This document shows positions 1-64,000 of a stretch of 64,000 nt of DNA, piece after piece (the stretch's first letter is position 1; each line of letters starts with the position of its first letter). The DNA is from Ralstonia pickettii (GTDB lineage: Bacteria > Pseudomonadota > Gammaproteobacteria > Burkholderiales > Burkholderiaceae). The position numbers and the translations under genes are program-made. The stretch spans positions 124,001 through 188,000 of the forward strand of contig NZ_MCGB01000025.1 in assembly GCF_001699815.1 (NCBI RefSeq), written 5' to 3'. Below the pieces are notes generated by a model. That model did not search any database and was not told where the DNA came from. It worked only from the letters and a program-made list of their open reading frames with translations.

Positions 1-473
1 GCCAGGCCGCTGCATTGAGCGGCCAGGACATCGGCGTGCAGGTCATCCTGAGCGATGGCGTGGCGTACGAGCGCCCGGGCAGGCTGCTGTTCTCCGATCT
101 GACGGTGGACCGTGCGACGGATAACGTCTCGATGCGCGCGGTGCTGCCCAATCCCGATGGCCTGCTGCTGCCCGGCATGTACGTGCGGGTGAAGCTTTCG
201 CACGCCGTGCAGCAGGGCGCGGTGACGGTTCCGAAGGGCGCGTTGCAGCGCGACCGCCAGGGGGCATCGGTGTTTGTGGTGCAGGCCGACAATACGCTGG
301 CGGCCCAGCCCGTGGCTGCGCAAACGTTGGCCGGTGACCAATGGCTGGTGACGGGCGGGCTATCCGGTGGGGAGCGGGTTGCCATCCCAGGCATGCAGAC
401 GCTCGAGACCGGCATGGCAGTCAAGCCGATTCCTGCCGCACCGCGCGCTGATACGAAGACGAAGAGGGGCTGA
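1..473 (+). CDS. RND efflux periplasmic adaptor subunit, C-terminal part (cut by window edge)
   Basis: The reading frame is open from the first bases and ends with TGA at 471-473, so only about the last 157 residues are present. The visible part matches the beta-barrel and membrane-proximal end of AcrA/MexA-type membrane fusion proteins: a segment with 'LLLPGMYVRV' and a following 'VTVPKGALQRD' stretch are typical of that family. The role is to bridge an inner-membrane RND pump and an outer-membrane channel. The pump gene starts 2 bases after this stop, so the two form one operon. No outer-membrane factor gene follows within the window. The TTG at 15 is internal, not the start. Substrate cannot be told. 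Confidence 0.9.
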   Translation, partial: QAAALSGQDIGVQVILSDGVAYERPGRLLFSDLTVDRATDNVSMRAVLPNPDGLLLPGMYVRVKLSHAVQQGAVTVPKGALQRDRQGASVFVVQADNTLAAQPVAAQTLAGDQWLVTGGLSGGERVAIPGMQTLETGMAVKPIPAAPRADTKTKRG

Positions 474-475
474 CC

Positions 476-3400
476 ATGGCGCGCTTCTTTATCGACCGCC
501 CGGTCTTTGCCTGGGTGATTGCGCTGGCCATCATCCTGGCCGGCGTGCTCGCGCTGCCCAAGCTGCCGGTGGCGCAGTACCCGAACATCGCGCCGCCCAA
601 CGTCAGCATCTCGGCCAACTATCCGGGCGCGTCTGCGCGCACGGTGGAGAGCGCCGTCACCGCCATCATCGAGCGCGAGATGAACGGTGCGCCGGGGCTG
701 CTGTACATGTCGTCGTCGTCCGATGCCGCGGGCAACGTGTCGATCAACCTGTCGTTCACGCAGGGCACGAGCCCCGATCTTGCGGCGGTGGAAGTGCAGA
801 ACCGCCTGAAGATCGTCGAGGAACGCCTGCCCGAGGTCGTGCGCCGCAACGGCATCCGCATCGAGAAGGCGGCCGAGAACTACATGATGTATTTGTCGCT
901 GACGGCCGAGCGCGGCCGCTTTGACGGCATCGACCTGGGCGACCTCGCTTCGTCGGATTTGATTCCGCAGTTGCGCCGCGTGCCGGGCGTTGGCACCGCG
1001 CAGTTGTTCGATGCGGAATACGCCATGCGCATCTGGCCCGATGCCGACAAGCTGACCGCATTGGGCCTGACCGCCGGCGACCTGAGCGACGCCGTGCGCC
1101 GCTACAACGCACGCATCACCGTGGGCGAAATCGGCAGCGGCGCCGTGCCGGGAAACGCACCCATCAACGCGAGCGTCACCGGTGACGATGGGCTCACCAC
1201 GCCCGATGCATTCGGCCAGATCCCGCTGCGTGCGGGCGCGCAGGGCCGCATGGTGCTGCTGCGCGATGTGGCGCGCGTGGAGCTGGGCGGCAGCGATTAC
1301 CTGTACCTCTCGCGCATGAACGGCAAGCCGGCTACGACCATCGGCATCAAACTTGCCCCTGGCGCCAATGCCGTGGGCGTGGCCAAGCGCGTGCGCGCGG
1401 TGCTGGACGAAGCGCAGGCGCATTTCCCGCCGGGCGTGCGCTACGAGGTGGCGTACGACAGCTCGCGCTTTGTCGGCATCGCCATCGAGCAGGTGGTCAA
1501 GACGCTGCTCGAAGCCGTGGTGCTGGTGTTCCTGGTGATGATGCTGTTCATGCAGAACCCGCGCGCGACGCTCATCCCGACACTGGTCGTGCCGATCGCC
1601 CTGCTGGGCACGTTTGCGGTAATGCTGCCGATGGGTTTTTCCATCAACGTGCTGACGCTATTCGGCCTGGTGCTCGCCATCGGCATCCTCGTGGACGATG
1701 CCATCGTGGTGGTGGAAAACGTCGAACGCGTGATGCACGAAGAAGTGCTGTCGCCGCGCGAGGCGACGGCCAAGGCGATGCGGCAGATCAGCGGGGCCAT
1801 CGTCGGCATCTCGCTGGTGCTGACGGCGGTGTTCGTGCCGATGGCGTTCTTTGGCGGCGCGGTGGGCAACATCTACCGGCAGTTTTCGCTGTCGCTGGCG
1901 GTGTCGATGGTCTTCTCGGCATTCCTGGCACTGACGCTTACGCCCGCGCTTTGCGCGACGCTGCTCAAGCCGGTGCAGGCTGGCCACGGTGTGGAGCGCA
2001 AGGGCTTCTTCGGCGCATTCAACCGGGGCTTTGCGCGGTTGACGGCGCGCTACCAAGGCGGCGTTGCCAGGCTGCTGAACCGCACGGGCCGCGCGCTGGT
2101 GGCGTACGGCGCCGTCATCGGCGTGGTGGTGCTGCTGTTCACGCAACTGCCCACGGCCTTCCTGCCGGAAGAGGACACCGGCGAGTTCATGACCGTCGCC
2201 ATGCTGCCGACCGGCGCCACGCAGGCGCAGACGCTCGACGTCGTGCGGCAAGCCGAGCAGCACTTCATGACGCAGGAGCCGGCGGTGGCGTCGACGCTGG
2301 CCATCACGGGCTTCAGCCTGTACGGCAACGGGCAGAACGCGGCCATGCTGTTTCTGACGCTCAAGGACTGGAAGGAACGCAAGGGCGGTGACCAGCACGT
2401 CGATGCCGTGGTCGCGCGCGCCAACGCGGCGTTCGGCAAGATCAAGGGCGCGATGGTCATGGCGATGAACTCGCCCGCGCTGCCGGAGCTGGGCAGCAAG
2501 CCCGGCTTCGACCTGCGTCTGCAGGACCGCGGCGGCGCCCGCTACGAGCGCCTCGCGCAGGCACGCGACCGCATGCTTGCTGAGGCCGCGCAGCATCCCG
2601 CGCTGTCGAAAGTCACGTTTGCGGGCCAGGGCGATGCACCGCAGGTGTTGATTGATGTGGACCGCAAGAAAGCGCTGTCGATGGGTGTGTCGATTGAGGA
2701 CATCAACCGCACGCTGGCCGTGATGTTCGGCTCCGACTACGCGGGCGATTTCGTCTATCGCAACCAGGTGCGCCGCGTGATCGTGCAGGCCGACGGCAAG
2801 CAGCGTGTCTCGGTCGAGCAGCTTGGCCGCATGCATGTGCGCAATGCGGCGGGGGCGATGGTGCCGCTCTCCGCGTTCACTACGACGAAGTGGATCGTGG
2901 GGCCGCTCAAGCTCGATCGCTACAACGGTTTTCCGGCCATGACGATCACCGGCTCGCCCGCGCCGGGTCACAGCTCGGGCGAGGCGATGGCGGCGATGGA
3001 GTCGATTGCGCGCGGTCTGCCCGAAGGCTTCGGCTACGAGTGGACGGGGCAGTCGTTCGAGGAGCGGCTGTCGGGTGCGCAGGCACCGGCGCTGTTTGCG
3101 TTGTCGATCCTCGTCGTGTTCCTGTGTCTGGCGGCGCTGTACGAGAGCTGGTCGATTCCGCTGGCGGTCATGCTGGTGGTGCCGCTGGGCGTGCTGGGTG
3201 CGCTGCTGGGCGCCACGCTGCGCTTCCTGCCCAACGATATCTACTTCAAGGTCGGGCTCATTGCGACCATCGGCCTGTCGGCCAAGAACGCGATCCTGAT
3301 CATCGAGGTGGCCAAGGATCTGGTGGCGCAAGGCATGGGCCTGATTGAAGCCACGCTGGAGGCCGCACGGTTACGCTTCCGGCCGATCGTGATGACGTCG

Positions 3401-3631
3401 CTGGCGTTTGCATTTGGTGTCGTGCCGCTGGCGATTGCAAGCGGCGCGGCATCGGCCAGCCAGCGCGCTATCGGCACGGGCGTGCTGGGCGGGATCATCG
3501 CGGCAACGGTGCTGGCAGTGTTCCTGGTGCCGGTGTTCTTTGTGGTGGTGCGGCACGTGTTCAAAGGCAGCGAGCGGCAGCGCCGGCTGGATGCGGCGCA
3601 CGAGCACGAGACGGCCGGGCCGGCAGCCTGA
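476..3631 (+). CDS. RND multidrug efflux pump, inner-membrane permease (AcrB/MexB family)
   Basis: 1051 residues, the usual length for HAE1-type RND pumps. The N-terminus 'ARFFIDRPVFAWV' is the classic first helix of AcrB-like proteins. Near residue 405 the sequence 'GILVDDAIVVVENV' carries the two adjacent aspartates of the proton relay in TM4. Near residue 940 'SAKNAILIIEVAKD' carries the TM10 lysine that pairs with them. Two large periplasmic loops lie between TM1-2 and TM7-8, as expected. It pumps drugs, solvents or detergents from periplasm or inner membrane outward using the proton gradient, with the adaptor encoded just upstream. The ATG lies 2 bp after the adaptor stop. No regulator is visible in the window. 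Substrate range cannot be read from sequence. Confidence 0.95.
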   Translation: MARFFIDRPVFAWVIALAIILAGVLALPKLPVAQYPNIAPPNVSISANYPGASARTVESAVTAIIEREMNGAPGLLYMSSSSDAAGNVSINLSFTQGTSPDLAAVEVQNRLKIVEERLPEVVRRNGIRIEKAAENYMMYLSLTAERGRFDGIDLGDLASSDLIPQLRRVPGVGTAQLFDAEYAMRIWPDADKLTALGLTAGDLSDAVRRYNARITVGEIGSGAVPGNAPINASVTGDDGLTTPDAFGQIPLRAGAQGRMVLLRDVARVELGGSDYLYLSRMNGKPATTIGIKLAPGANAVGVAKRVRAVLDEAQAHFPPGVRYEVAYDSSRFVGIAIEQVVKTLLEAVVLVFLVMMLFMQNPRATLIPTLVVPIALLGTFAVMLPMGFSINVLTLFGLVLAIGILVDDAIVVVENVERVMHEEVLSPREATAKAMRQISGAIVGISLVLTAVFVPMAFFGGAVGNIYRQFSLSLAVSMVFSAFLALTLTPALCATLLKPVQAGHGVERKGFFGAFNRGFARLTARYQGGVARLLNRTGRALVAYGAVIGVVVLLFTQLPTAFLPEEDTGEFMTVAMLPTGATQAQTLDVVRQAEQHFMTQEPAVASTLAITGFSLYGNGQNAAMLFLTLKDWKERKGGDQHVDAVVARANAAFGKIKGAMVMAMNSPALPELGSKPGFDLRLQDRGGARYERLAQARDRMLAEAAQHPALSKVTFAGQGDAPQVLIDVDRKKALSMGVSIEDINRTLAVMFGSDYAGDFVYRNQVRRVIVQADGKQRVSVEQLGRMHVRNAAGAMVPLSAFTTTKWIVGPLKLDRYNGFPAMTITGSPAPGHSSGEAMAAMESIARGLPEGFGYEWTGQSFEERLSGAQAPALFALSILVVFLCLAALYESWSIPLAVMLVVPLGVLGALLGATLRFLPNDIYFKVGLIATIGLSAKNAILIIEVAKDLVAQGMGLIEATLEAARLRFRPIVMTSLAFAFGVVPLAIASGAASASQRAIGTGVLGGIIAATVLAVFLVPVFFVVVRHVFKGSERQRRLDAAHEHETAGPAA

Positions 3632-3643
3632 TCGGCGTCGTCA

Positions 3644-4468
3644 TCAATCTGCGGCGGCTGGGCCTTTGCGCCTGGCCGCTGCCGGGTCGAAACCGAAAAA
3701 GCCAAGGACCTCTGCTGCGACCTGATCGCGGTCGTTGTCCACGCAGATCATGTGGTAGCTGTTTTCCAGCACCACGCTGCGCGCATGGGGCAGGGTGGCC
3801 TGCAGCGTTTGGGCGGAACGCAGGCTGGTGAGTTCGTCTTCGCGGGAATGGATCACCAGCGTCTGGCACTGCGTATCGGGCGCCCCGGCCAGTGCCCAGC
3901 GTCGCAGCCGGTCCACCTGCCGAATGCACGCCAGCGGCACCCACGGATAGTGGAAGCTGTCGCCGCGTGCGAGCTTCGCCTTGATGATCCGCCGCAACAG
4001 CGGGTTCTTGATGCCGAACGGCTCGTCCTCTTCCACGCGCATGCGCGCCGCCATGCCCGGGATGCGATACACCGCGTAGCGCAGATCCCGATACCACGGC
4101 GTCGACCAGCCATCGATATGGATGGGCGTGGCGAGCAGCGCCAGCCTGTCCTGCGGGTGCGCAATGCCATGCCGAACGCGGTGCGCCAGCACCAGCGCCA
4201 GTAATGCGCCCATGCACATGCCGGCGATATGCACGGTGTCATGCTCGGCGGCGAGCCGTTCATACGCTTGCGTAAGCGTTTCAAGCCACGCCTCGGCAGG
4301 CATGTGGATCAGGTCTTCCGGGCGCGTGCCGTGGCCGGGCAAGGTCGGCACGTGCGTGACCGCGCCGGCGTTGCGCAGCGCTTTCTGCAGCACGCCCACG
4401 TCGTAGGCCGTGCCGCCCAGACCATGGATCAGCAGCACGGCCGTGCTGCCGGGCACCGATGGGGTCAC
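3644..4468 (-). CDS. alpha/beta hydrolase (esterase/lipase-like) with Cys in the nucleophile elbow
   Basis: 274 residues with an alpha/beta-hydrolase plan: an oxyanion-hole motif 'LLIHGLGG' near residue 13, a nucleophile elbow 'GMCMG' near residue 86, an acid in 'HSREDELTS' near 214 and a His in 'NSYHMICVD' near 242. The elbow has Cys where most esterases have Ser (codon TGC, read directly). Cys elbows are known in dienelactone hydrolase, but the overall form here is nearer to Est30-type carboxylesterases. The start is GTG and overlaps the TGA of the upstream sensor gene by 4 bp (GTGA, 4465-4468), so translation is probably coupled. It converges on the RND pump gene with only 12 bp between stops. 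Substrate unknown. Confidence 0.8.
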   Translation of the reverse strand: MTPSVPGSTAVLLIHGLGGTAYDVGVLQKALRNAGAVTHVPTLPGHGTRPEDLIHMPAEAWLETLTQAYERLAAEHDTVHIAGMCMGALLALVLAHRVRHGIAHPQDRLALLATPIHIDGWSTPWYRDLRYAVYRIPGMAARMRVEEDEPFGIKNPLLRRIIKAKLARGDSFHYPWVPLACIRQVDRLRRWALAGAPDTQCQTLVIHSREDELTSLRSAQTLQATLPHARSVVLENSYHMICVDNDRDQVAAEVLGFFGFDPAAARRKGPAAAD

Positions 4469-5751
4469 AGTGCGGTCTCGACCGACCAGGTCCCGGCCAC
4501 GAGCGCCGTGTTGCCAACGGCATCCGTCAGGGGGCGACCGGTATCCACCACGGTGTGCAGCGTGCCGTCGCGTGCGGTGATGCGCAGCGTCTGGCGGCGT
4601 GCGGGCGTTGCTGCATCGCCCTCCAGCACGGCGGCCCCGAGCCAGCGCGCGCGCAGCGCATCGCGGTCATCCGGATGCACCAGTTGCAGTACGGTCGAGA
4701 TCGACGCCATGCTTGCCGGTTCGTGTCCGAACATGAGCGCGACGTCGCCGCCCCAGTCAATGCGGCCGCTGGCAGGGTCGATGGTGTAGACAAGCTGGCC
4801 CGATGCCGCCAGCGCCAGTTCGACGCGGTTTTGCCACTGCGCGCTTTGCTCGTGCAGTTGTTCGCGCGTGGTCTTGAGTGCGCTCACCAGCAGCACCAGC
4901 AGCGCGGCAATGCCGAGGTACAGCTGCGTTTCCAGCAGCGACTGGCCATAGTGGTGATCCAGCACGGCGAACGGGCCGTCGCCTTCGGCGGTTTGCGTGA
5001 GCGCCACCAGCGTGAGCAGCAGCACCGCCAACGAGCCACCGCGGCCGCCCCACATCAGCGCCACCACCACGGCAAAGAACAGCGGGACGTACGTCAGCGC
5101 AAAGCCGATTCCATCGCCAAACTTGGCATCGCTGTTGCCATCGAAAATGATGTACGACGACAGCGCCAGCGCAACGACGGCCGCCAGACCGAGCAGGAAA
5201 TCCGTGCGGTCGGTGCCGCCCGAGCGGAACGCGCGAAAGCGCGACCACGCCGCCAGCACCGGCGTGACGATCAGCACGCCCAGGAAATCCGATGCCGCCC
5301 AGATGCGCAGCACGTGCCCGAACGAGCCGCCTTGCGACCACGCAAACCATGCCGCGCCGAACAACGCCCCAAGCAGCGCACTGACCGCGCCCGCCACCAG
5401 CATCGCGCGCACGAAGTAAAGCCCTTCGAGCGGGACGCGTGCCAGTCGCACCAGTGCCACGGCCAGCGCCGCGCTACCTGCTTCGTCCAGCACGAACAGC
5501 ATCGCGTGCGCGGGGTTGGTGCGCTCGATCGCCGCCAGCACCAGCTGCGCCACGGCAAACGCTGCCCCCAGCCCGGGCCATTCGCGGTACGGCCGCAGCA
5601 TGAACGCGGCCATGGCCACGCCCGCCGGCAGCCAGATGTAGCCCGTCATGTCGATTGGCCCATTCAGCCGGTGCGACACGATGGCGGCCACCAGATAAAG
5701 CGCGCCCCAGAGGGCCGTGGCGACGGTGGTGGAAGGTCGGTTCAATGGCAT
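4465..5751 (-). CDS. MASE1-PAS membrane sensor protein without a visible output domain
   Basis: About 428 residues. The N-terminal ~300 residues are a multi-helix membrane region with 'GYIWLPAGVAMAAFMLRP', typical of MASE1 integral-membrane sensor domains. A coiled segment follows (residues ~285-310), then a PAS domain (~310-420) with 'LVHPDDRDALRARW', a PAS_3-type signature. MASE1 proteins normally continue into GGDEF, EAL or histidine kinase domains; here the frame stops right after PAS. I chose the ATG at 5751, preceded by GAGGGA at a good distance, over an in-frame TTG at 5775. The stop overlaps the start of the hydrolase gene, implying a functional pair. Signal and output are unknown. 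Confidence 0.8.
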   Translation of the reverse strand: MPLNRPSTTVATALWGALYLVAAIVSHRLNGPIDMTGYIWLPAGVAMAAFMLRPYREWPGLGAAFAVAQLVLAAIERTNPAHAMLFVLDEAGSAALAVALVRLARVPLEGLYFVRAMLVAGAVSALLGALFGAAWFAWSQGGSFGHVLRIWAASDFLGVLIVTPVLAAWSRFRAFRSGGTDRTDFLLGLAAVVALALSSYIIFDGNSDAKFGDGIGFALTYVPLFFAVVVALMWGGRGGSLAVLLLTLVALTQTAEGDGPFAVLDHHYGQSLLETQLYLGIAALLVLLVSALKTTREQLHEQSAQWQNRVELALAASGQLVYTIDPASGRIDWGGDVALMFGHEPASMASISTVLQLVHPDDRDALRARWLGAAVLEGDAATPARRQTLRITARDGTLHTVVDTGRPLTDAVGNTALVAGTWSVETAL

Positions 5752-5770
5752 CCGGGTTTCCCTCGGTGAA

Positions 5771-5808
5771 AACAAAAAACCGCGCCGGCGTAGGTGCCGT
5801 GCGCGGTT
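5771..5808 (-). terminator. intrinsic terminator of the GST gene
   Basis: The arms AACCGCGC (5778-5785) and GCGCGGTT (5801-5808) enclose a second small stem (CGGC/GCCG). On the minus strand the hairpin is followed by TTTTTTGTTTT. It lies 33 bp past the GST stop and just before the MASE1-PAS gene, so it separates the two transcription units. Confidence 0.8.
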
Positions 5809-5840
5809 GATGATGCTATCGCAATCGGTTTCAGGCGGGC

Positions 5841-6482
5841 TTAGACCACGGGCAGTGCCAGGACTTCCCGCGCGGCGCGGCGGTCGCGCAGTTCGGCCAT
5901 CCAGCGCTCGAGGTTCGGTCGCGCAGGACGGTCCATCGGCAGGCCCAGCCAGCGGTGCGTGGCGCAGCCGCAGACGATGTCGGCCATGGTGAAGCGACGG
6001 CCGGCCACGTACGGCTGCTTGGCCAGCACGGCTTCGAGGATGGCGGTGCTGCGCTCCGCGGCCTGGCGCGAGCGTTCAATGCGCGCGGCGTCGCGCTGGT
6101 CTTCCGGCGTGCGCACGAGCTGCAGGAACGCATCCACCATCGACGGGCTGTAGGACGTGGTCTGCCAATCCATCCAGCGGTCGGCATCGGCGCGCTCGTG
6201 AAGTTCTAGCGGGTAGAGGTTGCCCGGGCCGTAGCGCGCCGAGAGATAGCGCACGATGGCGTTGGACTCCCACAGCACGAAGCGCGTGTCGCCGGCATCG
6301 TCCAGGCCATCTTCGATGACGGGGATCATGCCGTTGGGGTTCATTGCCTTGAATTCCGGCGTGTCAACGCCGCCGAAGGCGCCGCCGACGTCGATGCGCT
6401 CATGGTCCAGCGACAGCTCATGCGCGCACCAGACGACCTTCTGAACGTTGACCGAAGAGAGTCTTCCCCAGATCCGCAGCAT
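5841..6482 (-). CDS. glutathione S-transferase family protein
   Basis: 213 residues, normal GST length. The N-terminal thioredoxin-fold half has 'SSVNVQKVVWCAHEL' (the helix-1 Ser/Cys region), the cis-proline region 'NPNGMIPVIED' near residue 50 and the glutathione gamma-Glu binding 'WESNAIVRYL' near residue 70. The C-terminal helical half has 'RRFTMADIVCGC', the N-capping box region of GSTs. The product should be a cytosolic enzyme conjugating or reducing with glutathione; substrate unknown. The ATG at 6482 has AGGAG 8 bp upstream. The gene lies 47 bp downstream of the aminotransferase on the same strand and may be cotranscribed. Confidence 0.88.
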   Translation of the reverse strand: MLRIWGRLSSVNVQKVVWCAHELSLDHERIDVGGAFGGVDTPEFKAMNPNGMIPVIEDGLDDAGDTRFVLWESNAIVRYLSARYGPGNLYPLELHERADADRWMDWQTTSYSPSMVDAFLQLVRTPEDQRDAARIERSRQAAERSTAILEAVLAKQPYVAGRRFTMADIVCGCATHRWLGLPMDRPARPNLERWMAELRDRRAAREVLALPVV

Positions 6483-6529
6483 CGACGACGGCTCCTTTCT
6501 TGAATGGATGGAGTGGTTAGTTAGGTAAT

Positions 6530-7720
6530 TTAGGCGGCCTTGGGCGTGAGCGCCGCGATTTCCGCGCGCATCAACTCGCCCAGCACGGCAATGCCTTGCT
6601 CGATACGCTCCGGTGCCACTGTCACGAACGCGAGGCGGAGTGTGTTGCGGCGCGGCGCATTGGCATAGAACGGCGCGCCCGGCACGAACGCCACGTTGCG
6701 CGCGACGGCCTTCTCCAGCAGCGCCATCGTGTCGATGCCTTCCGGCACTTCCACCCAGATGAACATGCCGCCTTCCGGACGGTTCCAGTGCACGCCGGCC
6801 GGCATATGGCGCGTGAGCGAGTCGAGCATCGCTTCGCATTGCTTGCCGTAGAGGTTTCGGATGCTCGGGATGTGCGTATCGAGCAGCCCGGTCTTCAGCA
6901 CCTCGTACGCCACACGCTGCGTGAAGCTCGGCGTGTGCAGATCCGATGCCTGCTTGGCCTGCACGAGTTTGAAGTGGATGTGTTCGGGCGCGATGATGTA
7001 GCCCAGGCGCATGCCCGGTGCCAGGATCTTCGAGAACGAGCCCATGTAGACCACGCCGTCCGGATTGAGCGAGCGCAGCGAGGGCAGGGCGTCGCCGGTG
7101 TAGCTCAGTTCGCCGTACGGATCGTCTTCAACGAGCAGCACGCCGAGTTCCTTCGCGCGGGCCACCAGGGCCTGGCGGCGGTCCAGCGGCAGGCGGCGGC
7201 CGGTCGGGTTCTGGAAGTTCGGGATCGTGTAGAAGAAGCGCGCCCCGGCAGCCAGTTCCGGCGTGAGCGCGTCGGGCAGCAGGCCCTTGTCGTCGGTGGC
7301 GATGGACGTATAGGTCGGCTCGAACAGCGAGAACGCCTGCAGCGCGCCGAGGTATGTCGGGGTTTCGACCAGCACCTTGCTTTGCGGGTCGATGAAGATC
7401 TTGCCGAGCAGGTCCAGCCCCTGCTGCGAACCCGTGGTGATCAGCACGCGCGAGGCGGTGGTGCCATGACGCTGGGCAATCCACTCGCGCAGCACCGACA
7501 GGCCTTCGGTGGGGGTGTACTGCAGCGAAGCCTGCGGGTTGTCTGCAAACATGCGGGCGCACGCCGCCTGAATCGCTTCGACCGGGAAGGTGACCGGGGC
7601 GGGCAGGCCACCGGCAAACGAAATGACCTCAGGACGTTCGGTGATCTTGAGGATTTCCCGGATCGCCGAGCTGGTCAGTTTCTGAGCGCGGCTGGAGAAG
7701 GTACAGGCGGTGTGGTCCAT
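6530..7720 (-). CDS. PLP-dependent class I/II aminotransferase (2-aminoadipate/branched-type, LysN-like)
   Basis: 396 residues, fold type I. The PLP lysine is in 'GSFSKILAPGMRLGY' near residue 230, the Asp/Tyr pair in 'VEDDPYGELSY' near 198, and the Asn in 'NFQNPTGRRLP' near 168. The protein resembles the catalytic half of MocR proteins and the stand-alone 2-aminoadipate/multi-substrate aminotransferases. It transfers an amino group from an amino acid to a 2-oxo acid in the cytosol; the physiological substrate is not decided by sequence. The neighbours AlaX, EamA exporter and RidA on the same strand suggest amino-acid turnover. A divergent MocR regulator sits at the head of this cluster. Confidence 0.85.
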   Translation of the reverse strand: MDHTACTFSSRAQKLTSSAIREILKITERPEVISFAGGLPAPVTFPVEAIQAACARMFADNPQASLQYTPTEGLSVLREWIAQRHGTTASRVLITTGSQQGLDLLGKIFIDPQSKVLVETPTYLGALQAFSLFEPTYTSIATDDKGLLPDALTPELAAGARFFYTIPNFQNPTGRRLPLDRRQALVARAKELGVLLVEDDPYGELSYTGDALPSLRSLNPDGVVYMGSFSKILAPGMRLGYIIAPEHIHFKLVQAKQASDLHTPSFTQRVAYEVLKTGLLDTHIPSIRNLYGKQCEAMLDSLTRHMPAGVHWNRPEGGMFIWVEVPEGIDTMALLEKAVARNVAFVPGAPFYANAPRRNTLRLAFVTVAPERIEQGIAVLGELMRAEIAALTPKAA

Positions 7721-7851
7721 GGTGTGGTCCTAGTGTTGCGGCGCCCACCTCGTGAGCAGGCGCCGTGGGTGGGCAAAACGATGAGAATAGCAGGCAAGCG
7801 GCCCGTCCAACATTGGGCCGCCACCTTAGAGACTGCGGGAAAAAGCGCCGC

Positions 7852-8322
7852 TCAGGCGACTTCCGCAATCAGCTCGATCTCGACGCACGCGCCGAACGGA
7901 ATCTGTGCGACGCCGAAGGCGCTGCGGGCGTGCTTGCCGGCGTCGCCAAATACGTCGGCAAACAGTTCCGATGCGCCGTTGGTCACCAGGTGCTGCTCAG
8001 TGAACTCCTGCGTGGAGTTGACCAGGCTCATCACCTTGACGATGCGCTTGACGCGGCTGAGGTCACCGCCCAGGTGCGTGTTCAGCGTGGCGATCAGGTC
8101 GATGGCGATGGCCCGTGCCGCTGCCTTGCCTTGCTCGGTGGTCATGTCGGCGCCCAGCTTGCCAACCCACGGCTTGCCGTCTTTCTTGGCGATGTGGCCG
8201 GACAGGAAGACCTGATTGCCGGTTTGCGCGGCCATGACGTAGGCGGCAGCGGGGGCGCCAGCGGCAGGCAGTTCGATGCCGAGTTGCTTGAGCTTGGCCT
8301 GAGCGTCGTGCGAGGCGGTCAT
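7852..8322 (-). CDS. RidA/YjgF-family reactive-intermediate deaminase-like protein
   Basis: 156 residues, slightly longer than classic RidA (~128) and like the subgroup with an N-terminal 'KLKQLGIELP' segment. The family signature is visible as 'GNQVFLSGHIAKKDG' near residue 37 and the C-terminal 'ARSAFGVAQIPFGACVEIE', although the catalytic Arg of RidA proper is not obvious in the usual 'R...VARLP' context. RidA homologues form trimers that hydrolyse enamine/imine products of PLP enzymes. The placement between an aminotransferase and an amino-acid-type exporter fits that role. The ATG at 8322 has AAGGAG upstream. It may belong to a RidA subfamily without deaminase activity. Confidence 0.85.
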   Translation of the reverse strand: MTASHDAQAKLKQLGIELPAAGAPAAAYVMAAQTGNQVFLSGHIAKKDGKPWVGKLGADMTTEQGKAAARAIAIDLIATLNTHLGGDLSRVKRIVKVMSLVNSTQEFTEQHLVTNGASELFADVFGDAGKHARSAFGVAQIPFGACVEIELIAEVA

Positions 8323-8367
8323 GAAGACTCCTTGGTAAGTGCGGTCAACAAAAGAGGGAAGACGTTG

Positions 8368-9315
8368 CTATCGGCGTACCGACGTTCGCCGGCCGATGCC
8401 GACCACGGCAATCACAGCCAGCGCAAACAACACGGTGGGCGCGTCAAGCGATTCACCCAGCAGCAGCCAGCCGCCGATCAACGTCATGAAAGGTTGCAGC
8501 AATTGTATCTGCCCGACCCGCGCAACACCGCCGGCGGCCAGGCCGGAGTACCAGAACAGGAAGCCGATGAACATGGAAAAGGCCGACACGTAAGCTAGCC
8601 CCATCCAGGCGCGGGACGACGCATGCGCCAGCGCCTCGGCCTGATGGGTCGACGGCAGCCACACCAGCGCGCTCACCAGGGGCAGAAGCACAGGCAGGGA
8701 GACGATCAGCGCCCAGGCAATCGTCTGCGTGCCGCCCAGTTCTCGCGCGAGCTTGCCGCCGGTTGCATAGCCGAGCGCGCCGGTCACCATGGCGGCGAAG
8801 AGGAGCCAATCGGCGCGATGCAGGCTCCCCGCGCCTTGCAGCAGCGCAAAGGAGACGACAAGCACACTGCCCGCCAGCGCACACAGCCAGAACCCGGCAG
8901 ACGGCCGCTCGCGCCCGAACCAGGCGGCGAAGATGGCGGTCGCAAGCGGCAGCAGGCCGGTGATGATGGCGCCATGGGCGGCCGGTACGTCTCGCATCGC
9001 CAGCGAGGAGAACAGCGGAAAGCCGACCACCACGCCCATTGCCGTCACCGCCAGCTGCCACCATTGATGGCCGCGCGGGCGTTTGGCGGCGGAGAACGCG
9101 CCCGTGGCCGCCAGCATCGCCAGCGCCAGCACACTCGCCAGCACCGCGCGCGCCAGCGCCACGAAGGTCGCATCCAGCTCGGCCACGGCCATGCGCGTGA
9201 ACGGCAGCGTCTGGCTAAAGATGGCCACGCCGATGAGGCCGAGCAGCAAGCCCCGGCGTTCGGCGTGGTCGGCGTGTTGCATGGGGAGGGCGGCGGACTT
9301 GTTCATGGTGGCCAC
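8368..9315 (-). CDS. EamA/DMT-family transporter
   Basis: About 315 residues with ten predicted membrane helices in two EamA repeats, the second ending with 'PFMTLIGGWLLLGESLD', a hallmark of the family. DMT/EamA proteins export amino acids or other metabolites from the cytoplasm. The start is uncertain: GTG at 9315 directly abuts the alaX stop (9316-9318), and an ATG lies three codons later at 9306. Either way this gene is in tight operon with alaX. RidA and an aminotransferase follow, so an amino acid or its derivative is a plausible substrate (inference). Confidence 0.85.
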   Translation of the reverse strand: MATMNKSAALPMQHADHAERRGLLLGLIGVAIFSQTLPFTRMAVAELDATFVALARAVLASVLALAMLAATGAFSAAKRPRGHQWWQLAVTAMGVVVGFPLFSSLAMRDVPAAHGAIITGLLPLATAIFAAWFGRERPSAGFWLCALAGSVLVVSFALLQGAGSLHRADWLLFAAMVTGALGYATGGKLARELGGTQTIAWALIVSLPVLLPLVSALVWLPSTHQAEALAHASSRAWMGLAYVSAFSMFIGFLFWYSGLAAGGVARVGQIQLLQPFMTLIGGWLLLGESLDAPTVLFALAVIAVVGIGRRTSVRR

Positions 9316-10035
9316 TTAATCTGCAAACGCCACGGCCACGCGTCGGTTCTGGCGGCTCTTTTTTTCGATCTTGGTGACGATCACGCGGCCGATTTCGCCG
9401 GTGGCGCGCACGTGGGTGCCACCGCACGGCTGCCGGTCGATGCCGTCGATGTGGATGATGCGGATGGCCGATGCGCCCGCCGGCGGCGCCGCGCCGATGG
9501 TGCGCACGAGTTCGGGCTGGGCGGCCAGTTCTTCCGGGGTGATCAGGTCGATGCGCACCGGCGTGTTACGGCCGATGAGTTCGTTGAGCTGTGTGGTCAG
9601 CGTGTCGCGGTCGAGCGTTGATTCCGGCAGGTCGAAATCGATGCGGCCGGCGTCTGGCGAGATACCGCAGCCCGTGACGGGCACCGGAATCAGCGAGCCC
9701 AGCAGGTGCAGGCACGTATGCAGCCGCATCAGCCGGTGGCGGCGGTCCCAGTCGATGGTGGCCGTGACGGCCGTGCCGGGCGCGAGCAGCGTGAGGCCAG
9801 CATTGTCGGCGGGCACATGCAGGACGGTTTGGCGATCCGGGCTGTAGACGGTGTCGGCAATCCTGATGGTTGTTCCATCGGCCAGGACGAGTGTGCCGGT
9901 GTCGCCAGCCTGGCCGCCGCTGCGTGCGTAGAACACCGTGGCGTCCAGCTCAATGCCTTCCGAATGCACGGCGACGACGGTGGCGTCGCAGGTGGCGCGG
10001 TAGGCGTCTTCGTCAAAACGTTTCAACGTTGGCAT
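9316..10035 (-). CDS. alanyl-tRNA editing protein, AlaX type
   Basis: 239 residues. The editing-site zinc ligands are present: HxxxH in 'RLHTCLHLLG' near residue 105 and CxxxH in 'QPCGGTHVRA' near residue 203. The N-terminal part with 'ATVFYARSGGQAGDTG' is the small beta-barrel seen in AlaX-II type proteins and in alanyl-tRNA synthetase. It should hydrolyse mischarged Ser- or Gly-tRNA(Ala) in trans in the cytosol. It is the first gene of the leftward cluster that faces the MocR regulator, with 131 bp between start codons. Being in an amino-acid export/transamination cluster is a little unusual for a tRNA editing factor. Confidence 0.88.
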   Translation of the reverse strand: MPTLKRFDEDAYRATCDATVVAVHSEGIELDATVFYARSGGQAGDTGTLVLADGTTIRIADTVYSPDRQTVLHVPADNAGLTLLAPGTAVTATIDWDRRHRLMRLHTCLHLLGSLIPVPVTGCGISPDAGRIDFDLPESTLDRDTLTTQLNELIGRNTPVRIDLITPEELAAQPELVRTIGAAPPAGASAIRIIHIDGIDRQPCGGTHVRATGEIGRVIVTKIEKKSRQNRRVAVAFAD

Positions 10036-10094
10036 GGGGGCGTCTCCGGGTTCGCTGGGGGCGGAATTCTGACCTTGATCCTACCGAACTGCGT

Positions 10095-10137
10095 CTGTAC
10101 AGTACCTGTACACTTTGTCGTGGCGCTTTCTGTACAG
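10095..10137. promoter_or_regulatory. candidate MocR operator: three CTGTACA repeats
   Basis: The divergent alaX/mocR intergenic region holds CTGTACAG at 10095-10102, CTGTACAC at 10106-10113 and CTGTACAG at 10130-10137, all in the same orientation; CTGTACAG is itself a palindrome. MocR regulators often bind direct repeats in divergent promoter regions, with auto-repression. The position makes it a control site for both directions (inference). Confidence 0.6.
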
Positions 10138-10166
10138 TTTTCGGCGCGCTTGAAGCCTACCCCGTC

Positions 10167-11645
10167 ATGAATCCCACCTCCCACATCATCAGCCTGGATG
10201 CCCGCCGCGCGGCCGCCCGCCCGGCGGCGGAGCAGTTGCCCGATCCGATTCCGTCGGCGCAGATGACGCTGGTGGATCAGCTCACCGAGTGGGCGCGCAT
10301 GCGCATTGACGAGCGCGTGTTTCGCGCGGGCATGCGCATGCCGTCGATCCGGCAACTGGCGCAGGAGAAGAGCATTTCGCGCTTCACCGTGGTGGAGGCG
10401 TACGAGCGGCTGGTGGCGCAGGGATATCTGGAATCGCGGCGCGGTTCGGGTTTCTACGTCAAGGAGCGCCAGGCGCCGCTGCCCGAAGAGCCCGTCGCGC
10501 CGCTGCCAACCGCCGCGCGCAAGATCGACGTGACGTGGCTGCTGCGGAACATGTTCCATTCTGCCGAGCCGCGCAAGGCGCCGGGCATCGGCTTTCTGCC
10601 CAACGGCTGGCTCGACGGCGAGTTGATCGCCAACGCGCTGCGCACGCTCGGCCGGCAGAACGGCAACCAGTTTCTGGCGTGGGGATCGCCGCAGGGCTTT
10701 TTGCCGCTGCGCCAGCAGTTGCAGACGCGGTTGGCGGAGCTGGAGATCGGCGCCCGGCCGGACCAGATCGTGATGACCTCGGGCATCACCTCGTCGCTGG
10801 ACCTGATCGCGCGCCAGTACGTGCAGCCCGGCGATACGGTGCTGGTGGGCGACCCGGCGTGGTTCCTGATGTTCGGCCGCTTTGCCGCGCAAGGGGCGCA
10901 GGTGATCGGCGTGCCCTACACCGCCGAGGGGCCCGACCTGGTGGCGCTGGAGGGGCTGGTGCAGGTGCGCCGGCCCAAGCTGCTGATCATCAACTCGATC
11001 CTGCATAACCCGACCGGCACGTCGCTGTCGGCGGCCAAGGCGTTTCAGTTGCTGCGGCTGGCCGAGCAGTACGGTTTCCTGATCGTCGAAGACGATATCT
11101 ACGGCGATCTCGCCCCGCCCGGACACCCCGGCACGCGGTTGGCGAGCCTCGACCAACTGCGCCGCGTGATCTACCTGAGCAGCTTCTCCAAGACGCTCGC
11201 GGCCAACCTGCGTGTGGGGTTCATCGCCTGCCACCCCGAGCTGGCCAAGAACCTGGTCGACGGCAAACTGCTGACCGGCCTCGTCACGCCCGAGATCAAC
11301 GAGCGCGTGCTCTACAAGATCCTCACTGAAGGCCACTACCGCAAGCATGTCGAACGCATACGCGCCCGACTGGACCGCGCCCGCGACGGCGTGCAGCGCA
11401 GCCTCGAGCGCATGGGCCTGAAGCTGTTTGCGCAGCAGGGTGCGGGCATGTTCCTCTGGGCCGATACCGGGCAGGACACCAACGCCATTGCCCGCGCCGG
11501 GCACGAACAGGGCTATGTGTTTGCGCCGGGGAGCCTGTTTTCGCCGTCGCAGATGCCGTCGACGTGGATGCGCTTCAACATCGCAACCAGCGCCGATCCG
11601 GAGTTGCTCCGGTTCCTGGCGGAGCAGCTCGATCGCGGGGCTTGA
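10167..11645 (+). CDS. MocR-family transcriptional regulator (GntR HTH fused to aminotransferase domain)
   Basis: 492 residues. A GntR-type winged helix (residues ~35-105) is seen in 'RMPSIRQLAQEKSISRF' and 'ESRRGSGFYV'. The remainder is a class I aminotransferase-like domain with the PLP lysine in 'SSFSKTLAANLRVGF' near residue 350 and 'VEDDIYGDLAPPG' near 308. Such proteins sense PLP-linked amines or amino acids and control nearby genes. The start ATG at 10167 follows the repeats at 10095-10137. It is divergent from alaX-eamA-ridA-aminotransferase-GST, the likely regulon. Its stop codon TGA lies inside the -35 element of the htpG heat-shock promoter. Confidence 0.92.
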   Translation: MNPTSHIISLDARRAAARPAAEQLPDPIPSAQMTLVDQLTEWARMRIDERVFRAGMRMPSIRQLAQEKSISRFTVVEAYERLVAQGYLESRRGSGFYVKERQAPLPEEPVAPLPTAARKIDVTWLLRNMFHSAEPRKAPGIGFLPNGWLDGELIANALRTLGRQNGNQFLAWGSPQGFLPLRQQLQTRLAELEIGARPDQIVMTSGITSSLDLIARQYVQPGDTVLVGDPAWFLMFGRFAAQGAQVIGVPYTAEGPDLVALEGLVQVRRPKLLIINSILHNPTGTSLSAAKAFQLLRLAEQYGFLIVEDDIYGDLAPPGHPGTRLASLDQLRRVIYLSSFSKTLAANLRVGFIACHPELAKNLVDGKLLTGLVTPEINERVLYKILTEGHYRKHVERIRARLDRARDGVQRSLERMGLKLFAQQGAGMFLWADTGQDTNAIARAGHEQGYVFAPGSLFSPSQMPSTWMRFNIATSADPELLRFLAEQLDRGA

Positions 11646-11668
11646 AAACCGGGCGCCACGCCCTATCT
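11641..11668 (+). promoter_or_regulatory. sigma32-type heat-shock promoter of htpG
   Basis: CTTGAAA (11641-11647), a 13-bp spacer and CCCTATCT (11661-11668) match the RpoH consensus (CTTGAA / CCCCATNT) closely. It lies about 70 bp before the htpG start. The -35 element contains the TGA stop of the mocR gene (11643-11645). Confidence 0.8.
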
Positions 11669-11736
11669 AGCTTCACAAATTCATGCGGGCGCGCGCAAGG
11701 TGTAGCCCGCTTCTCTTTCCACTTTCCAGATTTTCT

Positions 11737-13668
11737 ATGCACACCATGAGCGCACCGCACGAGAAGATGGCTTTCCAGGCAGAAGTGAAGCAGCTTCTGC
11801 ACCTGATGATCCACTCGCTATACAGCAACAAGGAAATCTTCCTGCGGGAACTGGTTTCCAATGCTTCAGATGCGGTGGACAAGCTGCGCTTTGAGGGTAT
11901 CGCCAATCCGTCGCTGCTGGAAGGCGGCGGTGAGCTAGGCATCCGCATCGGCTTTGATGCCGCCGCGCGCACCATCACGATTGCCGACAACGGCATCGGC
12001 ATGAGCCGCGACGAGGCCATCCGCAACCTCGGCACCATCGCCCGCTCGGGCACGCGCGAGTTCTTCAGCCAGCTTTCGGGCGACCAGCAGAAGGATGCTG
12101 CGCTGATCGGCCAGTTTGGCGTGGGCTTCTACTCGGCATTCATCGTGGCCGACCGCGTGACGGTGGAATCGCGCCGCGCCGGTGTGGCCGCCAATGAAGC
12201 CGTGCGCTGGGAAAGCACCGGCGACGGCGAATTCACTGTCGACACCATCGAACGTGCCGAGCGAGGCACCACCATCACGCTGCACCTGCGCGAGGGTGAG
12301 GACGATTTCCTCTCCGCTTGGCGCATCAAGTCGGTCGTGCAAAAGTATTCGGACCACATCTCCCTGCCGATCCAGATGCGCAAGGAAGCGTGGGACGAAG
12401 AGAAGAAGGCGATGGTGGCCCAGGACGAATGGGAAACCATCAACCAGGGCAGCGCCCTGTGGGCACGCCCGCGCGCTGACGTGACCGATGATCAGTACAT
12501 CGCGTTCTACCAGCACATCGCCCACGAAAACGGCAAGCCGCTCGCCTGGACGCACAACCGTGTGGAAGGCCGCAGCGAATACACGCAACTGCTGTACATC
12601 CCGACCAACGCGCCGTTCGACCTGTGGGACCGCGAGCGCCGCAGCGGCCTGAAGCTGTACGTCAAGCGCGTCTTCATCATGGACGACGCCGAGCAACTGC
12701 TGCCGGCCTACCAGCGCTTCGTGAAGGGCGTGATCGATTCGGCCGATTTGCCGCTGAATGTCTCGCGCGAAATCCTGCAGGAAAGCCGCGACGTGAAAGC
12801 CATCCGCGAGGGTTCGACCAAGCGCGTGCTCGGCATGCTCGAATCGATGGCCGAGTCGGATGACGCAGCCGAGAAGGAGAAGTACGCCACGTTCTGGCAG
12901 AACTTCGGTCAGGTGCTCAAGGAGGGCATCGGCGAGGACCACGCCAACAAGGACCGCATTGCCAAGCTGCTCCGCTTTGCTTCCACGCACAACGAAGACA
13001 GCGCCCAGACCGTCTCGCTGGCCGATTACGTCGGCCGCATGAAGGAAGGTCAGGACAAGATCTACTACGTGACCGCCGAAAACTGGACGGCGGCCAAGTC
13101 GAGCCCGCATCTGGAAATCTTCCGCAAGAAGGGTGTGGAAGTGCTGCTGCTGACCGACCGCGTGGACGAGTGGATGCTCTCGTTCCTGCACGATTTCGAA
13201 GAGAAGGAACTGGTGTCGGTTGCGCGTGGCGATCTCGACCTGGGCGCCTTGGAAGGCGAAGCCGAGAAGGCCGAGCACGCCAAGGTGGAAGGCGAGTTCA
13301 AGCCGCTGGTCGAGCGCGCCAAGGCGGTGCTCAGCGACAAGGCCAAGGACGTGCGCATCACGCATCGCCTGACCGATTCGCCGTCGTGCCTGGTGGCCGA
13401 TGAAGGCGACATCAGCGGCACGCTGGCCCGTCTGCTCAAGCAGGCCGGCCAACAGGCGCCTGACAGCAAACCCGTGCTGGAACTGAACCCGACGCACCCG
13501 CTTGTGCGCAAGCTCGCGCTGCTGGAAACCGTGACCGGCAACGAAGCCGACCGCGCCGCGTTTGAAGATCGCCTGCATGTGCTGTTCGATCAGGCACTGT
13601 TGGCAGAGGGTGGCGCATTGGCCGACCCGGCAGCCTACGTGCAACGTGTGAACCGCCTGCTGGCCTGA
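11737..13668 (+). CDS. htpG: Hsp90-family chaperone HtpG
   Basis: 643 residues, close to other HtpG proteins. The GHKL ATPase domain shows 'ELVSNASDA' near residue 38, 'ADNGIGMS' near 83 and '[11 protein letters not shown]' near 127, the nucleotide-binding motifs of Hsp90. A middle domain with '[11 protein letters not shown]' near 348 and a C-terminal dimerisation domain follow. It is an ATP-driven cytosolic chaperone for late folding and stress survival. The ATG at 11737 was taken; another ATG three codons later (11746) is possible. The upstream RpoH-type promoter explains heat induction. The DNA glycosylase gene follows 8 bp later. Confidence 0.97.
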
Positions 13669-13676
13669 CGACAAGC

Positions 13677-14180
13677 GTGACGCTCAAGCGATGCTTTCCG
13701 CCCGTGGTCGACGCGCACACGCGCGTGCTGATCCTGGGCAGCCTGCCCGGTGAAGCATCGCTTGCGCAATCGCAGTACTACGCACACAAGCAGAACCAGT
13801 TCTGGCGCCTGGTTGGTGAGGTCATCGGCCAGGACCTTGCCGGCATGGAGTACGGCGCGCGCCTGCAAGCATTGCTCGCCCATCGCCTCGGCTTATGGGA
13901 TGTGGTGGCCGAGGCCAGGCGCGAAGGCAGTCTCGACAGCAAGATCCGGGACCACGCTGGCAACGACCTCTCCAGCTTGATTGCCTCGTTGCCAAACCTG
14001 GCGGTGATTGCCTTTAATGGCGGCACGGCCGAGCGCATCGGCTTGAAAGCGCTCGGCTCGCATGGCGGCAGTTATCGGATTGTCCGGCTCCCCTCCAGCA
14101 GTCCGGCGCATACGATGCCGTACGCGGAAAAACTGCATGCTTGGCGCGAGTTGGAGTCATGGCTCGGTAAAGCTGACTGA
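13677..14180 (+). CDS. DNA glycosylase of the uracil/hypoxanthine-DNA glycosylase superfamily (family 6 type)
   Basis: 167 residues starting with GTG. The signature of family-6 (HDG-like) UDG-superfamily enzymes is present: 'ILGSLPGEASL' followed by 'QYYAHKQNQFW' near residues 18-43, and 'RLPSSSPAH' near 142. Such enzymes excise deaminated bases (hypoxanthine, sometimes uracil). The gene is complete, but from residue ~39 on it has a second, diverged copy at 17321-17701. The 19-bp stretch at 13794-13812 is identical to 17321-17339, so this gene looks like an old 5' half joined to a 3' end brought by the insert that follows. The joint does not disturb the frame or known motifs. Confidence 0.82.
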   Translation: MTLKRCFPPVVDAHTRVLILGSLPGEASLAQSQYYAHKQNQFWRLVGEVIGQDLAGMEYGARLQALLAHRLGLWDVVAEARREGSLDSKIRDHAGNDLSSLIASLPNLAVIAFNGGTAERIGLKALGSHGGSYRIVRLPSSSPAHTMPYAEKLHAWRELESWLGKAD

Positions 14181-14319
14181 TGTTGGGGGTGCCAACAAAT
14201 CGCGATTGTTGTTCAGTGCGATACGTCTTGACTTGGCATCGCCCGATGCTGGGTGTCCATCCCCGGGACTGACTGTCAACGATCTACGGCGTTGAGCAAG
14301 GGAGGGCTGGAGGTTTGGT

Positions 14320-14754
14320 CTACTCTTTTTGAAAGGTGCGGACCGCCATGCTTCCGTCATCCATGCGAACCATATGTCCTGTCTTGCCGCCTCGGGCGAC
14401 ATACAGATCCCAATGAATTTGGCTGCCAGGTTTTGCTACCGAGCCAAAAGTTGCCGTTCCGGAGCAATTGGCATCAAGTGCATAGGTACCCTGCAGCCTG
14501 TCTCGGCTGATGTTCCCGCCGCGACTTGATGATTGCTTACCTGCAACATTGCCAGCGCCGTCGAAGATCAGCACACCGCTGCGCACTCGCTGCACCCCAG
14601 GTTCGCCCGGCTCGATAAACCCGCGACCGGCGAAGATGTATTCGCCGTTGAGCGTCTGTGCTGAGCAGTTGTACTCCTGCGCCAGTGCAACGACAGGAGC
14701 GACGCAGACGAAGCTGAGTGTCAATACAACGATCTTTCTCATCATGTTTTCCAT
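14320..14754 (-). CDS. exported protein of unknown function
   Basis: 144 residues. An N-terminal signal peptide is clear: basic 'MMRK', a hydrophobic run, and a likely cleavage after 'VALAQ' near residue 25. The mature part has a small beta-rich look with 'SGVLIFDGAGNVAG' and 'GTYALDANCSGTATF', a pattern seen in short secreted hypothetical proteins of Burkholderiales; two Cys (near residues 30 and 97) could form a disulfide. Three ATGs lie close together (14754, 14745, 14742), so the exact start is uncertain. It sits in the accessory insert, on the same strand as nothing closely adjacent. No function is proposed. Confidence 0.65.
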   Translation of the reverse strand: MENMMRKIVVLTLSFVCVAPVVALAQEYNCSAQTLNGEYIFAGRGFIEPGEPGVQRVRSGVLIFDGAGNVAGKQSSSRGGNISRDRLQGTYALDANCSGTATFGSVAKPGSQIHWDLYVARGGKTGHMVRMDDGSMAVRTFQKE

Positions 14755-14811
14755 AGGCGCGCCAACGCAAGGGCTTGTTCTCCGGACATTAAGAGCGCTT
14801 CCTAGGTGTGG

Positions 14812-15567
14812 TCACAGATCGAGTCCCCACCTGAAATAAATCGCCTTAACCGTGCCATTGGCTTGCAGCTTCTTCAGTGATGTATTGAGCTTTGCGAGCA
14901 GGTCTGCATCGCCTTTCCTCACAGCAAATGCCAGCTTGCCTTCCTGGATCGGTTGATACGAATCCACAATCTTGAGCGCGGGGTGCGCGTTGTTCTGCAT
15001 GCGATACGCGATCTGCAGTCCGTTGTCGACAACGCCGGCAACGCGGCCTGCTTCCAGTTCACCGATCGCTTCTGGAGGTGTGCTGACAAATGTCAGGATG
15101 GCACCGGCGTCTTTCAGGCCATCTATGTATGTACTTCCTTTTGGAATTGCGATCGCCATCCCCTTGAAATCGGCCGCTGATCGGTACGTCTTTGTGTCGT
15201 TGATGGAGACCAGCAGCTTGTCTCGATATGACCCATAGACGTCAGTAAACTCGACGATTTTTTGTCGCGTAGGGGTGATCCCAAAGGAGGCGGCGATGAT
15301 ATCGATCTTCCCTTCCAGCAAGGCTGGCTGCAGTTCCGCGAAAGTCATCGGCTTGAATTCAATCTGCAGTCCAGTATCTTTCGCAATCGCCTGAAGAACC
15401 TCCACCGATATACCTTCGAGCTGCTTCGTTTGCGGATTCAGGCCCGACGTTGGTTGGCCTGCTGTGGTGCTGCCCGCTTTCAGCACCGGTTGCGCAGAGG
15501 ATGCGCCAGGATCAGCAAGCAGCAGGAGCGCGAATGCAGCCGTTGTTGCAGCCAAGAACGGTTTCAT
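14812..15567 (-). CDS. orphan ABC-type substrate-binding protein, family 3 (amino-acid-like)
   Basis: 251 residues with a signal peptide of ~25 residues (hydrophobic core then 'SSAQP'). The body matches periplasmic solute-binding protein family 3: 'QLEGISVEVLQAIAKDTG' near residue 50, 'LLEGKIDIIAASFGITPTR' near 80, 'AIAIPKGSTY' near 125 and 'AFAVRKGDADLLAKLN' near 210. It should bind an amino acid or similar small solute in the periplasm. No permease or ATPase gene is adjacent, so it must work with a distant transporter or as a sensor partner. The ATG at 15567 has GGAG upstream; the frame stays open to 15705 but that part is not protein-like. Confidence 0.85.
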   Translation of the reverse strand: MKPFLAATTAAFALLLLADPGASSAQPVLKAGSTTAGQPTSGLNPQTKQLEGISVEVLQAIAKDTGLQIEFKPMTFAELQPALLEGKIDIIAASFGITPTRQKIVEFTDVYGSYRDKLLVSINDTKTYRSAADFKGMAIAIPKGSTYIDGLKDAGAILTFVSTPPEAIGELEAGRVAGVVDNGLQIAYRMQNNAHPALKIVDSYQPIQEGKLAFAVRKGDADLLAKLNTSLKKLQANGTVKAIYFRWGLDL

Positions 15568-16221
15568 GAATATCTCCGTAACGGATGAGGCAATCCCTGC
15601 CACGCACCTTGCGCGATCTGCGGAGGTCGGCAAGATTCGTACCGGTGCTCGTACGACCGGGGTTTCGGGGCCGCGGAGGCTGCGGCGGGACTGATTCCAG
15701 GCCAAAGTCGTTCAAGCATGAAGCAACCTGCGAATTGCATCGACTGAATTGCGTCGACTGATGTGCCTTGCCGCGCCGGATGCTTGATGCTCAGTCATCG
15801 CCGTATACGTTTACATAAGCCGGTTCTCGATCAGTGCGCCCACTCGATACCGTCGGCATTGTTTCAGTTCTGAAACGGCTTGGGCTCCGAATCGGCTCTC
15901 CGTGGCGATCAGGAACCCGAAAACCTTGTCCTGCCGATGTCAGCATGAATGTTGCTCCACATTGCCTCTGCGCACTCCCCAGCGACCGCGCTCCGACATA
16001 CGTGTCGACTGGCAATGGCGACTTCAGCTCTGGCTTTCGTCGTGGCGTCGCCTGGAACGCATGCTCAGGAAAGCCTTGCCCCGCGATGGACGGAATGGAT
16101 TTCTATGTGCCTTTGCCAAGGTGTCGGCAACCATTTTGATAATGGATGGTGACGGGTTGTCGTGTCGTTCAATCAGGTGTTTTTGATTTTGGTCAGCATC
16201 GTTCGAGTGATGGAGATGGAG
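15568..16221. other. 654-bp divergent intergenic region with repeats
   Basis: No gene can be supported here. It holds a tandem 14-bp direct repeat, GAATTGCATCGACT at 15732-15745 and GAATTGCGTCGACT at 15746-15759, and a perfect inverted repeat GTTTCAG-TT-CTGAAAC at 15861-15876. Several short open frames exist; the stretch at 16018-16150 reads like a signal peptide followed by ~30 residues, possibly a gene remnant. The region separates the leftward solute-binding gene from the rightward metallo-hydrolase gene and probably contains both promoters. Confidence 0.5.
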
Positions 16222-17205
16222 ATGAAAATCGGCCGGTTGTTGCTTGCGAGCATCGTTGTCTTGAGCCTCCTCCCTCTGAGGCGGGCGAGCGGCGAAGCAA
16301 CGGAGACCCGAACCGGCACGCACCTCATCACGCTCGGTACGCGCGGCGGGCCGATTCCGGCCAAGGATCGGGCGCAGTCGTCGAATCTGTTGATCGTCAA
16401 CGGGACGTACTACCTTGTAGACGCCGGTGATGGCGTGCTGCGCCGAGTGACGCAGGCGGGGGCTAATTTCCGGCAGATCGGGAAAGTGTTCATCACGCAC
16501 GGCCACGACGATCACACTGCAGGTCTGGGTGCACTCATGTCAGTGGCATGGGATTTTCAGCGCCATGATCCCATCGACGTCTACGGCCCGCCCGGGACCG
16601 CCGCGCTCGTGAAAGGCGCGATTCAATATTTCACGGTGAATGCGGAAATCCGCTGGGCCGAAGGCAGGCGCACACCGCTTGGCGATGTCTTCGTTGGCCA
16701 TGACGTTGCGCCGGGGCTGATCTACCAGGACCAGAACATCAAGGTCACTGCTGTGGAGAACACGCACTTCCATATTCCTGAAGGCAGCCCGTACCACGGC
16801 AAGTACAAATCCTATGCCTACCGTTTCCAGACCCCCGACCGTGTCATTGTCTTTACCGGTGACACTGGCCCCAGCGACGCAGTGACTGAGCTGGCAAGGG
16901 ACGCCGATACCCTCGTGTCGGAGGTGGGCTCAAGCGAAGACGTTAAGCAGGTGTTCATCAAGAACGGGACTTGGCAAGGCATGACACCGGAGCAACAGGC
17001 GGCGCTCATGCGGCATGAAGTCGAGGAGCATCTAACGCCGGATGCTGTCGGAAAAATGGCGGCACGCGCTCATGTCAAAACGGTGGTGCTAACGCACCTG
17101 TTGCCGACGGTCAACGAGCATGACGATTATCAGCGCTACGTGCCTGAGGTGAAGAAATTCTTCTCCGGACAAGTGGTCGTTGCCAAGGACCTGATGGAGT
17201 TTTGA
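16222..17205 (+). CDS. exported metallo-beta-lactamase-fold hydrolase
   Basis: About 327 residues from the ATG at 16222; in-frame ATGs at 16210 and 16216 and an earlier start at 16162 are possible. A signal peptide precedes residue ~25 (hydrophobic 'LLLASIVVLSLLPL'). The metal-binding HxHxDH is present as 'THGHDDHTAG' near residue 92, with a further Asp in 'FTGDTGPSDA' near 210 and His in 'VLTHLLPT' near 295. The layout resembles RNase Z/arylsulfatase-like MBL proteins, but secretion argues for an extracytoplasmic ester or small-molecule hydrolase. No convincing partner gene is adjacent. Substrate unknown. Confidence 0.85.
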   Translation: MKIGRLLLASIVVLSLLPLRRASGEATETRTGTHLITLGTRGGPIPAKDRAQSSNLLIVNGTYYLVDAGDGVLRRVTQAGANFRQIGKVFITHGHDDHTAGLGALMSVAWDFQRHDPIDVYGPPGTAALVKGAIQYFTVNAEIRWAEGRRTPLGDVFVGHDVAPGLIYQDQNIKVTAVENTHFHIPEGSPYHGKYKSYAYRFQTPDRVIVFTGDTGPSDAVTELARDADTLVSEVGSSEDVKQVFIKNGTWQGMTPEQQAALMRHEVEEHLTPDAVGKMAARAHVKTVVLTHLLPTVNEHDDYQRYVPEVKKFFSGQVVVAKDLMEF

Positions 17206-17287
17206 CCCTACGTCCACTCAATTCAATCCATCTTCGCAACACAGTGGTCCCGGCCCGGGTCGTTCGCAATCATTCTGTGCGAGAAGC

Positions 17288-17701
17288 TTGCTGCCCAGGT
17301 GTCAAATTAACCAAAATATCAACCAGTTCTGGCGCCTGGCCGGCGAGGTGATCGGCCAGGATTTACCGGGCATGGAATACGCCGCGCGTTTGCAGGTGCT
17401 GCTTGCGCATCGCATCGGCCTGTGGGATGTGGTGGCCGAAGCCAAGCGCGAAGGCAGTCTCGACAGCAAGATCCGGGACCATGCCGGTAATGACCTTGCC
17501 GGCTTGATCGCCTCTTTGCCGGAACTGGCGCTCATTGCCTTTAACGGCGGCACCGCGTCGCGCATTGGCGTAAAGGCGCTGGGCGACATCGGCGACCGCC
17601 ACACCATCCTCAAACTCCCTTCCAGCAGTCCGGCCTATGCAGCCGTGCCGTATGCCCAGAAGTTGGCGGCGTGGCAAGCGCTGCGTGAGTGGCTGTCGTA
17701 G
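17288..17701 (+). pseudogene. N-terminally truncated DNA glycosylase copy (resident 3' end left by the insert)
   Basis: Residues from 'NQFWRLAGEVIGQDL' to 'LKLPSSSPAY' align along the whole C-terminal three quarters of the intact glycosylase at 13677-14180. The N-terminal part with the catalytic 'GSLPGEASL' motif is missing. The first in-frame start is a TTG at 17288 that would add ~11 unrelated residues. A faint trace of the missing motif may remain near 17285-17303. The stop at 17699-17701 lies only 7 bp from the probable original end of the convergent PilJ-like gene, suggesting this is the ancestral position of the glycosylase 3' end. Not expected to be active. Confidence 0.8.
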
Positions 17702-17779
17702 CTTCCCGCTACCTGGTCTGCCCTTCGTACAAGCCGGTCACGTCATCCATCATCTGAAGAATGCGCTCGCTGGTTGCGA

Positions 17780-18511
17780 TCAGCGCAGCGACATGTGCCC
17801 GAAGGTTTGCGATGCCGGCGTCGATGGCCGGCGCGTGCCGGCGCCGGACTGGCCGGCGTCGTTCGTGCCGACGACATTGCGGATCAGTTGGTCCATCTCC
17901 TGGATGATGTCTGCGAGCACCGTCGTGATGACCGAGAACTCGCGCCCGTAAGGACCCGCCCGCGCCGCGGAGACGCGCGCGTTCATGGCGACGATGTTGG
18001 CCTGCATCGAGATGCGGCCAAGGTGCGTGGCGATGTCCGCCTGACGCTTGCGCAGTGCGACTTCGCATACGTGCATTTCCTCCTGGTACGCCTGCGTGAT
18101 GGTCTGTAGCAATTCCAGCATGGGCGTGGCCTGCGCGACGAGCGCATCGAGCGACGGGTTGCGGTGGGTCGTGCCGGTCGACAGGGTATCGATGGCGCTT
18201 TTGGCCAGCGCGATGAACTCGCGGACGCGAGCATCGCCGCGCAGCTTGCCCGAGTACAACTGACGCAATGCCTCCGAGAACGCGCCGGGCAACCGCGCAT
18301 TGCCGTCCACAAGTTCGGTGTGTGCCGACGCGAATGTCGCCAGGCACGATCGTGCGATGTCGAGCGCGGCGGTATGACCCTGAGCCGCCAATACCATTTG
18401 CAGCACGATCCGCTGTGACAGCATGCGCTGCCGTCCGGACAGGTTGATCAGCTCACCAATGGTCTCGACGGACACATCGGCCGCGGAAGCCGGGAAGGAG
18501 GGAGCGTTCAT
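17780..18511 (-). CDS. PilJ N-domain / chemoreceptor-tip-like soluble protein, probably frameshifted near the C-terminus
   Basis: 243 residues as read. Residues ~20-130 match the PilJ-type N-terminal domain ('LINLSGRQRMLSQRI'), which also forms the input module of NarX-like nitrate sensors. Residues ~165-215 resemble a methyl-accepting chemoreceptor hairpin tip ('ANIVAMNARVSAARAGPYG'). No membrane helix is seen. Around 17826-17842 the native frame seems to be lost: the next frame continues with a plausible helical end ('LIATSERILQMMDDVTGLY') to a stop at 17709-17711, so one base is probably missing in a GC-rich run. The ATG at 18511 is used; upstream lies a leader with an attenuator-like structure. 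Nitrate-related sensing is inference. Confidence 0.7.
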   Translation of the reverse strand: MNAPSFPASAADVSVETIGELINLSGRQRMLSQRIVLQMVLAAQGHTAALDIARSCLATFASAHTELVDGNARLPGAFSEALRQLYSGKLRGDARVREFIALAKSAIDTLSTGTTHRNPSLDALVAQATPMLELLQTITQAYQEEMHVCEVALRKRQADIATHLGRISMQANIVAMNARVSAARAGPYGREFSVITTVLADIIQEMDQLIRNVVGTNDAGQSGAGTRRPSTPASQTFGHMSLR

Positions 18512-18559
18512 GTCATGCCTTGCAGGTGGTGTCGGCGCTGATGGAATCGCGCCGGCCAG

Positions 18560-18704
18560 AAAAAAAACGCCCCGAAGCGAGACGGCGACGCACCGGTTGC
18601 CGGGGACGTGCCGTGTCGCCTCGGAGCGCCGTTGCCCCGGACGCTCCTGTGCGGAGCGCGTTATCGCGAAGTGCCAAGGTAGATCAAGGCCGCCGTTGGC
18701 CTTG
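18560..18704 (-). promoter_or_regulatory. ANTAR-type attenuator leader: two AACGGC hexaloop hairpins plus exclusive terminator
   Basis: Read on the minus strand. Hairpin P1 (18704-18685) is CAAGGCC-AACGGC-GGCCTTG. Hairpin P2 (18639-18622) is CGGGGC-AACGGC-GCTCCG, with one G-U pair. Both have the same six-base loop with A at position 1 and G at position 4. A terminator follows: arm CGCTCCGAGGCGACACGGC (18628-18610) pairs with GCCGTCTCGCTTCGGGGCG (18586-18568) in 18 of 19 positions and is followed by eight T (18567-18560). The 5' arm of the terminator overlaps the 3' arm of P2, so the two cannot form together. This is the known layout of ANTAR antiterminator targets (nasF, ami and eut leaders). 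The gene start is 49 nt downstream. A further hairpin (CGCTCC-GCACA-GGAGCG) lies between P1 and P2. Confidence 0.7.
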
Positions 18705-18800
18705 TCCTTGCCGATGCAATAGCCATGCCACGCAAGAGAGGCCGGCGGGCCCGTCGATCCGCACACGCCAAGAGGTTCTGCCGCACTAATCTCGTGCCAG

Positions 18801-18819
18801 ATGCCTCATGACGAGGCAT
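18801..18819. repeat. inverted repeat ATGCCTC-ATGAC-GAGGCAT
   Basis: Perfect 7-bp arms around a 5-bp spacer in the divergent region between the PilJ-like gene and the DUF1993 gene. It may be an operator for either side; no known consensus was recognised. Confidence 0.45.
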
Positions 18820-18944
18820 GCGCGTGCGCCATGCACCGGCCGAATCGCTGGCCTACACTGTGCCCTGCGCAAGAGCGCGCTGCCGCAGGGTCGCGCAGAA
18901 GATCGTCGGCGGCCACAACGATGGATACCAAGGAAAGCACTCCC

Positions 18945-19454
18945 ATGACCACACCTTCGATGTACGAGTTTCTCGTACCGACTGCCAACCGCATGCTCGG
19001 CAACCTGTCGGCGCTGCTCGACAAGGCGGCTGCCCACGCAGAAGCGAAGAAGTTCGACCCGGCCAATCTGATGACCGCGCGTCTGGCGCCAGACATGCAT
19101 CCGTTCACGCGGCAGGTGCAGATTGCCTGTGATCAGGCCAAGGGCGGCGCGGCGCGTTTGTCGGGCAACGAGGTGCCGTCGTACCCGGATGTGGAGACGA
19201 CCATTCCAGAGCTGAAGGCGCGCATTGCCAAGACACTGGAGTTCGTCAACAGCATCGACCCCGCGGCATTTGCCGGCAGCGAAGATCGCCAGATCACGCT
19301 CAAGAGCCCGACCCGCGAACTGCAGTTCACGGGCATCGATTACCTGCGCGGTTTCGTGCTGCCGAACCTGTATTTCCATGTCACCACAGCTTATGCGCTG
19401 CTGCGCCACAACGGCGTGGAAATCGGCAAGCTGGACTTCCTGGGCCATCCCTGA
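18945..19454 (+). CDS. DUF1993 family protein
   Basis: 169 residues. The family pattern is visible: N-terminal 'MYEFLVPTANRMLGNLSALLDKA', a middle 'LAPDMHPFTRQVQIACDQAKGG', and a C-terminal 'YLRGFVLPNLYFHVTTAYALLRHNGV' ending with 'IGKLDFLG'. DUF1993 proteins are predicted four-helix bundles of the DinB/YfiT-like type with no established activity. The ATG at 18945 has AAGGAAAG upstream. It is divergent from the PilJ-like gene. Function unknown. Confidence 0.85.
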   Translation: MTTPSMYEFLVPTANRMLGNLSALLDKAAAHAEAKKFDPANLMTARLAPDMHPFTRQVQIACDQAKGGAARLSGNEVPSYPDVETTIPELKARIAKTLEFVNSIDPAAFAGSEDRQITLKSPTRELQFTGIDYLRGFVLPNLYFHVTTAYALLRHNGVEIGKLDFLGHP

Positions 19455-19630
19455 GGTTCGCTTCGCTCAGGCCATTGCCCCATCGACCCTGAAGACCGGC
19501 TCTATGCGGCTTCCGGGCGAGCAGGGCGCAGACGTCAAGGGCGCGGCATCCCCCGCTGCAGCGCATCTGTCACAATCGCGCCCGAGGCCGACGCGGGGGG
19601 CGTCGGTGCATTTCTCTATCGGGCCTTCAC

Positions 19631-20389
19631 ATGCCGTTTCTTGGAATCGGGTTTCACGTCATCGTCGCGCTGTTCTTTGCGGTGCACGTCGTGCGCAACA
19701 ACCAGAACATGTACTGGTTGTTCATCCTGTTTGCGTTCCCGCTGCTGGGCAGCGTGGTGTATTTCTTCGCGATCTATCTTCCGGAGATGCGCCACTCGCG
19801 CGGCGCCCGCGTTGCCAGCCGCGCTGTGACGCAACTGATCGATCCGAACCGCGCCGTGCGCGAAGCCCGCAACGATTTCGACCGCGCGCCGACCGTGCAG
19901 CACCGCCTGCGTCTGGGCGAAGCACTGCTGGAAGCCGGCGACGCGAAGGAAGCACGCCAGCACTTCGAGCAGGCGGCCACCGGCCCATTTGCTGGCGACC
20001 CGGCCGTGCTGCTCGGCCTGGCTCGCGCGCAGTTTGCCACCGGCGACGCGGCACTCGCCAGGGACACGCTCGACAAACTGTTCGAAGCGCATCGGGTGAC
20101 GCGCCAGCAGCCCGAGCCGACATTGCTGTACGCACGCGCATTGGCCGCAACCAACGCGCCGAATACGCGTGAAGCCTTCGAGCAAGCGCTGACCTGCGCG
20201 AACGATGCCGCTGCCCGTTGCCTCTTCGGCGAATGGCTGCTCGCCCAGAACAGCGATGCCGACAAGCAGCGCGCGCAGGCCCTGTTTGAAGAAATCCTGC
20301 GCGATGCCAAGCACTGGACGCGCTATGCCAAAGACCACAATCGCGAATGGCTGCAGCGTGCCGCGGCCGCTCAGTCTTCTTCCCGTTGA
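19631..20389 (+). CDS. membrane-anchored tetratricopeptide-repeat protein
   Basis: 252 residues. The first ~55 residues hold two hydrophobic helices with 'NNQNMYWLFILFAFPLLGSVVYFF', a PLDc_N-like membrane segment. The rest is alpha-helical with TPR-like units, e.g. 'LRLGEALLEAGDAKEARQHFEQAA' near residue 95 and 'LGLARAQFATGDAALARDTLDKLF' near 130. It likely serves as a scaffold on the inner membrane with its repeats in the cytosol. The next gene, a spermidine-synthase-like protein, begins 8 bp after its stop, so they are probably cotranscribed. Specific role unknown. Confidence 0.8.
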   Translation: MPFLGIGFHVIVALFFAVHVVRNNQNMYWLFILFAFPLLGSVVYFFAIYLPEMRHSRGARVASRAVTQLIDPNRAVREARNDFDRAPTVQHRLRLGEALLEAGDAKEARQHFEQAATGPFAGDPAVLLGLARAQFATGDAALARDTLDKLFEAHRVTRQQPEPTLLYARALAATNAPNTREAFEQALTCANDAAARCLFGEWLLAQNSDADKQRAQALFEEILRDAKHWTRYAKDHNREWLQRAAAAQSSSR

Positions 20390-20397
20390 CCCGCTTT

Positions 20398-21273
20398 ATG
20401 ACGCTGTTGAAACGTAAATCCATCGAGGCCGTCGCCTCGCGCCGTCCGGCCCGCGCCAAGCGCGAAGACCGCCAGACCCACGATGACGAACCGAAGCGCA
20501 TGGCCCCGCGCTTTGCTCCTGTCACGTTCTCTGAACTGACGGGTGTGCGCTACCTCCACTTCGGTACCGAATGGGTGCAGGGCGCCATGCGGCTGTCCAA
20601 GCCCGATGCCATCGAACTGGAATATGCGCAGCAGATGATGGCGTGGCTGCTGTTTCTCGACCCGGCTGCGCGAGCGGACTTCCACGTCGTGCAACTCGGT
20701 CTGGGGGCTGCCGCGCTCACCAAGTTCTGCCATCGTCATCTCGCGCCGGCGCAGGTGACGGCAGTGGAGCTGAACCCGTCCGTGATCGTCGCGGCGCGCA
20801 GCATGTTCGGCCTGCCGTTTGACGACGCGCGGTTGAGCGTGCTCGAACAGGACGCCTACGACTGGGTGATGGACGCCAGCCACCATGGCACAGTCGATGC
20901 GCTGCAGATCGACCTGTACGACGCCACCGCGCGCGGCCCTGTGCTCGATACGCCCGCGTTCTACAAGGCTTGCCGCCAGGTGTTGCGCTCGCCGGGTGTG
21001 ATGACGATCAACCTGTTTGGCGATCACACCAGCTTTCCGCGCAATATCGAGCGCATTTGTGACGCGTTCGACAATCGCGTGCTTGTCTTCCCTGAAGTGC
21101 ACGATGGCAATGTGATCGCGCTGGCGTTCAATGGGCCGCCGCTGCACGTCAGTTGGGAAGATGTGCAGACGCGGGCTGCCGCGCTGCAGGCCTCGCTCAA
21201 GCTGCCGACCAAGGGCTGGGCCGACGGTTTGCGCAGTGCCAACGCCGGCCAGGAAGACGCGCTGTCGATCTGA
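20398..21273 (+). CDS. spermidine synthase-like protein (SAM-binding fold)
   Basis: 291 residues. A Rossmann-type core similar to polyamine aminopropyltransferases is seen: 'VVQLGLGAAALTKFCHR' near residue 98, the acidic end of strand 2 in 'VTAVELNPSVIVAARSMF' near 118, and 'DALQIDLYDATARGP' near 172. The first 40 residues are basic and probably disordered. Key residues of true spermidine synthase (the paired Asp of the active-site loop) are not clearly conserved, so it may be a methyltransferase-like or inactive relative. The ATG at 20398 follows the TPR gene closely. A bidirectional terminator stands 25 bp downstream. Confidence 0.75.
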   Translation: MTLLKRKSIEAVASRRPARAKREDRQTHDDEPKRMAPRFAPVTFSELTGVRYLHFGTEWVQGAMRLSKPDAIELEYAQQMMAWLLFLDPAARADFHVVQLGLGAAALTKFCHRHLAPAQVTAVELNPSVIVAARSMFGLPFDDARLSVLEQDAYDWVMDASHHGTVDALQIDLYDATARGPVLDTPAFYKACRQVLRSPGVMTINLFGDHTSFPRNIERICDAFDNRVLVFPEVHDGNVIALAFNGPPLHVSWEDVQTRAAALQASLKLPTKGWADGLRSANAGQEDALSI

Positions 21274-21297
21274 TCGGAGCTGCGCGCCGTCCCATGC

Positions 21298-21328
21298 AAA
21301 ACGCCCCGATTTGCGGGGCGTTTGCTTT
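21298..21328. terminator. bidirectional intrinsic terminator
   Basis: ACGCCCCG (21301-21308) and CGGGGCGT (21314-21321) with loop ATTTG. It has T-rich sequence on the right for the plus strand and AAA on the left for the minus strand, between two convergent genes. Confidence 0.85.
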
Positions 21329-21343
21329 TGTTTGGAGGCGCAC

Positions 21344-21742
21344 TCAGGCGGCGTCGCCCATGCCTGGCATTTGATCGATGAAGCCGGTCACCGCCTGCAT
21401 GCGGCCACCTTCAAGGCGCACGAAGTCGGTGCCCTTGACCAGCGCCTGTCCATCGGGGCCGAGCGTCCATCGGAAGCGGATCGTGTCCTGCACCACATCC
21501 GCGCCGCCGTCGCGCGCAAAGCGGAAACCCGGGAACTTGGCCTGCACGCCCGCAATGAGCGCCTCGATGCCGTCATGGCCGGCGCCCTGCATCAGCGGAT
21601 CGACATACGTGGCGTTTTCAGTCCAGGTTTGCGCGACGAGGGTGCGGCGTTGCGCAGCGTCTGTTGCGTTCCATGCGGCGATGTAACGGTCGACCAGCGT
21701 ATCGGCGAGCGTGTCGTTGGCGGCGAGTTGGGTGGATGTCAT
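21344..21742 (-). CDS. NTF2-like/SnoaL-fold protein
   Basis: 132 residues, the size of single-domain SnoaL-like proteins. N-terminal helices carry 'VDRYIAAWNATDAAQRRTLV' and are followed by 'TWTENATYVDPLMQGAG' near residue 42 and a beta-sheet end 'RMQAVTGFIDQMPGM'. Such cone-shaped folds serve as isomerases, hydrolases or ligand-binding proteins; no catalytic pair can be assigned here. The ATG at 21742 has GGAG upstream; the frame extends to 21793 but without a better start. It converges on the spermidine synthase-like gene. Function unknown. Confidence 0.75.
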   Translation of the reverse strand: MTSTQLAANDTLADTLVDRYIAAWNATDAAQRRTLVAQTWTENATYVDPLMQGAGHDGIEALIAGVQAKFPGFRFARDGGADVVQDTIRFRWTLGPDGQALVKGTDFVRLEGGRMQAVTGFIDQMPGMGDAA

Positions 21743-21890
21743 GACGTTTCTCCGTTCGAAGTGGGGCGCTTGCCCAGCGCGGTGACGGATCATGCGCTGG
21801 ATGGCTTCATCTTCGGCGCCACCGTGGATGGTGTCGATTACGCGTCAGGTAATCGCCGCGTCCATGCCCGGAGAAACGAGAGGAGGCGCG

Positions 21891-23066
21891 TTACTTGGAT
21901 AACAACCGCATCGCCGATTCCAACCCGGCAATCGTCACCGGATACATCCGCGTCTTAACGATCTGATTGATGACCGAGATGGACTGGCGGTACTCCCACA
22001 GGCCCTCCGGCTCGGGGTTGAGCCAGACGAACTTCGGGAACTGTTCGATCAGGCGCTTGAGCCACGTGGCGCCCGCTTCGGCGTTGTTGTATTCGACCGA
22101 GCCGCCCGCCTGCAGGATTTCGTACGGGCTCATGGTCGCATCGCCCACGAAGATCAGTTTGTAGTCGGGCGGGTATTTGCGGATAACGTCCCAGGTGGAG
22201 AACCGCTCCGCATGACGGCGGCGGTTGTTCTTCCACAGCCATTCGTAGACGCAGTTGTGGAAGTAGTAATACTCGAGGTGCTTGAACTCGGTTTTGGCGG
22301 CGGAGAAGAGTTCTTCCACGCGCTTGATGTGGTCGTCCATCGAGCCGCCCACATCCATCAGCATCAGCACCTTGACGTTGTTGTGCCGCTCGGGGCGCAT
22401 CTTGATGTCGAGCAGGCCGGCATTGGCGGCGGTGGAGTGGATGGTGTCGTCCAGGTCCAGCTCGATATCGGCCCCATCGCGCGCGAACTTGCGCAGGCGG
22501 CGCAGCGCCACCTTGATGTTGCGTGTGCCGAGTTCAACGGTGTCGTCGTAGTCCTTGTACGCGCGCGCTTCCCATACCTTGACCGCAGTGCGGTTGCCCT
22601 TCGATGGCCCTCCGATGCGGATGCCTTCCGGGTTGTAGCCGCCGTGCCCGAACGGCGACGTGCCACCCGTGCCGATCCACTTGTTGCCGCCTTCGTGGCC
22701 CTCGTGCTGCTCGTTCAGCAGTTCTTTCAGCCGCTCCATCAGCTTGTCGAGGCCGCCCATGGCCTCGATCTTGGCCTTCTCCTCGTGCGACAGTTCGCGC
22801 TCCAGCTTCTTGGTGAGCCAATCCAGCGGAATGTCCGCGCGCCAATCGACCGCGCCTTCCACGCCCTTGAAGTAGGCGCCGAACGCTTGGTCAAACTTGT
22901 CGAAGTGCTTCTCGTCCTTCACCAGCGTCATGCGCGCGAGGAAGTAGAACTCGTCGAGCGACGGCGCGATGACCTGCTGCTTGAGCCCTTCAAGCAGCGT
23001 CAGGTATTCCTTGACCGAGACCGGCAACTTGGCGTGCCGCAGGGTGAAGAAGAAGTCGATCAGCAT
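21891..23066 (-). CDS. VWA-domain protein, CoxE-like
   Basis: 391 residues. The N-terminal half is charged and helical ('LERELSHEEKAKIEAMGG'), and includes a Gly-rich patch near residue 130. The C-terminal half is a von Willebrand A domain with a MIDAS-type start 'LMLMDVGGSMDDH' near residue 235 (DxGxS in place of DxSxS). CoxE-like VWA proteins act with MoxR-type AAA ATPases in metal-cofactor insertion or protein complex remodelling. The matching MoxR gene lies upstream in the same direction, separated by a GNAT gene. The client protein is not evident from the neighbourhood. Confidence 0.88.
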   Translation of the reverse strand: MLIDFFFTLRHAKLPVSVKEYLTLLEGLKQQVIAPSLDEFYFLARMTLVKDEKHFDKFDQAFGAYFKGVEGAVDWRADIPLDWLTKKLERELSHEEKAKIEAMGGLDKLMERLKELLNEQHEGHEGGNKWIGTGGTSPFGHGGYNPEGIRIGGPSKGNRTAVKVWEARAYKDYDDTVELGTRNIKVALRRLRKFARDGADIELDLDDTIHSTAANAGLLDIKMRPERHNNVKVLMLMDVGGSMDDHIKRVEELFSAAKTEFKHLEYYYFHNCVYEWLWKNNRRRHAERFSTWDVIRKYPPDYKLIFVGDATMSPYEILQAGGSVEYNNAEAGATWLKRLIEQFPKFVWLNPEPEGLWEYRQSISVINQIVKTRMYPVTIAGLESAMRLLSK

Positions 23067-23081
23067 GGTGTCCTTCGGCGC

Positions 23082-23690
23082 TCAGATGGAGGGCCGCTCC
23101 AGCTTGTATTGCAGATGGCGTTTCACGGTCAGCCATTCCGATTCGATGATCGAGAACACGACCGTGTCGCGGAAGCTGCCGTCCGGCATGCGCTGGTGAT
23201 TGCGCAGCACGCCGTCCTGCTTGGCGCCGAGGCGGGCGATGGCGGCTCGGCTCTGGTGGTTCATCCAGTGCGTGCGGAATTCCACGGCAATGCAGTGCAG
23301 GGTTTCGAATGCATGCGTGAGCAGCAGCAACTTGCATTCGGTGTTGACGGCCGTGCGCTGTACCGATTTGGCGTACCACGTGTGGCCGATTTCGAGCCGG
23401 CGGTTGGCTTCGTCCACGTTGAAGAGGCGCGTGGCACCGACCACCTTGCCCGGCTGCCCATCGTGCATCTCTCGCACGACGAACGGCATGGCGCCCAGGC
23501 GTTCGCGCATGTCGAGGGCAATGGCCAGCCACTCGCCGGTCTTGTCTGGCGAGGGCACCGAGGTGTACCAGAGCTTCCACAGCTCGCCATCGGCGGCCGC
23601 GGCGCGCACCTCGTCCTCGTGCTCTGGGCCGAGCGGCTCCAGCCAGGCGTGCGGGCCGGACAGCGTGACGGGCTCGATCAGGCGCGGCAT
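23082..23690 (-). CDS. GNAT-family N-acetyltransferase (RimJ/RimL-like)
   Basis: 202 residues. It shows the layout of RimJ/RimL-type acetyltransferases: 'LEPLGPEHEDEVRAAA' near residue 18, 'LEIGHTWYAKSVQRTAVNTECKLLLLTHAFE' in pieces around 100-130 (acetyl-CoA binding region), and 'NHQSRAAIARLGAKQDGVLRNH' near 143-165. The substrate may be a protein N-terminus or a small amine. It lies between the MoxR and VWA genes with short gaps (13 and 15 bp), so the three are one operon. Why an acetyltransferase sits in a MoxR-VWA pair is unclear. Confidence 0.85.
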   Translation of the reverse strand: MPRLIEPVTLSGPHAWLEPLGPEHEDEVRAAAADGELWKLWYTSVPSPDKTGEWLAIALDMRERLGAMPFVVREMHDGQPGKVVGATRLFNVDEANRRLEIGHTWYAKSVQRTAVNTECKLLLLTHAFETLHCIAVEFRTHWMNHQSRAAIARLGAKQDGVLRNHQRMPDGSFRDTVVFSIIESEWLTVKRHLQYKLERPSI

Positions 23691-23703
23691 GGTGTGGGCT
23701 GGC

Positions 23704-24597
23704 TCAGCGGTTGGCGCGGTTCATGAACACCAGGCGCTCGAACAGGTGCACGTCCTGTTCGTTCTTGAGCAACGCCCCGTGCAGCGGCGGAATCGCAGCG
23801 TTCTTGTCTTGGCTGCGCAGCGATTCCGGCGGAATGTCTTCCGCCAGCAGCAGCTTGAGCCAGTCGATCAGCTCCGACGTCGACGGCTTTTTCTTCAGCC
23901 CCGGCAGGTTGCGCATCTCGTAGAACGCATCCAGCGCGGCCCTGACCAGCGCCGGCTTGATGCCCGGATAGTGCACATCGACGATGGCTTGCATCGTCTC
24001 GGCATCCGGAAACTTGATGTAGTGGAAGAAGCAGCGGCGCAGGAACGCGTCGGGCAATTCCTTCTCGTTGTTCGACGTGATGATCACCAGCGGGCGGTGC
24101 TTGGCGCGGATGGTTTCGCGCGTTTCGTACACGTAGAACTCCATGCGATCCAGTTCGCGAAGCAGATCGTTGGGGAATTCGATGTCGGCCTTGTCGATTT
24201 CGTCGATCAGCAGCACGACCGGCTCGTCCGCCTCGAAGGCCTGCCAGAGCACGCCCTTGACGATGTAGTTGCGGATGTCGTGGACCCGGTTGCTGCTTTC
24301 CTGGTCGCCCAGCTGCGAGTCGCGCAGGCGCGAGACGGCGTCGTATTCGTACAGGCCCTGCTGCGCCTTGGTGGTCGACTTCACGTGCCACTGCAGCAGC
24401 GGCATGCCCAGCGCGGCGGCCACTTCCTCAGCCAGCATGGTCTTGCCCGTGCCCGGCTCGCCCTTGATGAGCAGCGGGCGCTGGAGCGTCATCGACGCGT
24501 TGACGGCAAGCTTGAGGTCATCGGTGGCGACGTACTGGTCCGAGCCTTCGAAGCGTGAGCGCTGGTTGGATGGGGCAGGCGAGGTGGTGGTGTTCAT
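23704..24597 (-). CDS. MoxR-family AAA+ ATPase
   Basis: 297 residues. Walker A 'IKGEPGTGKT' near residue 45, Walker B 'VVLLIDEIDKAD' near 130 and sensor-1 'VIITSNNEKELPDAFLRRC' near 172 are all intact. MoxR ATPases act as chaperones with VWA partner proteins; the CoxE-like partner is two genes downstream. It is cytosolic. The ATG at 24597 is the first start of the operon, and the ~300 bp upstream are shared with the divergent cytochrome genes. Confidence 0.92.
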   Translation of the reverse strand: MNTTTSPAPSNQRSRFEGSDQYVATDDLKLAVNASMTLQRPLLIKGEPGTGKTMLAEEVAAALGMPLLQWHVKSTTKAQQGLYEYDAVSRLRDSQLGDQESSNRVHDIRNYIVKGVLWQAFEADEPVVLLIDEIDKADIEFPNDLLRELDRMEFYVYETRETIRAKHRPLVIITSNNEKELPDAFLRRCFFHYIKFPDAETMQAIVDVHYPGIKPALVRAALDAFYEMRNLPGLKKKPSTSELIDWLKLLLAEDIPPESLRSQDKNAAIPPLHGALLKNEQDVHLFERLVFMNRANR

Positions 24598-24897
24598 CGT
24601 GCAAGCCTACTGAGCGGTAAAAGATTTGGAAAAGGCCAGTATAAGAGCATTTGGGCGTTTGACGCCGGGCGGCAGCGGGGCGGATGCGTCGTGCCATTCC
24701 TTGCTGTCAAGTCACGGGAGCCCTAACTGGACTGGCAAAAAAGCGGTGCGGTACAATGCGCCGGTTTGACGCACCTCAAATGACCGTCTTCTGGCTTGTT
24801 GCCAACGGCGGGTGAATGCGCCCAGCGAGACAGCCGGCTGAGACGAGCCAAGCCGGCAGGGCGAGCAGGATTCTGAAACTCCACGCTTAAGAACGAG
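24598..24897. other. divergent intergenic region moxR / cytochrome c
   Basis: 300 bp without a gene. A -10-like TACAAT lies near 24752 in the rightward direction. No clear operator or structured element was recognised. Confidence 0.4.
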
Positions 24898-25266
24898 ATG
24901 AAAAAGATCCTCACCATGGTGGCCGCCTTGGGCACATTAGGCGCACTGTCCGCCGCAGCCAACAGCGCCGCCGCTGCCGACGTTCAGGGCAACGCGGCCG
25001 CCGCCGAGAACAAGGTCGCCATGTGTATCGGCTGCCATGCCATCCCCGACTACAAGACGTCGTTCCCCGAGGTGTATCGCGTGCCCTATCTGGGCGGCCA
25101 GAACGCCAAATACATTGAAAGCGCGCTGCATGCGTATCAAAAGGGTGACCGCAAGCACCCGACGATGCGTGCTATCGCCGGGTCGCTGACTGACCAGGAC
25201 ATCGCCAACCTGGCCGCCTATTACGCGGCGCAGACGCCGGCCACCCAAAACAATCCGCAGAAGTGA
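24898..25266 (+). CDS. small periplasmic cytochrome c (class I)
   Basis: 122 residues with a signal peptide (~26 residues, ending 'SAAAA'). A single haem-binding motif 'CIGCH' lies near residue 43 and a likely axial Met in 'HPTMRAIAG' near 88. The fold signature 'LTDQDIANLAAYYAAQ' at the C-terminus is typical of c4/c5-like domains. It probably carries electrons in the periplasm toward a terminal oxidase. It is followed 11 bp later by a second cytochrome c gene; together they resemble a split two-domain cytochrome c4. Confidence 0.9.
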   Translation: MKKILTMVAALGTLGALSAAANSAAAADVQGNAAAAENKVAMCIGCHAIPDYKTSFPEVYRVPYLGGQNAKYIESALHAYQKGDRKHPTMRAIAGSLTDQDIANLAAYYAAQTPATQNNPQK

Positions 25267-25277
25267 CGAGGAACAAT

Positions 25278-25676
25278 ATGAAGAAGATCTCCCTCGCAAT
25301 CTCGTTCAATCTGGGCGCGCTGATGCTGGCTGCCACCGTGTCGGCGCAAGCTGCCGATATTGAAAAGGGCAAGCAACTGGTGGAGAAGGGCGCTTGCGTG
25401 GCCTGCCATGGCGCCGGCCTGAACGCGCCGATCTCGCCGGACTATCCGAAGCTCGCCGGCCAGCACGGCGACTATATCTATCACGCGCTGCTGGCCTATC
25501 AGACCAGCAACAACCCGCTGGTGGGCCGCAGCAACGCCATCATGGCGGGCCAGGTCAACAGCAACCCTGCCACGATCGGTGCCGACGGTAAGCCGCGTCC
25601 CTTCACGCAGGCTGAGCTGAAGGATATTGCCGCGTACATCGAATCGCTGCCGGGCTCGCTGGTGCTGAAGAAGTGA
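25278..25676 (+). CDS. small periplasmic cytochrome c (class I)
   Basis: 132 residues with a signal peptide ending near 'VSAQA' (residue ~26). The haem motif is 'CVACH' near residue 44 and the axial Met is probably in 'SNAIMAGQV' near 88. The helix 'FTQAELKDIAAYIESLPG' closes the domain. The ATG at 25278 has GAGGAA upstream, 11 bp past the first cytochrome gene. The pair is likely cotranslated and cooperates in periplasmic electron transfer. A strong terminator follows. Confidence 0.9.
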   Translation: MKKISLAISFNLGALMLAATVSAQAADIEKGKQLVEKGACVACHGAGLNAPISPDYPKLAGQHGDYIYHALLAYQTSNNPLVGRSNAIMAGQVNSNPATIGADGKPRPFTQAELKDIAAYIESLPGSLVLKK

Positions 25677-25692
25677 TGCGGCATCGCCGGTC

Positions 25693-25723
25693 AAAAAAAA
25701 ACCGCTCTTCGGAGCGGTTTTTT
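25693..25723. terminator. intrinsic terminator, UUCG-type loop
   Basis: ACCGCTC-TTCG-GAGCGGT with flanking A and T runs (25693-25723). It serves the cytochrome genes and the convergent DUF1841 gene. Confidence 0.9.
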
Positions 25724-25744
25724 GTTGGCGTTCGAGCATCAGAT

Positions 25745-26179
25745 TCAGCGGGCAGTTGCGCGCTTGCGCACGCATTCGATATAGGCGTCGCCGTCGGGCG
25801 GCAGGCCGGTGCGCTGCGCCGTCCACAGCATCTGGCCCAGGCATTCCATCACCTGATGGTGCGCTTCGTGCGGCGAGTCGAGCCGCTGGGCCAGCGCTTC
25901 ATACGCAGCGCGAATGCCGCGCGGCTGATCCACGGACACCTGCTCGCTGATCGACAGGTGCATCGACAGGTGCAGGAACGGGTTGCTCTGGCCGCTTTCC
26001 GGCGTGTAGTCGCGGGCGAGCGCTTCTTCGCCGGCTTCCAGGGTGTCGTGGTATTCGGGATGCTGCAGCATCCAGTCGAGCGCCATGGCTTCGAGCGGCG
26101 TGAGGATTTCTGCTTGGCGGTGCTTGCGCCACGCGCCGCAGAAGAATTGACGGACTTCGTCGCGGGAGGGATTGAACAT
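25745..26179 (-). CDS. DUF1841 family protein
   Basis: 144 residues. The typical beginning 'MFNPSRDEVRQFFCGAWRKH' and the helix 'NPFLHLSMHLSISEQVSVDQP' near residue 85 identify the family, which is common in beta- and gammaproteobacteria and has no assigned activity. It is predicted cytosolic and helical, with several conserved His ('HLSMHLS', 'HEAHHQVME') that could bind metal (inference). The ATG at 26179 was chosen because upstream codons are in a non-conserved frame. It is divergent from an EamA transporter. Confidence 0.85.
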   Translation of the reverse strand: MFNPSRDEVRQFFCGAWRKHRQAEILTPLEAMALDWMLQHPEYHDTLEAGEEALARDYTPESGQSNPFLHLSMHLSISEQVSVDQPRGIRAAYEALAQRLDSPHEAHHQVMECLGQMLWTAQRTGLPPDGDAYIECVRKRATAR

Positions 26180-26241
26180 GATTTCGCCATTGTACCGGCG
26201 CGCCTTCATGCCTGCCGGGCCGCTTGGCGAGACGGCAACGC

Positions 26242-26247
26242 TACAAT
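26242..26247 (+). promoter_or_regulatory. -10-like element TACAAT
   Basis: TACAAT 51 bp before the EamA start. The same hexamer precedes the cytochrome genes (~24752) and the nitroreductase (~29689). No good -35 at the normal distance was found. Confidence 0.35.
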
Positions 26248-26297
26248 GGCCGCCCCGCACCCGCAGACGGCGACACCAAACAAAAACGCCGCACGCC

Positions 26298-27233
26298 ATG
26301 AGACAAGCCGCCGATTCCTCCCTCGCCGCACGCGCCGCCGACAAGCTCCTCGGCGTGATGCTGATCGCCGTGTCCGCCGCATCCTTCGGCGCGATGGCCA
26401 TCTTCACGCATTACGCCTATGCGAGCGGCGCCAATGTGGTCGGTCTGCTGATCGTGCGCTTTGTGATCGCGGCCGCCTCGCTGATGGCTGTGATGCGTGT
26501 TCGTCGCATCGGCATCCCGCCGTGGTCGCGCGTGGTGGGGCTGGCGGCCATGGGCGGCATTGGCTATGCAGGGCAGTCGTTCGCGTTTTTTACGGCGCTG
26601 AACTACGCGCCGGCCAGCCTGGTGGCGTTGCTGCTGTATCTGTATCCGATGTTCGTGACGGTGCTGGCGGCGATTTTCCTGCGCGAGCGGCTGACCACCA
26701 CGGCGATCATCGCGCTGGTGCTGTGCTCGGTCGGGGCGGGGCTGACGGTGGGCGGCGCGGGCCTGTCGGGCGGCAGCCTGCTCGGCATTGGGCTGGGGGT
26801 GGCCTCCGCAGTGATTTACTCGATCTACATCACGGTCGGTGCACGGGTCACGCGCGGGCTGGATCCATTGGCGTGCACGACCGTCATCTGTACCGCTGCG
26901 GCCGTGGTGTACACGGGGATGGCGTTGCTCGGCGCGCCTGCGCATCTGCCCGGCTCGTTCAGCGGCTGGGCAGCGGCGCTGGCCATCGCAGGCTTGTCGA
27001 CAGTGGTGGCGATCCTGACGTTCTTTGCCGGCTTGCAGAAGTTGGGGGCCGCGCAGGCGTCGATGCTGTCTACGCTGGAGCCGGTGGTGACGGTGCTCTT
27101 GGCCGCATTGCTGCTCGGCGAGTCGATCGCGCCCATGCAGATGGCTGGCGGCGCGTTGATCCTGGCGGGCGTGCTGTGGCTCACGCGTGCGGATGCCAAA
27201 CCCACTGGCCACACTGCGGATGACATGGCCTGA
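26298..27233 (+). CDS. EamA/DMT-family transporter
   Basis: 311 residues, about ten membrane helices in two EamA repeats. The first contains 'SFGAMAIFTHYAYASGANVVGLLIVRF' in parts; the second has 'STLEPVVTVLLAALLLGESI', the family hallmark. It exports or imports a small metabolite across the inner membrane; substrate unknown. It is only distantly similar to the other EamA gene at 8368-9315. A terminator follows directly. Gene stands alone between divergent DUF1841 and the convergent S10 peptidase. Confidence 0.88.
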   Translation: MRQAADSSLAARAADKLLGVMLIAVSAASFGAMAIFTHYAYASGANVVGLLIVRFVIAAASLMAVMRVRRIGIPPWSRVVGLAAMGGIGYAGQSFAFFTALNYAPASLVALLLYLYPMFVTVLAAIFLRERLTTTAIIALVLCSVGAGLTVGGAGLSGGSLLGIGLGVASAVIYSIYITVGARVTRGLDPLACTTVICTAAAVVYTGMALLGAPAHLPGSFSGWAAALAIAGLSTVVAILTFFAGLQKLGAAQASMLSTLEPVVTVLLAALLLGESIAPMQMAGGALILAGVLWLTRADAKPTGHTADDMA

Positions 27234-27254
27234 AGCCGGGTCCTCACGCGCAAC

Positions 27255-27290
27255 AAAAAACCGCCCAGCGTGAACTGGGCGGTTTTGCTT
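27255..27290. terminator. intrinsic terminator
   Basis: AAAACCGCCCAG (27257-27268), loop CGTGAA, CTGGGCGGTTTT (27275-27286). Twelve perfect pairs, usable in both directions between convergent genes. Confidence 0.92.
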
Positions 27291-27305
27291 TCTGCCTTGA
27301 GGCGA

Positions 27306-29111
27306 TTACTTCTTCGGGCCGCTCGGCAGGCGTTGCAGGCTCTGCACCCGCATCAGGGCCGGACGATCGGCCATCACGCCATCGTAGAACGAAGCCAGAT
27401 CACCCTTGAACGCGGTGCGCGACGCATCGTTCAGATAGATCATGTGGCCCGACGGGTAATTCTTGATCGTCAGGTTTTTCGCCTTGAGCGTCGGATCAAG
27501 CGGCATTTGCGCCAGCGTCAGCTCGGTCTGGTGGAACGGCGTGACGGCGTCGAAATAGCCGCTGGCCTGCAGCACCTTCAGGTCGGGGTTCAGGCTCATC
27601 GTCGAGGCGAGATCGCCGGCGGTGTACAGCGTGTTGCCGCCGCCCTTGTTGGCGCCCGTCGGGTCGACGTGGCTGAAATCCCAGTTGTTGAACACGGCGT
27701 CGTTCAGGTCCACGAACGAGGAGGTCGACGTGTACTTGAGCTGGGTGTTCAGGTAGCTGTTCCAAAGCACCGTGTACGCGCCCCCGATATTCGAGATCGA
27801 CGGATCGTTGCTGCCCGAGTTCGGCAAGATGAACGGCGCGATGCCCTGGCCCGTGTAGTTGGCGCGGCCGTCATACTGGCCGATCTGGATGCCCGGGTTG
27901 AGCGTCAGGAAGAACGTGTACGGCGGGTTGTTGTTCTGCGACGGCACGTTGCCCAGCGCCGCCGGGTTGCCGAACGTCTGGATCAGCGAGACCGGATCGG
28001 TGCCGATGTACGAGCCCATCGTCTGCGCCGTCGCCAGGTTCAGGTTCAGGCGCACGTTGACGAACCCGCCATCTGCGGCGCTCGGCGCTTGTGCCAGCGG
28101 GGCGAGCGTGTTGTCGGCGTAGTTGCGGGCCTGGACCATGTAGCCGTCGAGGTCGGTCGGTGCCGGGTTGAGCGTCGTCTTCTTCCAGTAGAACGCGTCG
28201 GCGGCCAGCGTCGGGAAGGTGCCGACGGCCGAGAGTGCATTCGCGTAGTCGAGGATCGACGATTGCAGCGTGATCCCGTTCAGCTCGATACCGTCTTCAT
28301 GCAGCACCCACGACAGCACCGCACTGCGCGCCGTGCCATACGACTCGCCGTACAGGAACTTGGGTGAGTTCCAGCGCGAGTTCTTGGTCAGGTAGCGCTG
28401 GATGAAGCGGTCGATGGAGCGGGCGTCCTGGTCGGTGCCCCAGAAGTCCTTGTTCTTGGCCGGTGCAATGGCGGCCGAATATCCGGTGCCTACCGGGTTG
28501 ATGAACACGAGATCGGAGCGGTCGAGCAGGCTGTCCGGGTTGTCGGGCAGCTTGTACGGCGCCGGGGGCGTGAAGTTCGGGAACGACGACTGCAGCCGCT
28601 TCGGCCCGAACGAGCCCAGCAGCAGGAACACCGACGACGAGCCCGGGCCGCCGTTATAGAAGAACGTCACCGGACGCGGCTTCGATGGATCGGGATTGTC
28701 CTGCGTGTAGGCCACGTAGAACATCGTCGCGTTGGATCGCGAGGTGACCGGGTCGATGGTGGTCAGGTGGCCGGCGGTGGCTGTGTAGGCGATGCTCTTG
28801 CCGCCGATCGTCACCGTGTGATGCGTGACGGCCGCGCTTTCGCCCGGATCGGCGGCAAGCGCGTCGTTGGGCCCGGTGCCGTAGACGTTCGGGTCGACGT
28901 AAGGCTGGTCGGGCGGCACGGCGGCCGTTACCGGCTGCGTGGTGGCGTTGCCGGCGTTGGTGGCTACGCCGCTGGGATTGGCCGTGGCGGAAGAGTCTCC
29001 GCCGCCGCAACCCGCCAGCAGCACCGCGGACAGCGCTGCGGCCGCAAACGATACACCGAAGGTCCGGGACAATCCTGCAAAATCACTGGTCGATAACCTG
29101 GATTTTTTCAT
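27306..29111 (-). CDS. S10-type serine carboxypeptidase-like lipoprotein
   Basis: 601 residues. A lipoprotein signal is clear: basic start, hydrophobic run and lipobox 'LLAGC' near residue 36, followed by a Ser/Ala/Thr-rich linker. The catalytic domain has the S10 features 'FFYNGGPGSSS' near residue 150, the nucleophile elbow 'LYGESYGTAR' near 255, an Asp in 'GYFDAVTPFHQ' near 530 and the His in 'SGHMIYLND' near 575. It is probably anchored in the outer membrane, acting on peptides outside the cytoplasm. I chose ATG 29111; a GTG at 29150 would add 13 residues. The leader is AT-rich with two perfect palindromes. Confidence 0.88.
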   Translation of the reverse strand: MKKSRLSTSDFAGLSRTFGVSFAAAALSAVLLAGCGGGDSSATANPSGVATNAGNATTQPVTAAVPPDQPYVDPNVYGTGPNDALAADPGESAAVTHHTVTIGGKSIAYTATAGHLTTIDPVTSRSNATMFYVAYTQDNPDPSKPRPVTFFYNGGPGSSSVFLLLGSFGPKRLQSSFPNFTPPAPYKLPDNPDSLLDRSDLVFINPVGTGYSAAIAPAKNKDFWGTDQDARSIDRFIQRYLTKNSRWNSPKFLYGESYGTARSAVLSWVLHEDGIELNGITLQSSILDYANALSAVGTFPTLAADAFYWKKTTLNPAPTDLDGYMVQARNYADNTLAPLAQAPSAADGGFVNVRLNLNLATAQTMGSYIGTDPVSLIQTFGNPAALGNVPSQNNNPPYTFFLTLNPGIQIGQYDGRANYTGQGIAPFILPNSGSNDPSISNIGGAYTVLWNSYLNTQLKYTSTSSFVDLNDAVFNNWDFSHVDPTGANKGGGNTLYTAGDLASTMSLNPDLKVLQASGYFDAVTPFHQTELTLAQMPLDPTLKAKNLTIKNYPSGHMIYLNDASRTAFKGDLASFYDGVMADRPALMRVQSLQRLPSGPKK

Positions 29112-29147
29112 GGCGATAATGGCCTTCTTCAGGGTGACGAACACCTT

Positions 29148-29172
29148 CACTTAAAACGTGTGGTTTTAAGTG
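29148..29172. repeat. perfect inverted repeat, 10-bp arms
   Basis: CACTTAAAAC and GTTTTAAGTG separated by GTGTG. It lies 37 bp upstream of the chosen start of the S10 peptidase gene, where an operator or a leader hairpin would act. The left arm overlaps the alternative GTG start at 29150. Confidence 0.7.
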
Positions 29173-29290
29173 GGCTCCATATTCGATTTGCGTTTTGTCA
29201 TTTCTATACGACGCGAAACGAATATTCTGATTTCCCGCCTTGTTTGCGGAAATTAATGCAATCGGTTTTTGTTTGGCAAAAGAAGCCCCC

Positions 29291-29308
29291 GAAATCCGAT
29301 CGGATTTC
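29291..29308. repeat. perfect 18-bp palindrome
   Basis: GAAATCCGATCGGATTTC reads the same on both strands without a spacer, as an operator for a dimeric regulator would. A half-site-like AATCCGAT recurs at about 29393. Confidence 0.7.
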
Positions 29309-29715
29309 AAAAATAGAACAGCTCTGGAGTCAAGCCCGCAGATGATTTGCGCAAAGTCTGCAACGGTCCGTGCAAAAGCGTCGGGATGAATGCGGTTACG
29401 CGCCTGATTTAACTCGGGCGCGAATCCGATACGTCCAACTCTGCGGGTAATGCAATGACGAACGAAAAAGTAGTTCGTAAGCAAACCGTTGTAAACGGCT
29501 GTTTTTTATCGTACGCGATGCACTGTAAAAATGACCTTGTTGATGCAGGCGCATCGCGGCAATTGCGATTAAATACAAAGAGGGCATGCCGTTTTTTCTA
29601 AAGCCACGGGACTGCCGATGGAGGGCGGGGGTGCTCATCGGGGGGGCAGGTGTCCGGCGCATGCGGATACGGCGCATTACAATGCGGTCCTCAACTTTTT
29701 CCGGAGCACCCTGCA

Positions 29716-30303
29716 ATGCCGATGCTTGAACCGTCCGCGCTGGACCAACTGTTCCACGCAGCCCGTACGCATAACGTGTGGCTGGACAAGCCGGTCGATG
29801 ACGAACTGCTGCACACGTTGTACGACACCGTGAAGTACGGTCCGACCGCAGCCAACAGCACGCCGGCCCGCTTCGTGTTCGTCAAGAGCGCCGCCGCCAA
29901 GGAGCGCCTGATTCCGTGCATGTCGGCCGGCAATCAGGAAAAGACCCGCCAGGCACCCGTGGCCGTGATCGTTGCGTACGACACGCAATTCCACGAGCAA
30001 CTGCCCAAGTTGTTCCCGCACACCGATGCGCGTTCGTGGTACGCCGGCGACCAAGCCAAGATCAATGCCGCCGCGCTGATGAACGGCTCGCTGCAGGGCG
30101 GCTATCTGGTGCTCGCCGCCCGCGCGCTCGGCCTGGACTGCGGCCCAATGGCCGGCTTCGATGCCAACAAGGTGAACGAGACGTTCTTCCCCGATGGCCA
30201 GTGGAAGGTCAACTTCATCATGAACATCGGCTACGGCGACGCCGAGAAGCTGCACCCGCGCAACCCGCGCCTGTCGTTTGAAGAGGCGTGCAAGATCGTT
30301 TGA
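29716..30303 (+). CDS. nitroreductase-family NAD(P)H oxidoreductase (RutE/HadB-like)
   Basis: 195 residues, the size of the malonic semialdehyde reductase RutE group. Motifs: '[18 protein letters not shown]' near residues 38-55 (FMN phosphate binding), '[22 protein letters not shown]' near 115-135 and '[16 protein letters not shown]' near 145-160. It binds FMN and reduces an aldehyde, quinone or nitro compound with NAD(P)H in the cytosol. The rest of the rut pyrimidine pathway is not nearby, so the RutE role is not supported by context. The ATG at 29716 was chosen because upstream in-frame sequence is not conserved-like. Confidence 0.88.
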
Positions 30304-30324
30304 TCGACGGTCGGTCGCGCAAAG

Positions 30325-30366
30325 AAAACGGGGACTCGCATCAGACGGCGCAGTCCCCGTTTTTTA
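30325..30366. terminator. intrinsic terminator
   Basis: AAAACGGGGACT (30325-30336) and AGTCCCCGTTTT (30352-30363), loop 15 nt, followed by TTA. It overlaps the stop codon of the convergent nth gene. Confidence 0.9.
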
Positions 30367-31008
30367 TTCCTTCGGCGCTGGCGTCTTCGGCCTGAATTCA
30401 CACAGCGGCTCGATGGCGCAATGCCAACACTCGGGTTTGCGCGCCTTGCACACATAGCGTCCATGCAGGATCAACCAGTGGTGCGCGTCCTGCCGAAACG
30501 CTTCCGGCACCACCTTCAGCAGCTTCAGCTCGACCTCAAGGACGTTCTTGCCCGGCGCCAGCCCGGTGCGATTGGCCACGCGAAAGATGTGCGTGTCCAC
30601 CGCGATCGTCGGCTCACCGAAGGCCGTGTTCATCACCACGTTGGCTGTCTTGCGGCCCACACCGGGCAACTCTTCTAGCGCAGCGCGCTCACGCGGCACT
30701 TCACCGCCGTACTGGTCGAGCAGGATGCGGCACGTCTGCAGGATGTGCTTGCACTTGGTGCGATACAGCCCGATGGTCTTGATGTATTCGGTGATGCCTT
30801 CCTCGCCCAGCGCCAGCAGCTTGGCAGGCGTGTTGGCCACCGGAAACAGCTTGCGCGTCGCCTTGTTCACGCCCACGTCGGTCGCCTGTGCGGACAGCAG
30901 CACTGCGATCAGTAGCTCGAACGGCGTGGTGTATTCCAGCTCGGTGGTCGGCGTCGGGTTGTTTTCGCGCAGTGTCTCGAAGATGGCGTGGCGCTTGGCG
31001 GAATTCAT
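30364..31008 (-). CDS. nth: endonuclease III (DNA glycosylase/AP lyase)
   Basis: 214 residues. The helix-hairpin-helix 'LPGVGRKTANVV' near residue 114 holds the catalytic Lys, and 'AVDTHIFRVANR' near 138 holds the catalytic Asp. The C-terminal 4Fe-4S cluster ligands follow the C-x6-C-x2-C-x5-C pattern in 'CKARKPECWHCAIEPLC' (near 187-203). It removes oxidised pyrimidines and nicks the abasic site. It lies 14 bp after rsxB on the same strand, an arrangement common in proteobacteria. Both encode Fe-S proteins. Confidence 0.96.
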   Translation of the reverse strand: MNSAKRHAIFETLRENNPTPTTELEYTTPFELLIAVLLSAQATDVGVNKATRKLFPVANTPAKLLALGEEGITEYIKTIGLYRTKCKHILQTCRILLDQYGGEVPRERAALEELPGVGRKTANVVMNTAFGEPTIAVDTHIFRVANRTGLAPGKNVLEVELKLLKVVPEAFRQDAHHWLILHGRYVCKARKPECWHCAIEPLCEFRPKTPAPKE

Positions 31009-31022
31009 CGTCGGGGCAGGGG

Positions 31023-31853
31023 TCAGGGTTTTTCTGCGTCGGGTTTGGCGCTGTGTTCGATCTGGCTGGCGATGCGCTTGCGGCGGGCTTCAGCCTCGTC
31101 AATCTGGGCTTGCACATCCGCCGATACGTCGGTCACGTTGCGCGGGCCTTGCCCGCGCGCAGCCATCTCGGCCTGCTTCTGGCGCGCCCGTTCAATGGCC
31201 GCTTGGATGATCGCCTTCTTGCGCGCCTGCGCGGCAAGCTCAGCCTCATCGGCCGGTTGTTCAGCGCTGAGGGCAGCGAGTTTGGCCGCTGCCTTGGCGG
31301 CGAGGCGCGCTTCGTTCTCGGCTTGTTCGCGCTTGAGGCGCGCGTTGCGGAAGACGTAGCGGTCCCGCGCGACATCGGCCTGTTGCTGGCTCCAGGCATC
31401 CCAGCCCGTGCGTTCGCCGGTGATGGGGATCATGTCGATGCAATCGACAGGGCAGGGGGGCACGCAGAGGTCGCAACCGGTGCACCAGTCCTCCAGCACC
31501 GTGTGCATCGCCTTGGGCGCGCCCACGATGGCGTCGACCGGGCACGCCTGAATGCACAGCGTGCAACCGATGCAGCGTTCCGGGTCGATGACGGCGATGG
31601 CGCGAGGCTGTTCTATGCCGTTGGAAGGGTCCAGCGGGAGCAGGTCACCCGTGCAGCCAAGTGCGTCGGACAGCCGGCGAATGCCTTCCGCGCCGCCGGG
31701 TGGGCAGCGGTTGGGTAGCGCCTCGCCGCTGGCCATGGCTTCACCGTAGGGGCGGCAGCCGTTGTAGCCGCACTTGGTGCATTGCGTTTGCGGCAAGAGG
31801 TTTTCGAGCCGGTCGGCCAAGGATGCGGCCACTGCGGGGACCAAGGAAACCAC
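31023..31853 (-). CDS. rsxB: RsxB/RnfB-like multi-cluster ferredoxin
   Basis: 276 residues. An N-terminal Fe-S domain has '[13 protein letters not shown]' near residue 24 and a fourth Cys in 'NRCPPGG'. Two 4Fe-4S ferredoxin motifs follow: '[12 protein letters not shown]' near 92 and '[12 protein letters not shown]' near 124. The last ~110 residues are a charged Ala/Glu/Arg-rich helix, probably coiled coil. It lacks the membrane anchor of gammaproteobacterial RnfB, and no other rnf/rsx gene is adjacent. The betaproteobacterial form next to nth may serve as a soluble electron carrier. The start is uncertain: GTG at 31853 is used, with a further GTG downstream. Confidence 0.85.
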
Positions 31854-31993
31854 GATGGGACTTGTCGTTTGAATAGTCTGTCATTATCGCCGATTTGGCC
31901 CCCGCGCAAGGCGTGCATGCCCTGACATCGCATACGGCGGGCATGTCTTGACCGTATGACATAATTCCTGCGTTCTAAACGGACCGACGTGCC

Positions 31994-32689
31994 ATGCCGT
32001 CTCACCCAGCCGCGCCACTCGCCGACATCGAAGCCGATGCTCACGGCGGATCCGCCGCACCCCGCACGCGTCGCGACCCCGCCGGTACGCGCCGACGCAT
32101 CCTTGCTGCTGCGATCGAAGAGTTTGCGCGCGGTGGGTTTGCAGGCGCGCGCGTTGACGCCATCGCCCGTCGCGCCGAGACCAACGAGCGCATGCTGTAT
32201 TACTACTACGGCAGCAAGGAAAAACTCTTCCTGACCGTGCTCGAGCACATGTATTTCCGCTTCAAAGAGGCGGAAGAGCAGGTACAGATCGAGTCGTCGG
32301 ACCCGCGTGAGGCGGTCATCCAGCTTGCGCGGTTCGTCTGGGATTTCTATTACGAGAACCCCGAGTTCATCCGTTTGCTCAACAGCGAAAACCTGCATGA
32401 GGCGCGGCATCTGAAGACGTCGCCACACCTCGTCGAGCTGGTCAACCCGGTCATCGAGGTGCTGCGCGGCGTGGTGGAGCGCGGCCAGCGCAGCGGCATC
32501 TTTCGTGACGACATCGATGTGTCGCGCCTGTACCTCACGATTTCGGCGCTCGGCTATTACGTGCTGTCCAACCGCTACACGATCAGTGCCGTGGTGGGCC
32601 GCGACATTGCCTCGGCCGACGAGCACGAGGCGTTCGCACAGCTGCATATCAAGATGCTGCTGGCGTATCTGGAGCGGCCCAAGGGCTGA
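31994..32689 (+). CDS. TetR/AcrR-family transcriptional regulator
   Basis: 231 residues. The N-terminal ~35 residues are disordered-looking. The TetR HTH lies at ~38-85 with 'RRILAAAIEEFARGGFAGARVDAIA' in parts and 'NERMLYYYYGSKEKLF'. The C-terminal domain ('TISALGYYVLSNRYTISAVVGRD' region) resembles TetR_C of the RutR/NemR-like group. It represses nearby or distant genes until an unknown ligand binds. It is divergent from rsxB, and its downstream neighbour is convergent, so the target is not clear. Terminator follows. Confidence 0.9.
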   Translation: MPSHPAAPLADIEADAHGGSAAPRTRRDPAGTRRRILAAAIEEFARGGFAGARVDAIARRAETNERMLYYYYGSKEKLFLTVLEHMYFRFKEAEEQVQIESSDPREAVIQLARFVWDFYYENPEFIRLLNSENLHEARHLKTSPHLVELVNPVIEVLRGVVERGQRSGIFRDDIDVSRLYLTISALGYYVLSNRYTISAVVGRDIASADEHEAFAQLHIKMLLAYLERPKG

Positions 32690-32712
32690 TCGGCCGAAGC
32701 GCCATCGCACAA

Positions 32713-32743
32713 CAAAAAAGCCTCGCGGTTGCGAGGCTTTTTC
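32713..32743. terminator. intrinsic terminator
   Basis: AAAAAGCCTCGC (32715-32726), loop GGTT, GCGAGGCTTTTT (32731-32742). Perfect 12-bp stem between the tetR gene and the convergent depolymerase gene. Confidence 0.92.
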
Positions 32744-32758
32744 TTGGGGGCTTCAGGG

Positions 32759-34030
32759 TCAGGCGACAGCCTTGATACGAGGAGCATTCTCGTCATAGCG
32801 GCGGATGAAATCACGCAACTGCGGATATACCTGCTCGCGCCAGCGGCGACCCGAGAAGATGCCGTAGTGGCCGCACTTGGGCGCCGTCAGGTGCTGCTTG
32901 CGCGCGTTCGGGATGCCGGTGCACAGGCCATGCGCTGCTTCCGTCTGGCCGCTGCCGGAGATGTCGTCCAGTTCGCCTTCGATGGTGAAGAGCGCGGTGC
33001 TCTTGATGTCCTGCGGACGCACCGGCTTGCCTTCTACCACCCACGTGCCGTTGGCCAGGTGGAACTCCTGAAATACGTCGCGGATGGTCTCCAGGTAATA
33101 CTCGGCGGCCATGTCCAGCACGGCGTTGTACTCGTCGTAGAAGCGCACGTGGGCCTCAGCGTCTTCCGTGTCACCCTCGATCAGGTTCAGGTAGTAATCG
33201 TAGTGCGATGACAGGTGGCGGTCCGGGTTCATGGCTACGAAGCCGGCGTGCTGCAGGAAGCCCGGATACACCTTGCGGCCATGACCCGGATAGTTGGCCG
33301 GCACCGTGTAGATCACGTTGTTCTCGAACCAGCTGTGCGCCTTGTTGGTCGCCAGCGAGTTGACGGCGGTCGGGCTCTTGCGGGCGTCGATCGGGCCGCC
33401 CATCATGGTCATCGTGCGCGGCGTCTTCTCGCCGTCCGAGGCCATCAACGAGATGGCGGCCAGCACGGGCACGGTCGGCTGGCACACCGAGATCACGTGC
33501 AGCTTGTCGGCGCCAATGTGGTTGATGAACTCGCGGATGTAGTTGATGTAGTCCGACAGGTGGAAGGCGCCTTCCTCGGTCGGCACCATGCGAGCGTCGA
33601 TCCAGTCGGTCACGTACACCTTGTGATCCTGCAACAGCGTGCGCACGGTGTCGCGCAGCAGCGTGGAGTGGTGGCCCGAAAGCGGCGCACACACCAGCAC
33701 GATCGGTTCATCCTTGAGCAGCTTGATGGTCTCGGCGTCGTCGGCGTAGCGCTTGAAGCGGATCAGGCGGCAGAACGGCTTCTCGACGATGGTCTGCTCG
33801 ACGATGGGAATGTCCCGGCCGTTGGATTTGACGGAGCGGATGCCGAATTCTGGCTTCTCGTACTCCTTGCCCAGGCGGTACAGCAGCTCGTAGCCCGCAG
33901 CGTAGCGTTGTGCGCCGGGCATCAGAGACAGCGGACTCAGTGGGTTGGTGAAGGTCTTGGCAGTCGCTTGGGCCCAAGCTGTCATGGGGCTGAGCAGGGC
34001 GCGCTGGAATTCGTGAAGCTGGTAAAGCAT
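32759..34030 (-). CDS. phaZ: intracellular polyhydroxyalkanoate (PHB) depolymerase
   Basis: 423 residues. The overall sequence is that of the intracellular PHB depolymerase PhaZ1 family of Ralstonia/Cupriavidus, which uses a catalytic cysteine rather than the serine of secreted enzymes: 'HVISVCQPTVPVLAA' near residue 190. An Asp in 'IEGELDDISG' near 350 and a His in 'PKCGHYGIFSG' near 388 complete the triad. It degrades stored PHB granules to 3-hydroxybutyrate in the cytoplasm. The promoter region holds two TGCA-centred palindromes, one of which fits the PhaR box. No other pha gene is in the window. Confidence 0.93.
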   Translation of the reverse strand: MLYQLHEFQRALLSPMTAWAQATAKTFTNPLSPLSLMPGAQRYAAGYELLYRLGKEYEKPEFGIRSVKSNGRDIPIVEQTIVEKPFCRLIRFKRYADDAETIKLLKDEPIVLVCAPLSGHHSTLLRDTVRTLLQDHKVYVTDWIDARMVPTEEGAFHLSDYINYIREFINHIGADKLHVISVCQPTVPVLAAISLMASDGEKTPRTMTMMGGPIDARKSPTAVNSLATNKAHSWFENNVIYTVPANYPGHGRKVYPGFLQHAGFVAMNPDRHLSSHYDYYLNLIEGDTEDAEAHVRFYDEYNAVLDMAAEYYLETIRDVFQEFHLANGTWVVEGKPVRPQDIKSTALFTIEGELDDISGSGQTEAAHGLCTGIPNARKQHLTAPKCGHYGIFSGRRWREQVYPQLRDFIRRYDENAPRIKAVA

Positions 34031-34072
34031 GGCTGGACCGGTCTGTGGTGGCGAGGGCGACGCGAACGATTA

Positions 34073-34102
34073 TGCACCTGAGTGCACGGTACTGCGATGC
34101 AG
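34073..34102 (-). promoter_or_regulatory. two TGCA palindromes before phaZ, one fitting a PhaR box (CTGC-N3-GCAG)
   Basis: TGCAC-CTGA-GTGCA at 34073-34086 and CTGC-GAT-GCAG at 34092-34102, 43-72 bp upstream of the phaZ start. PhaR, the PHB-responsive repressor of phasin genes, recognises CTGC-N3-GCAG in Paracoccus and TGC-rich sites elsewhere. A role at phaZ is inference. Confidence 0.5.
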
Positions 34103-34171
34103 CATAAACCCTGATAACAGAGTGTTGCACCGCTTCTATGATGCGCCCGTGTCAGTCTATTCCGATGCAGC

Positions 34172-34200
34172 AAAAAAGCGGCCGAAGCCGCTTTTCTTTT
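34172..34200. terminator. intrinsic terminator of the aminotransferase gene
   Basis: AAAAGCGGC-CGAA-GCCGCTTTT (34174-34195), T-rich on both sides. It lies 37 bp beyond the aminotransferase stop. Confidence 0.9.
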
Positions 34201-34236
34201 TGCAATTGCACCTAAGGCGTGATGCCTACAGCACCT

Positions 34237-35433
34237 TTACAGAACATCAGCGATGGCATTCACCACGGCATCGATGTTGTGCGTGTTCAGCGCGGCCACG
34301 CAGATGCGGCCGGTCGACACGGCGTAGATGCCGTGCTCGGTGCGCAGGCGATCCACTTGCGCGGAGGTCAGGCCCGAGTACGAGAACATGCCGCGCTGGG
34401 CCTTCACGAACGAGAAATCGGTCTTCACGCCCTTTGCGGCCAGCTTGTCGACCAGCGCGTTGCGCATCGACTTGATGCGATCGCGCATTTCGCCCAGCTC
34501 CTGCTCCCACATCGCGCGCAGCTCGGGGCTCGTCAGCACGCTGGCGACGATCGTGCCGCCATGCGTCGGCGGGTTCGAGTAGTTCGTGCGGATCACGCGC
34601 TTGACTTGCGACAGCACGCGGGCGGATTCGTCCTTGCTGGTCGTCACGATCGACAGCGCGCCGACGCGCTCGCCGTAGAGCGAGAACGACTTCGAGAACG
34701 AGCTGGAGACGAAGAACGGCAGGCCCGATTCAGCAAACAGGCGCACAGCCAGGCCGTCTTGCTGGATGCCGTCGGCGAAGCCTTGGTAAGCCATGTCGAG
34801 GAACGGGATCAGGTTCTTGGCCTTGATGACTTCCACGACCTGCTTCCACTGCTCGGTGGTCATGTCCACGCCGGTCGGGTTGTGGCAGCAGGCGTGCAGC
34901 ACGACGATCGTGTTCGGCGCGTAGCCGTTCAGCGAATCCAGCATGCCGGCGAAGTTCAGGCCGTGCGACGGGGCATCGTAGTACGCGTAGTTGACCACTT
35001 CGAAACCGGCGGATTCGAACAGCGCGCGGTGGTTTTCCCAGCTCGGGTCGGAAATCGCGACTTTGGCGTTCGGGTACAGGCGCTTGAGGAAGTCGGCGCC
35101 GATCTTCAGTGCGCCGGTGCCGCCCAGGGCTTGCGCGGTGACCACGCGGCCTTCGGTGATGAGCGGCGATTCCGCGCCGAACAGCAGCTTCTGCACGGCC
35201 TGGTCGTAGGCGGCAATGCCTTCGATCGGCAGGTAGCCACGCGGGGCAGCGGCAGCCAGGCGGGCCTTTTCGGCTTCCTGCACGGCGCGCAGCACCGGAA
35301 TTTTCCCTTCGTCGGTGAAGTACACGCCCACGCCCAGATTCACTTTGGTGCTGCGGGTATCGGCGTTGAAAGCTTCATTCAGGCCCAGGATGGGGTCGCG
35401 CGGGGCCAGTTCGACGGCGGAGAAAAGCGACAT
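34237..35433 (-). CDS. aromatic/aspartate aminotransferase
   Basis: 398 residues, subgroup I-alpha aminotransferase. 'NLGVGVYFTDEGKIPVLRAV' near residue 32 (with Tyr70 region 'PRGYLPIEG'), 'LHACCHNPTGVDMT' near 188, 'LDMAYQGFA' near 218 and the PLP lysine in 'SSSFSKSFSLYGERVG' near 250 are all standard for AspC/TyrB. The 'GRICVAALN' at the C-terminus holds the Arg that binds the substrate carboxylate. It interconverts aspartate or aromatic amino acids with 2-oxoglutarate. AspC and TyrB cannot be separated safely here, so no symbol is given. Divergent from uvrB. Confidence 0.93.
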   Translation of the reverse strand: MSLFSAVELAPRDPILGLNEAFNADTRSTKVNLGVGVYFTDEGKIPVLRAVQEAEKARLAAAAPRGYLPIEGIAAYDQAVQKLLFGAESPLITEGRVVTAQALGGTGALKIGADFLKRLYPNAKVAISDPSWENHRALFESAGFEVVNYAYYDAPSHGLNFAGMLDSLNGYAPNTIVVLHACCHNPTGVDMTTEQWKQVVEVIKAKNLIPFLDMAYQGFADGIQQDGLAVRLFAESGLPFFVSSSFSKSFSLYGERVGALSIVTTSKDESARVLSQVKRVIRTNYSNPPTHGGTIVASVLTSPELRAMWEQELGEMRDRIKSMRNALVDKLAAKGVKTDFSFVKAQRGMFSYSGLTSAQVDRLRTEHGIYAVSTGRICVAALNTHNIDAVVNAIADVL

Positions 35434-35769
35434 GAGATGTCTCGATCGGTTGGTTCGGGATTCGGTGGGATCTTGCAGGCGGTGCGGCGCGGACTCCGGG
35501 GCGGCTCGCCCGGCGCCAGATGTACAACGAGGCGCGCACGAGAAGGGATTGTACCGAATACAGGCTCTAATCGCCCGAAAAATCCTTGCAGAACAGGCGC
35601 CTAAAGTGCTCTGGCGTCCGGTACAGATGTGCCGACCGGGACGTCCAAACGATTGCCGAGGGCGCGCGCTACACTACACGATTGGTTGCAATTGCCGCTG
35701 CCGCCCTCATTTGCTGAGGACGTGCGAGTCACTTTGTCGACTTCCCGCGCTGCCATCCCACCCGCCGCC
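35434..35769. other. divergent intergenic region aminotransferase / uvrB, with LexA-like site
   Basis: 336 bp without a gene. CTGG-CGTCCGGT-ACAG at 35611-35626 differs in one position from the LexA box CTGT-N8-ACAG and lies ~145 bp before uvrB. The plus frame of uvrB is open back to 35629, but the ATG at 35770 fits UvrB homologues. Confidence 0.45.
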
Positions 35770-37860
35770 ATGACCGATCTGAGCCAAGTCCCCAGCCCGC
35801 ACGACGAGTCGAAGTTCGTGACTTTCGAGGGCTCGCCGTTCCAGTTGTACCAGCCGTATCCGCCGGCCGGCGACCAGCCGGAGGCCATCCGCCAGCTCGT
35901 CGAGAACATTGGCGACGGCCTGTCGTACCAGACCCTCCTGGGTGTGACGGGCTCGGGCAAGACATTCACCATGGCCAATGTGATCGCGCAGGTGGGTCGG
36001 CCGGCCATCGTCTTTGCGCCCAACAAGACGCTGGCGGCGCAGCTGTATTCCGAGTTCCGGGAGTTCTTCCCGCGCAATGCGGTCGAATACTTCGTCTCGT
36101 ACTACGACTACTACCAGCCTGAGGCCTACGTGCCGCAGCGCGACCTCTTCATCGAGAAGGATTCGTCGATCAACGAGCACATCGAGCAGATGCGGCTCTC
36201 CGCCACCAAGAGCCTGCTGGAGCGCCGCGATGTGGTGATCGTGGCCACCGTCTCGGCCATCTACGGTATCGGCAATCCGAGCGAATACCACCAGATGATC
36301 TTGACGCTGCGCGCGGGGGACAAGGTCAGCCAGCGCGACGTGATCGCGCGCCTGATCGCCATGCAATACACACGCAACGAGACGGATTTCCAGCGCGGCA
36401 CCTTCCGCGTGCGCGGCGACACGGTCGACATCTTCCCCGCCGAGCATGCGGAAATGGCGGTGCGCCTGGAGCTGTTCGACGACGAGGTCGAATCGCTGCA
36501 GCTGTTCGATCCGCTGACCGGCCGTGTGCGGCAGAAGATTCCGCGCTTTACGGTGTACCCGTCGAGCCACTACGTGACGCCGCGCGAAACCGTGCTGCGC
36601 GCCATCGAGACCATCAAGGCTGAACTGCGCGAGCGGCTCGATTTCTTCTACAAGGAAAACAAGCTGGTGGAAGCGCAGCGGTTGGAGCAGCGCACGCGCT
36701 TCGATCTGGAGATGCTGCAGGAGCTGGGCTTCTGCAAGGGCATCGAAAATTATTCGCGGCACCTTTCTGGCTCCGCGCCCGGCGAACCGCCGCCGACGCT
36801 GGTCGACTATCTGCCGCCCGATGCGCTGATGTTCCTTGATGAATCGCACGTGCTGATCGGCCAGCTCAACGGCATGTACAACGGTGACCGCGCGCGCAAG
36901 GAAACGCTGGCCGAATACGGCTTCCGGCTGCCTTCTGCGCTCGACAACCGGCCGCTCAAGTTCGCCGAATTCGAGACCAAGATGCGGCAGGTTACCTTCG
37001 TGTCTGCCACGCCGGGGGATTACGAAAAGAAGACCGCGGGCACGGAAGTCGTCGAGCAGGTCGTTCGACCCACGGGCCTCGTCGACCCGATCATCGAGGT
37101 GCGCCCCGCCACGACGCAGGTCGACGATCTGCTGTCCGAGATCCATGTGCGTGTCGAGGCCGGCGAGCGCGTGCTGGTGACCACGCTCACCAAGCGCATG
37201 GCCGAGCAACTGACCGAGTTCCTGTCGGAGAACGGCGTCAAGGTCCGCTACCTGCATTCGGACATCGATACCGTGGAGCGCGTGGAGATCATCCGTGACC
37301 TGCGCCTGGGCACGTTCGACGTGCTGGTTGGCATCAACCTGTTGCGCGAGGGTCTGGATATTCCCGAAGTGTCGCTCGTGGCGATCCTGGATGCGGACAA
37401 GGAAGGTTTCCTCCGTGCCGAGCGCTCGCTCATCCAGACCATTGGCCGCGCGGCGCGGAACGTGAACGGCACCGCCATCCTGTATGCCGATCGCATGACC
37501 GATTCGATGAAGAAGGCGATTGGCGAGACCGAACGCCGCCGCGCCAAGCAGATCGCCCACAACGAGGCGCATGGCATCACGCCGCGCGGCGTTGTCAAAC
37601 GCATCAAGGACATCATCGACGGCGTGTACAACGTCGACGATGCGCGCGCGGAACTGAAGGCCGCGCAAGAGGCCGCCAAGTACGAGGACATGAGCGAGAA
37701 GCAGGCGTCCAAGGAAATCAAACGCCTGGAAAAACAGATGCTCGACCACGCCAAGAACCTCGAATTCGAAAAGGCGGCGGCGGTGCGCGATCAGCTTGCC
37801 AAGCTCAAGTCGCAGCTCTTTGGAGCGAGCGGCGAAGATCACATCGTTCCGGCCGCCTGA
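35770..37860 (+). CDS. uvrB: excinuclease ABC subunit B
   Basis: 696 residues, normal UvrB length. Walker A '[13 protein letters not shown]' near residue 57, the DNA-gripping beta-hairpin '[14 protein letters not shown]' near 108, helicase motif 'MFLDESHV' near 355, motif VI region '[12 protein letters not shown]' near 555, and a C-terminal UVR motif '[24 protein letters not shown]' in parts near 655. UvrB verifies damage with UvrA and recruits UvrC in nucleotide excision repair. It stands alone, divergent from the aminotransferase gene. A degenerate LexA-like site upstream could give SOS control. Confidence 0.98.
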
Positions 37861-38034
37861 ACTGCGCGGCCATCTGCGTTGTCGGTGTCCCGCTGCCTTG
37901 CCCGAGGCGGGCGGCGGGTGAGTGTCGACACCATTTCAAATCAGGCTCAGGCTCAGGCGCTGCGTGTCGTTTGACTGGGGAACCGGCACGCGCTGCAGCG
38001 CTCGACTGCACGCGTTCGCCATCAAGGGAGTTCG

Positions 38035-40119
38035 ATGTTCGATTCTTTGCTCAATCCGTGGCGCAAGTGGCGCGCTTCCCGGCACGCCAGCCATCAACTC
38101 GATGCCATCCTGGCGCAGTTCGAGCCCACGCGCAGTCTGGCCGAGCGCAATGAATGGCTGATCGAGCTGGCTTACTGGCTGCGTCGGGCGGACCGGCCAG
38201 CGGGGGCTGCGTCGGAGTCCTGGCGTTATGCCCGTCTGCGTTATCTGTTGCAGGTGCTGGAGAACAATCCGGCCCTGGCAGAACGCGTCGGACAGGCATT
38301 GCGCAGCATCGTGCAAGACAACGATCCGGTGTCGCTGTTATGCGATACGGGGTTGTCGTCACGCTCGGGTTTCTGGAGCGAGTTGGTCGACCGCTGGCAG
38401 GCGCGCTGGCTGCCGCCCGCACCCAATCAGGCGCAACTGGCAACGTTGTTTGCACTGCTGTTCGTGGGCCCGACCGATGCGCAGTGGGTGGGTGGCCTTG
38501 ACGACGAACTGGTCACGCGCCTCCACGCGCTGTTCCGTGCGGGGATGACCGATGAGGAGCACGCAGCGGGCCAGACACGGTTGGAACGCAGCCTTGGCAT
38601 CGGCATCCAGATCCTGATCAGCCAGGTGCGTGCGGCGGGTTTGTCGCGCGGTATCCGCAGCCGCATGGACCATGCGGAACTCACCGATTCTCCGTTCTAT
38701 CTGCTCGCCGATGCGGCCAACGCGATCTTCCTGGAACGGCCCGACACGGCGCTTGCGAGCCCCGAGCGTTTTGTGCAGGAACTCAACTATTTCCGCGCCG
38801 TGCTGGATCGATGCCGCGCGGCTACGGCCAGCGTGTATCAGCATCTGGACGAGAACGGCGTCTCGGTGGAGGTCGTGTTTCAGGTCGAACGCATGAAGGC
38901 GTGGCTGGGCCGCATCGATCTGCTGCTCTCGGCGTGGGCGGACACGCAGGGCTCTCGCCGCTTCGTGCATATGACGGCCGAGCTGGTGTCGGCCAGCCAG
39001 CACCGCCGCAGCGTGGGGTATCTGATCCGCTCCACGTTTGCCGATCTGGCGCGCAAGGTGGTCGAGCGGTCTGCCGAGAGCGGGGAGCACTACATTACGC
39101 GCGACGGCAAGGAATACGGCGCGATGGTCAAGGCGGCAGCCGGCGGTGGCGTCATTACGGCGGCCACGGTGTACATCAAGTTCTTCATCACGGGGGCGCA
39201 TCTGTCGCGTTTTACCGAAGGGCTGTTCGCGTCGATCAACTATGCGGTCAGCTTTCTCGGCATCCATTTCGCCCATTTCACGTTGGCCACCAAACAGCCC
39301 GCCATGACGGCGCCCGCGCTGGCGCACCGACTCGACCAGGTCGGGCGCCAGGAAGGGCTGGACCGCTTTGTCGACGACACCGTCGCCATGATCCGCTCCA
39401 ACGCGGCGGCGATTGCAGGCAACCTGGCGGCCGTGGCGCCGGTGGCTTTCCTGGTGCAGTGGCTCGCCGGGCGTTTCTTCCATACGGATCTGATCTCGGC
39501 AGCGAAGGCGATGGCGACCATCGATTCGTTTTCGATCCTTGGGCCGACGCCGCTGTACGCGATCTTCACGGGCGTGTTGCTATGGGCCTCAAGCCTGGCG
39601 GCGGGGTGGGCCGACAACTGGTTTGCGCTGCACCGTGTGCATGATGTGATTGCCTACCACCGGCGCTTGCGCTTCATGGTCGGCACGCAGGGCGCGCAGC
39701 GCATTGCCAGCTTCTGGAAGCGCAATCTGTCGGGCATCGTCGCCAATGTGTCGCTGGGCTTCATGCTGGGGCTGGGGCCCGAGATCCTGTCGTTCTTCGG
39801 ACCGCATATGGAAGTGCGTCATGTCACGCTGTCGACGGGTGCGGTGGCAACCGCCGTGGGCGTACTGGGCCCCAGCGTGATGCACACGGCGCCGTTCTGG
39901 CTGGCCGTGGCGGGCATTGCGCTGATGGGCGTGCTGAACGTCCTGGTGTCGTTTGCGCTGGCCTTCAACATGGCGATGCGCTCGCGCAACCTGCGCGGCG
40001 TCGATCGCAAGCGAGTGACGGGTGCCGTGTGGCGGCGCATCTTGCGGGATCCGCTTTGCCTGCTGGTACCGCGCGCCCCGACCGCGAGCACGCCGCCCGG
40101 CACCAGTACGCCGGTCTAG
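38035..40119 (+). CDS. large integral membrane protein of the 'SpecificRecomb' family (name misleading)
   Basis: 694 residues. Homologues are annotated as 'site-specific recombinase' after the neisserial gcr gene (SpecificRecomb family). The sequence shows none of the tyrosine- or serine-recombinase motifs. Instead it has a ~340-residue soluble helical N-terminal half and several clear membrane helices in the second half, e.g. 'ITAATVYIKFFITGA' (~380), 'LAAVAPVAFLVQWLAG' (~475), 'LYAIFTGVLLWASSLAAGW' (~505), and 'LAVAGIALMGVLNVLVSFAL' (~625). The function should be considered unknown. It overlaps the convergent ribokinase stop by 4 bp. Confidence 0.8.
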   Translation: MFDSLLNPWRKWRASRHASHQLDAILAQFEPTRSLAERNEWLIELAYWLRRADRPAGAASESWRYARLRYLLQVLENNPALAERVGQALRSIVQDNDPVSLLCDTGLSSRSGFWSELVDRWQARWLPPAPNQAQLATLFALLFVGPTDAQWVGGLDDELVTRLHALFRAGMTDEEHAAGQTRLERSLGIGIQILISQVRAAGLSRGIRSRMDHAELTDSPFYLLADAANAIFLERPDTALASPERFVQELNYFRAVLDRCRAATASVYQHLDENGVSVEVVFQVERMKAWLGRIDLLLSAWADTQGSRRFVHMTAELVSASQHRRSVGYLIRSTFADLARKVVERSAESGEHYITRDGKEYGAMVKAAAGGGVITAATVYIKFFITGAHLSRFTEGLFASINYAVSFLGIHFAHFTLATKQPAMTAPALAHRLDQVGRQEGLDRFVDDTVAMIRSNAAAIAGNLAAVAPVAFLVQWLAGRFFHTDLISAAKAMATIDSFSILGPTPLYAIFTGVLLWASSLAAGWADNWFALHRVHDVIAYHRRLRFMVGTQGAQRIASFWKRNLSGIVANVSLGFMLGLGPEILSFFGPHMEVRHVTLSTGAVATAVGVLGPSVMHTAPFWLAVAGIALMGVLNVLVSFALAFNMAMRSRNLRGVDRKRVTGAVWRRILRDPLCLLVPRAPTASTPPGTSTPV

Positions 40120-41081
40120 TGGGTGGCAGGCGCGGCAGGCGCACCCAGCTCGCTGCGGAACGGAATGGACGGCTGCGCGCCGAGCCGCGTGACTGACACG
40201 GCCGCCGCGGCTTGCCCAAACTCGATGGCTGCATCGGCTGCCGCGTCTTCCGCCAATGCCGCTGCCAGCGCACCCACGAACGTATCGCCAGCGGCAGTGG
40301 TATCGATGGCATGCGCGGTGGGCGCCGGCATCAGCAGGCGCGAGTGGGCATCCACGTAGGCAACGCCGTGCGCGCCCAGCGTGACAATCACGTGCCGCGC
40401 ACCTTGTGCGTGGAGATCGGCAGCGGCATCCAGTGCGGCTTCGGGCGAATCGACTGGCCGGGCCGTCAGCAGCGCGGCTTCGGTTTCGTTCGGGATCAGG
40501 TAATCGCAGGCGGCGATCCACGGCGTAGGCAAGGGGCCGATGGCGGGTGCAGGGTTCAGGATGACCGTCTTGCCAAGCCGCTGGCCCAGCTTGAGGGCGC
40601 ATTCCACCGCATCGGGCGGCGATTCCAACTGACAGACGATGACGCGCGCGCGTTCGAACGCAGCACGCTGGGCTTCGATCATCGTTGGCGTCAGCAACTC
40701 GTTGGCGCCGGCCACGATGACGATGGTGTTCTGGCCGCTGTTGGCCACGGTCACGCAGGCGATGCCGGTGGCCACCCCGGCGTGCTCCGACACCATCGAT
40801 GTGTCCACGCCTTCGCGGCGCAGGCCGTCGCGCAGCGCGGTGCCGTACGCGTCATCACCCACGCAGCCGAGCATGGCGACACGGGCCCCCAGGCGTGCAG
40901 CGGCCACTGCCTGGTTGGCGCCCTTGCCGCCCGGGATGGTTTCCAGCGCAGGCGCTGCAACCGTTTGCCCGGGACGCGGCAAGCGGGGCGTGCGGATCAC
41001 GAGATCCATATTCAGGCTGCCGACGATCAGCACGTCGGCAGCGGGGTGCGCGGAAGAGGCGGAAGGGCGCTTGGCCACCAT
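40116..41081 (-). CDS. rbsK: ribokinase
   Basis: 321 residues, PfkB family. N-terminal 'GSLNMDLVIRTPRLPRPG' near residue 20, 'IPGGKGANQAVAAARLG' near 47 (substrate and first PfkB signature), and 'DTTAAGDTFVGALAAAL' near 268 with the catalytic Asp. It phosphorylates D-ribose to ribose 5-phosphate after uptake by the ABC transporter encoded upstream. It is the last gene of the rbsB-A-C-R-K unit, 37 bp after rbsR. The ATG at 41081 was chosen; the frame runs on to 41201 without family similarity. It converges with the membrane protein gene. Confidence 0.93.
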   Translation of the reverse strand: MVAKRPSASSAHPAADVLIVGSLNMDLVIRTPRLPRPGQTVAAPALETIPGGKGANQAVAAARLGARVAMLGCVGDDAYGTALRDGLRREGVDTSMVSEHAGVATGIACVTVANSGQNTIVIVAGANELLTPTMIEAQRAAFERARVIVCQLESPPDAVECALKLGQRLGKTVILNPAPAIGPLPTPWIAACDYLIPNETEAALLTARPVDSPEAALDAAADLHAQGARHVIVTLGAHGVAYVDAHSRLLMPAPTAHAIDTTAAGDTFVGALAAALAEDAAADAAIEFGQAAAAVSVTRLGAQPSIPFRSELGAPAAPATH

Positions 41082-41118
41082 GGCGGGACTACGTTGAAAG
41101 CGTGAAAGGGATGCGGGA

Positions 41119-42159
41119 TCAGGCGGCGCGGGCGGGGCGCTCGGGCTCGGCGGTCGACTCGCGCAAAGACAGGCGCGGCGGCAGCACGATGCGGCGTGCA
41201 CGCGGCTCTTCCACGGGATGGCGCAAGGCGTTGTCGCCGAGATGCTCGAGCAGCGTCTGCGCGGTGGTCTCGCCCAACTGGCGGATCGATTGGCCGACAG
41301 TGGACAGCGCGGGATAGACGTAGCGGCTCAGTTCGATGTCGTCAAAACCCATCACGGACAGCGCCTTCGGCACGGGAATGCCCAGTTCCGCCGCGGCGCG
41401 CAGCGCACCGATGCCCATCAGGTCATTGCCGGCAAAGATGGCCGTGGGCATCTCGCCTTCGGTCAGCAGCTGGCGCGCGGCGCGGTAGCCGCCGGGGCTG
41501 GTGAAATCGCCTTCGGCAATGCGGGCGGTGGCTTCGGGCACGCCCGCCTCGCGCAGCGCGCGGTGGAAACCGGCCAGGCGCTCCGCCGTCACGCTCAATG
41601 CCGAAGGCCCACTGATGCAGGCGATGCGGCGGTGGCCGAGGTCCAGCAGATGCTTGGTCGCCATGTACGCGCCTTCTTCGTGATCGACTTGGACCTGATC
41701 GGCCTGGATGCCTTCGGTCGGGCGGTCGACCATCACGATGGGCAGGGCGGATTCACCGAGCGCTTCGACCAACGCCGTGTCTGGCCCGGCGCTGCTGACG
41801 ATGATGCCGTCAACGCGTTTTTCCATCAGCACGCGCAGGTAGTCGCGCTGCTTGCGGGGGTCGTCGTCGGAGTTGCAGAGGATGACGCTGTAGCCGGCGG
41901 CGGCACACACATCTTCAATGCCCCGCGCCAGCTCCGCAAAGTAGGGGTTGGTGGCGGTGGGCACGAGCACGCCGATGGTGCGCGTGGTGCGGTGTTTGAG
42001 CGAGCGCGCCACGGCGCTGGGCACATAGCGCGTGGCCCGGATGGCCTCTTCCACGCGCTTGCGCGTCTCGGCGTTGACCGGTCGTGTGTTGTTGATGACG
42101 TGCGAGACGGTGGTGAACGAAACTCCGGCCAGTGCGGCCACGTCTTTGATGGTTGCCAT
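41119..42159 (-). CDS. rbsR: LacI-family repressor of the ribose operon
   Basis: 346 residues. The LacI HTH is at the N-terminus: 'ATIKDVAALAGVSFTTVSHVINN', given here only in part of its length, with the hinge helix 'VPSAVARSLK' near residue 47. The periplasmic-binding-protein-like domain follows ('TIGVLVPTATNPYFAELARG' near 60, 'GNDLMGIGALRAAAELG' near 245). It should repress the operon in the absence of ribose. The likely operator is the perfect palindrome at 45847-45860 in front of rbsB. The gene sits inside the operon between rbsC and rbsK. Confidence 0.92.
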   Translation of the reverse strand: MATIKDVAALAGVSFTTVSHVINNTRPVNAETRKRVEEAIRATRYVPSAVARSLKHRTTRTIGVLVPTATNPYFAELARGIEDVCAAAGYSVILCNSDDDPRKQRDYLRVLMEKRVDGIIVSSAGPDTALVEALGESALPIVMVDRPTEGIQADQVQVDHEEGAYMATKHLLDLGHRRIACISGPSALSVTAERLAGFHRALREAGVPEATARIAEGDFTSPGGYRAARQLLTEGEMPTAIFAGNDLMGIGALRAAAELGIPVPKALSVMGFDDIELSRYVYPALSTVGQSIRQLGETTAQTLLEHLGDNALRHPVEEPRARRIVLPPRLSLRESTAEPERPARAA

Positions 42160-42177
42160 GACGATCTCCTCGGTCTC

Positions 42178-43185
42178 TTAATGGTGTTTGCTGCGGTTGC
42201 GCTTGCTGCGATAGGTATCCATGACCACGGCTGCGACGATGACCGCGCCCGTGATGATGCGTTTGGTGGGCTCGGAGGCGCCGATCTGCGCAAGGCCCGA
42301 TTCGAGCACCGAGATGATGAGCACGCCGAACAGCGTGCGCACGACCGAGCCGCGCCCACCCATCAGGCTCGTGCCGCCGATCACCACGGCCGCGATCACC
42401 TGCAGCTCCATGCCCACGCCGGCGTTCGGATCGGCGGCTTCCAGGCGCGACACCTGGAACAGCGCAGCCAGGCCGGAGAGCAGCCCCATCAGCGCGAACA
42501 CCGCAATCTTGTATGGGCGGGGGTTCACGCCCGCCAGCCGCACAGCTTCTTCGTTGGTGCCGATGGCCACCAGGTAGCGGCCAAACACCGTGCGCACCAG
42601 CACGATCTGGCCAACCACCGTGATGGCAATCGCAATCAGGAACGACGGCGCGATGCCCAGCGCGATGGGGTTGGCTAGCCAGTCGACCGCGCTGCCGATG
42701 TACACCGTGCGCGAATCGGTGAGGCTGTAGGCGAGGCCGCGCGCCATTTCCAGCACGCCCAGTGACACGATGAACGACGGAATGCCCCAGTGCACCGTGA
42801 CTGCGCCGGTCAGCATGCCGGCCGCCGTGGCCAGCACCACGCCCGCCAGCGCAGCCGGCAACAAGCCCCAACCCAACTGGGTCATGGCCACCGACAGCAC
42901 CGAAGCCGACAGCGCCAGCACCGAGCCCACCGACAGATCAATGCCGCCGATCATCAGGATGAATGTCATGCCCACCGCCATCACGAGCAGGTCGGGAATC
43001 TCGTTGGCGATGGTTGTGAACGTGGGCAGCGAGAAGAACGTTGGCGACAGCGTGCCGAACAGCACCAGCATGGCGACCAGCGCAGCGAGCAACCCGCCGA
43101 TGGTGCCAAGCGACATGCCCAGCGCCGCGCGCGTGCCGGCTGTTGCAGCGGGCGGCGTCGGGGGCAGGGTGGAATCAGAGCGCAT
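42178..43185 (-). CDS. rbsC: ribose-type ABC transporter permease
   Basis: 335 residues with about ten membrane helices. The signature of sugar permeases of the RbsC/XylH group is clear: 'GMTFILMIGGIDLSVGSVLAL' in parts near residue 75, 'GRYLVAIGTNEEAVRLAGV' near 205, and 'GGTSLMGGRGSVVRTLFGVL' near 275. It forms the membrane channel with RbsA and RbsB. The start ATG at 43185 overlaps the rbsA end by 11 bp, suggesting coupling. Ribose is inferred from rbsK and rbsR in the operon. Confidence 0.92.
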   Translation of the reverse strand: MRSDSTLPPTPPAATAGTRAALGMSLGTIGGLLAALVAMLVLFGTLSPTFFSLPTFTTIANEIPDLLVMAVGMTFILMIGGIDLSVGSVLALSASVLSVAMTQLGWGLLPAALAGVVLATAAGMLTGAVTVHWGIPSFIVSLGVLEMARGLAYSLTDSRTVYIGSAVDWLANPIALGIAPSFLIAIAITVVGQIVLVRTVFGRYLVAIGTNEEAVRLAGVNPRPYKIAVFALMGLLSGLAALFQVSRLEAADPNAGVGMELQVIAAVVIGGTSLMGGRGSVVRTLFGVLIISVLESGLAQIGASEPTKRIITGAVIVAAVVMDTYRSKRNRSKHH

Positions 43186-44755
43186 CGGCGGTCTCCGAGG
43201 GTGATTGAGGTGCATATGAATCGGATTCTTCCGATTCACCGAAGGCAGCGGCGAGCAAGGCGTCCTGGCTCCAGCCACCGCGTTGGAAGATGTGCGTAAG
43301 CCGCCCGGCGCGCATGACGCCGATGCGATCACACAACTGCATGAGTTCACGCAAATCGCTCGACACCACGACCAGCGCCTTGCCTCGCGCGGCCAGCGCG
43401 TCGAGCAGCGTATAGATGTCGAACTTGGCGCCGACATCCACACCCCGCGTGGGCTCATCGAAGAGCAGCACAGGCGTGTCGCGCTCCAGCCAGCGCGCAA
43501 TCGCCACCTTCTGCTGATTGCCGCCCGAGAGTTCACCGACCGGTTGCTCGGGCCCAGCGCAACGGATGCGCAATGCGCCGATGTGCCGCTGCGCCAGCAC
43601 CCGCTCGCGTGCCGGTTGCAGCCAGCCGCGCTTCGTTACGCCTGGCATGTTGCCCAGCGCGATGTTGGTCGCGATGGGCAGGCTCAGCATCAGGCCTTCG
43701 TCCTTGCGGTCTTCGGTGAGCAGGCTGATGCCGTGGCGCACCGCGTCGCCCGGCGAACGGATGCGCACTGGCGCCAGCGGCGAGCCGACTTCGACGCTGC
43801 CCGCATCCGCGCGGTCCGCACCGAAGATCAGTCGCAGCAGTTCCGTGCGCCCCGCGCCGACCAGCCCCGCGATGCCAAAGATTTCCCCCGGCGCCACGTC
43901 AAAGCTCACATCGCGCACAGCCGGGGCACGCGTCAGCCCGGTCACCCGCAGCGCCGGTGAGCCGTCACCGAGCCACGGTTCGCGCGCGGCCCGCTGCGTT
44001 TCGGACGAGGCGGCCACGTCGCGACCGACCATCGCCTGGATCAGCGCATCCTGCGTGACCGTCGCAGCCGGCGCATCGGTGACGAGCTTGCCGTCACGCA
44101 GCACGACGATGCGATCCGCAATGCGCGCCAGTTCGTCCAGGCGGTGAGAGATGTAGATGATCGCCACGCCTTCGCGGCGCAGCGCGTCGATGCGCTCGAA
44201 CAGCGTGGCGCTTTCGTGCGCGCTCAGCATCGCCGTCGGCTCGTCGAGGATCAGCACACGGCATGCGCTTGCCAACGCGCGGGCAATCTCGATCATCTGC
44301 CGGTGGCCGATGCCGAGCGTGTGTACGGGCGTCCAGGGGTCGAGGTCCAGGCCCACGCGCGCAAGCGCCTGTTCGGCCCGAAAGCGCAGCGCAGAGCGAT
44401 CCACGAAACCCAGCCGCCGGGGGAGTTCGCCGAGGAACAGGTTTTCGGCCACTGTCAGCGTCGGCACCATGCTCAGTTCCTGCAGCACCATGCGCACGCC
44501 CAGCGCCTCGGCTGCGCTGCGCGAATCAGGCGCGTAGAGCGTGCCGGCAAGCGTCATCGACCCGGAAGTCGCCGTCTCAAGCCCGCAGAGGATTTTGGAG
44601 AGCGTGCTCTTGCCGGCGCCGTTCTCCCCCGTGAGCGCGAGCACCTCGCCCGCGTGCACGTCGAGATCGATATCTCGCAGCACGGGGGCGGCGTAGTGCT
44701 TGCTGACGGCGGAAACACGAAGCAGCGGCGGGCGCGGTTCGTAAGCGGCAGACAT
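43175..44755 (-). CDS. rbsA: ribose-type ABC transporter ATP-binding protein (double ATPase)
   Basis: 526 residues with two nucleotide-binding domains, as in all CUT2 sugar ATPases. First domain: Walker A 'GENGAGKSTLSKIL' near residue 41, and 'ILDEPTAML' near 171. Second domain: a degenerate Walker A 'GLVGAGRTELLRL' near 300, the signature 'LSGGNQQKVAIARWL' near 415, and 'LLFDEPTRGVDVGAK' near 440. It powers uptake through RbsC. It overlaps rbsC at its 3' end and follows rbsB by 29 bp. Confidence 0.94.
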   Translation of the reverse strand: MSAAYEPRPPLLRVSAVSKHYAAPVLRDIDLDVHAGEVLALTGENGAGKSTLSKILCGLETATSGSMTLAGTLYAPDSRSAAEALGVRMVLQELSMVPTLTVAENLFLGELPRRLGFVDRSALRFRAEQALARVGLDLDPWTPVHTLGIGHRQMIEIARALASACRVLILDEPTAMLSAHESATLFERIDALRREGVAIIYISHRLDELARIADRIVVLRDGKLVTDAPAATVTQDALIQAMVGRDVAASSETQRAAREPWLGDGSPALRVTGLTRAPAVRDVSFDVAPGEIFGIAGLVGAGRTELLRLIFGADRADAGSVEVGSPLAPVRIRSPGDAVRHGISLLTEDRKDEGLMLSLPIATNIALGNMPGVTKRGWLQPARERVLAQRHIGALRIRCAGPEQPVGELSGGNQQKVAIARWLERDTPVLLFDEPTRGVDVGAKFDIYTLLDALAARGKALVVVSSDLRELMQLCDRIGVMRAGRLTHIFQRGGWSQDALLAAAFGESEESDSYAPQSPSETADAL

Positions 44756-44784
44756 GGCTGGCGGCGGCTTGCCGGTCTGTGGCG

Positions 44785-45744
44785 TTACGTGCGCGTGACG
44801 AGGTTGACCGGTGTCTCGACGACACCCGACAGCTTCGCTTGCGGCGTCTTGGCGGCTAACGCCTTCAGGGCGGTCTCGATGCCGTAGACGGCTTGCTGAT
44901 CGGCGTGCTGATCGGCCGTCGCAACGACACGCCCGTCAGCCAGCATGGCCTTGATGGCGTCGATGTTGTCATAGCCGCCAATCAGCACCTTGCCCAGCTT
45001 GCCCGCCGCGCGCACAGCCGATACGGCGCCGATCGCCATGTTGTCGTTGCCGCACAGCAGGGCCTTCAGGTCGGGCTCGGAGCGCAGCATGGCGGCTGCC
45101 ACCTTGTTTCCCTTGTCGATTTCCCATTCGCCCGATTGCACCCCCGCGATCTTCAGCTTGGCGGCTTCGGCGGCGTCCTTGAAGCCAGCGGTACGTTGCT
45201 GGGCGTTCGTGGTGGTCGGTATGCCTTCGATGATGCCCACGGCATCGCCCGGCTTGAGCGACTTGGCAACGAAGTCGCCCACCAGTCGTGCACCCTTGCG
45301 GTTGTCCGGCCCCACGAAGGGCACGTTCAGCCCTTTCTCTTTCAGTGCCGCGGGGTCCAGCCTGTTGTCGATGTTGATGACGAGAATGCCCGCGTCCACG
45401 GCCTTCTTGACGACCGGCACCAACGCCTTGGAATCGGCCGGGGCCAGCACCAGCGCATCCACGCGCGCGACGATCATCTGCTCGACCAGACGGATTTGGC
45501 CAGCGGTGTCGGTTTCGTCGCGAATGCCGTTGGTCAGCAGTGAATACTCCGACGCGTGATCCTTCTGATGCTTACGCGCGCCGTTCTCCATGGTCAGGAA
45601 GAACTCGTTGGCAAGCGACTTCATCACCAACGCCACCTTGGGCGGCTGGTTGGCGGCGTGCGCCAGCGAAAATGGGAACGGCAGAGCAGCAGCTACGACA
45701 GAGCCCGCGCCAAGTTGCAGGGCGCGGCGACGGCGGATATCCAT
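44785..45744 (-). CDS. rbsB: ribose-type periplasmic sugar-binding protein
   Basis: 319 residues. The export signal has a twin-arginine-like start ('DIRRRRALQLGAG') and a hydrophobic core, cleaved near 'AHAANQ' (residue ~30). The mature protein has the two-lobed sugar-binding fold: 'KVALVMKSLANEFFLTMENG' near residue 35, 'DALVLAPADSKALVPVV' near 90 and 'LLCGNDNMAIGAVSAV' near 215. It captures the sugar in the periplasm and delivers it to RbsA/C. The ATG at 45744 has a strong GGAGGAG upstream. It is the promoter-proximal gene; the RbsR operator candidate is 103 bp upstream. Confidence 0.92.
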   Translation of the reverse strand: MDIRRRRALQLGAGSVVAAALPFPFSLAHAANQPPKVALVMKSLANEFFLTMENGARKHQKDHASEYSLLTNGIRDETDTAGQIRLVEQMIVARVDALVLAPADSKALVPVVKKAVDAGILVINIDNRLDPAALKEKGLNVPFVGPDNRKGARLVGDFVAKSLKPGDAVGIIEGIPTTTNAQQRTAGFKDAAEAAKLKIAGVQSGEWEIDKGNKVAAAMLRSEPDLKALLCGNDNMAIGAVSAVRAAGKLGKVLIGGYDNIDAIKAMLADGRVVATADQHADQQAVYGIETALKALAAKTPQAKLSGVVETPVNLVTRT

Positions 45745-46102
45745 GGTGTCTCCTCCAGGAAGAGGCCTATCTGGGGCGGGTGGGTGCGGGCGTCGTCGCT
45801 GCCTCATGCCGTCAGGCATATCTAAGGACAATCGCGCCTCGCTCTTCGCAAACGTTTGCGTACCTGACAGTCTCGGCTACCGCGTAACAGAAGTCAACGA
45901 AATTGCGCTTTCCACCGCATAAGTAAAAACCCGCAGTGACGGCGCCTTGACGACGGACTCGCAAGTTGCGCTGCGGGGGTGGCGTGATAGCCCTATCCAA
46001 CGTGGTTGATTGTTTTAGTCCACAATACGGCCTGCCGCGTGGCCATCCCGTTTTTCGGGCTCTGCAAATCCCCTTGCTGCGACGCGGAATCCCCCGACAC
46101 CT
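45745..46102. other. intergenic region rbsB / iscR
   Basis: Contains the RbsR operator candidate (45847-45860) and, between the operator and rbsB, the inverted repeat ATGCC-GTCA-GGCAT (~45806-45819). No gene is supported between 45745 and 46102. Confidence 0.6.
45847..45860. promoter_or_regulatory. LacI-family (RbsR) operator
   Basis: CGCAAACGTTTGCG is a perfect 14-bp palindrome with the central CG and A/T-rich halves typical of LacI-family operators such as RbsR and PurR sites. It lies 103 bp before rbsB. RbsR itself is encoded in the operon, so autoregulation is likely. Confidence 0.8.
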
Positions 46103-46135
46103 TAGTTGACCGATTTTGTCGGGTTCCTTTATACT
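46103..46135 (+). promoter_or_regulatory. iscR promoter with overlapping IscR-type site
   Basis: TTGACC (46106-46111), an 18-bp spacer and TATACT (46130-46135) form a good sigma70 promoter. The segment TAGTTGACCGATTTTGTCGG (from 46103), continuing GTT, resembles type 1 IscR boxes that bind [2Fe-2S]-IscR and overlaps the -35. It fits autorepression of the isc operon when clusters are plentiful. Confidence 0.75.
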
Positions 46136-46167
46136 TGAGCAAAACGATCAGGTATTTCCCCGACGCC

Positions 46168-46761
46168 ATGAGATTGACCACCAAAGGCCGCTTCGCGGTC
46201 ACCGCCATGATTGACTTGGCGCTGCGCCAAGAGCAGGGTCCGGTCACGCTGGCCGGCATCAGCCAGCGTCAGAAGATTTCGCTGTCGTATCTTGAGCAGC
46301 TGTTCGGCAAACTGCGCCGCCACGAAATCGTGGAAAGCGTGCGCGGTCCGGGCGGCGGCTACAGCCTCGCCCGCCGTGCCGACGACGTTACCGTTGCCGA
46401 CATCATCATCGCCGTGGATGAGCCGCTGGACGCCACCCAATGCGGCGGCAAGGGCAACTGCGGCGGCGAAGAGCATGTCGGTGGCCATACGGGCCGCTGC
46501 ATGACGCACGATTTGTGGGCCACGCTCAATCAGAAGATGGTCGAGTATCTCGATTCGGTGTCGCTGCAGAACCTGGTCGATCAGCAACGCGAGCGTCAGC
46601 CAGAAGTGATCCAGGACATGCGTGAAGCGCGTCCGGCTCGCCGCGAACGCACACCGACACGCGCCCGCGCCGTTGACACGCCGGCTACCGCGTCGGTGGC
46701 CGCCGAGCCCGTCAAGCGAGCACCGCTGGTCAACTCCGTTTTCAGTCTGGCGCAGTCGTGA
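46168..46761 (+). CDS. iscR: Fe-S cluster assembly regulator IscR
   Basis: 197 residues, Rrf2 family. The N-terminal winged helix begins '[19 protein letters not shown]' and contains '[15 protein letters not shown]' near residue 40. The [2Fe-2S] ligands are in '[15 protein letters not shown]' near 90 and 'GRCMTHDLW' near 111 (three Cys and a His). Compared with E. coli IscR (162 residues), it has an extra ~40-residue basic, Pro/Ala-rich tail. It represses the isc operon when loaded with a cluster. It is followed by iscS after 73 bp. Confidence 0.95.
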
Positions 46762-46834
46762 TTGCGCTAGCGTGAGACTGGCCGCGACGCCAGTCCACAC
46801 AAGAACATCGCCCCCCACACAAGGCAGACAAGAT

Positions 46835-48052
46835 ATGAGCACCCCGCAACTTCCCATCTACATGGACTATTCCGCGACGACGCCGGTGGACCCGCGCGTC
46901 GTCGACAAGATGATTCCGTATCTGCGCGAGAGCTTCGGCAACCCGGCTTCGCGCAGCCACCCGTTTGGCTGGGAAGCCGAGAAGGCCGTCGAGACCGCGC
47001 GCGAGCAGGTCGCCGCGCTGGTGAATGCCGACCCGCGCGAAATCGTCTGGACGTCGGGCGCCACGGAGTCCGACAACCTAGCCATCAAGGGCGCTGCCAA
47101 CTTTTACAGCAGCAAGGGCAAGCACATCATCACCGTGAAGACCGAGCACAAGGCTGTGCTGGACACGACGCGTGAGCTGGAGCGCCAGGGCTTCGAGGTG
47201 ACCTACCTGGACGTGAAGGACAACGGCCTGATCGATATCGACGTCTTCAAGCAAGCCATCCGCCCTGACACCATTCTTGCGTCGGTGATGATGGTGAACA
47301 ACGAAATCGGCGTCATTCAGGACATCGAGCAACTCGGCGAAATCTGCCGCGAAAAAGGCGTGATTTTTCACGTCGATGCCGCGCAGGCTACGGGCAAGGT
47401 GGAAATCGACCTGCAGAAGCTGAAGGTTGACCTAATGTCGTTCTCGGCGCATAAGACGTATGGGCCGAAGGGCATCGGCGCGCTGTACGTGCGCCGCAAG
47501 CCGCGTATCCGTATCGAAGCGCAGATGCACGGCGGTGGACATGAGCGCGGCATGCGCTCGGGTACGCTGGCCACGCACCAGATCGTCGGCATGGGTGAGG
47601 CCTTCCGCATCGCCAAGGAAGAAATGGCGACCGAGAACGAGCGCATCCGCATGCTGCGCGACCGCCTGTATCGCGGCCTGAACACGATGGAAGAGGTGTA
47701 CGTGAACGGCGACATGGAAGCCCGTGTGCCGCACAACCTGAACATCAGCTTCAACTTTGTGGAAGGCGAGTCGCTGATCATGGCGATCAAGGACGTCGCC
47801 GTGTCGTCGGGGTCGGCCTGCACGTCGGCCTCGCTGGAGCCTTCGTACGTGCTGCGTGCGCTGGGCCGCAACGATGAACTCGCGCACAGCTCGATCCGCT
47901 TCACGGTGGGCCGCTTCACGACGGAAGAAGAAGTCGACTACGTGGTCGAGCTGCTCAAGAGCAAGATCGGCAAGCTGCGCGACCTGTCTCCGCTGTGGGA
48001 GATGTATAAGGACGGCGTGGATCTGAACAGCATTCAATGGGCGGCGCACTGA
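46835..48052 (+). CDS. iscS: cysteine desulfurase IscS
   Basis: 405 residues. PLP lysine in '[16 protein letters not shown]' near residue 207, His in 'TEHKAVLDT' near 105 and the flexible loop Cys in '[14 protein letters not shown]' near 329. It removes sulfur from cysteine and passes it to IscU, and also supplies tRNA thiolation. It is central to the isc operon, 59 bp before iscU. The ATG at 46835 gives the normal N-terminus ('[17 protein letters not shown]'). Confidence 0.97.
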
Positions 48053-48111
48053 GCGCGGCGTTTGAGAACAACGGCGCCCCCGCGCCAGCCAACGATTGAA
48101 AGAGGTGTGAA

Positions 48112-48513
48112 ATGTCTTACAGCAACCAAGTTCTGGACCATTACGAAAACCCGCGCAACGTCGGTTCGTTCGAGAAGGGCGACGACACGGTCGGCACCGG
48201 CATGGTCGGCGCGCCGGCTTGCGGCGACGTGATGAAGCTGCAGATCAAGGTCAACGAGCAGGGCGTGATTGAAGACGCCAAGTTCAAGACCTACGGCTGC
48301 GGTTCGGCCATCGCTTCGTCGTCGCTGGTGACGGAATGGGTGAAGGGCAAGACGCTGGATCAGGCGCTGGAAATCCGCAACACGGCCATCGCTGAAGAGC
48401 TGGCCCTGCCGCCGGTGAAGATCCACTGCTCGATTCTGGCCGAAGACGCCATCAAGGCGGCCGTGGCCGACTACAAGGAAAAGCACGGTTCGGCCGAGCA
48501 GAAGGCTGCTTGA
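48112..48513 (+). CDS. iscU: Fe-S cluster scaffold IscU
   Basis: 133 residues. The three cluster Cys are in 'GAPACGDVMKL' near residue 37, 'KTYGCGSAIASS' near 63 and 'IHCSILAEDA' near 106; the conserved Asp after the first Cys is present. The HscA-binding 'LPPVK' motif lies at ~99-103. IscU assembles nascent clusters from IscS sulfur and iron, then releases them with HscB/HscA. SD AGAGGTG is well placed before the ATG at 48112. Confidence 0.97.
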   Translation: MSYSNQVLDHYENPRNVGSFEKGDDTVGTGMVGAPACGDVMKLQIKVNEQGVIEDAKFKTYGCGSAIASSSLVTEWVKGKTLDQALEIRNTAIAEELALPPVKIHCSILAEDAIKAAVADYKEKHGSAEQKAA

Positions 48514-48539
48514 GCCGGTTTGGATAGAAAGGACGCAGC

Positions 48540-48860
48540 ATGATCACCCTGACCGACAAGGCCGCGCAGCACGTTTCCCGCTACCTGACCCGCCGTGGCA
48601 AGGGCGTGGGCCTGCGCGTGGGCGTGAAGACCACGGGCTGTTCGGGCCTGGCCTACAAGCTCGAATATGCAGATGAGATTGCCACCGAAGACCAGGTCTT
48701 CGAATCCAACGGCGTCAAGGTGATCGTCGATCCGAAGAGCCTGCCGTACATCGACGGCACTGAGTTGGACTACGCACGCGAGGGGCTGAACGAAGGGTTC
48801 CGCTTCAATAATCCAAACGTGAAGGACGAGTGCGGCTGCGGTGAATCGTTCCGCGTGTGA
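48540..48860 (+). CDS. iscA: A-type Fe-S carrier IscA
   Basis: 106 residues. The three conserved Cys of A-type carriers are present: '[11 protein letters not shown]' near residue 35 and 'DECGCGESF' near 98-101. It carries clusters or iron to target proteins. The ATG at 48540 follows iscU by 26 bp. The gene ends directly before a small DUF3565 gene. Confidence 0.95.
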
Positions 48861-48870
48861 GCGGGGCACA

Positions 48871-49071
48871 TTGAAGCAGCCGATTGTCGGTTTCGAGCGG
48901 GACGAGGAGGGCCATTGGGTCGCCCGTCTCGCTTGCGGACATGGGCAGCATATGCGCCACGATCCGCCTTGGCAGTTGCGCCCCTGGACTGAAACCGAAG
49001 CCGGGCGCGCCAGCAAGATGGGCGTGGTGGTCGAGTGCCTGAAGTGCGATCGGGGTGAGCCGGTCGAATAA
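48871..49071 (+). CDS. DUF3565 small metal-binding-like protein within the isc operon
   Basis: 66 residues if started at TTG 48871 (preceded by GAGCGGGG); a GTG at 48841 would overlap iscA by 20 bp. The protein has a compact set of possible metal ligands: 'ACGHGQHMRHDPPW' (Cys and three His, near residue 22) and 'VECLKCDRG' (two Cys, near 56), plus 'GFERDEEGHWVARL' at the front. This is the DUF3565 pattern, whose function is not established. The place between iscA and hscB suggests a link with iron, zinc or Fe-S biogenesis (inference). Only one strand frame fits the family. Confidence 0.8.
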   Translation: MKQPIVGFERDEEGHWVARLACGHGQHMRHDPPWQLRPWTETEAGRASKMGVVVECLKCDRGEPVE

Positions 49072-49089
49072 GAAACACGAAGGAACACT

Positions 49090-49111
49090 AGGCGGCGCAG
49101 CCGCTTTTTTT
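49090..49111 (+). terminator. terminator-like hairpin inside the isc operon, just before hscB
   Basis: GCGGC-GCA-GCCGC (49092-49104) followed by seven T (49105-49111), 5 bp before the hscB ATG. It could reduce read-through from iscRSUA into hscBA-fdx-iscX. The hscB start has no Shine-Dalgarno sequence because the T run occupies that place. Confidence 0.65.
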
Positions 49112-49115
49112 ATTC

Positions 49116-49655
49116 ATGAATTCCGGCTTGTCAGCGAACACGACGCATTTTTCTCTCTTCGGTCTGCCCGAGCACTTCGAGGTCGACGACGACGCGCTGA
49201 ACGCTGCGTATCGCACCGTGCAGTCGCAGGCGCATCCGGATCGTTATGCCCATGCGGGCGATGCCGAACGCCGCGTCGCCATGCAGTGGGCCACACGTGC
49301 GAACGAGGCGTATCAGACGCTGCGTGACCCGCTCAAACGGGCGACGTATCTGCTGCACCTGCGCGGTATCGACGTGCAGGCAGAGAACAACACGGCCATG
49401 CCGCCCGCGTTTCTGATGCAGCAAATGGAATGGCGCGAAGCCTTGGGCGACGCCAAGGCGGAGCGCAACGTCGATGCGCTGGATGATTTGCTTGGCATGC
49501 TGCGCAAGGAAAAACGCACGCGCTATCAGGCGCTGTCCGGTCTGCTCAATAGCGATGGCAACACCGCAGCAGCAGCCGATGCCGTGCGCCAATTGATGTT
49601 CATCGAAAAGATCGAACGCGACACCGCCGAGGCCATCGACCGGCTGGAAGACTAG
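49116..49655 (+). CDS. hscB: Fe-S cluster co-chaperone HscB
   Basis: 179 residues. J-domain at the N-terminus with '[14 protein letters not shown]' near residue 11 and the HPD motif in '[11 protein letters not shown]' near 39. The C-terminal three-helix domain ('[17 protein letters not shown]' near 98) binds IscU. HscB delivers IscU to HscA and stimulates its ATPase. It lacks the zinc-binding N-terminal extension of mitochondrial forms. The start lies in the tail of a terminator-like hairpin without a visible ribosome site. Confidence 0.95.
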
Positions 49656-49724
49656 AACCCAGAATTTGCGACAATGTTAGGTTTGCCCCGGCAGGCAGCC
49701 CATCCGCGCAATCGAGACATCCCC

Positions 49725-51590
49725 ATGGCTTTACTGCAGATTTCCGAACCTGGCGAATCACCCGCACCGCACCAGCGCCGTCTGGCGGTCGGCATCGACC
49801 TGGGCACGACCAACTCGCTGGTGGCCTCCGTGCGCAGCAGCGTGCCGGAAGTGCTGCCCGACGATCAGGGGCGCCCCCTATTGCCCTCCGTGGTGCGCTA
49901 CCTGCCCACAGGCGGTGCGCATATCGGCTACAAGGCCCAGGCCGAAGCCGTGCGCGACCCGAAGAACACCATCATCTCGGTCAAGCGTTTCATGGGGCGT
50001 GGCCTGAAGGATGTTGCCCACATCGAGAACACGCCGTACGACTTTGTCGACGCGCCCGGCATGGTGCAGTTGAAGACCGTGGCCGGCGTGAAGAGCCCGG
50101 TGGAAGTGTCGGCGGAGATCCTGGCCACGCTGCGCCAGCGCGCGGAAGATACGCTCGGCGATGAACTCGTCGGCGCCGTCATCACTGTCCCTGCGTACTT
50201 TGACGACGCACAGCGGCAAGCCACCAAGGACGCCGCCAAGCTGGCGGGCCTGAACGTGCTGCGCCTGCTGAACGAGCCGACCGCAGCTGCCATCGCCTAT
50301 GGCCTGGACAACGGCTCCGAAGGCATCTACGCGGTCTACGACCTGGGTGGCGGTACGTTCGACATCTCTGTGCTCAAGCTCACCAAGGGCGTGTTCGAGG
50401 TGATGTCGACGGGCGGGGACTCCGCGCTCGGCGGTGACGATTTCGACCAGCGCATCGTGTGCTGGGTCGTCGAGCAGGCCGGCCTGCAACCGCTCTCTGC
50501 CGAAGACACGCGCCTGCTGCTGAACAAGGCGCGGGCCGCCAAGGAATGGCTGTCCACCGCCGACAGCACCGAGATCGACGCGATGCTCTCCACCGGCGAG
50601 ACCGTGCATCTCGTGCTGACCGCTGAGACCTTTGCCGAACTGACCGCCACTCTCGTGCAGAAGACGCTGTCGCCCGTGCGCCGTGCGCTGCGCGATGCAG
50701 GCGTGACGGTGGAAGACGTAAAGGGCGTGGTGCTCGTAGGCGGCGCGACGCGCATGCCGATCATCCGCCGTGCCGTGGGTCAGCTGTTCGGTCAGACGCC
50801 GCTCACGAACCTCGATCCGGATCAGGTGGTCGCCATTGGCGCGGCCATGCAGGCCAACCTGTTGGCCGGTAACCGGGCACCGGGTGAAGACTGGCTGCTG
50901 CTCGACGTGATCCCGCTGTCGCTGGGCGTCGAGACGATGGGTGGCCTGGTCGAGAAGATCATCCCGCGCAACAGCACGATTCCCGTCGCACGCGCCCAGG
51001 AATTCACCACCTTCAAGGACGGCCAGACGGCGATGGCGATCCACGTCCTGCAAGGCGAGCGCGAACTGGCGAGCGATTGTCGATCCTTGGCGCGTTTCGA
51101 GTTGCGCGGCATCCCGCCGATGGTGGCTGGCGCCGCACGCATCCGCGTGACGTATCAGGTGGATGCCGATGGCTTGCTATCGGTGTCCGCACGCGAAACG
51201 GTGTCGGGCGTGGAAGCGTCGATTGCGGTGAAGCCGTCGTACGGTCTGGGCGATGACGATGTCGCCCGCATGTTGCAGGAAGGTTTCCAATCCGCCGAAG
51301 ACGACATGCGCCGTCGAGCGCTGGCCGAAGAGCGCGTTGAAGGCGAACGCCTGCTTGAGGCGCTGTCACAGGCGCTGGCGGCCGATGGCGATCTGCTGTC
51401 GCCCGAGGAGCGTGCCGCCATCGACACCGAAATTGCCGCGCTGCGCACCACCATGCAGGGCGAAGACCATCGCGCCATCAAGGACGCCGTGGATGCCCTG
51501 TCGCATGGCACCGACGAATTCGCCGCGCGCCGCATGGACCGCGGCATTCGCAAGGCGCTCGCCGGCAAACGTATCGAGGAACTCGGCTGA
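49725..51590 (+). CDS. hscA: Fe-S-specific Hsp70 chaperone HscA
   Basis: 621 residues. Hsp70 nucleotide-binding domain with '[13 protein letters not shown]' near residue 22, '[17 protein letters not shown]' near 155, '[15 protein letters not shown]' near 205 and '[16 protein letters not shown]' near 345. The substrate-binding domain carries '[17 protein letters not shown]' near 400. HscA releases clusters from IscU by binding its LPPVK motif. The ATG at 49725 gives the normal N-terminus; an upstream frame to 49674 is not family-like. It lies 69 bp after hscB. Confidence 0.96.
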
Positions 51591-51636
51591 TCGCCGATCG
51601 GATCCCACCAAACACATTTATCGAACGAGTTTCTTC

Positions 51637-51975
51637 ATGCCACACATCGTCGTCCTTCCTCACGTCGAATACTGCCCGGAAGGGGCCGTGATCGAAGCCA
51701 AGCCCGGCACGACCATCTGCGATGCGCTGTTGGGCGCTGACATTGAGATCGAGCATGCATGCGAGAAGTCGTGTGCCTGCACGACCTGCCACGTGATCGT
51801 GCGCGAGGGCTTCAATTCGCTCGATGAGGCGACCGAGAAGGAAGAGGATCTGCTCGACAAGGCCTGGGGCCTGGAGCCGAACTCGCGCCTGTCCTGCCAG
51901 GCCAAGGTGGCGGAGTCGGACCTGACCGTCGAAATTCCGAAGTACACGATCAACCACGCCAAGGAAAACCACTGA
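51637..51975 (+). CDS. fdx: [2Fe-2S] ferredoxin of the isc system
   Basis: 112 residues. Ligands: Cys in 'HACEKSCACTTCHV' near residue 42-51 (C-x5-C-x2-C, plus an extra Cys as in Isc ferredoxins) and the last in 'SRLSCQAKV' near 87. It supplies electrons to cluster assembly on IscU. The ATG at 51637 follows hscA by 46 bp, and iscX follows by 31 bp. Confidence 0.96.
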   Translation: MPHIVVLPHVEYCPEGAVIEAKPGTTICDALLGADIEIEHACEKSCACTTCHVIVREGFNSLDEATEKEEDLLDKAWGLEPNSRLSCQAKVAESDLTVEIPKYTINHAKENH

Positions 51976-52006
51976 GCCGAGTGGCCAGCGGTGGAGGGAG
52001 CCCATC

Positions 52007-52201
52007 ATGAAATGGAACGACATCCAGCAGATCGCAGAAGCGCTGTATGACAAGTACCCCGACGTCGATCCGACGCGCCTGAACTTCGTCGACCTGCACA
52101 ACAAGGTGGTCACGCTGGAAGGCTTTGACGACGACCACAAGCGTGGCGGCGAAAAATTTCTGGAAGCCATCCAGCAAGCCTGGATCGAAGAAGCGGAATA
52201 A
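52007..52201 (+). CDS. iscX: Fe-S assembly protein IscX
   Basis: 64 residues, the exact size of IscX. The start 'MKWNDIQQIAEALYDKYPDVDP' (shown in parts elsewhere) and 'FDDDHKRGGEKFLEAIQQ' match the acidic winged-helix protein that binds IscS and iron. SD GGAGGGAG is strong. It closes the isc operon, followed by a terminator. Confidence 0.94.
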   Translation: MKWNDIQQIAEALYDKYPDVDPTRLNFVDLHNKVVTLEGFDDDHKRGGEKFLEAIQQAWIEEAE

Positions 52202-52227
52202 GCGCGCAGCCTCAAACGCGTATGCAT

Positions 52228-52260
52228 GAAAAAACCGGCCCGAAGGCCGGTTTTTCTTTT
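52228..52260. terminator. isc operon terminator
   Basis: AAAAACCGGCC-CGAA-GGCCGGTTTTT (52230-52255) then CTTTT. Eleven pairs with a GNRA-like/UUCG-complement loop. It serves both iscX and the convergent glycine-zipper gene. Confidence 0.93.
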
Positions 52261-52280
52261 GGGGCGAAGGCGAAGCCGGA

Positions 52281-53027
52281 TTACCCCGCCACCAGCGTAC
52301 CGTTCTCGATATGCACGCGTTCGCCTGCCTGGAAGCCCGGTGCAGCCTTGTACGTGAAGCTGCGGTTGGTGCCGTTGTCCATGCGCACGTTCACACGGTA
52401 TTGGGTGTCGCGGCTGTAGTAGTTCTCCGCCACGTGGCCGCCATAACCGCCTGCCACCGCGCCGCCGACCGTAGCCAGCGTACGGCCATTGCCGCGGCCA
52501 ATCTGGTTACCCAGCAGCCCACCCACCACGGCGCCACCGATCATGCCGAGGCCGGTTTCCTTGCCTTGCGTGGTGATCGGCGTGACTGAAGTCACATGGC
52601 CGGCATAGGGGCTGGCCGACTGGCGCGGCTGGGTTTGCGCATAGCTCGGGCTGGTCGAGGGTGCGCGTTCAGCGTACGACGGCTCGCGGGCTCGCGTCAG
52701 AGCGGGCGCCACATTCTGGGCCGGATACGGAGCGGCCTGATTCGGTTGCGTGGTCTGGCCTGGCGCAGCCAGTGCCATCGGGGCTGAAGCGCCCGCCACG
52801 GCCGCTGCCGATTGCGCGGCAACGTTGGGGTCAGTGCTGCCCTGTGTAGCCTTCGAGGTCGGCAGCACACCGGTAATGGCGGCCACCGCCGTCAGGCTGG
52901 CGATGATCACGGCCACAGCGCCCGTCGTCATCAGTGGATGCATGCGGCGCGAAGACGGAGGCACTTGCCCCGGCGACGTGCCGCCGTATTGTTGACCTTG
53001 GTTCGATTGGACGTTGTTGTTCATCAT
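52281..53027 (-). CDS. glycine-zipper 2TM-domain envelope protein
   Basis: 248 residues. One N-terminal membrane helix ('VAVIIASLTAVAAITGVLP', residues ~38-56), then a ~90-residue Pro/Ala/Gln-rich linker, then a glycine zipper near residues 160-200 ('GAVVGGLLGNQIGRGNG', 'AVAGGYGGHVAENYY') and a C-terminal small beta domain ('YRVNVRMDNGTNRSF'). Similar proteins (SlyB/PcP-like) are associated with the outer membrane or periplasm, but this one has a signal anchor rather than a lipobox. ATGATG at 53027/53024 with AGGAGA upstream. Role in envelope integrity is inferred from the family. Confidence 0.82.
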   Translation of the reverse strand: MMNNNVQSNQGQQYGGTSPGQVPPSSRRMHPLMTTGAVAVIIASLTAVAAITGVLPTSKATQGSTDPNVAAQSAAAVAGASAPMALAAPGQTTQPNQAAPYPAQNVAPALTRAREPSYAERAPSTSPSYAQTQPRQSASPYAGHVTSVTPITTQGKETGLGMIGGAVVGGLLGNQIGRGNGRTLATVGGAVAGGYGGHVAENYYSRDTQYRVNVRMDNGTNRSFTYKAAPGFQAGERVHIENGTLVAG

Positions 53028-53232
53028 CGCTCTCCTGCGCCGTGATCGATTCGGCGTTTTGATGATCACAGTGTGGTCCATCGCCCAAACGGATGCCGTT
53101 TTAAATTGTAAGCATCTGTACTCCAATTTTTCGCTTAAAAATCAAGTGCTTGGCGAAGTTTATCCCACTTTGTAAAAGCCGGGCATTGTTACAAATAGCG
53201 GGGTGGGCGCGTGATTTGCGGCCGCGCGCGCA

Positions 53233-53260
53233 ACAAAAAACGCCCCCGAAGGGGCGTTCT
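53233..53260 (-). terminator. lysS terminator
   Basis: On the minus strand AACGCCCC-TTCG-GGGGCGTT followed by TTTTG (53239-53258 is the stem-loop). It lies 28 bp past the lysS stop. Confidence 0.88.
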
Positions 53261-53285
53261 TTCCAAGGCGATCGATCGCGCCCGA

Positions 53286-54830
53286 TCAGTCTTCGCGGCG
53301 CAGGTGCGGGAAGAGGATCACGTCGCGGATGTTCGGGCTGTCGGTGAGCAGCATCACCAGACGGTCGATGCCGATGCCGCAGCCGCCGGTCGGGGGCATG
53401 CCGTATTCCAACGCGCGGATATAGTCGGCGTCGTAGAACATGGCTTCTTCGTCGCCAGCGTCCTTTTGCTCGACCTGCTTGCGGAAGCGCTCGGCCTGGT
53501 CTTCAGGATCATTCAGCTCGGAGAAACCGTTGGCGATTTCGCGGCCGGTGATGAACAACTCGAAGCGCTCGGTGATGCCCGGCAGCGTGTCGGAGCCACG
53601 TGCCAGCGGCGACACTTCGACCGGGTAGTCGATGATGAAGGTCGGCTCCCACAGTTGCGACTCGGCCGTCTCTTCAAACAGCACGAGCTGCAGCGTACCC
53701 ACGCCGGCGTTCAGGAATTGCGGCGCGTTGGTGTCGATCTTGAACTTCTTCAGTTCGGCGCGCAGGAAGTCGACGTCAGCTAGTTGCGCGTCGGTGTATT
53801 GCGGCGCGTACTTCTGGATCGCCTGGCAGATGGTCAGGCGATGGAACGGCTTGGCAAGATCCAGCTCGCGGCCCTGGTAGGTCAGCGTGGCGGTGCCAGA
53901 AGCGTCAATGGCAGCCTGGCGGATCAACTGCTCGGTGAAGTCCATCAGCCAGCGGTAGTCCGTGTAGGCCGCGTAGAACTCCATCATCGTGAACTCGGGG
54001 TTGTGTCGCGGCGACACGCCCTCGTTACGGAAGTTGCGGTTGATCTCGTACACGCGCTCGAAGCCACCGACGATCAGGCGCTTCAGGTACAGCTCGGGCG
54101 CGATGCGCAGGAACATCTGCATGTCCAGCGCGTTGTGGTGCGTGATGAACGGTTTGGCTGCCGCGCCGCCCGGAATCGGGTGCAGCATCGGCGTCTCGAC
54201 CTCCATGAAACCGTTGCCGGCCATGAAGTTGCGCAGCGAGGCCATGGCCTTGGTGCGGGCACGGAACGTGTCGCGCGTTTCCTTCGAGACGATCAGATCG
54301 ACGTAGCGCTGACGGTACTTCTGTTCCTGATCTGCCAGGCCGTAGTAGTCGCCCGGTAGCGGACGCAGGCTCTTCGAGAGCAGGCGCAGCTCCGTCACCG
54401 CCACCGACAACTCGCCGGTCTTCGTCTTCATCAGCGTGCCGCGTGCGGCCACGATATCGCCCAGATCCCATTTCTTGAAGCTGGCGTAGACGTCTTCGCC
54501 CACGGCGTCGCGGCTGATGTAGAACTGGATGCGGTCGGTGGCGTCCTGCACGGTGGCAAAGCTTGCCTTGCCCATCACGCGCTTGAGCATCATGCGGCCG
54601 GCAATGGCCACCTGCACCGGTTCGGCTTCCAGTGCGGTCTGCTCCAGCTCGCGATACTTGGCTTGCAGATCACCGGCATGGTGCGTCGGGCGGAAATCGT
54701 TGGGAAACGCGACGCCTTGCTGGCGGATCTCTGCCAGCTTCTCGCGGCGCTCGGCGATGATCTTGTTGTCGTCCTGCGCCGGCACGGCGGCCGCGGTGTT
54801 CGATTCGGCCGGGTTGTTCTGTTCGGTCAT
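53286..54830 (-). CDS. lysS: lysyl-tRNA synthetase, class II
   Basis: 514 residues. OB-fold anticodon domain at ~70-180, motif 1 region near 210, motif 2 '[20 protein letters not shown]' (seen from residue ~270) and motif 3 '[13 protein letters not shown]' near 490, with the Arg for ATP binding. It charges tRNA(Lys) in the cytosol. The gene is 24 bp downstream of the SDR gene on the same strand, and prfB lies just beyond; lysS next to prfB is a widely conserved order. Confidence 0.97.
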
Positions 54831-54854
54831 GATGGTGATGAGAGGAATGTCGTA

Positions 54855-55595
54855 TCAGGCGATGTTGCGCAGGTCGTCTAGCTCGGTCGCGCCAAAGTCG
54901 GGGCGGACGAGGTAGGCGGCGATGCGCGTGGCGGCGACCTGCGGCGAGACAAACTCGCCATGCGCGTGCAGATCGCGGAAGCGCTGCACGCCGGCAAAGT
55001 CGGCGCCACGGATGGTGCGTTGCATGTCGGTGTCGATCACGCCGGGGGCGAGTGCCACGGCGCGCACGCTCGCGTCGCCATCGGCATTGATGGCGCGCAC
55101 GAACATGTCCAGCCCGGCCTTGCCGGTGCAATACGCCGCCCAGCCGGCGATCGGCCGGCGCGCAGCGCCCGACGAGATCGCCAGCACGCGGCGCTGCGCG
55201 TTCCACCCGGAGGTGCCGCGCAGCAGGGCAGCGGTCAGCGCCATCGGGCCGGCCAGGTTCAGTTGCAGGTGCGGCAGCAGCGTATCGGCGCGCAATGTGT
55301 CGATGGTGCCGATCGGCTCGACCGCGCCGGCGTTGAGCACCAGCGTCACGTTGGCAAAAGCGGGCAGGGCGGCAAGCGTCTTGGTCATCCAAGCCTCGGC
55401 GGCATGCGCGTCGGACAGGTCGACCTGGTGCCAGTCGAGCGTCACACCGGCGGCTGCCGCCTGCGCGCGCAATTCGGCGTTATCGCCGCGTGCGACGCAG
55501 ATGAGGCGGCGACCGGGTTGCATCAGCGCCTGGGCCAGCGCGGCGCCCAGGCCGCGCGAGGCACCGGTCAGGATGAACAGGGACGTGTCAGACAT
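54855..55595 (-). CDS. short-chain dehydrogenase/reductase
   Basis: 246 residues. The cofactor motif 'LTGASRGLGAAL' near residue 10 and 'NAGAVEPIG' near 93 are classic. The catalytic Ser is in 'AISSGAARRP' near 142 and Tyr-x3-Lys in 'AAYCTGKAGLDM' near 155. 'ALAPGVIDTDMQ' near 186 is the PG motif. Among SDRs it is nearest in pattern to sepiapterin reductase-like enzymes; substrate unknown. It sits between prfB and lysS, splitting the usual pair, with 25 bp on both sides, so probably cotranscribed. Confidence 0.88.
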   Translation of the reverse strand: MSDTSLFILTGASRGLGAALAQALMQPGRRLICVARGDNAELRAQAAAAGVTLDWHQVDLSDAHAAEAWMTKTLAALPAFANVTLVLNAGAVEPIGTIDTLRADTLLPHLQLNLAGPMALTAALLRGTSGWNAQRRVLAISSGAARRPIAGWAAYCTGKAGLDMFVRAINADGDASVRAVALAPGVIDTDMQRTIRGADFAGVQRFRDLHAHGEFVSPQVAATRIAAYLVRPDFGATELDDLRNIA

Positions 55596-55620
55596 GGCAG
55601 TCGCTCTGGTTTGGCTCGGA

Positions 55621-56725
55621 TCAGACGCCCTGCTTCAGGCTCGCCTGAATAAACGGGTCCAGATCGCCGTCCAGCACCTTCTGCGTGTTGGAGATTTCCA
55701 CGTTGGTGCGCAGATCCTTGATACGGCTCTGGTCCAGCACGTACGAGCGGATCTGATGGCCCCAGCCCACGTCGGTCTTGGCTGCTTCTTGTGCGTCTGC
55801 AGCGGCCTGACGCTTGCGCAGTTCGTGCTCATACAGGCGCGACTTCAGCATCGTCATCGCCTCGGCACGGTTGCGGTGCTGCGAGCGGTCGTTCTGGCAC
55901 TGCACGACGATGCCGGTCGGGATGTGCGTAATCCGCACGGCCGAGTCGGTCTTGTTGATGTGCTGACCGCCCGCACCGGAAGCACGGTACGTATCAACGC
56001 GCAGATCCGCCGGGTTGACCTCGATCTCGATCGAATCATCGACTTCCGGATACACGAAGATCGACGAGAACGACGTGTGGCGGCCACCCGCCGAGTCGAA
56101 CGGCGATTTGCGCACCAGACGGTGCACGCCGGTTTCGGTGCGCAGGAAGCCAAACGCGTATTCGCCCTCGACCTTGATCGACGCGCTCTTGATGCCGGCC
56201 ACGTCGCCTTCGGATTCTTCCAGGACTTCGGTCTTGAAGCCCTTGCGCTCGCAGTACTTCAGGTACTGGCGCAGCAGCATCGATGCCCAGTCGCACGCCT
56301 CGGTGCCGCCGGCGCCGGCCTGGATGTCAATAAAGCAGTTGGCGGCGTCCATCGGGCCGGAGAACATGCGGCGGAATTCCATGTCTTCGACGATGGCGCG
56401 CATGCCTGCGGTGTCAGCCTCGATGGCTTCGATGGTCTCGTCGTCGCCCTCTTCGCGGGCGAGCTCGAACAGTTCGGCGGCGCCGGTGAGATCTTCGTCA
56501 AGTTTGGTCAGCGCCAGCACGACGGTTTCAAGCGACTTCTTCTCGCGGCCCAGCTCCTGGGCGCGTTTGGGATCGTTCCAGACCTCGGGGTTTTCGAGTT
56601 CCTTGTCGACTTCGACTAGACGTTCAGATTTGACGTCGTAGTCAAAGATACCTCCGAAGGTCGTCGGCGCGCGACTTCAGGTCGGCCAACGTGTTCTGGA
56701 TGGCATTGAGGCGTTCTGCTTCCAT
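55621..56725 (-). CDS. prfB: peptide chain release factor 2, with programmed +1 frameshift
   Basis: Two overlapping frames: a 27-codon ORF from ATG 56725 to TGA at 56644-56642, then +1 shift into a 340-codon ORF ending at 55621; the full protein is 367 residues. The stop-recognition tripeptide 'SPF' is in '[14 protein letters not shown]' and the peptidyl hydrolysis motif GGQ in '[15 protein letters not shown]'. RF2 releases chains at UGA and UAA. The slip site is CTT-TGA-C with CGGAGG two codons upstream, the autoregulatory arrangement known from E. coli. A -10 element TATAAT lies at 56754-56759 (minus). A plain ORF call would miss the first 27 codons and start wrongly at 56520. Confidence 0.96.
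56641..56656 (-). promoter_or_regulatory. prfB programmed +1 frameshift site
   Basis: Minus-strand order: CGG AGG TAT CTT TGA C. The internal SD-like CGGAGG (56656-56651) is three bases before the CTT slippery codon (56647-56645), followed by in-frame TGA (56644-56642). Low RF2 makes ribosomes pause at TGA and slip to GAC. Confidence 0.96.
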
Positions 56726-56753
56726 GGTGCAAAAATCCGGTCGGAAACCGGAA

Positions 56754-56759
56754 ATTATA
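56754..56759 (-). promoter_or_regulatory. prfB -10 element with leader hairpin
   Basis: TATAAT on the minus strand, 28 bp before the ATG. The short leader contains TCCGGT-TTCCG-ACCGGA (56736-56752), an inverted repeat that could form a hairpin in the 5' UTR. No good -35 was identified. Confidence 0.5.
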
Positions 56760-56905
56760 GCGGAATCAAGGGGTTTTCCGTCCGCGTAGAAGCCCAAAAC
56801 GACCATTTTCCGCGGTGCGCGGCGGGATTTATGTGACTGCCACAGGCGTCCCGCCTGGCTTCGGTTAGCATGGCGGCCAGTCCATATGGCTTTTGGCGCT
56901 GTCCG

Positions 56906-58075
56906 ATGATCATCCGCTCGTTGCTCGATACCGATCTGTACAAATTCACGATGATGCAGGTGGTGCTGCATCACTTTCCTGGCGCGCACGTCGAATACCG
57001 CTTTAAGTGCCGTAACGCGGGCGTCGATCTGGTGCCGTTCATTGAAGAGATCCGCGCGGAAATCCGCCATCTCTGCACCCTGCGCTTTACCGATACGGAA
57101 CTTGATTACCTGCGCGGCATGCGCTTCATCAAGAGCGATTTCGTCGATTTTCTCGGCCTGTTCCATCTCAACGAGAAGTACATCGACGTGCGCCCGGCGC
57201 CGAGCAACGATGGGCAGATCGAGATCGTCATCGCGGGGCCGTGGCTGCACACGATCATGTTCGAGGTGCCCGTTCTGGCCATCGTCAACGAGGTGTTCTT
57301 CAGCCGCACGCAGACGCACCCGCAGTGGGAGGAGGGCAAGCGCCGCCTGACCGACAAGCTGGCATCGCTGAAGCGCCCCGGCCTGGAAGACTGCCGCATT
57401 GCCGACTACGGCACCCGCCGCCGTTTTTCGCACACTTGGCATGAGCATGTGCTGCTGGAGACGCATGCGCAACTCGGCGCCCAGTACGCGGGCACGAGCA
57501 ACGTCTACTTCGCCATGAAGCACGGCATGACGCCGCTGGGCACCATGGCGCATGAATACCTTCAGGCCTGCCAAGCGCTGGGTCCGCGCCTGCGCGATTC
57601 CCAGACCTTTGCGCTGGAAACCTGGGCCAAGGAATATCGCGGCGACCTCGGCATCGCGCTGTCGGATACCTACGGCTTTGACGCCTTCCTGCGCGATTTC
57701 GACATGTTCTTCTGCAAGCTCTTCGACGGCGTTCGCCATGATTCTGGCGACCCGTTCGAGTGGGGCGAGCGCATGCTCAAGCATTACGACGACATGCGCG
57801 CCGAGCCGAAGTCCAAGGCGCTGATCTTCTCCGACAGCCTCGACATGCCCAAGGTCATCGGCCTGTATGAGCGCTTTCATGGCCGCTGCAAGCTGGCGTT
57901 TGGCGTGGGGACCAATCTGACAAACGACCTGGGCTACACGCCGCTGCAGATCGTCATCAAGATAGTCCGCTGCAATGGCCAGCCGGTGGCCAAACTGTCG
58001 GACGCGCCGGAGAAGACGATGTGCGACGATCCAGCGTACCTCACGTACCTGAAGCAGGTATTTGGCGTGCAATAA
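56906..58075 (+). CDS. pncB: nicotinate phosphoribosyltransferase
   Basis: 389 residues. The N-terminus '[21 protein letters not shown]' (in parts), '[16 protein letters not shown]' near residue 172, '[21 protein letters not shown]' near 200-220 (with the phosphorylated His region) and '[17 protein letters not shown]' near 275 are PncB signatures. It converts nicotinate and PRPP to nicotinate mononucleotide in the NAD salvage pathway. The ATG at 56906 was chosen by family fit. Divergent from prfB; the next gene starts 89 bp later. Confidence 0.95.
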
Positions 58076-58136
58076 GGCTCACGCCGACGCCGAATAAGTT
58101 TCAACGGCGGGGGCGGATCGTGCAGGAAGCGGCTCG

Positions 58137-58142
58137 TATAAT
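58137..58142 (+). promoter_or_regulatory. -10 element TATAAT before the LutC-like gene
   Basis: TATAAT 22 bp before the ATG at 58165, followed by CGGAG as ribosome site. Without a clear -35. It suggests the LutC-like gene has its own promoter apart from pncB. Confidence 0.45.
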
Positions 58143-58164
58143 CGATCGATCTTTCGGAGCCGCC

Positions 58165-58884
58165 ATGGAATCACAACCGGACACCCCCGTCGACCCGCTC
58201 GACACCAGCCGCGCACGCGACGCCATCTTTGCGCGCATCCGCAATGCGCAGCATCGTCCCGCGAAACCGACGCAGGGTGAGCGCGATGCCGTGGCGGATT
58301 ACCTCGCGCGCCACCCCGCCGGCCCGCGCCCGCCGGTGCCGGAAAACCTTGCCGCGCATTTTGCCGAGCAGGCGCTGAAGATGGCTTCCACGCTGGATAC
58401 CGTGGAGGCGCTGTCCGACGTGCCGGGCGCGGTGGCCCGTTACTTGTCTGGGCTGAACCTCCGGCCGCAGGCCGTGGCCTGGACTACGTTGGAATCGCTG
58501 GACTGGGCCGCTGCTGGCATCGGCATCGAATTCCGTCCGCCGGTGCGCGAGGCGCAAGCCGATCAGGAGCACGGCGATCTCGTCGGCATTACGGGTTGCT
58601 TCTGCGCGATTGCTGAGACGGGCTCGCTGATGCTGCTGTCGGGGCCGGAGAACGTCGCTTCCACGGCGCTGCTGCCCGAGACGCATATCGCCGTGGTTCC
58701 GCAGTCGCGCATCGTCGCCAATCTGGAAGATGCCTATTCGCTGATGCGCGCGGAGCGAGGCGAGCTGCCACGCGCCACCAACGTCATCAGCGGGCCGTCG
58801 CGCACGGGGGATATCGAGCAGACCATCGTGCTCGGCGCACATGGCCCGTATCGGGTGCATGTGATCGTGGTGTCGACTGCCTGA
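58165..58884 (+). CDS. LUD-domain protein, LutC/YkgG-like
   Basis: 239 residues. The LUD domain is visible with 'GDLVGITGCFCAIAETGSLMLLSGPEN' in parts near residues 140-165 and 'LLPETHIAVVPQSRIVANLEDAY' near 172-195, ending in 'SGPSRTGDIEQTIVLGAHGP'. LutC acts with LutA and LutB (Fe-S proteins) in L-lactate oxidation to pyruvate. Neither lutA nor lutB is adjacent, so its partners are elsewhere or its role differs. The ATG at 58165 is supported by CGGAG and TATAAT upstream. Confidence 0.85.
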   Translation: MESQPDTPVDPLDTSRARDAIFARIRNAQHRPAKPTQGERDAVADYLARHPAGPRPPVPENLAAHFAEQALKMASTLDTVEALSDVPGAVARYLSGLNLRPQAVAWTTLESLDWAAAGIGIEFRPPVREAQADQEHGDLVGITGCFCAIAETGSLMLLSGPENVASTALLPETHIAVVPQSRIVANLEDAYSLMRAERGELPRATNVISGPSRTGDIEQTIVLGAHGPYRVHVIVVSTA

Positions 58885-59023
58885 GACAGCGTCCAGGGCT
58901 CATTCGCTCATCAAACATCGGAGGACGTTCAGGGCGACAGACCTCGGGCGTTTACACTGGCGTCTTTGTTCGTGTGGCGAGGCTGCGTTTGCCGTGTGCG
59001 CCCACGCTTAGGAGAACGCCTAC

Positions 59024-60433
59024 GTGAAACGCCTTTGGCCCCTTGTCTTCCTGTTCGTCTGTGGCCTGGCGCGCGCTGCTGATGTGAGCGGCGCTGAGTT
59101 GCACTTGTTGTGGGGTGTGCCGTTTGCGGGCATCCTGCTCTCGATTGCCATTGCACCGCTCATGATGCCCAAGCTATGGCACGACCATTACGGCAAGATC
59201 GCAGCGTCTTGGGCATTGGTGCTTCTGGTGCCGTTCGGGATCGCGTTTGGCTCGCAGGCGGCCATCGCTTCCGTCAATCACGCAGCCCTTGCTGAATACA
59301 TTCCCTTCATCGCGCTGATCGCCGCTTTGTACGTTGTTGCAGGCGGTATCTGCATTCGCGGCAATCTGCATGGAACGCCAAAGCTCAACACGGGCTTGAT
59401 CGCGCTTGGTACGGCGCTGGCCAGCATCATGGGCACGACCGGCGCCGCGATGCTGCTGATCCGGCCTTTGCTGCGCGCCAACGAGGCACGCCCGCATCGG
59501 GCGCACGTTGTCGTGTTCTTCATCTTTCTGGTGGCCAATGCAGGCGGGGCGCTCACGCCGCTGGGCGATCCGCCGCTCTTCCTCGGCTTCTTGCAGGGCG
59601 TGGATTTCTTCTGGACCGCGCAATATCTGTGGCGCCAGACGTTGACGATGTGGGTGCTGCTGCTGGCGATCTTCTTCGTTATCGACAGCTATTTCTATCA
59701 CACGGGCAAGGAAGAACTGCCCAACATCACCGACGCCTCGCCGGATGATGCGGGCCCGCTGCGCTTCGAGGGCAACGTCAACTTTGTGCTGCTGGCGGGC
59801 ATTCTCGGCCTCGTGCTGATGAGCGGGCTGTGGAAGCCCGGCATCATCTTCCACGTGATGGGTACCGAGGTGATGCTGCAGAACGTGGTACGCGACGTCG
59901 GGCTGGTCGTCATCGCGCTGCTTTCGTTGTGGCTCACCCCGGCAAGCGCGCGCGCCGGCAACGAGTTCAACTGGGAGCCCATTCTGGAAGTCGCCAAGCT
60001 GTTTGCCGGCATCTTCATCACGATCGGGCCGGTGATTGCCATGCTCAAGGCCGGCGTGGATGGCCCGTTCGCGGGCATCGTCCATCTCGTCAACGACAGC
60101 GCGGGCCAGCCGAACAACGTGATGTACTTCTGGGCGACGGGGGTGCTGTCGTCGTTTCTCGACAATGCGCCGACGTATCTGGTGTTCTTCAACACCGCCG
60201 GTGGCGACGCACGCATGCTGATGAGCGAGGGCGCCTCCACGCTGGGCGCGATTTCCGCCGCGGCCGTGTTCATGGGTGCCAACACTTATATCGGCAACGC
60301 GCCCAACCTGATGGTCAAGGCCATTGCCGAAAGCCGCGGCCTGCAGATGCCCAGCTTCTTTGGCTACATGCTGTGGTCCGTGTGCATTCTCTTGCCGATT
60401 TTCGTTCTGATGACCTTCGTCTTCTTCCGCTAA
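59024..60433 (+). CDS. NhaD-type Na+/H+ antiporter
   Basis: 469 residues with a short signal-like N-terminus ('PLVFLFVCGLARAAD') and about 12 membrane helices. 'SIAIAPLMMPKLWHDHYGKIA' near residue 42, 'ASIMGTTGAAMLLIRPLLRAN' near 140, 'NAGGALTPLGDPPLFLGFLQGVDFFW' in parts near 170 and 'SSFLDNAPTYLVFFN' near 380 are hallmarks of the NhaD/CitM ion transporter group. It exports Na+ or Li+ against H+. The start is GTG at 59024, with GGAG eight bases upstream. Transcription likely continues to the dehydrogenase gene 19 bp later. Confidence 0.88.
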   Translation: MKRLWPLVFLFVCGLARAADVSGAELHLLWGVPFAGILLSIAIAPLMMPKLWHDHYGKIAASWALVLLVPFGIAFGSQAAIASVNHAALAEYIPFIALIAALYVVAGGICIRGNLHGTPKLNTGLIALGTALASIMGTTGAAMLLIRPLLRANEARPHRAHVVVFFIFLVANAGGALTPLGDPPLFLGFLQGVDFFWTAQYLWRQTLTMWVLLLAIFFVIDSYFYHTGKEELPNITDASPDDAGPLRFEGNVNFVLLAGILGLVLMSGLWKPGIIFHVMGTEVMLQNVVRDVGLVVIALLSLWLTPASARAGNEFNWEPILEVAKLFAGIFITIGPVIAMLKAGVDGPFAGIVHLVNDSAGQPNNVMYFWATGVLSSFLDNAPTYLVFFNTAGGDARMLMSEGASTLGAISAAAVFMGANTYIGNAPNLMVKAIAESRGLQMPSFFGYMLWSVCILLPIFVLMTFVFFR

Positions 60434-60452
60434 CCGAACGTGTGCTGAACGT

Positions 60453-61454
60453 ATGAAACCCGGAATCCTTGTCACCCGCGCGATGTTTCCCGAAGTGCTT
60501 GAGCGCTTGCGCGAGACCTTCGACGTGATCGACAACCAAGCGGACTTCGACTATCCGCCCGAAGCGCTGGCGGAGCGTCTGCAAGGTCGCGTGGGCCTGC
60601 TGTCGAACGCTGCCGACACCATCAACGCCGAGCTGATCAGCCGCGTGCCCACGCTGCGAGCGGTGTGCAACATGGCCGTCGGCTATAACAACTTTGATCT
60701 CGCGGCGATGACGCGTGCGGGCATCCTGGCCACTAACACGCCCGACATCCTGACCGAGACCACCGCCGATTTCGGCTGGGCCTTGCTGATGGCCGCTGCA
60801 CGCCGCGTGTCCGAATCCGAACGCTGGCTGCGTTCCGGGCAATGGAAGCGCTGGACCTACGATACGTTCCTCGGCGCAGAGGTGTATGGCAGCACGCTGG
60901 GCATTCTCGGCATGGGCCGCATCGGCCAGGCGCTGGCGCGGCGTGCGAGCGGTTTCTCCATGCGCGTGATCTATCACAACCGCAGCCGGCTTTCGCCCGA
61001 AGTCGAGCGCGACACGCGCGCCACTTACGTCAGCAAGGACGACTTGCTGAAGCAGGCTGATCACCTCGTGCTGGTGCTGCCGTATTCCAAGGAAAGCCAC
61101 CACGCCATCGGTGCAGCTGAGCTGGCACAGATGAAGCCGACCGCCACGCTGGTCAATCTCGCGCGCGGCGGCATCGTGGATGACGCAGCGTTGGCGCAGG
61201 CGCTGGCGGACAAGCGCATCTTTGCCGCCGGCCTGGACGTCTACGAGGGTGAGCCGAAGGTACATCCGGCGCTGCTGGAGGCCGAGCACGTTGCGCTCAC
61301 TCCGCACATTGCCAGTGCCACTTTCGGCACGCGCCTGGGCATGGCCAACCTGGCAGCCGACAACCTGATCGCTGCGCTGGGCTTTGGCCCCCGCGCGGGG
61401 CAGCCGCCCAACTTGTTGAACCCGGATGCGCTGGCGCAGCGCGCGTCCTCCTGA
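60453..61454 (+). CDS. D-2-hydroxyacid dehydrogenase (glyoxylate/2-ketogluconate reductase-like)
   Basis: 333 residues. The NAD(P)-binding motif 'GILGMGRIGQALARRA' is near residue 150. Catalytic Arg is in 'NLARGGIVDD' near 235, Glu in 'YEGEPKVHP' near 268, and His in 'LTPHIASAT' near 287. It reduces glyoxylate, hydroxypyruvate or 2-ketogluconate with NADPH; an Arg in 'NRSRLSPE' after strand 2 suggests NADPH preference. It is close to GhrB, but the substrate is not settled. It lies between nhaD-like and rmuC, same strand. Confidence 0.92.
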   Translation: MKPGILVTRAMFPEVLERLRETFDVIDNQADFDYPPEALAERLQGRVGLLSNAADTINAELISRVPTLRAVCNMAVGYNNFDLAAMTRAGILATNTPDILTETTADFGWALLMAAARRVSESERWLRSGQWKRWTYDTFLGAEVYGSTLGILGMGRIGQALARRASGFSMRVIYHNRSRLSPEVERDTRATYVSKDDLLKQADHLVLVLPYSKESHHAIGAAELAQMKPTATLVNLARGGIVDDAALAQALADKRIFAAGLDVYEGEPKVHPALLEAEHVALTPHIASATFGTRLGMANLAADNLIAALGFGPRAGQPPNLLNPDALAQRASS

Positions 61455-61466
61455 TCGAACGCAAAT

Positions 61467-62939
61467 ATGGACTGGTTGGCTTTATTGACGTTGCTGGGCG
61501 TGGCCGTGGTGGCCGTGCTGTGTGTGCTGATCTGGCGTGGTGTGTCTCGCCCGGCGCAGAGCGATGTGTCGCCGATGTTCTCGGCACTGCGCGATGAACT
61601 GACACGCGGCAACGAGCGCATCGAGCGCGAACTGCGCGGCGAAATCGCTGAGACGGCACGCATCGGCCGCAGCGACGTCACGCAGCAACTGGGGCAATTC
61701 CAGCAGGTGCTGGCCACGCAGCTCACCAGCGTCGCCACGCTGCAGAACAACCAGATCGACACGTTTGCGCAGCAGCTCACCAAGCTGACTGAAACAAACA
61801 CGCAGCAGTTGGAAGCGGTGCGTCAGAACTTGCAGCAGCAAGCCCAACAGGCACGTGAAGAGCAGGGCAATGCGCTGCGCCGCTTTGGCGAGACGATGCA
61901 GCAGCAGCTCGCCCAGTTGGGTGAGGGCAACGAACGTCGTCTGGCCGAGGTGCGTGCCACGCTGGAGCAGAAGCTCAAGGACATCGAGGCGAACAACGCG
62001 ACCAAGCTCGATGAGATGCGCCGCACCGTCGACGAGAAGCTCCACGCCACACTGGAACAGCGCCTGGGCGAATCGTTCAAGCTGGTGTCGGATCGGCTTG
62101 AGCAGGTGCATCGCGGCCTGGGCGAAATGCAGGCGCTGGCCCAGGGCGTGGGGGACCTGAAGAAGGTGCTGACCAACGTGAAGACGCGCGGCACCTGGGG
62201 CGAAGTCCAGCTGGAGATGCTGCTGGAGCAGATGCTCACGCCCGAGCAGTACGGCAAGAACGTCGAGACCGTGCACGGTACCGGTGCACGCGTGGAATTC
62301 GCCATTCGCCTGCCTGGCAAGACCGATGCCGATCACGATGCCACCGTCTGGCTGCCGATCGACGCCAAGTTCCCGAAAGAGCAGTACGAACGCCTGCTGG
62401 ACGCACAGGAACGTGCCGATGCCGAAGCCGCTGCCAGCGCCAGCCGCGAGCTGGAAGTCGCGGTGCGCAAGGAGGCGCAGACCATCCACGAGAAGTACAT
62501 CGCGCCGCCGGCCACGACCGACTTCGCCATCCTGTTTCTGCCGACGGAAGGTCTTTACGCTGAAGTGCTGCGCCGCCCGGGCCTGACTGACGAGCTGCAA
62601 CGCAAGTTCCGCGTGACGGTGGCGGGCCCGACCACGCTCACCGCGATCCTCAACAGCCTGCAGATGGGCTTCCGAACGCTGGCGCTCGAAAAACGCTCCA
62701 GCGAAGTGTGGCAAGTGCTCGGCGCGGTGAAGAGCGAGTTCGGAAAGTTCGGCGACGTGCTGGCCGCGACAAAGAAAACGCTGGAGCGCGCCGTCAGCAA
62801 CATCGAGCAGGCCGAGGTGCGTACGCGGCAGATGAATCGTAAGCTCAAGGCAGTGGAGGCGTTGCCGAGCGATTCTGCGCAGAGCGTGCTGGGGCTGGAG
62901 TCCGCCGTGCCGCCGGACGAGGAAATCGAGGTCGATTAA
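61467..62939 (+). CDS. rmuC: DNA recombination protein RmuC
   Basis: 490 residues. One N-terminal membrane helix (residues ~3-23), a long coiled coil to ~195 rich in Gln, Glu and Leu ('QQLAQLGEGNERRLAEVRA'), then the RmuC nuclease-like domain: 'TRGTWGEVQLEMLLEQML' near 238, 'LPIDAKFPKEQYERLL' near 293 and 'LPTEGLYAEVLRRPGL' near 355. RmuC limits inverted-repeat recombination and belongs to the PD-(D/E)XK-like group. It is anchored in the inner membrane with the domain in the cytosol. Followed by a strong terminator. Confidence 0.94.
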   Translation: MDWLALLTLLGVAVVAVLCVLIWRGVSRPAQSDVSPMFSALRDELTRGNERIERELRGEIAETARIGRSDVTQQLGQFQQVLATQLTSVATLQNNQIDTFAQQLTKLTETNTQQLEAVRQNLQQQAQQAREEQGNALRRFGETMQQQLAQLGEGNERRLAEVRATLEQKLKDIEANNATKLDEMRRTVDEKLHATLEQRLGESFKLVSDRLEQVHRGLGEMQALAQGVGDLKKVLTNVKTRGTWGEVQLEMLLEQMLTPEQYGKNVETVHGTGARVEFAIRLPGKTDADHDATVWLPIDAKFPKEQYERLLDAQERADAEAAASASRELEVAVRKEAQTIHEKYIAPPATTDFAILFLPTEGLYAEVLRRPGLTDELQRKFRVTVAGPTTLTAILNSLQMGFRTLALEKRSSEVWQVLGAVKSEFGKFGDVLAATKKTLERAVSNIEQAEVRTRQMNRKLKAVEALPSDSAQSVLGLESAVPPDEEIEVD

Positions 62940-62968
62940 GGCTGGTCCGACTAGGCCGTCAGCAAAAG

Positions 62969-62998
62969 AAAAGGGGCGGATATTCCGCCCCTTCTTCG
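62969..62998. terminator. bidirectional intrinsic terminator
   Basis: AAGGGGCGGA (62971-62980), loop TAT, TCCGCCCCTT (62984-62993). The minus strand continues with TTTTCTTTTG, so it is stronger for the leftward gene. Confidence 0.9.
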
Positions 62999-63014
62999 TG
63001 GACCTCGGAAGCGA

Positions 63015-63293
63015 TCAGGCTTCTTCCGGCACGTCGCGCAGCAGGATCTCGATGCCGCCGAAGCGCTCGGCGACCCAGTTGTAGGCATGGCAAGCGAGCC
63101 ACAGGGCACCAAAACCAACCAAAGCATTGAGGATCAGGCCGCTGAGCACAACAATCGTCGGCAGTTCACCGTAGCGGACGAAGCCGACGAAGAAGAACAG
63201 CCCTACGACCGGCAGCGAGAAACAGAGATACACCAGCACCAGCGCGCGTGCGGTGTGGGCCGGGTGAAGATACGCAATCTCCTTGGTCATCAT
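63015..63293 (-). CDS. small two-helix membrane protein, hypothetical
   Basis: About 92 residues from ATG 63293 (ATGATG at 63293/63290; a TTG at 63326 would add 11). Two hydrophobic helices are clear: 'ALVLVYLCFSLPVVGLFFF' near residue 20 and 'IVVLSGLILNALVGFGALWL' near 50. The C-terminus is short and acidic. No family was recognised. It is separated from moeA by ~150 bp and from rmuC by a terminator. Confidence 0.65.
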   Translation of the reverse strand: MMTKEIAYLHPAHTARALVLVYLCFSLPVVGLFFFVGFVRYGELPTIVVLSGLILNALVGFGALWLACHAYNWVAERFGGIEILLRDVPEEA

Positions 63294-63444
63294 GGCAGTG
63301 CTCAGGCTCAAATCCGAAACAATCAAACTGGCGCAGAGTGTAGCGAATCGACCGATGCGCCGATACCCGCAGCCCGGAGGTGACGCAAAAAACCGACAGC
63401 ATGCGGTGTTGCAGCCAGCGCAAGAGCCGCTGCCGCCACGCCGC

Positions 63445-64000
63445 TCAGACGAGGCCGTCGAACAGCAGTACCTGCACGGCGTCGCCGGCGTTGACCTGGC
63501 CCTGTTCGTGGGCGAGCACGACGAAGCAATTTGCTTCGCTCATGGAACGCAGGACGCCCGATCCTTGCTGGCCGGTCAAGCGGACTTCGAGCTGGCCGCG
63601 ATCATTCAGGGCAGCGATCGCGCGCTGATATTCCGTGCGCCCCGGGCGCTTGCGGATCTGGGCGGCGCTCACGGCCGGCACCAACGGTGCGCCGGCGTCG
63701 GTGGCGCCCATCATGCGCAGCAGCGCACCGCGCACGAAGTGATAGAACGTCACCATCACCGCCACCGGGTTGCCCGGCAAGCCAAAAAGGAAGGCGCTGC
63801 GGCCATTTGACGCGATGCGCCCGAACGCCATCGGCCGGCCCGGGCGCATGGCGATCTTCCAGAACGTCACGTCGCCCAGCTTGGCCATCATCTGTTTGGT
63901 GAAGTCTGCTTCGCCGACGGAGACACCACCTGAAGTGATGATCGCATCGGCGTTTTCGGCGGCGGTGCGGAAGGCGGCTTCGAGCGCCGCCGGGTCGTCG
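63445..64000 (-). CDS. moeA: molybdopterin molybdotransferase MoeA, C-terminal part (cut by window edge)
   Basis: The last ~184 residues. 'IITSGGVSVGEADF' near the cut end is the MoCF/MogA-like molybdopterin-binding signature, 'FLFGLPGNPVAVMVTFYHF' follows, and the C-terminal beta domain ('GSGVLRSMSEANCFVVL') completes it. MoeA inserts molybdenum into molybdopterin. The 5' end lies beyond 64000. Confidence 0.93.
   Translation of the reverse strand, partial: DDPAALEAAFRTAAENADAIITSGGVSVGEADFTKQMMAKLGDVTFWKIAMRPGRPMAFGRIASNGRSAFLFGLPGNPVAVMVTFYHFVRGALLRMMGATDAGAPLVPAVSAAQIRKRPGRTEYQRAIAALNDRGQLEVRLTGQQGSGVLRSMSEANCFVVLAHEQGQVNAGDAVQVLLFDGLV

Follow-up and report, generated by a model that had tools for sequence, protein, structure and literature searches.

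The leader in front of a PilJ-domain gene of Ralstonia pickettii, on the minus strand from 18704 to 18560 of the window (the whole stretch of 64,000 nucleotides that was analyzed), is very probably a transcription-antitermination switch of the NasT type, and binding of NasT to it is predicted. The first-pass annotation had read an ANTAR-type leader at this place. That reading is supported by the architecture of the leader, its conservation, the covariation of the P1 hairpin and the terminator, the promoter site, the presence of one NasT-like protein and of two other leaders in the genome, and the association of related genes with nitrate genes. The features are as follows:

18783–18797, minus strand: NtrC-like site, a sequence match to GCAC-N7-GTGC
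18716–18730, minus strand: sigma-54 promoter-like site (−24/−12), TGGCATG-GCTA-TTGC
18685–18704, minus strand: P1 hairpin, CAAGGCC-AACGGC-GGCCTTG, with the hexaloop AACGGC at 18697–18692; its first base is the predicted transcript start
18641–18659, minus strand: middle hairpin of the linker, with a loop of non-A1/G4 type
18622–18639, minus strand: P2 antiterminator hairpin, CGGGGC-AACGGC-GCTCCG, with the hexaloop AACGGC at 18633–18628
18568–18628, minus strand: intrinsic terminator stem-loop, with the 3' arm of P2 inside its 5' arm
18560–18567, minus strand: terminator U-run, eight T
17780–18511, minus strand: PilJ-domain gene of 243 aa, coding for a nitrate-sensor-like helical bundle with a P-box, followed by a short chemoreceptor-like hairpin

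Architecture of the leader
P1 and P2 are present on the minus strand exactly as the first-pass annotation had quoted them, and the 45-nt gap between them does contain an additional hairpin, at 18659–18641. The terminator had been described as a stem of 18 pairs. Its eight T and the arm in common with P2 hold, whereas the outer stem consists of 13 contiguous pairs and the number 18 is reached only when pairs further inward are counted. As the fold is read, P2 and the terminator are mutually exclusive via the common arm. The leader region folds with a z of −4.38, better than all of 200 shuffles. In a search of the whole window for two A1/G4 hexaloops 15–80 nt apart on stems of at least 6 bp with an overlapping terminator, the combination was found once on both strands taken together and in none of 30 shuffled windows. 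In contrast, lone A1/G4 hexaloops are frequent by chance (17 and 20 per window strand vs 15.4 per shuffled strand), and the bare loop pattern is uninformative across the genome, with 266 and 275 matches per strand where the reversed pattern has 183 and 206.

Conservation and promoter
Relatives of the gene were taken from 20 loci of named genomes and from a family-wide set of 299 genomes, of which 49 had a match at E 1e-25 or better, giving 70 upstream regions including that of the window, of which 58 are unique. The sigma-54 site, P1, and P2 occur together in 45 of the 58, and 43 of these 45 also have the U-run; the script for leader elements demanded A1/G4, and loop invariance among the 45 is thus partly built in. 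P1, P2, and the terminator are found again, with compensatory substitutions, in Ralstonia, Cupriavidus, Pandoraea, Paraburkholderia, and further relatives. A lack of conservation of the two loops in orthologous leaders, named at the outset as an outcome that would speak against the ANTAR reading, was therefore not what was seen.

Across the 43 leaders with a U-run, 92.3% of the cells of P1 and P2 together are paired, and 7 of the 13 pairs have changed on both sides. P1 shows such changes in 6 of its 7 pairs; P2 covaries little, with 95.7% of cells paired and both sides changed in one of six pairs. In the 13 outer pairs of the terminator the values are 95.5% and 8 of 13, and P1 and the terminator combined reach 93.4% and 14 of 20. 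Neither the P1 plus P2 nor the P1 plus terminator values were reached by any of 500 shuffles.

The full set is absent in 13 of the 58 regions. Six of these (L119–L124) form a diverged narK-PilJ group without the leader, and the other seven (L020, L023, L024, L026, L029, L089, and L105) have damaged, shifted, or missing elements. In L020 and L089 the P1 loop is damaged and the U-run is broken too; L029 and L026 have lost P1, yet retain P2, the terminator, and the U-run; in L023 the leader is mostly deleted. Two further leaders, L100 and L109, keep P1 and P2, but the U-run was not seen and P2 lies close to the gene start, and their regulation may differ.

The motif TGGCAY-N5-TTGC is found in 50 of the 58 unique upstream regions (shuffle mean 0.18) and GCAC-N7-GTGC in 26 of them (shuffle mean 1.68), four of which have it at a distant upstream place, between −473 and −492. 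By the NtrC consensus, GCAC-N7-GTGC is an NtrC-like site. From the start of the promoter element to the P1 loop there are 32–34 nt in 43 of the 45 full-set leaders, 36 nt in L100, and 38 nt in L109. With the usual sigma-54 spacing, the first base of P1, at ~18704, would be the transcript start. The first-pass annotation had named a start downstream of 18560 as a second finding against its reading; the conserved site at 18730–18716 makes this unlikely. Judged by sequence, the presence of both sites would place the leader in the NtrC/sigma-54 nitrogen regulon. The promoter site fits the consensus TGGCACRNNNNTTGCW given in PMC4371752, where Ralstonia solanacearum requires rpoN1 for growth on nitrate and a sigma-54 site is predicted for its nitrate-assimilation operon. 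Moreover, an ntrC mutant of Burkholderia cenocepacia has lower transcription of nasT and nitrate genes (PMC5491218).

Covariance models
R1, a covariance model made from 33 leaders from outside the genus of the window, scores the window leader at 73.7 bits (E 2e-13) as the sole strong match in the genome; the runner-up reaches 22.1 bits (E 0.097), with 150 of 6762 candidates scored. In the family, R1 leaders were found in 111 of the 299 genomes, all of them among the 219 with an ANTAR match and none among the 80 without, in a survey with strict filters and 15 candidates scored per genome, in which many of the ANTAR-less genomes are small and kinship makes the genomes non-independent. On the other hand, Rfam models at their gathering scores have no match in the window, and the best-fitting one, narK RNA RF03032, reaches 21.6 bits, under its cut-off of 43.2. 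As read by eye, RF03032 resembles the window leader in its sigma-54 element and in its P1 loop AACGGC, which is followed by a P2, and differs in the short linker of the model. Low-scoring matches of the Rfam models ncS16, dauA, and Ms1 in the leader were dismissed as chance or as a common terminator shape. In the same reading, the RF03032 consensus runs from a −24/−12 sigma-54 element through the P1 loop to a P2 loop AAAGAC, and this "RNA" seems to be in part a DNA promoter element.

NasT and the other leaders of the genome
The first-pass annotation had proposed to test the genome for NasT-like ANTAR proteins, and one was found: it is the single ANTAR match, at 74.2 bits, and its receiver domain reaches 20.7 bits, under the cut-off of 30.2. 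The genome has at least three ANTAR-type leaders, located upstream of the PilJ gene, of nrtABC, and of a narK-type gene. The second of these, between nasT and nrtABC (G000:C82, L030), scores higher with the Rfam narK model than any other place in the genome, at 33.2 bits, which is also sub-cut-off. The third, at L163 1473–1620 (G000:C92), is the R1 runner-up, whose score is not significant; it is taken as a real leader because of its context. A promoter site TGGCATACCTGTTGC is followed by a hexaloop AAAGGC with 3 bp in its stem, a middle hairpin, a P2 whose loop is AACGGC, and a terminator, and the next gene, at 299.7 bits where the cut-off is 311.7, is of the NarK family.

A total of 21 nasT neighborhoods were examined (L030 and L142–L161). 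In ten, from other lineages, an NrtA-like gene of 45–49% identity stands right after nasT without nrtB or nrtC directly behind it, and this gene is read as a putative NasS. In another ten, from Ralstonia and the Cupriavidus-like group, nasT is followed by a gap and then by nrtABC, and the remaining one, L155, has only a partial nasT match. No NasS-like gene was seen right beside nasT in these Ralstonia and Cupriavidus-like loci (L030, L142–L144, L152–L154, and L156–L158). In the genome of the window, only the NrtA encoded in the nrtABC operon behind nasT matches NMT1_2 strongly (349.6 bits; the next has 102.2). The idea that the PilJ protein generally substitutes for NasS is weakened, since only 49 of the 219 ANTAR-positive genomes have it; seven genomes from the genus of the window have an ANTAR match and no PilJ gene match.

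Proposed mechanism
Under nitrogen limitation, NtrC and sigma-54 would start transcription at ~18704, as the promoter site suggests. Without active NasT, the RNA would fold the terminator and stop near 18560. When nitrate is present, NasT would become active and bind the hexaloops of P1 and P2; with P2 held by NasT, the terminator could not form and the PilJ gene would be transcribed. The NasT steps are modeled on the ANTAR mechanism as established for NasR, EutV, and NasT. In addition, the middle hairpin may shorten the 45-nt linker in such a way that both hexaloops are reachable.

Linker and middle hairpin
The leader shares two A1/G4 hexaloops, a P2 that overlaps the terminator, and an ANTAR protein in the genome with the dual-hexaloop leaders of Klebsiella nasF (NasR), Pseudomonas amiE (AmiR), and Enterococcus eut (EutV) (PMC3369931, PMC8934654). 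It differs from them in its PilJ-domain, sensor-like gene and in its 45-nt linker, which holds a middle hairpin. The eut leaders have linkers of 5–12 nt, and induction is drastically reduced at 3 or 14 nt (PMC3369931), while the addition of 20 nt to the linker abolished antitermination by EutV (PMC8934654). The window leader, which thus falls outside the eut subtype, is likely a long-linker variant of the ANTAR leader, since eut leaders have short linkers and lose much or all of their function when these are lengthened. The published search model for ANTAR targets permitted a variable linker (PMC3369931).

The first-pass annotation had called the long gap unusual. This stands against the eut leaders, but not among the nearer relatives, as the gap is common to the other PilJ leaders and to the three narK leaders that were read. 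The distance between the P1 and P2 loops is 58–65 nt in 43 of 45 leaders, with L014 (43 nt) and L016 (72 nt) as the others; the narK leaders L148 and L160 are of the long form too (59 and 67 nt), as is the narK leader of the genome of the window (55 nt), all three with a plain middle hairpin. A hairpin folds in all 43 aligned linkers. In the 40 distinct ones the mean fold z is −1.76, with z of −1 or lower in 29 and not in 11, an advantage over shuffles that is no more than moderate. Between the end of the hairpin and P2 there are at most 4 nt in 29 linkers and 6–14 nt in 11, and in none of the 40 does the hairpin carry an A1/G4 hexaloop. Read by eye, some leaders of Ralstonia and of the Paraburkholderia-like group suggest a competition of the middle hairpin with P2, its 3' arm pairing with the 3' arm of P2; others do not, and the idea was dropped.

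The NasT-linked nrtABC leaders of Ralstonia and the Cupriavidus-like group have the sigma-54 site, P2, and terminator in common with the window leader. In the Cupriavidus-like nrtA leaders, the outer hexaloops are 61–62 nt apart, as in the window leader; unlike it, they have a hexaloop on the middle hairpin. Three hexaloop hairpins were found by script in four of the five, and in the fifth, L143, the middle hexaloop was read by eye on a 3-bp stem. The Ralstonia nrtA leaders (L030, L142, and L152–L154) have two hexaloops only, 22 nt apart, and in L030, the one in the genome of the window, the linker is 1 nt, in contrast to that of the PilJ leader.

Alternative readings of the leader
Several points weigh against the NasT switch. 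A linker of 45 nt lies far beyond what EutV tolerates, the Rfam narK score is sub-cut-off, 13 of the 58 regions lack the full set, and P2 covaries little. An alternative is an ANTAR leader that acts via P2 alone, with P1 stabilizing the 5' end of the transcript, and the long linker would then require no explanation. The position of P1 at the predicted first base agrees with it, as do the narK leader with its mere 3-bp P1 stem, the retention of P2 and terminator without P1 in L029 and L026, and the minimal EutV site, which is a single hexaloop (PMC8934654). However, the P1 stem covaries while its A1/G4 loop is kept, damage to P1 coincides with a broken U-run in L020 and L089 (L029 and L026 do not fit this pattern), and PMC8934654 has EutV contacting each hexaloop as a necessity for preventing termination; action via P2 alone is therefore improbable. 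That the leader is an ordinary intrinsic terminator with incidental hexaloops is very improbable indeed, since for all the strength of the terminator and the chance frequency of lone hexaloops, P1 lies outside the terminator yet covaries and retains its loop, similar loops stand before nrtA and narK, and every genome in which R1 found a leader has an ANTAR match. The NasT-type switch is thus retained as the preferred reading.

Gene neighborhoods
Within the DNA fetched, the neighborhoods of 57 unique loci besides the window were read. A narK-type gene lies 3' of the PilJ gene in 17 and 5' of it in six (L119–L124); in 18, a second PilJ gene with a hydrophobic start, checked as such in L087 only, comes next; the remaining 16 have none of these neighbors. 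In G412 the PilJ gene stands in an operon-like row nrtA-nrtB-nrtC-porin-PilJ-cobA-nirB-narK, and in G472 it is immediately behind nrtC. In L119–L124 the PilJ gene is diverged (34–40% identity) and a sigma-54-like site precedes narK; hexaloops and a terminator were looked for before this narK and none were seen. Downstream genes were also read for 20 hand-picked R1 matches, 17 of them from genomes without a PilJ match, and a narK-type gene stands directly behind the leader in 16. The other four are followed by a PilJ 3' fragment, cobA, a FocA/NirC-like frame, and nothing recognized. At L169 (G136) the PilJ 3' fragment is all that follows the R1 leader, and the FocA/NirC-like frame, by our reading, is at L185 (G250).

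The PilJ gene had been placed outside a nas operon. This holds for the copy in the window, which is alone because the second PilJ gene of other Ralstonia and Cupriavidus-like loci is cleanly gone at 17776–17780 (~750 bp relative to L012). It does not hold for its relatives, which in part of the loci adjoin narK or sit within nas operons. The gene is therefore less foreign to the regulon than had been thought, and fits best among the genes of nitrate assimilation. Two similar DNA-glycosylase-like reading frames lie at 17288–17701 and 13677–14180 of the window. The first is without its N-terminus and begins at a stretch (~17299) that recurs in L018, in L029, and elsewhere in the genome (L033), and that may be an insertion-sequence end.

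The PilJ-domain protein
The PilJ-domain protein expected behind the leader was confirmed. PF13675 reaches 39.9 bits (cut-off 26.6), and the protein has no strongly hydrophobic stretch (1.31 on a 19-residue scale, where 8 of 61 relatives reach 1.6). The glycine of its P-box G-x-x-R, G26, is kept in 58 and the arginine, R29, in 60 of 61 proteins. In structure prediction (mean pLDDT 76.8) the protein forms a bundle of helices, the last of which extends into a hairpin that turns at ARAG. Fold comparison gave Z of 14.5 with PilJ, 14.4 with NarQ, 13.4 with NasR, 12.9 with McpN, and 11.4 with NarX, on a scale where unrelated helical bundles can reach 13, so that these matches accord with a bundle of this kind but fall in or close to the chance range; Foldseek gave no match for the predicted structure at E 0.001 or better. 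The G-x-x-R P-box is common to NarX, NarQ, and McpN (PMC8199190, PMC6381276). The window protein shares this box with them and is predicted to be a helical bundle too, and differs in having no evident membrane span and a shortened output hairpin. It is tentatively seen as a cytoplasmic nitrate/nitrite sensor that is made together with the genes for uptake and reduction and would signal through a shortened chemoreceptor-like hairpin; this assignment is quite possible but stays short of probable.

That the protein is a genuine chemoreceptor passing nitrate signals to the chemotaxis array, which is compatible with the leader reading, is rather unlikely. Residues 155–215 align with the tip region of Tsr, N177, R184, G189, and F192 are invariant in 61 of 61 proteins, and the turn of the predicted hairpin would also suit a receptor. 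However, the MCP signaling domain scores 34.0 bits, under its cut-off of 34.6, over profile positions 34–80 (47 of 172), the residue matching Tsr E385 is variable, and the lack of a strongly hydrophobic stretch also argues against a receptor, as do the transport genes found by the neighbor search, which was aimed at them. Any role of the protein in chemotaxis or in feedback on NasT is speculative. Beyond the cytoplasmic sensor, a combined reading has a distinct Burkholderiaceae class of long-linker ANTAR leaders, in which the middle hairpin, at the place of the third hexaloop of the Cupriavidus-like nrtA leaders, would bridge P1 and P2, and in which the PilJ protein as a cytoplasmic nitrate sensor could feed back on NasT where no NasS is seen beside it, as in Ralstonia and the Cupriavidus-like group. 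Taken with all its parts, it is unlikely.

Significance for the nitrate regulon
Neither the leader nor the gene of the window is named in the titles and abstracts found, subscription journals being mostly outside the search. A supplementary legend of PMC3369931 mentions a putative ANTAR target where a methyl-accepting chemotaxis gene begins, and this target may be related. The leader would add a sensor-like gene to the nitrate antitermination regulon. Together with its relatives it makes up a natural set of leaders with a common promoter, P2, and terminator, in which the linker is 1 nt, carries three hexaloops, or is ~45 nt with a middle hairpin. Because the rule derived from EutV forbids a linker of such length, the handling of two hexaloops by an ANTAR dimer becomes directly testable.
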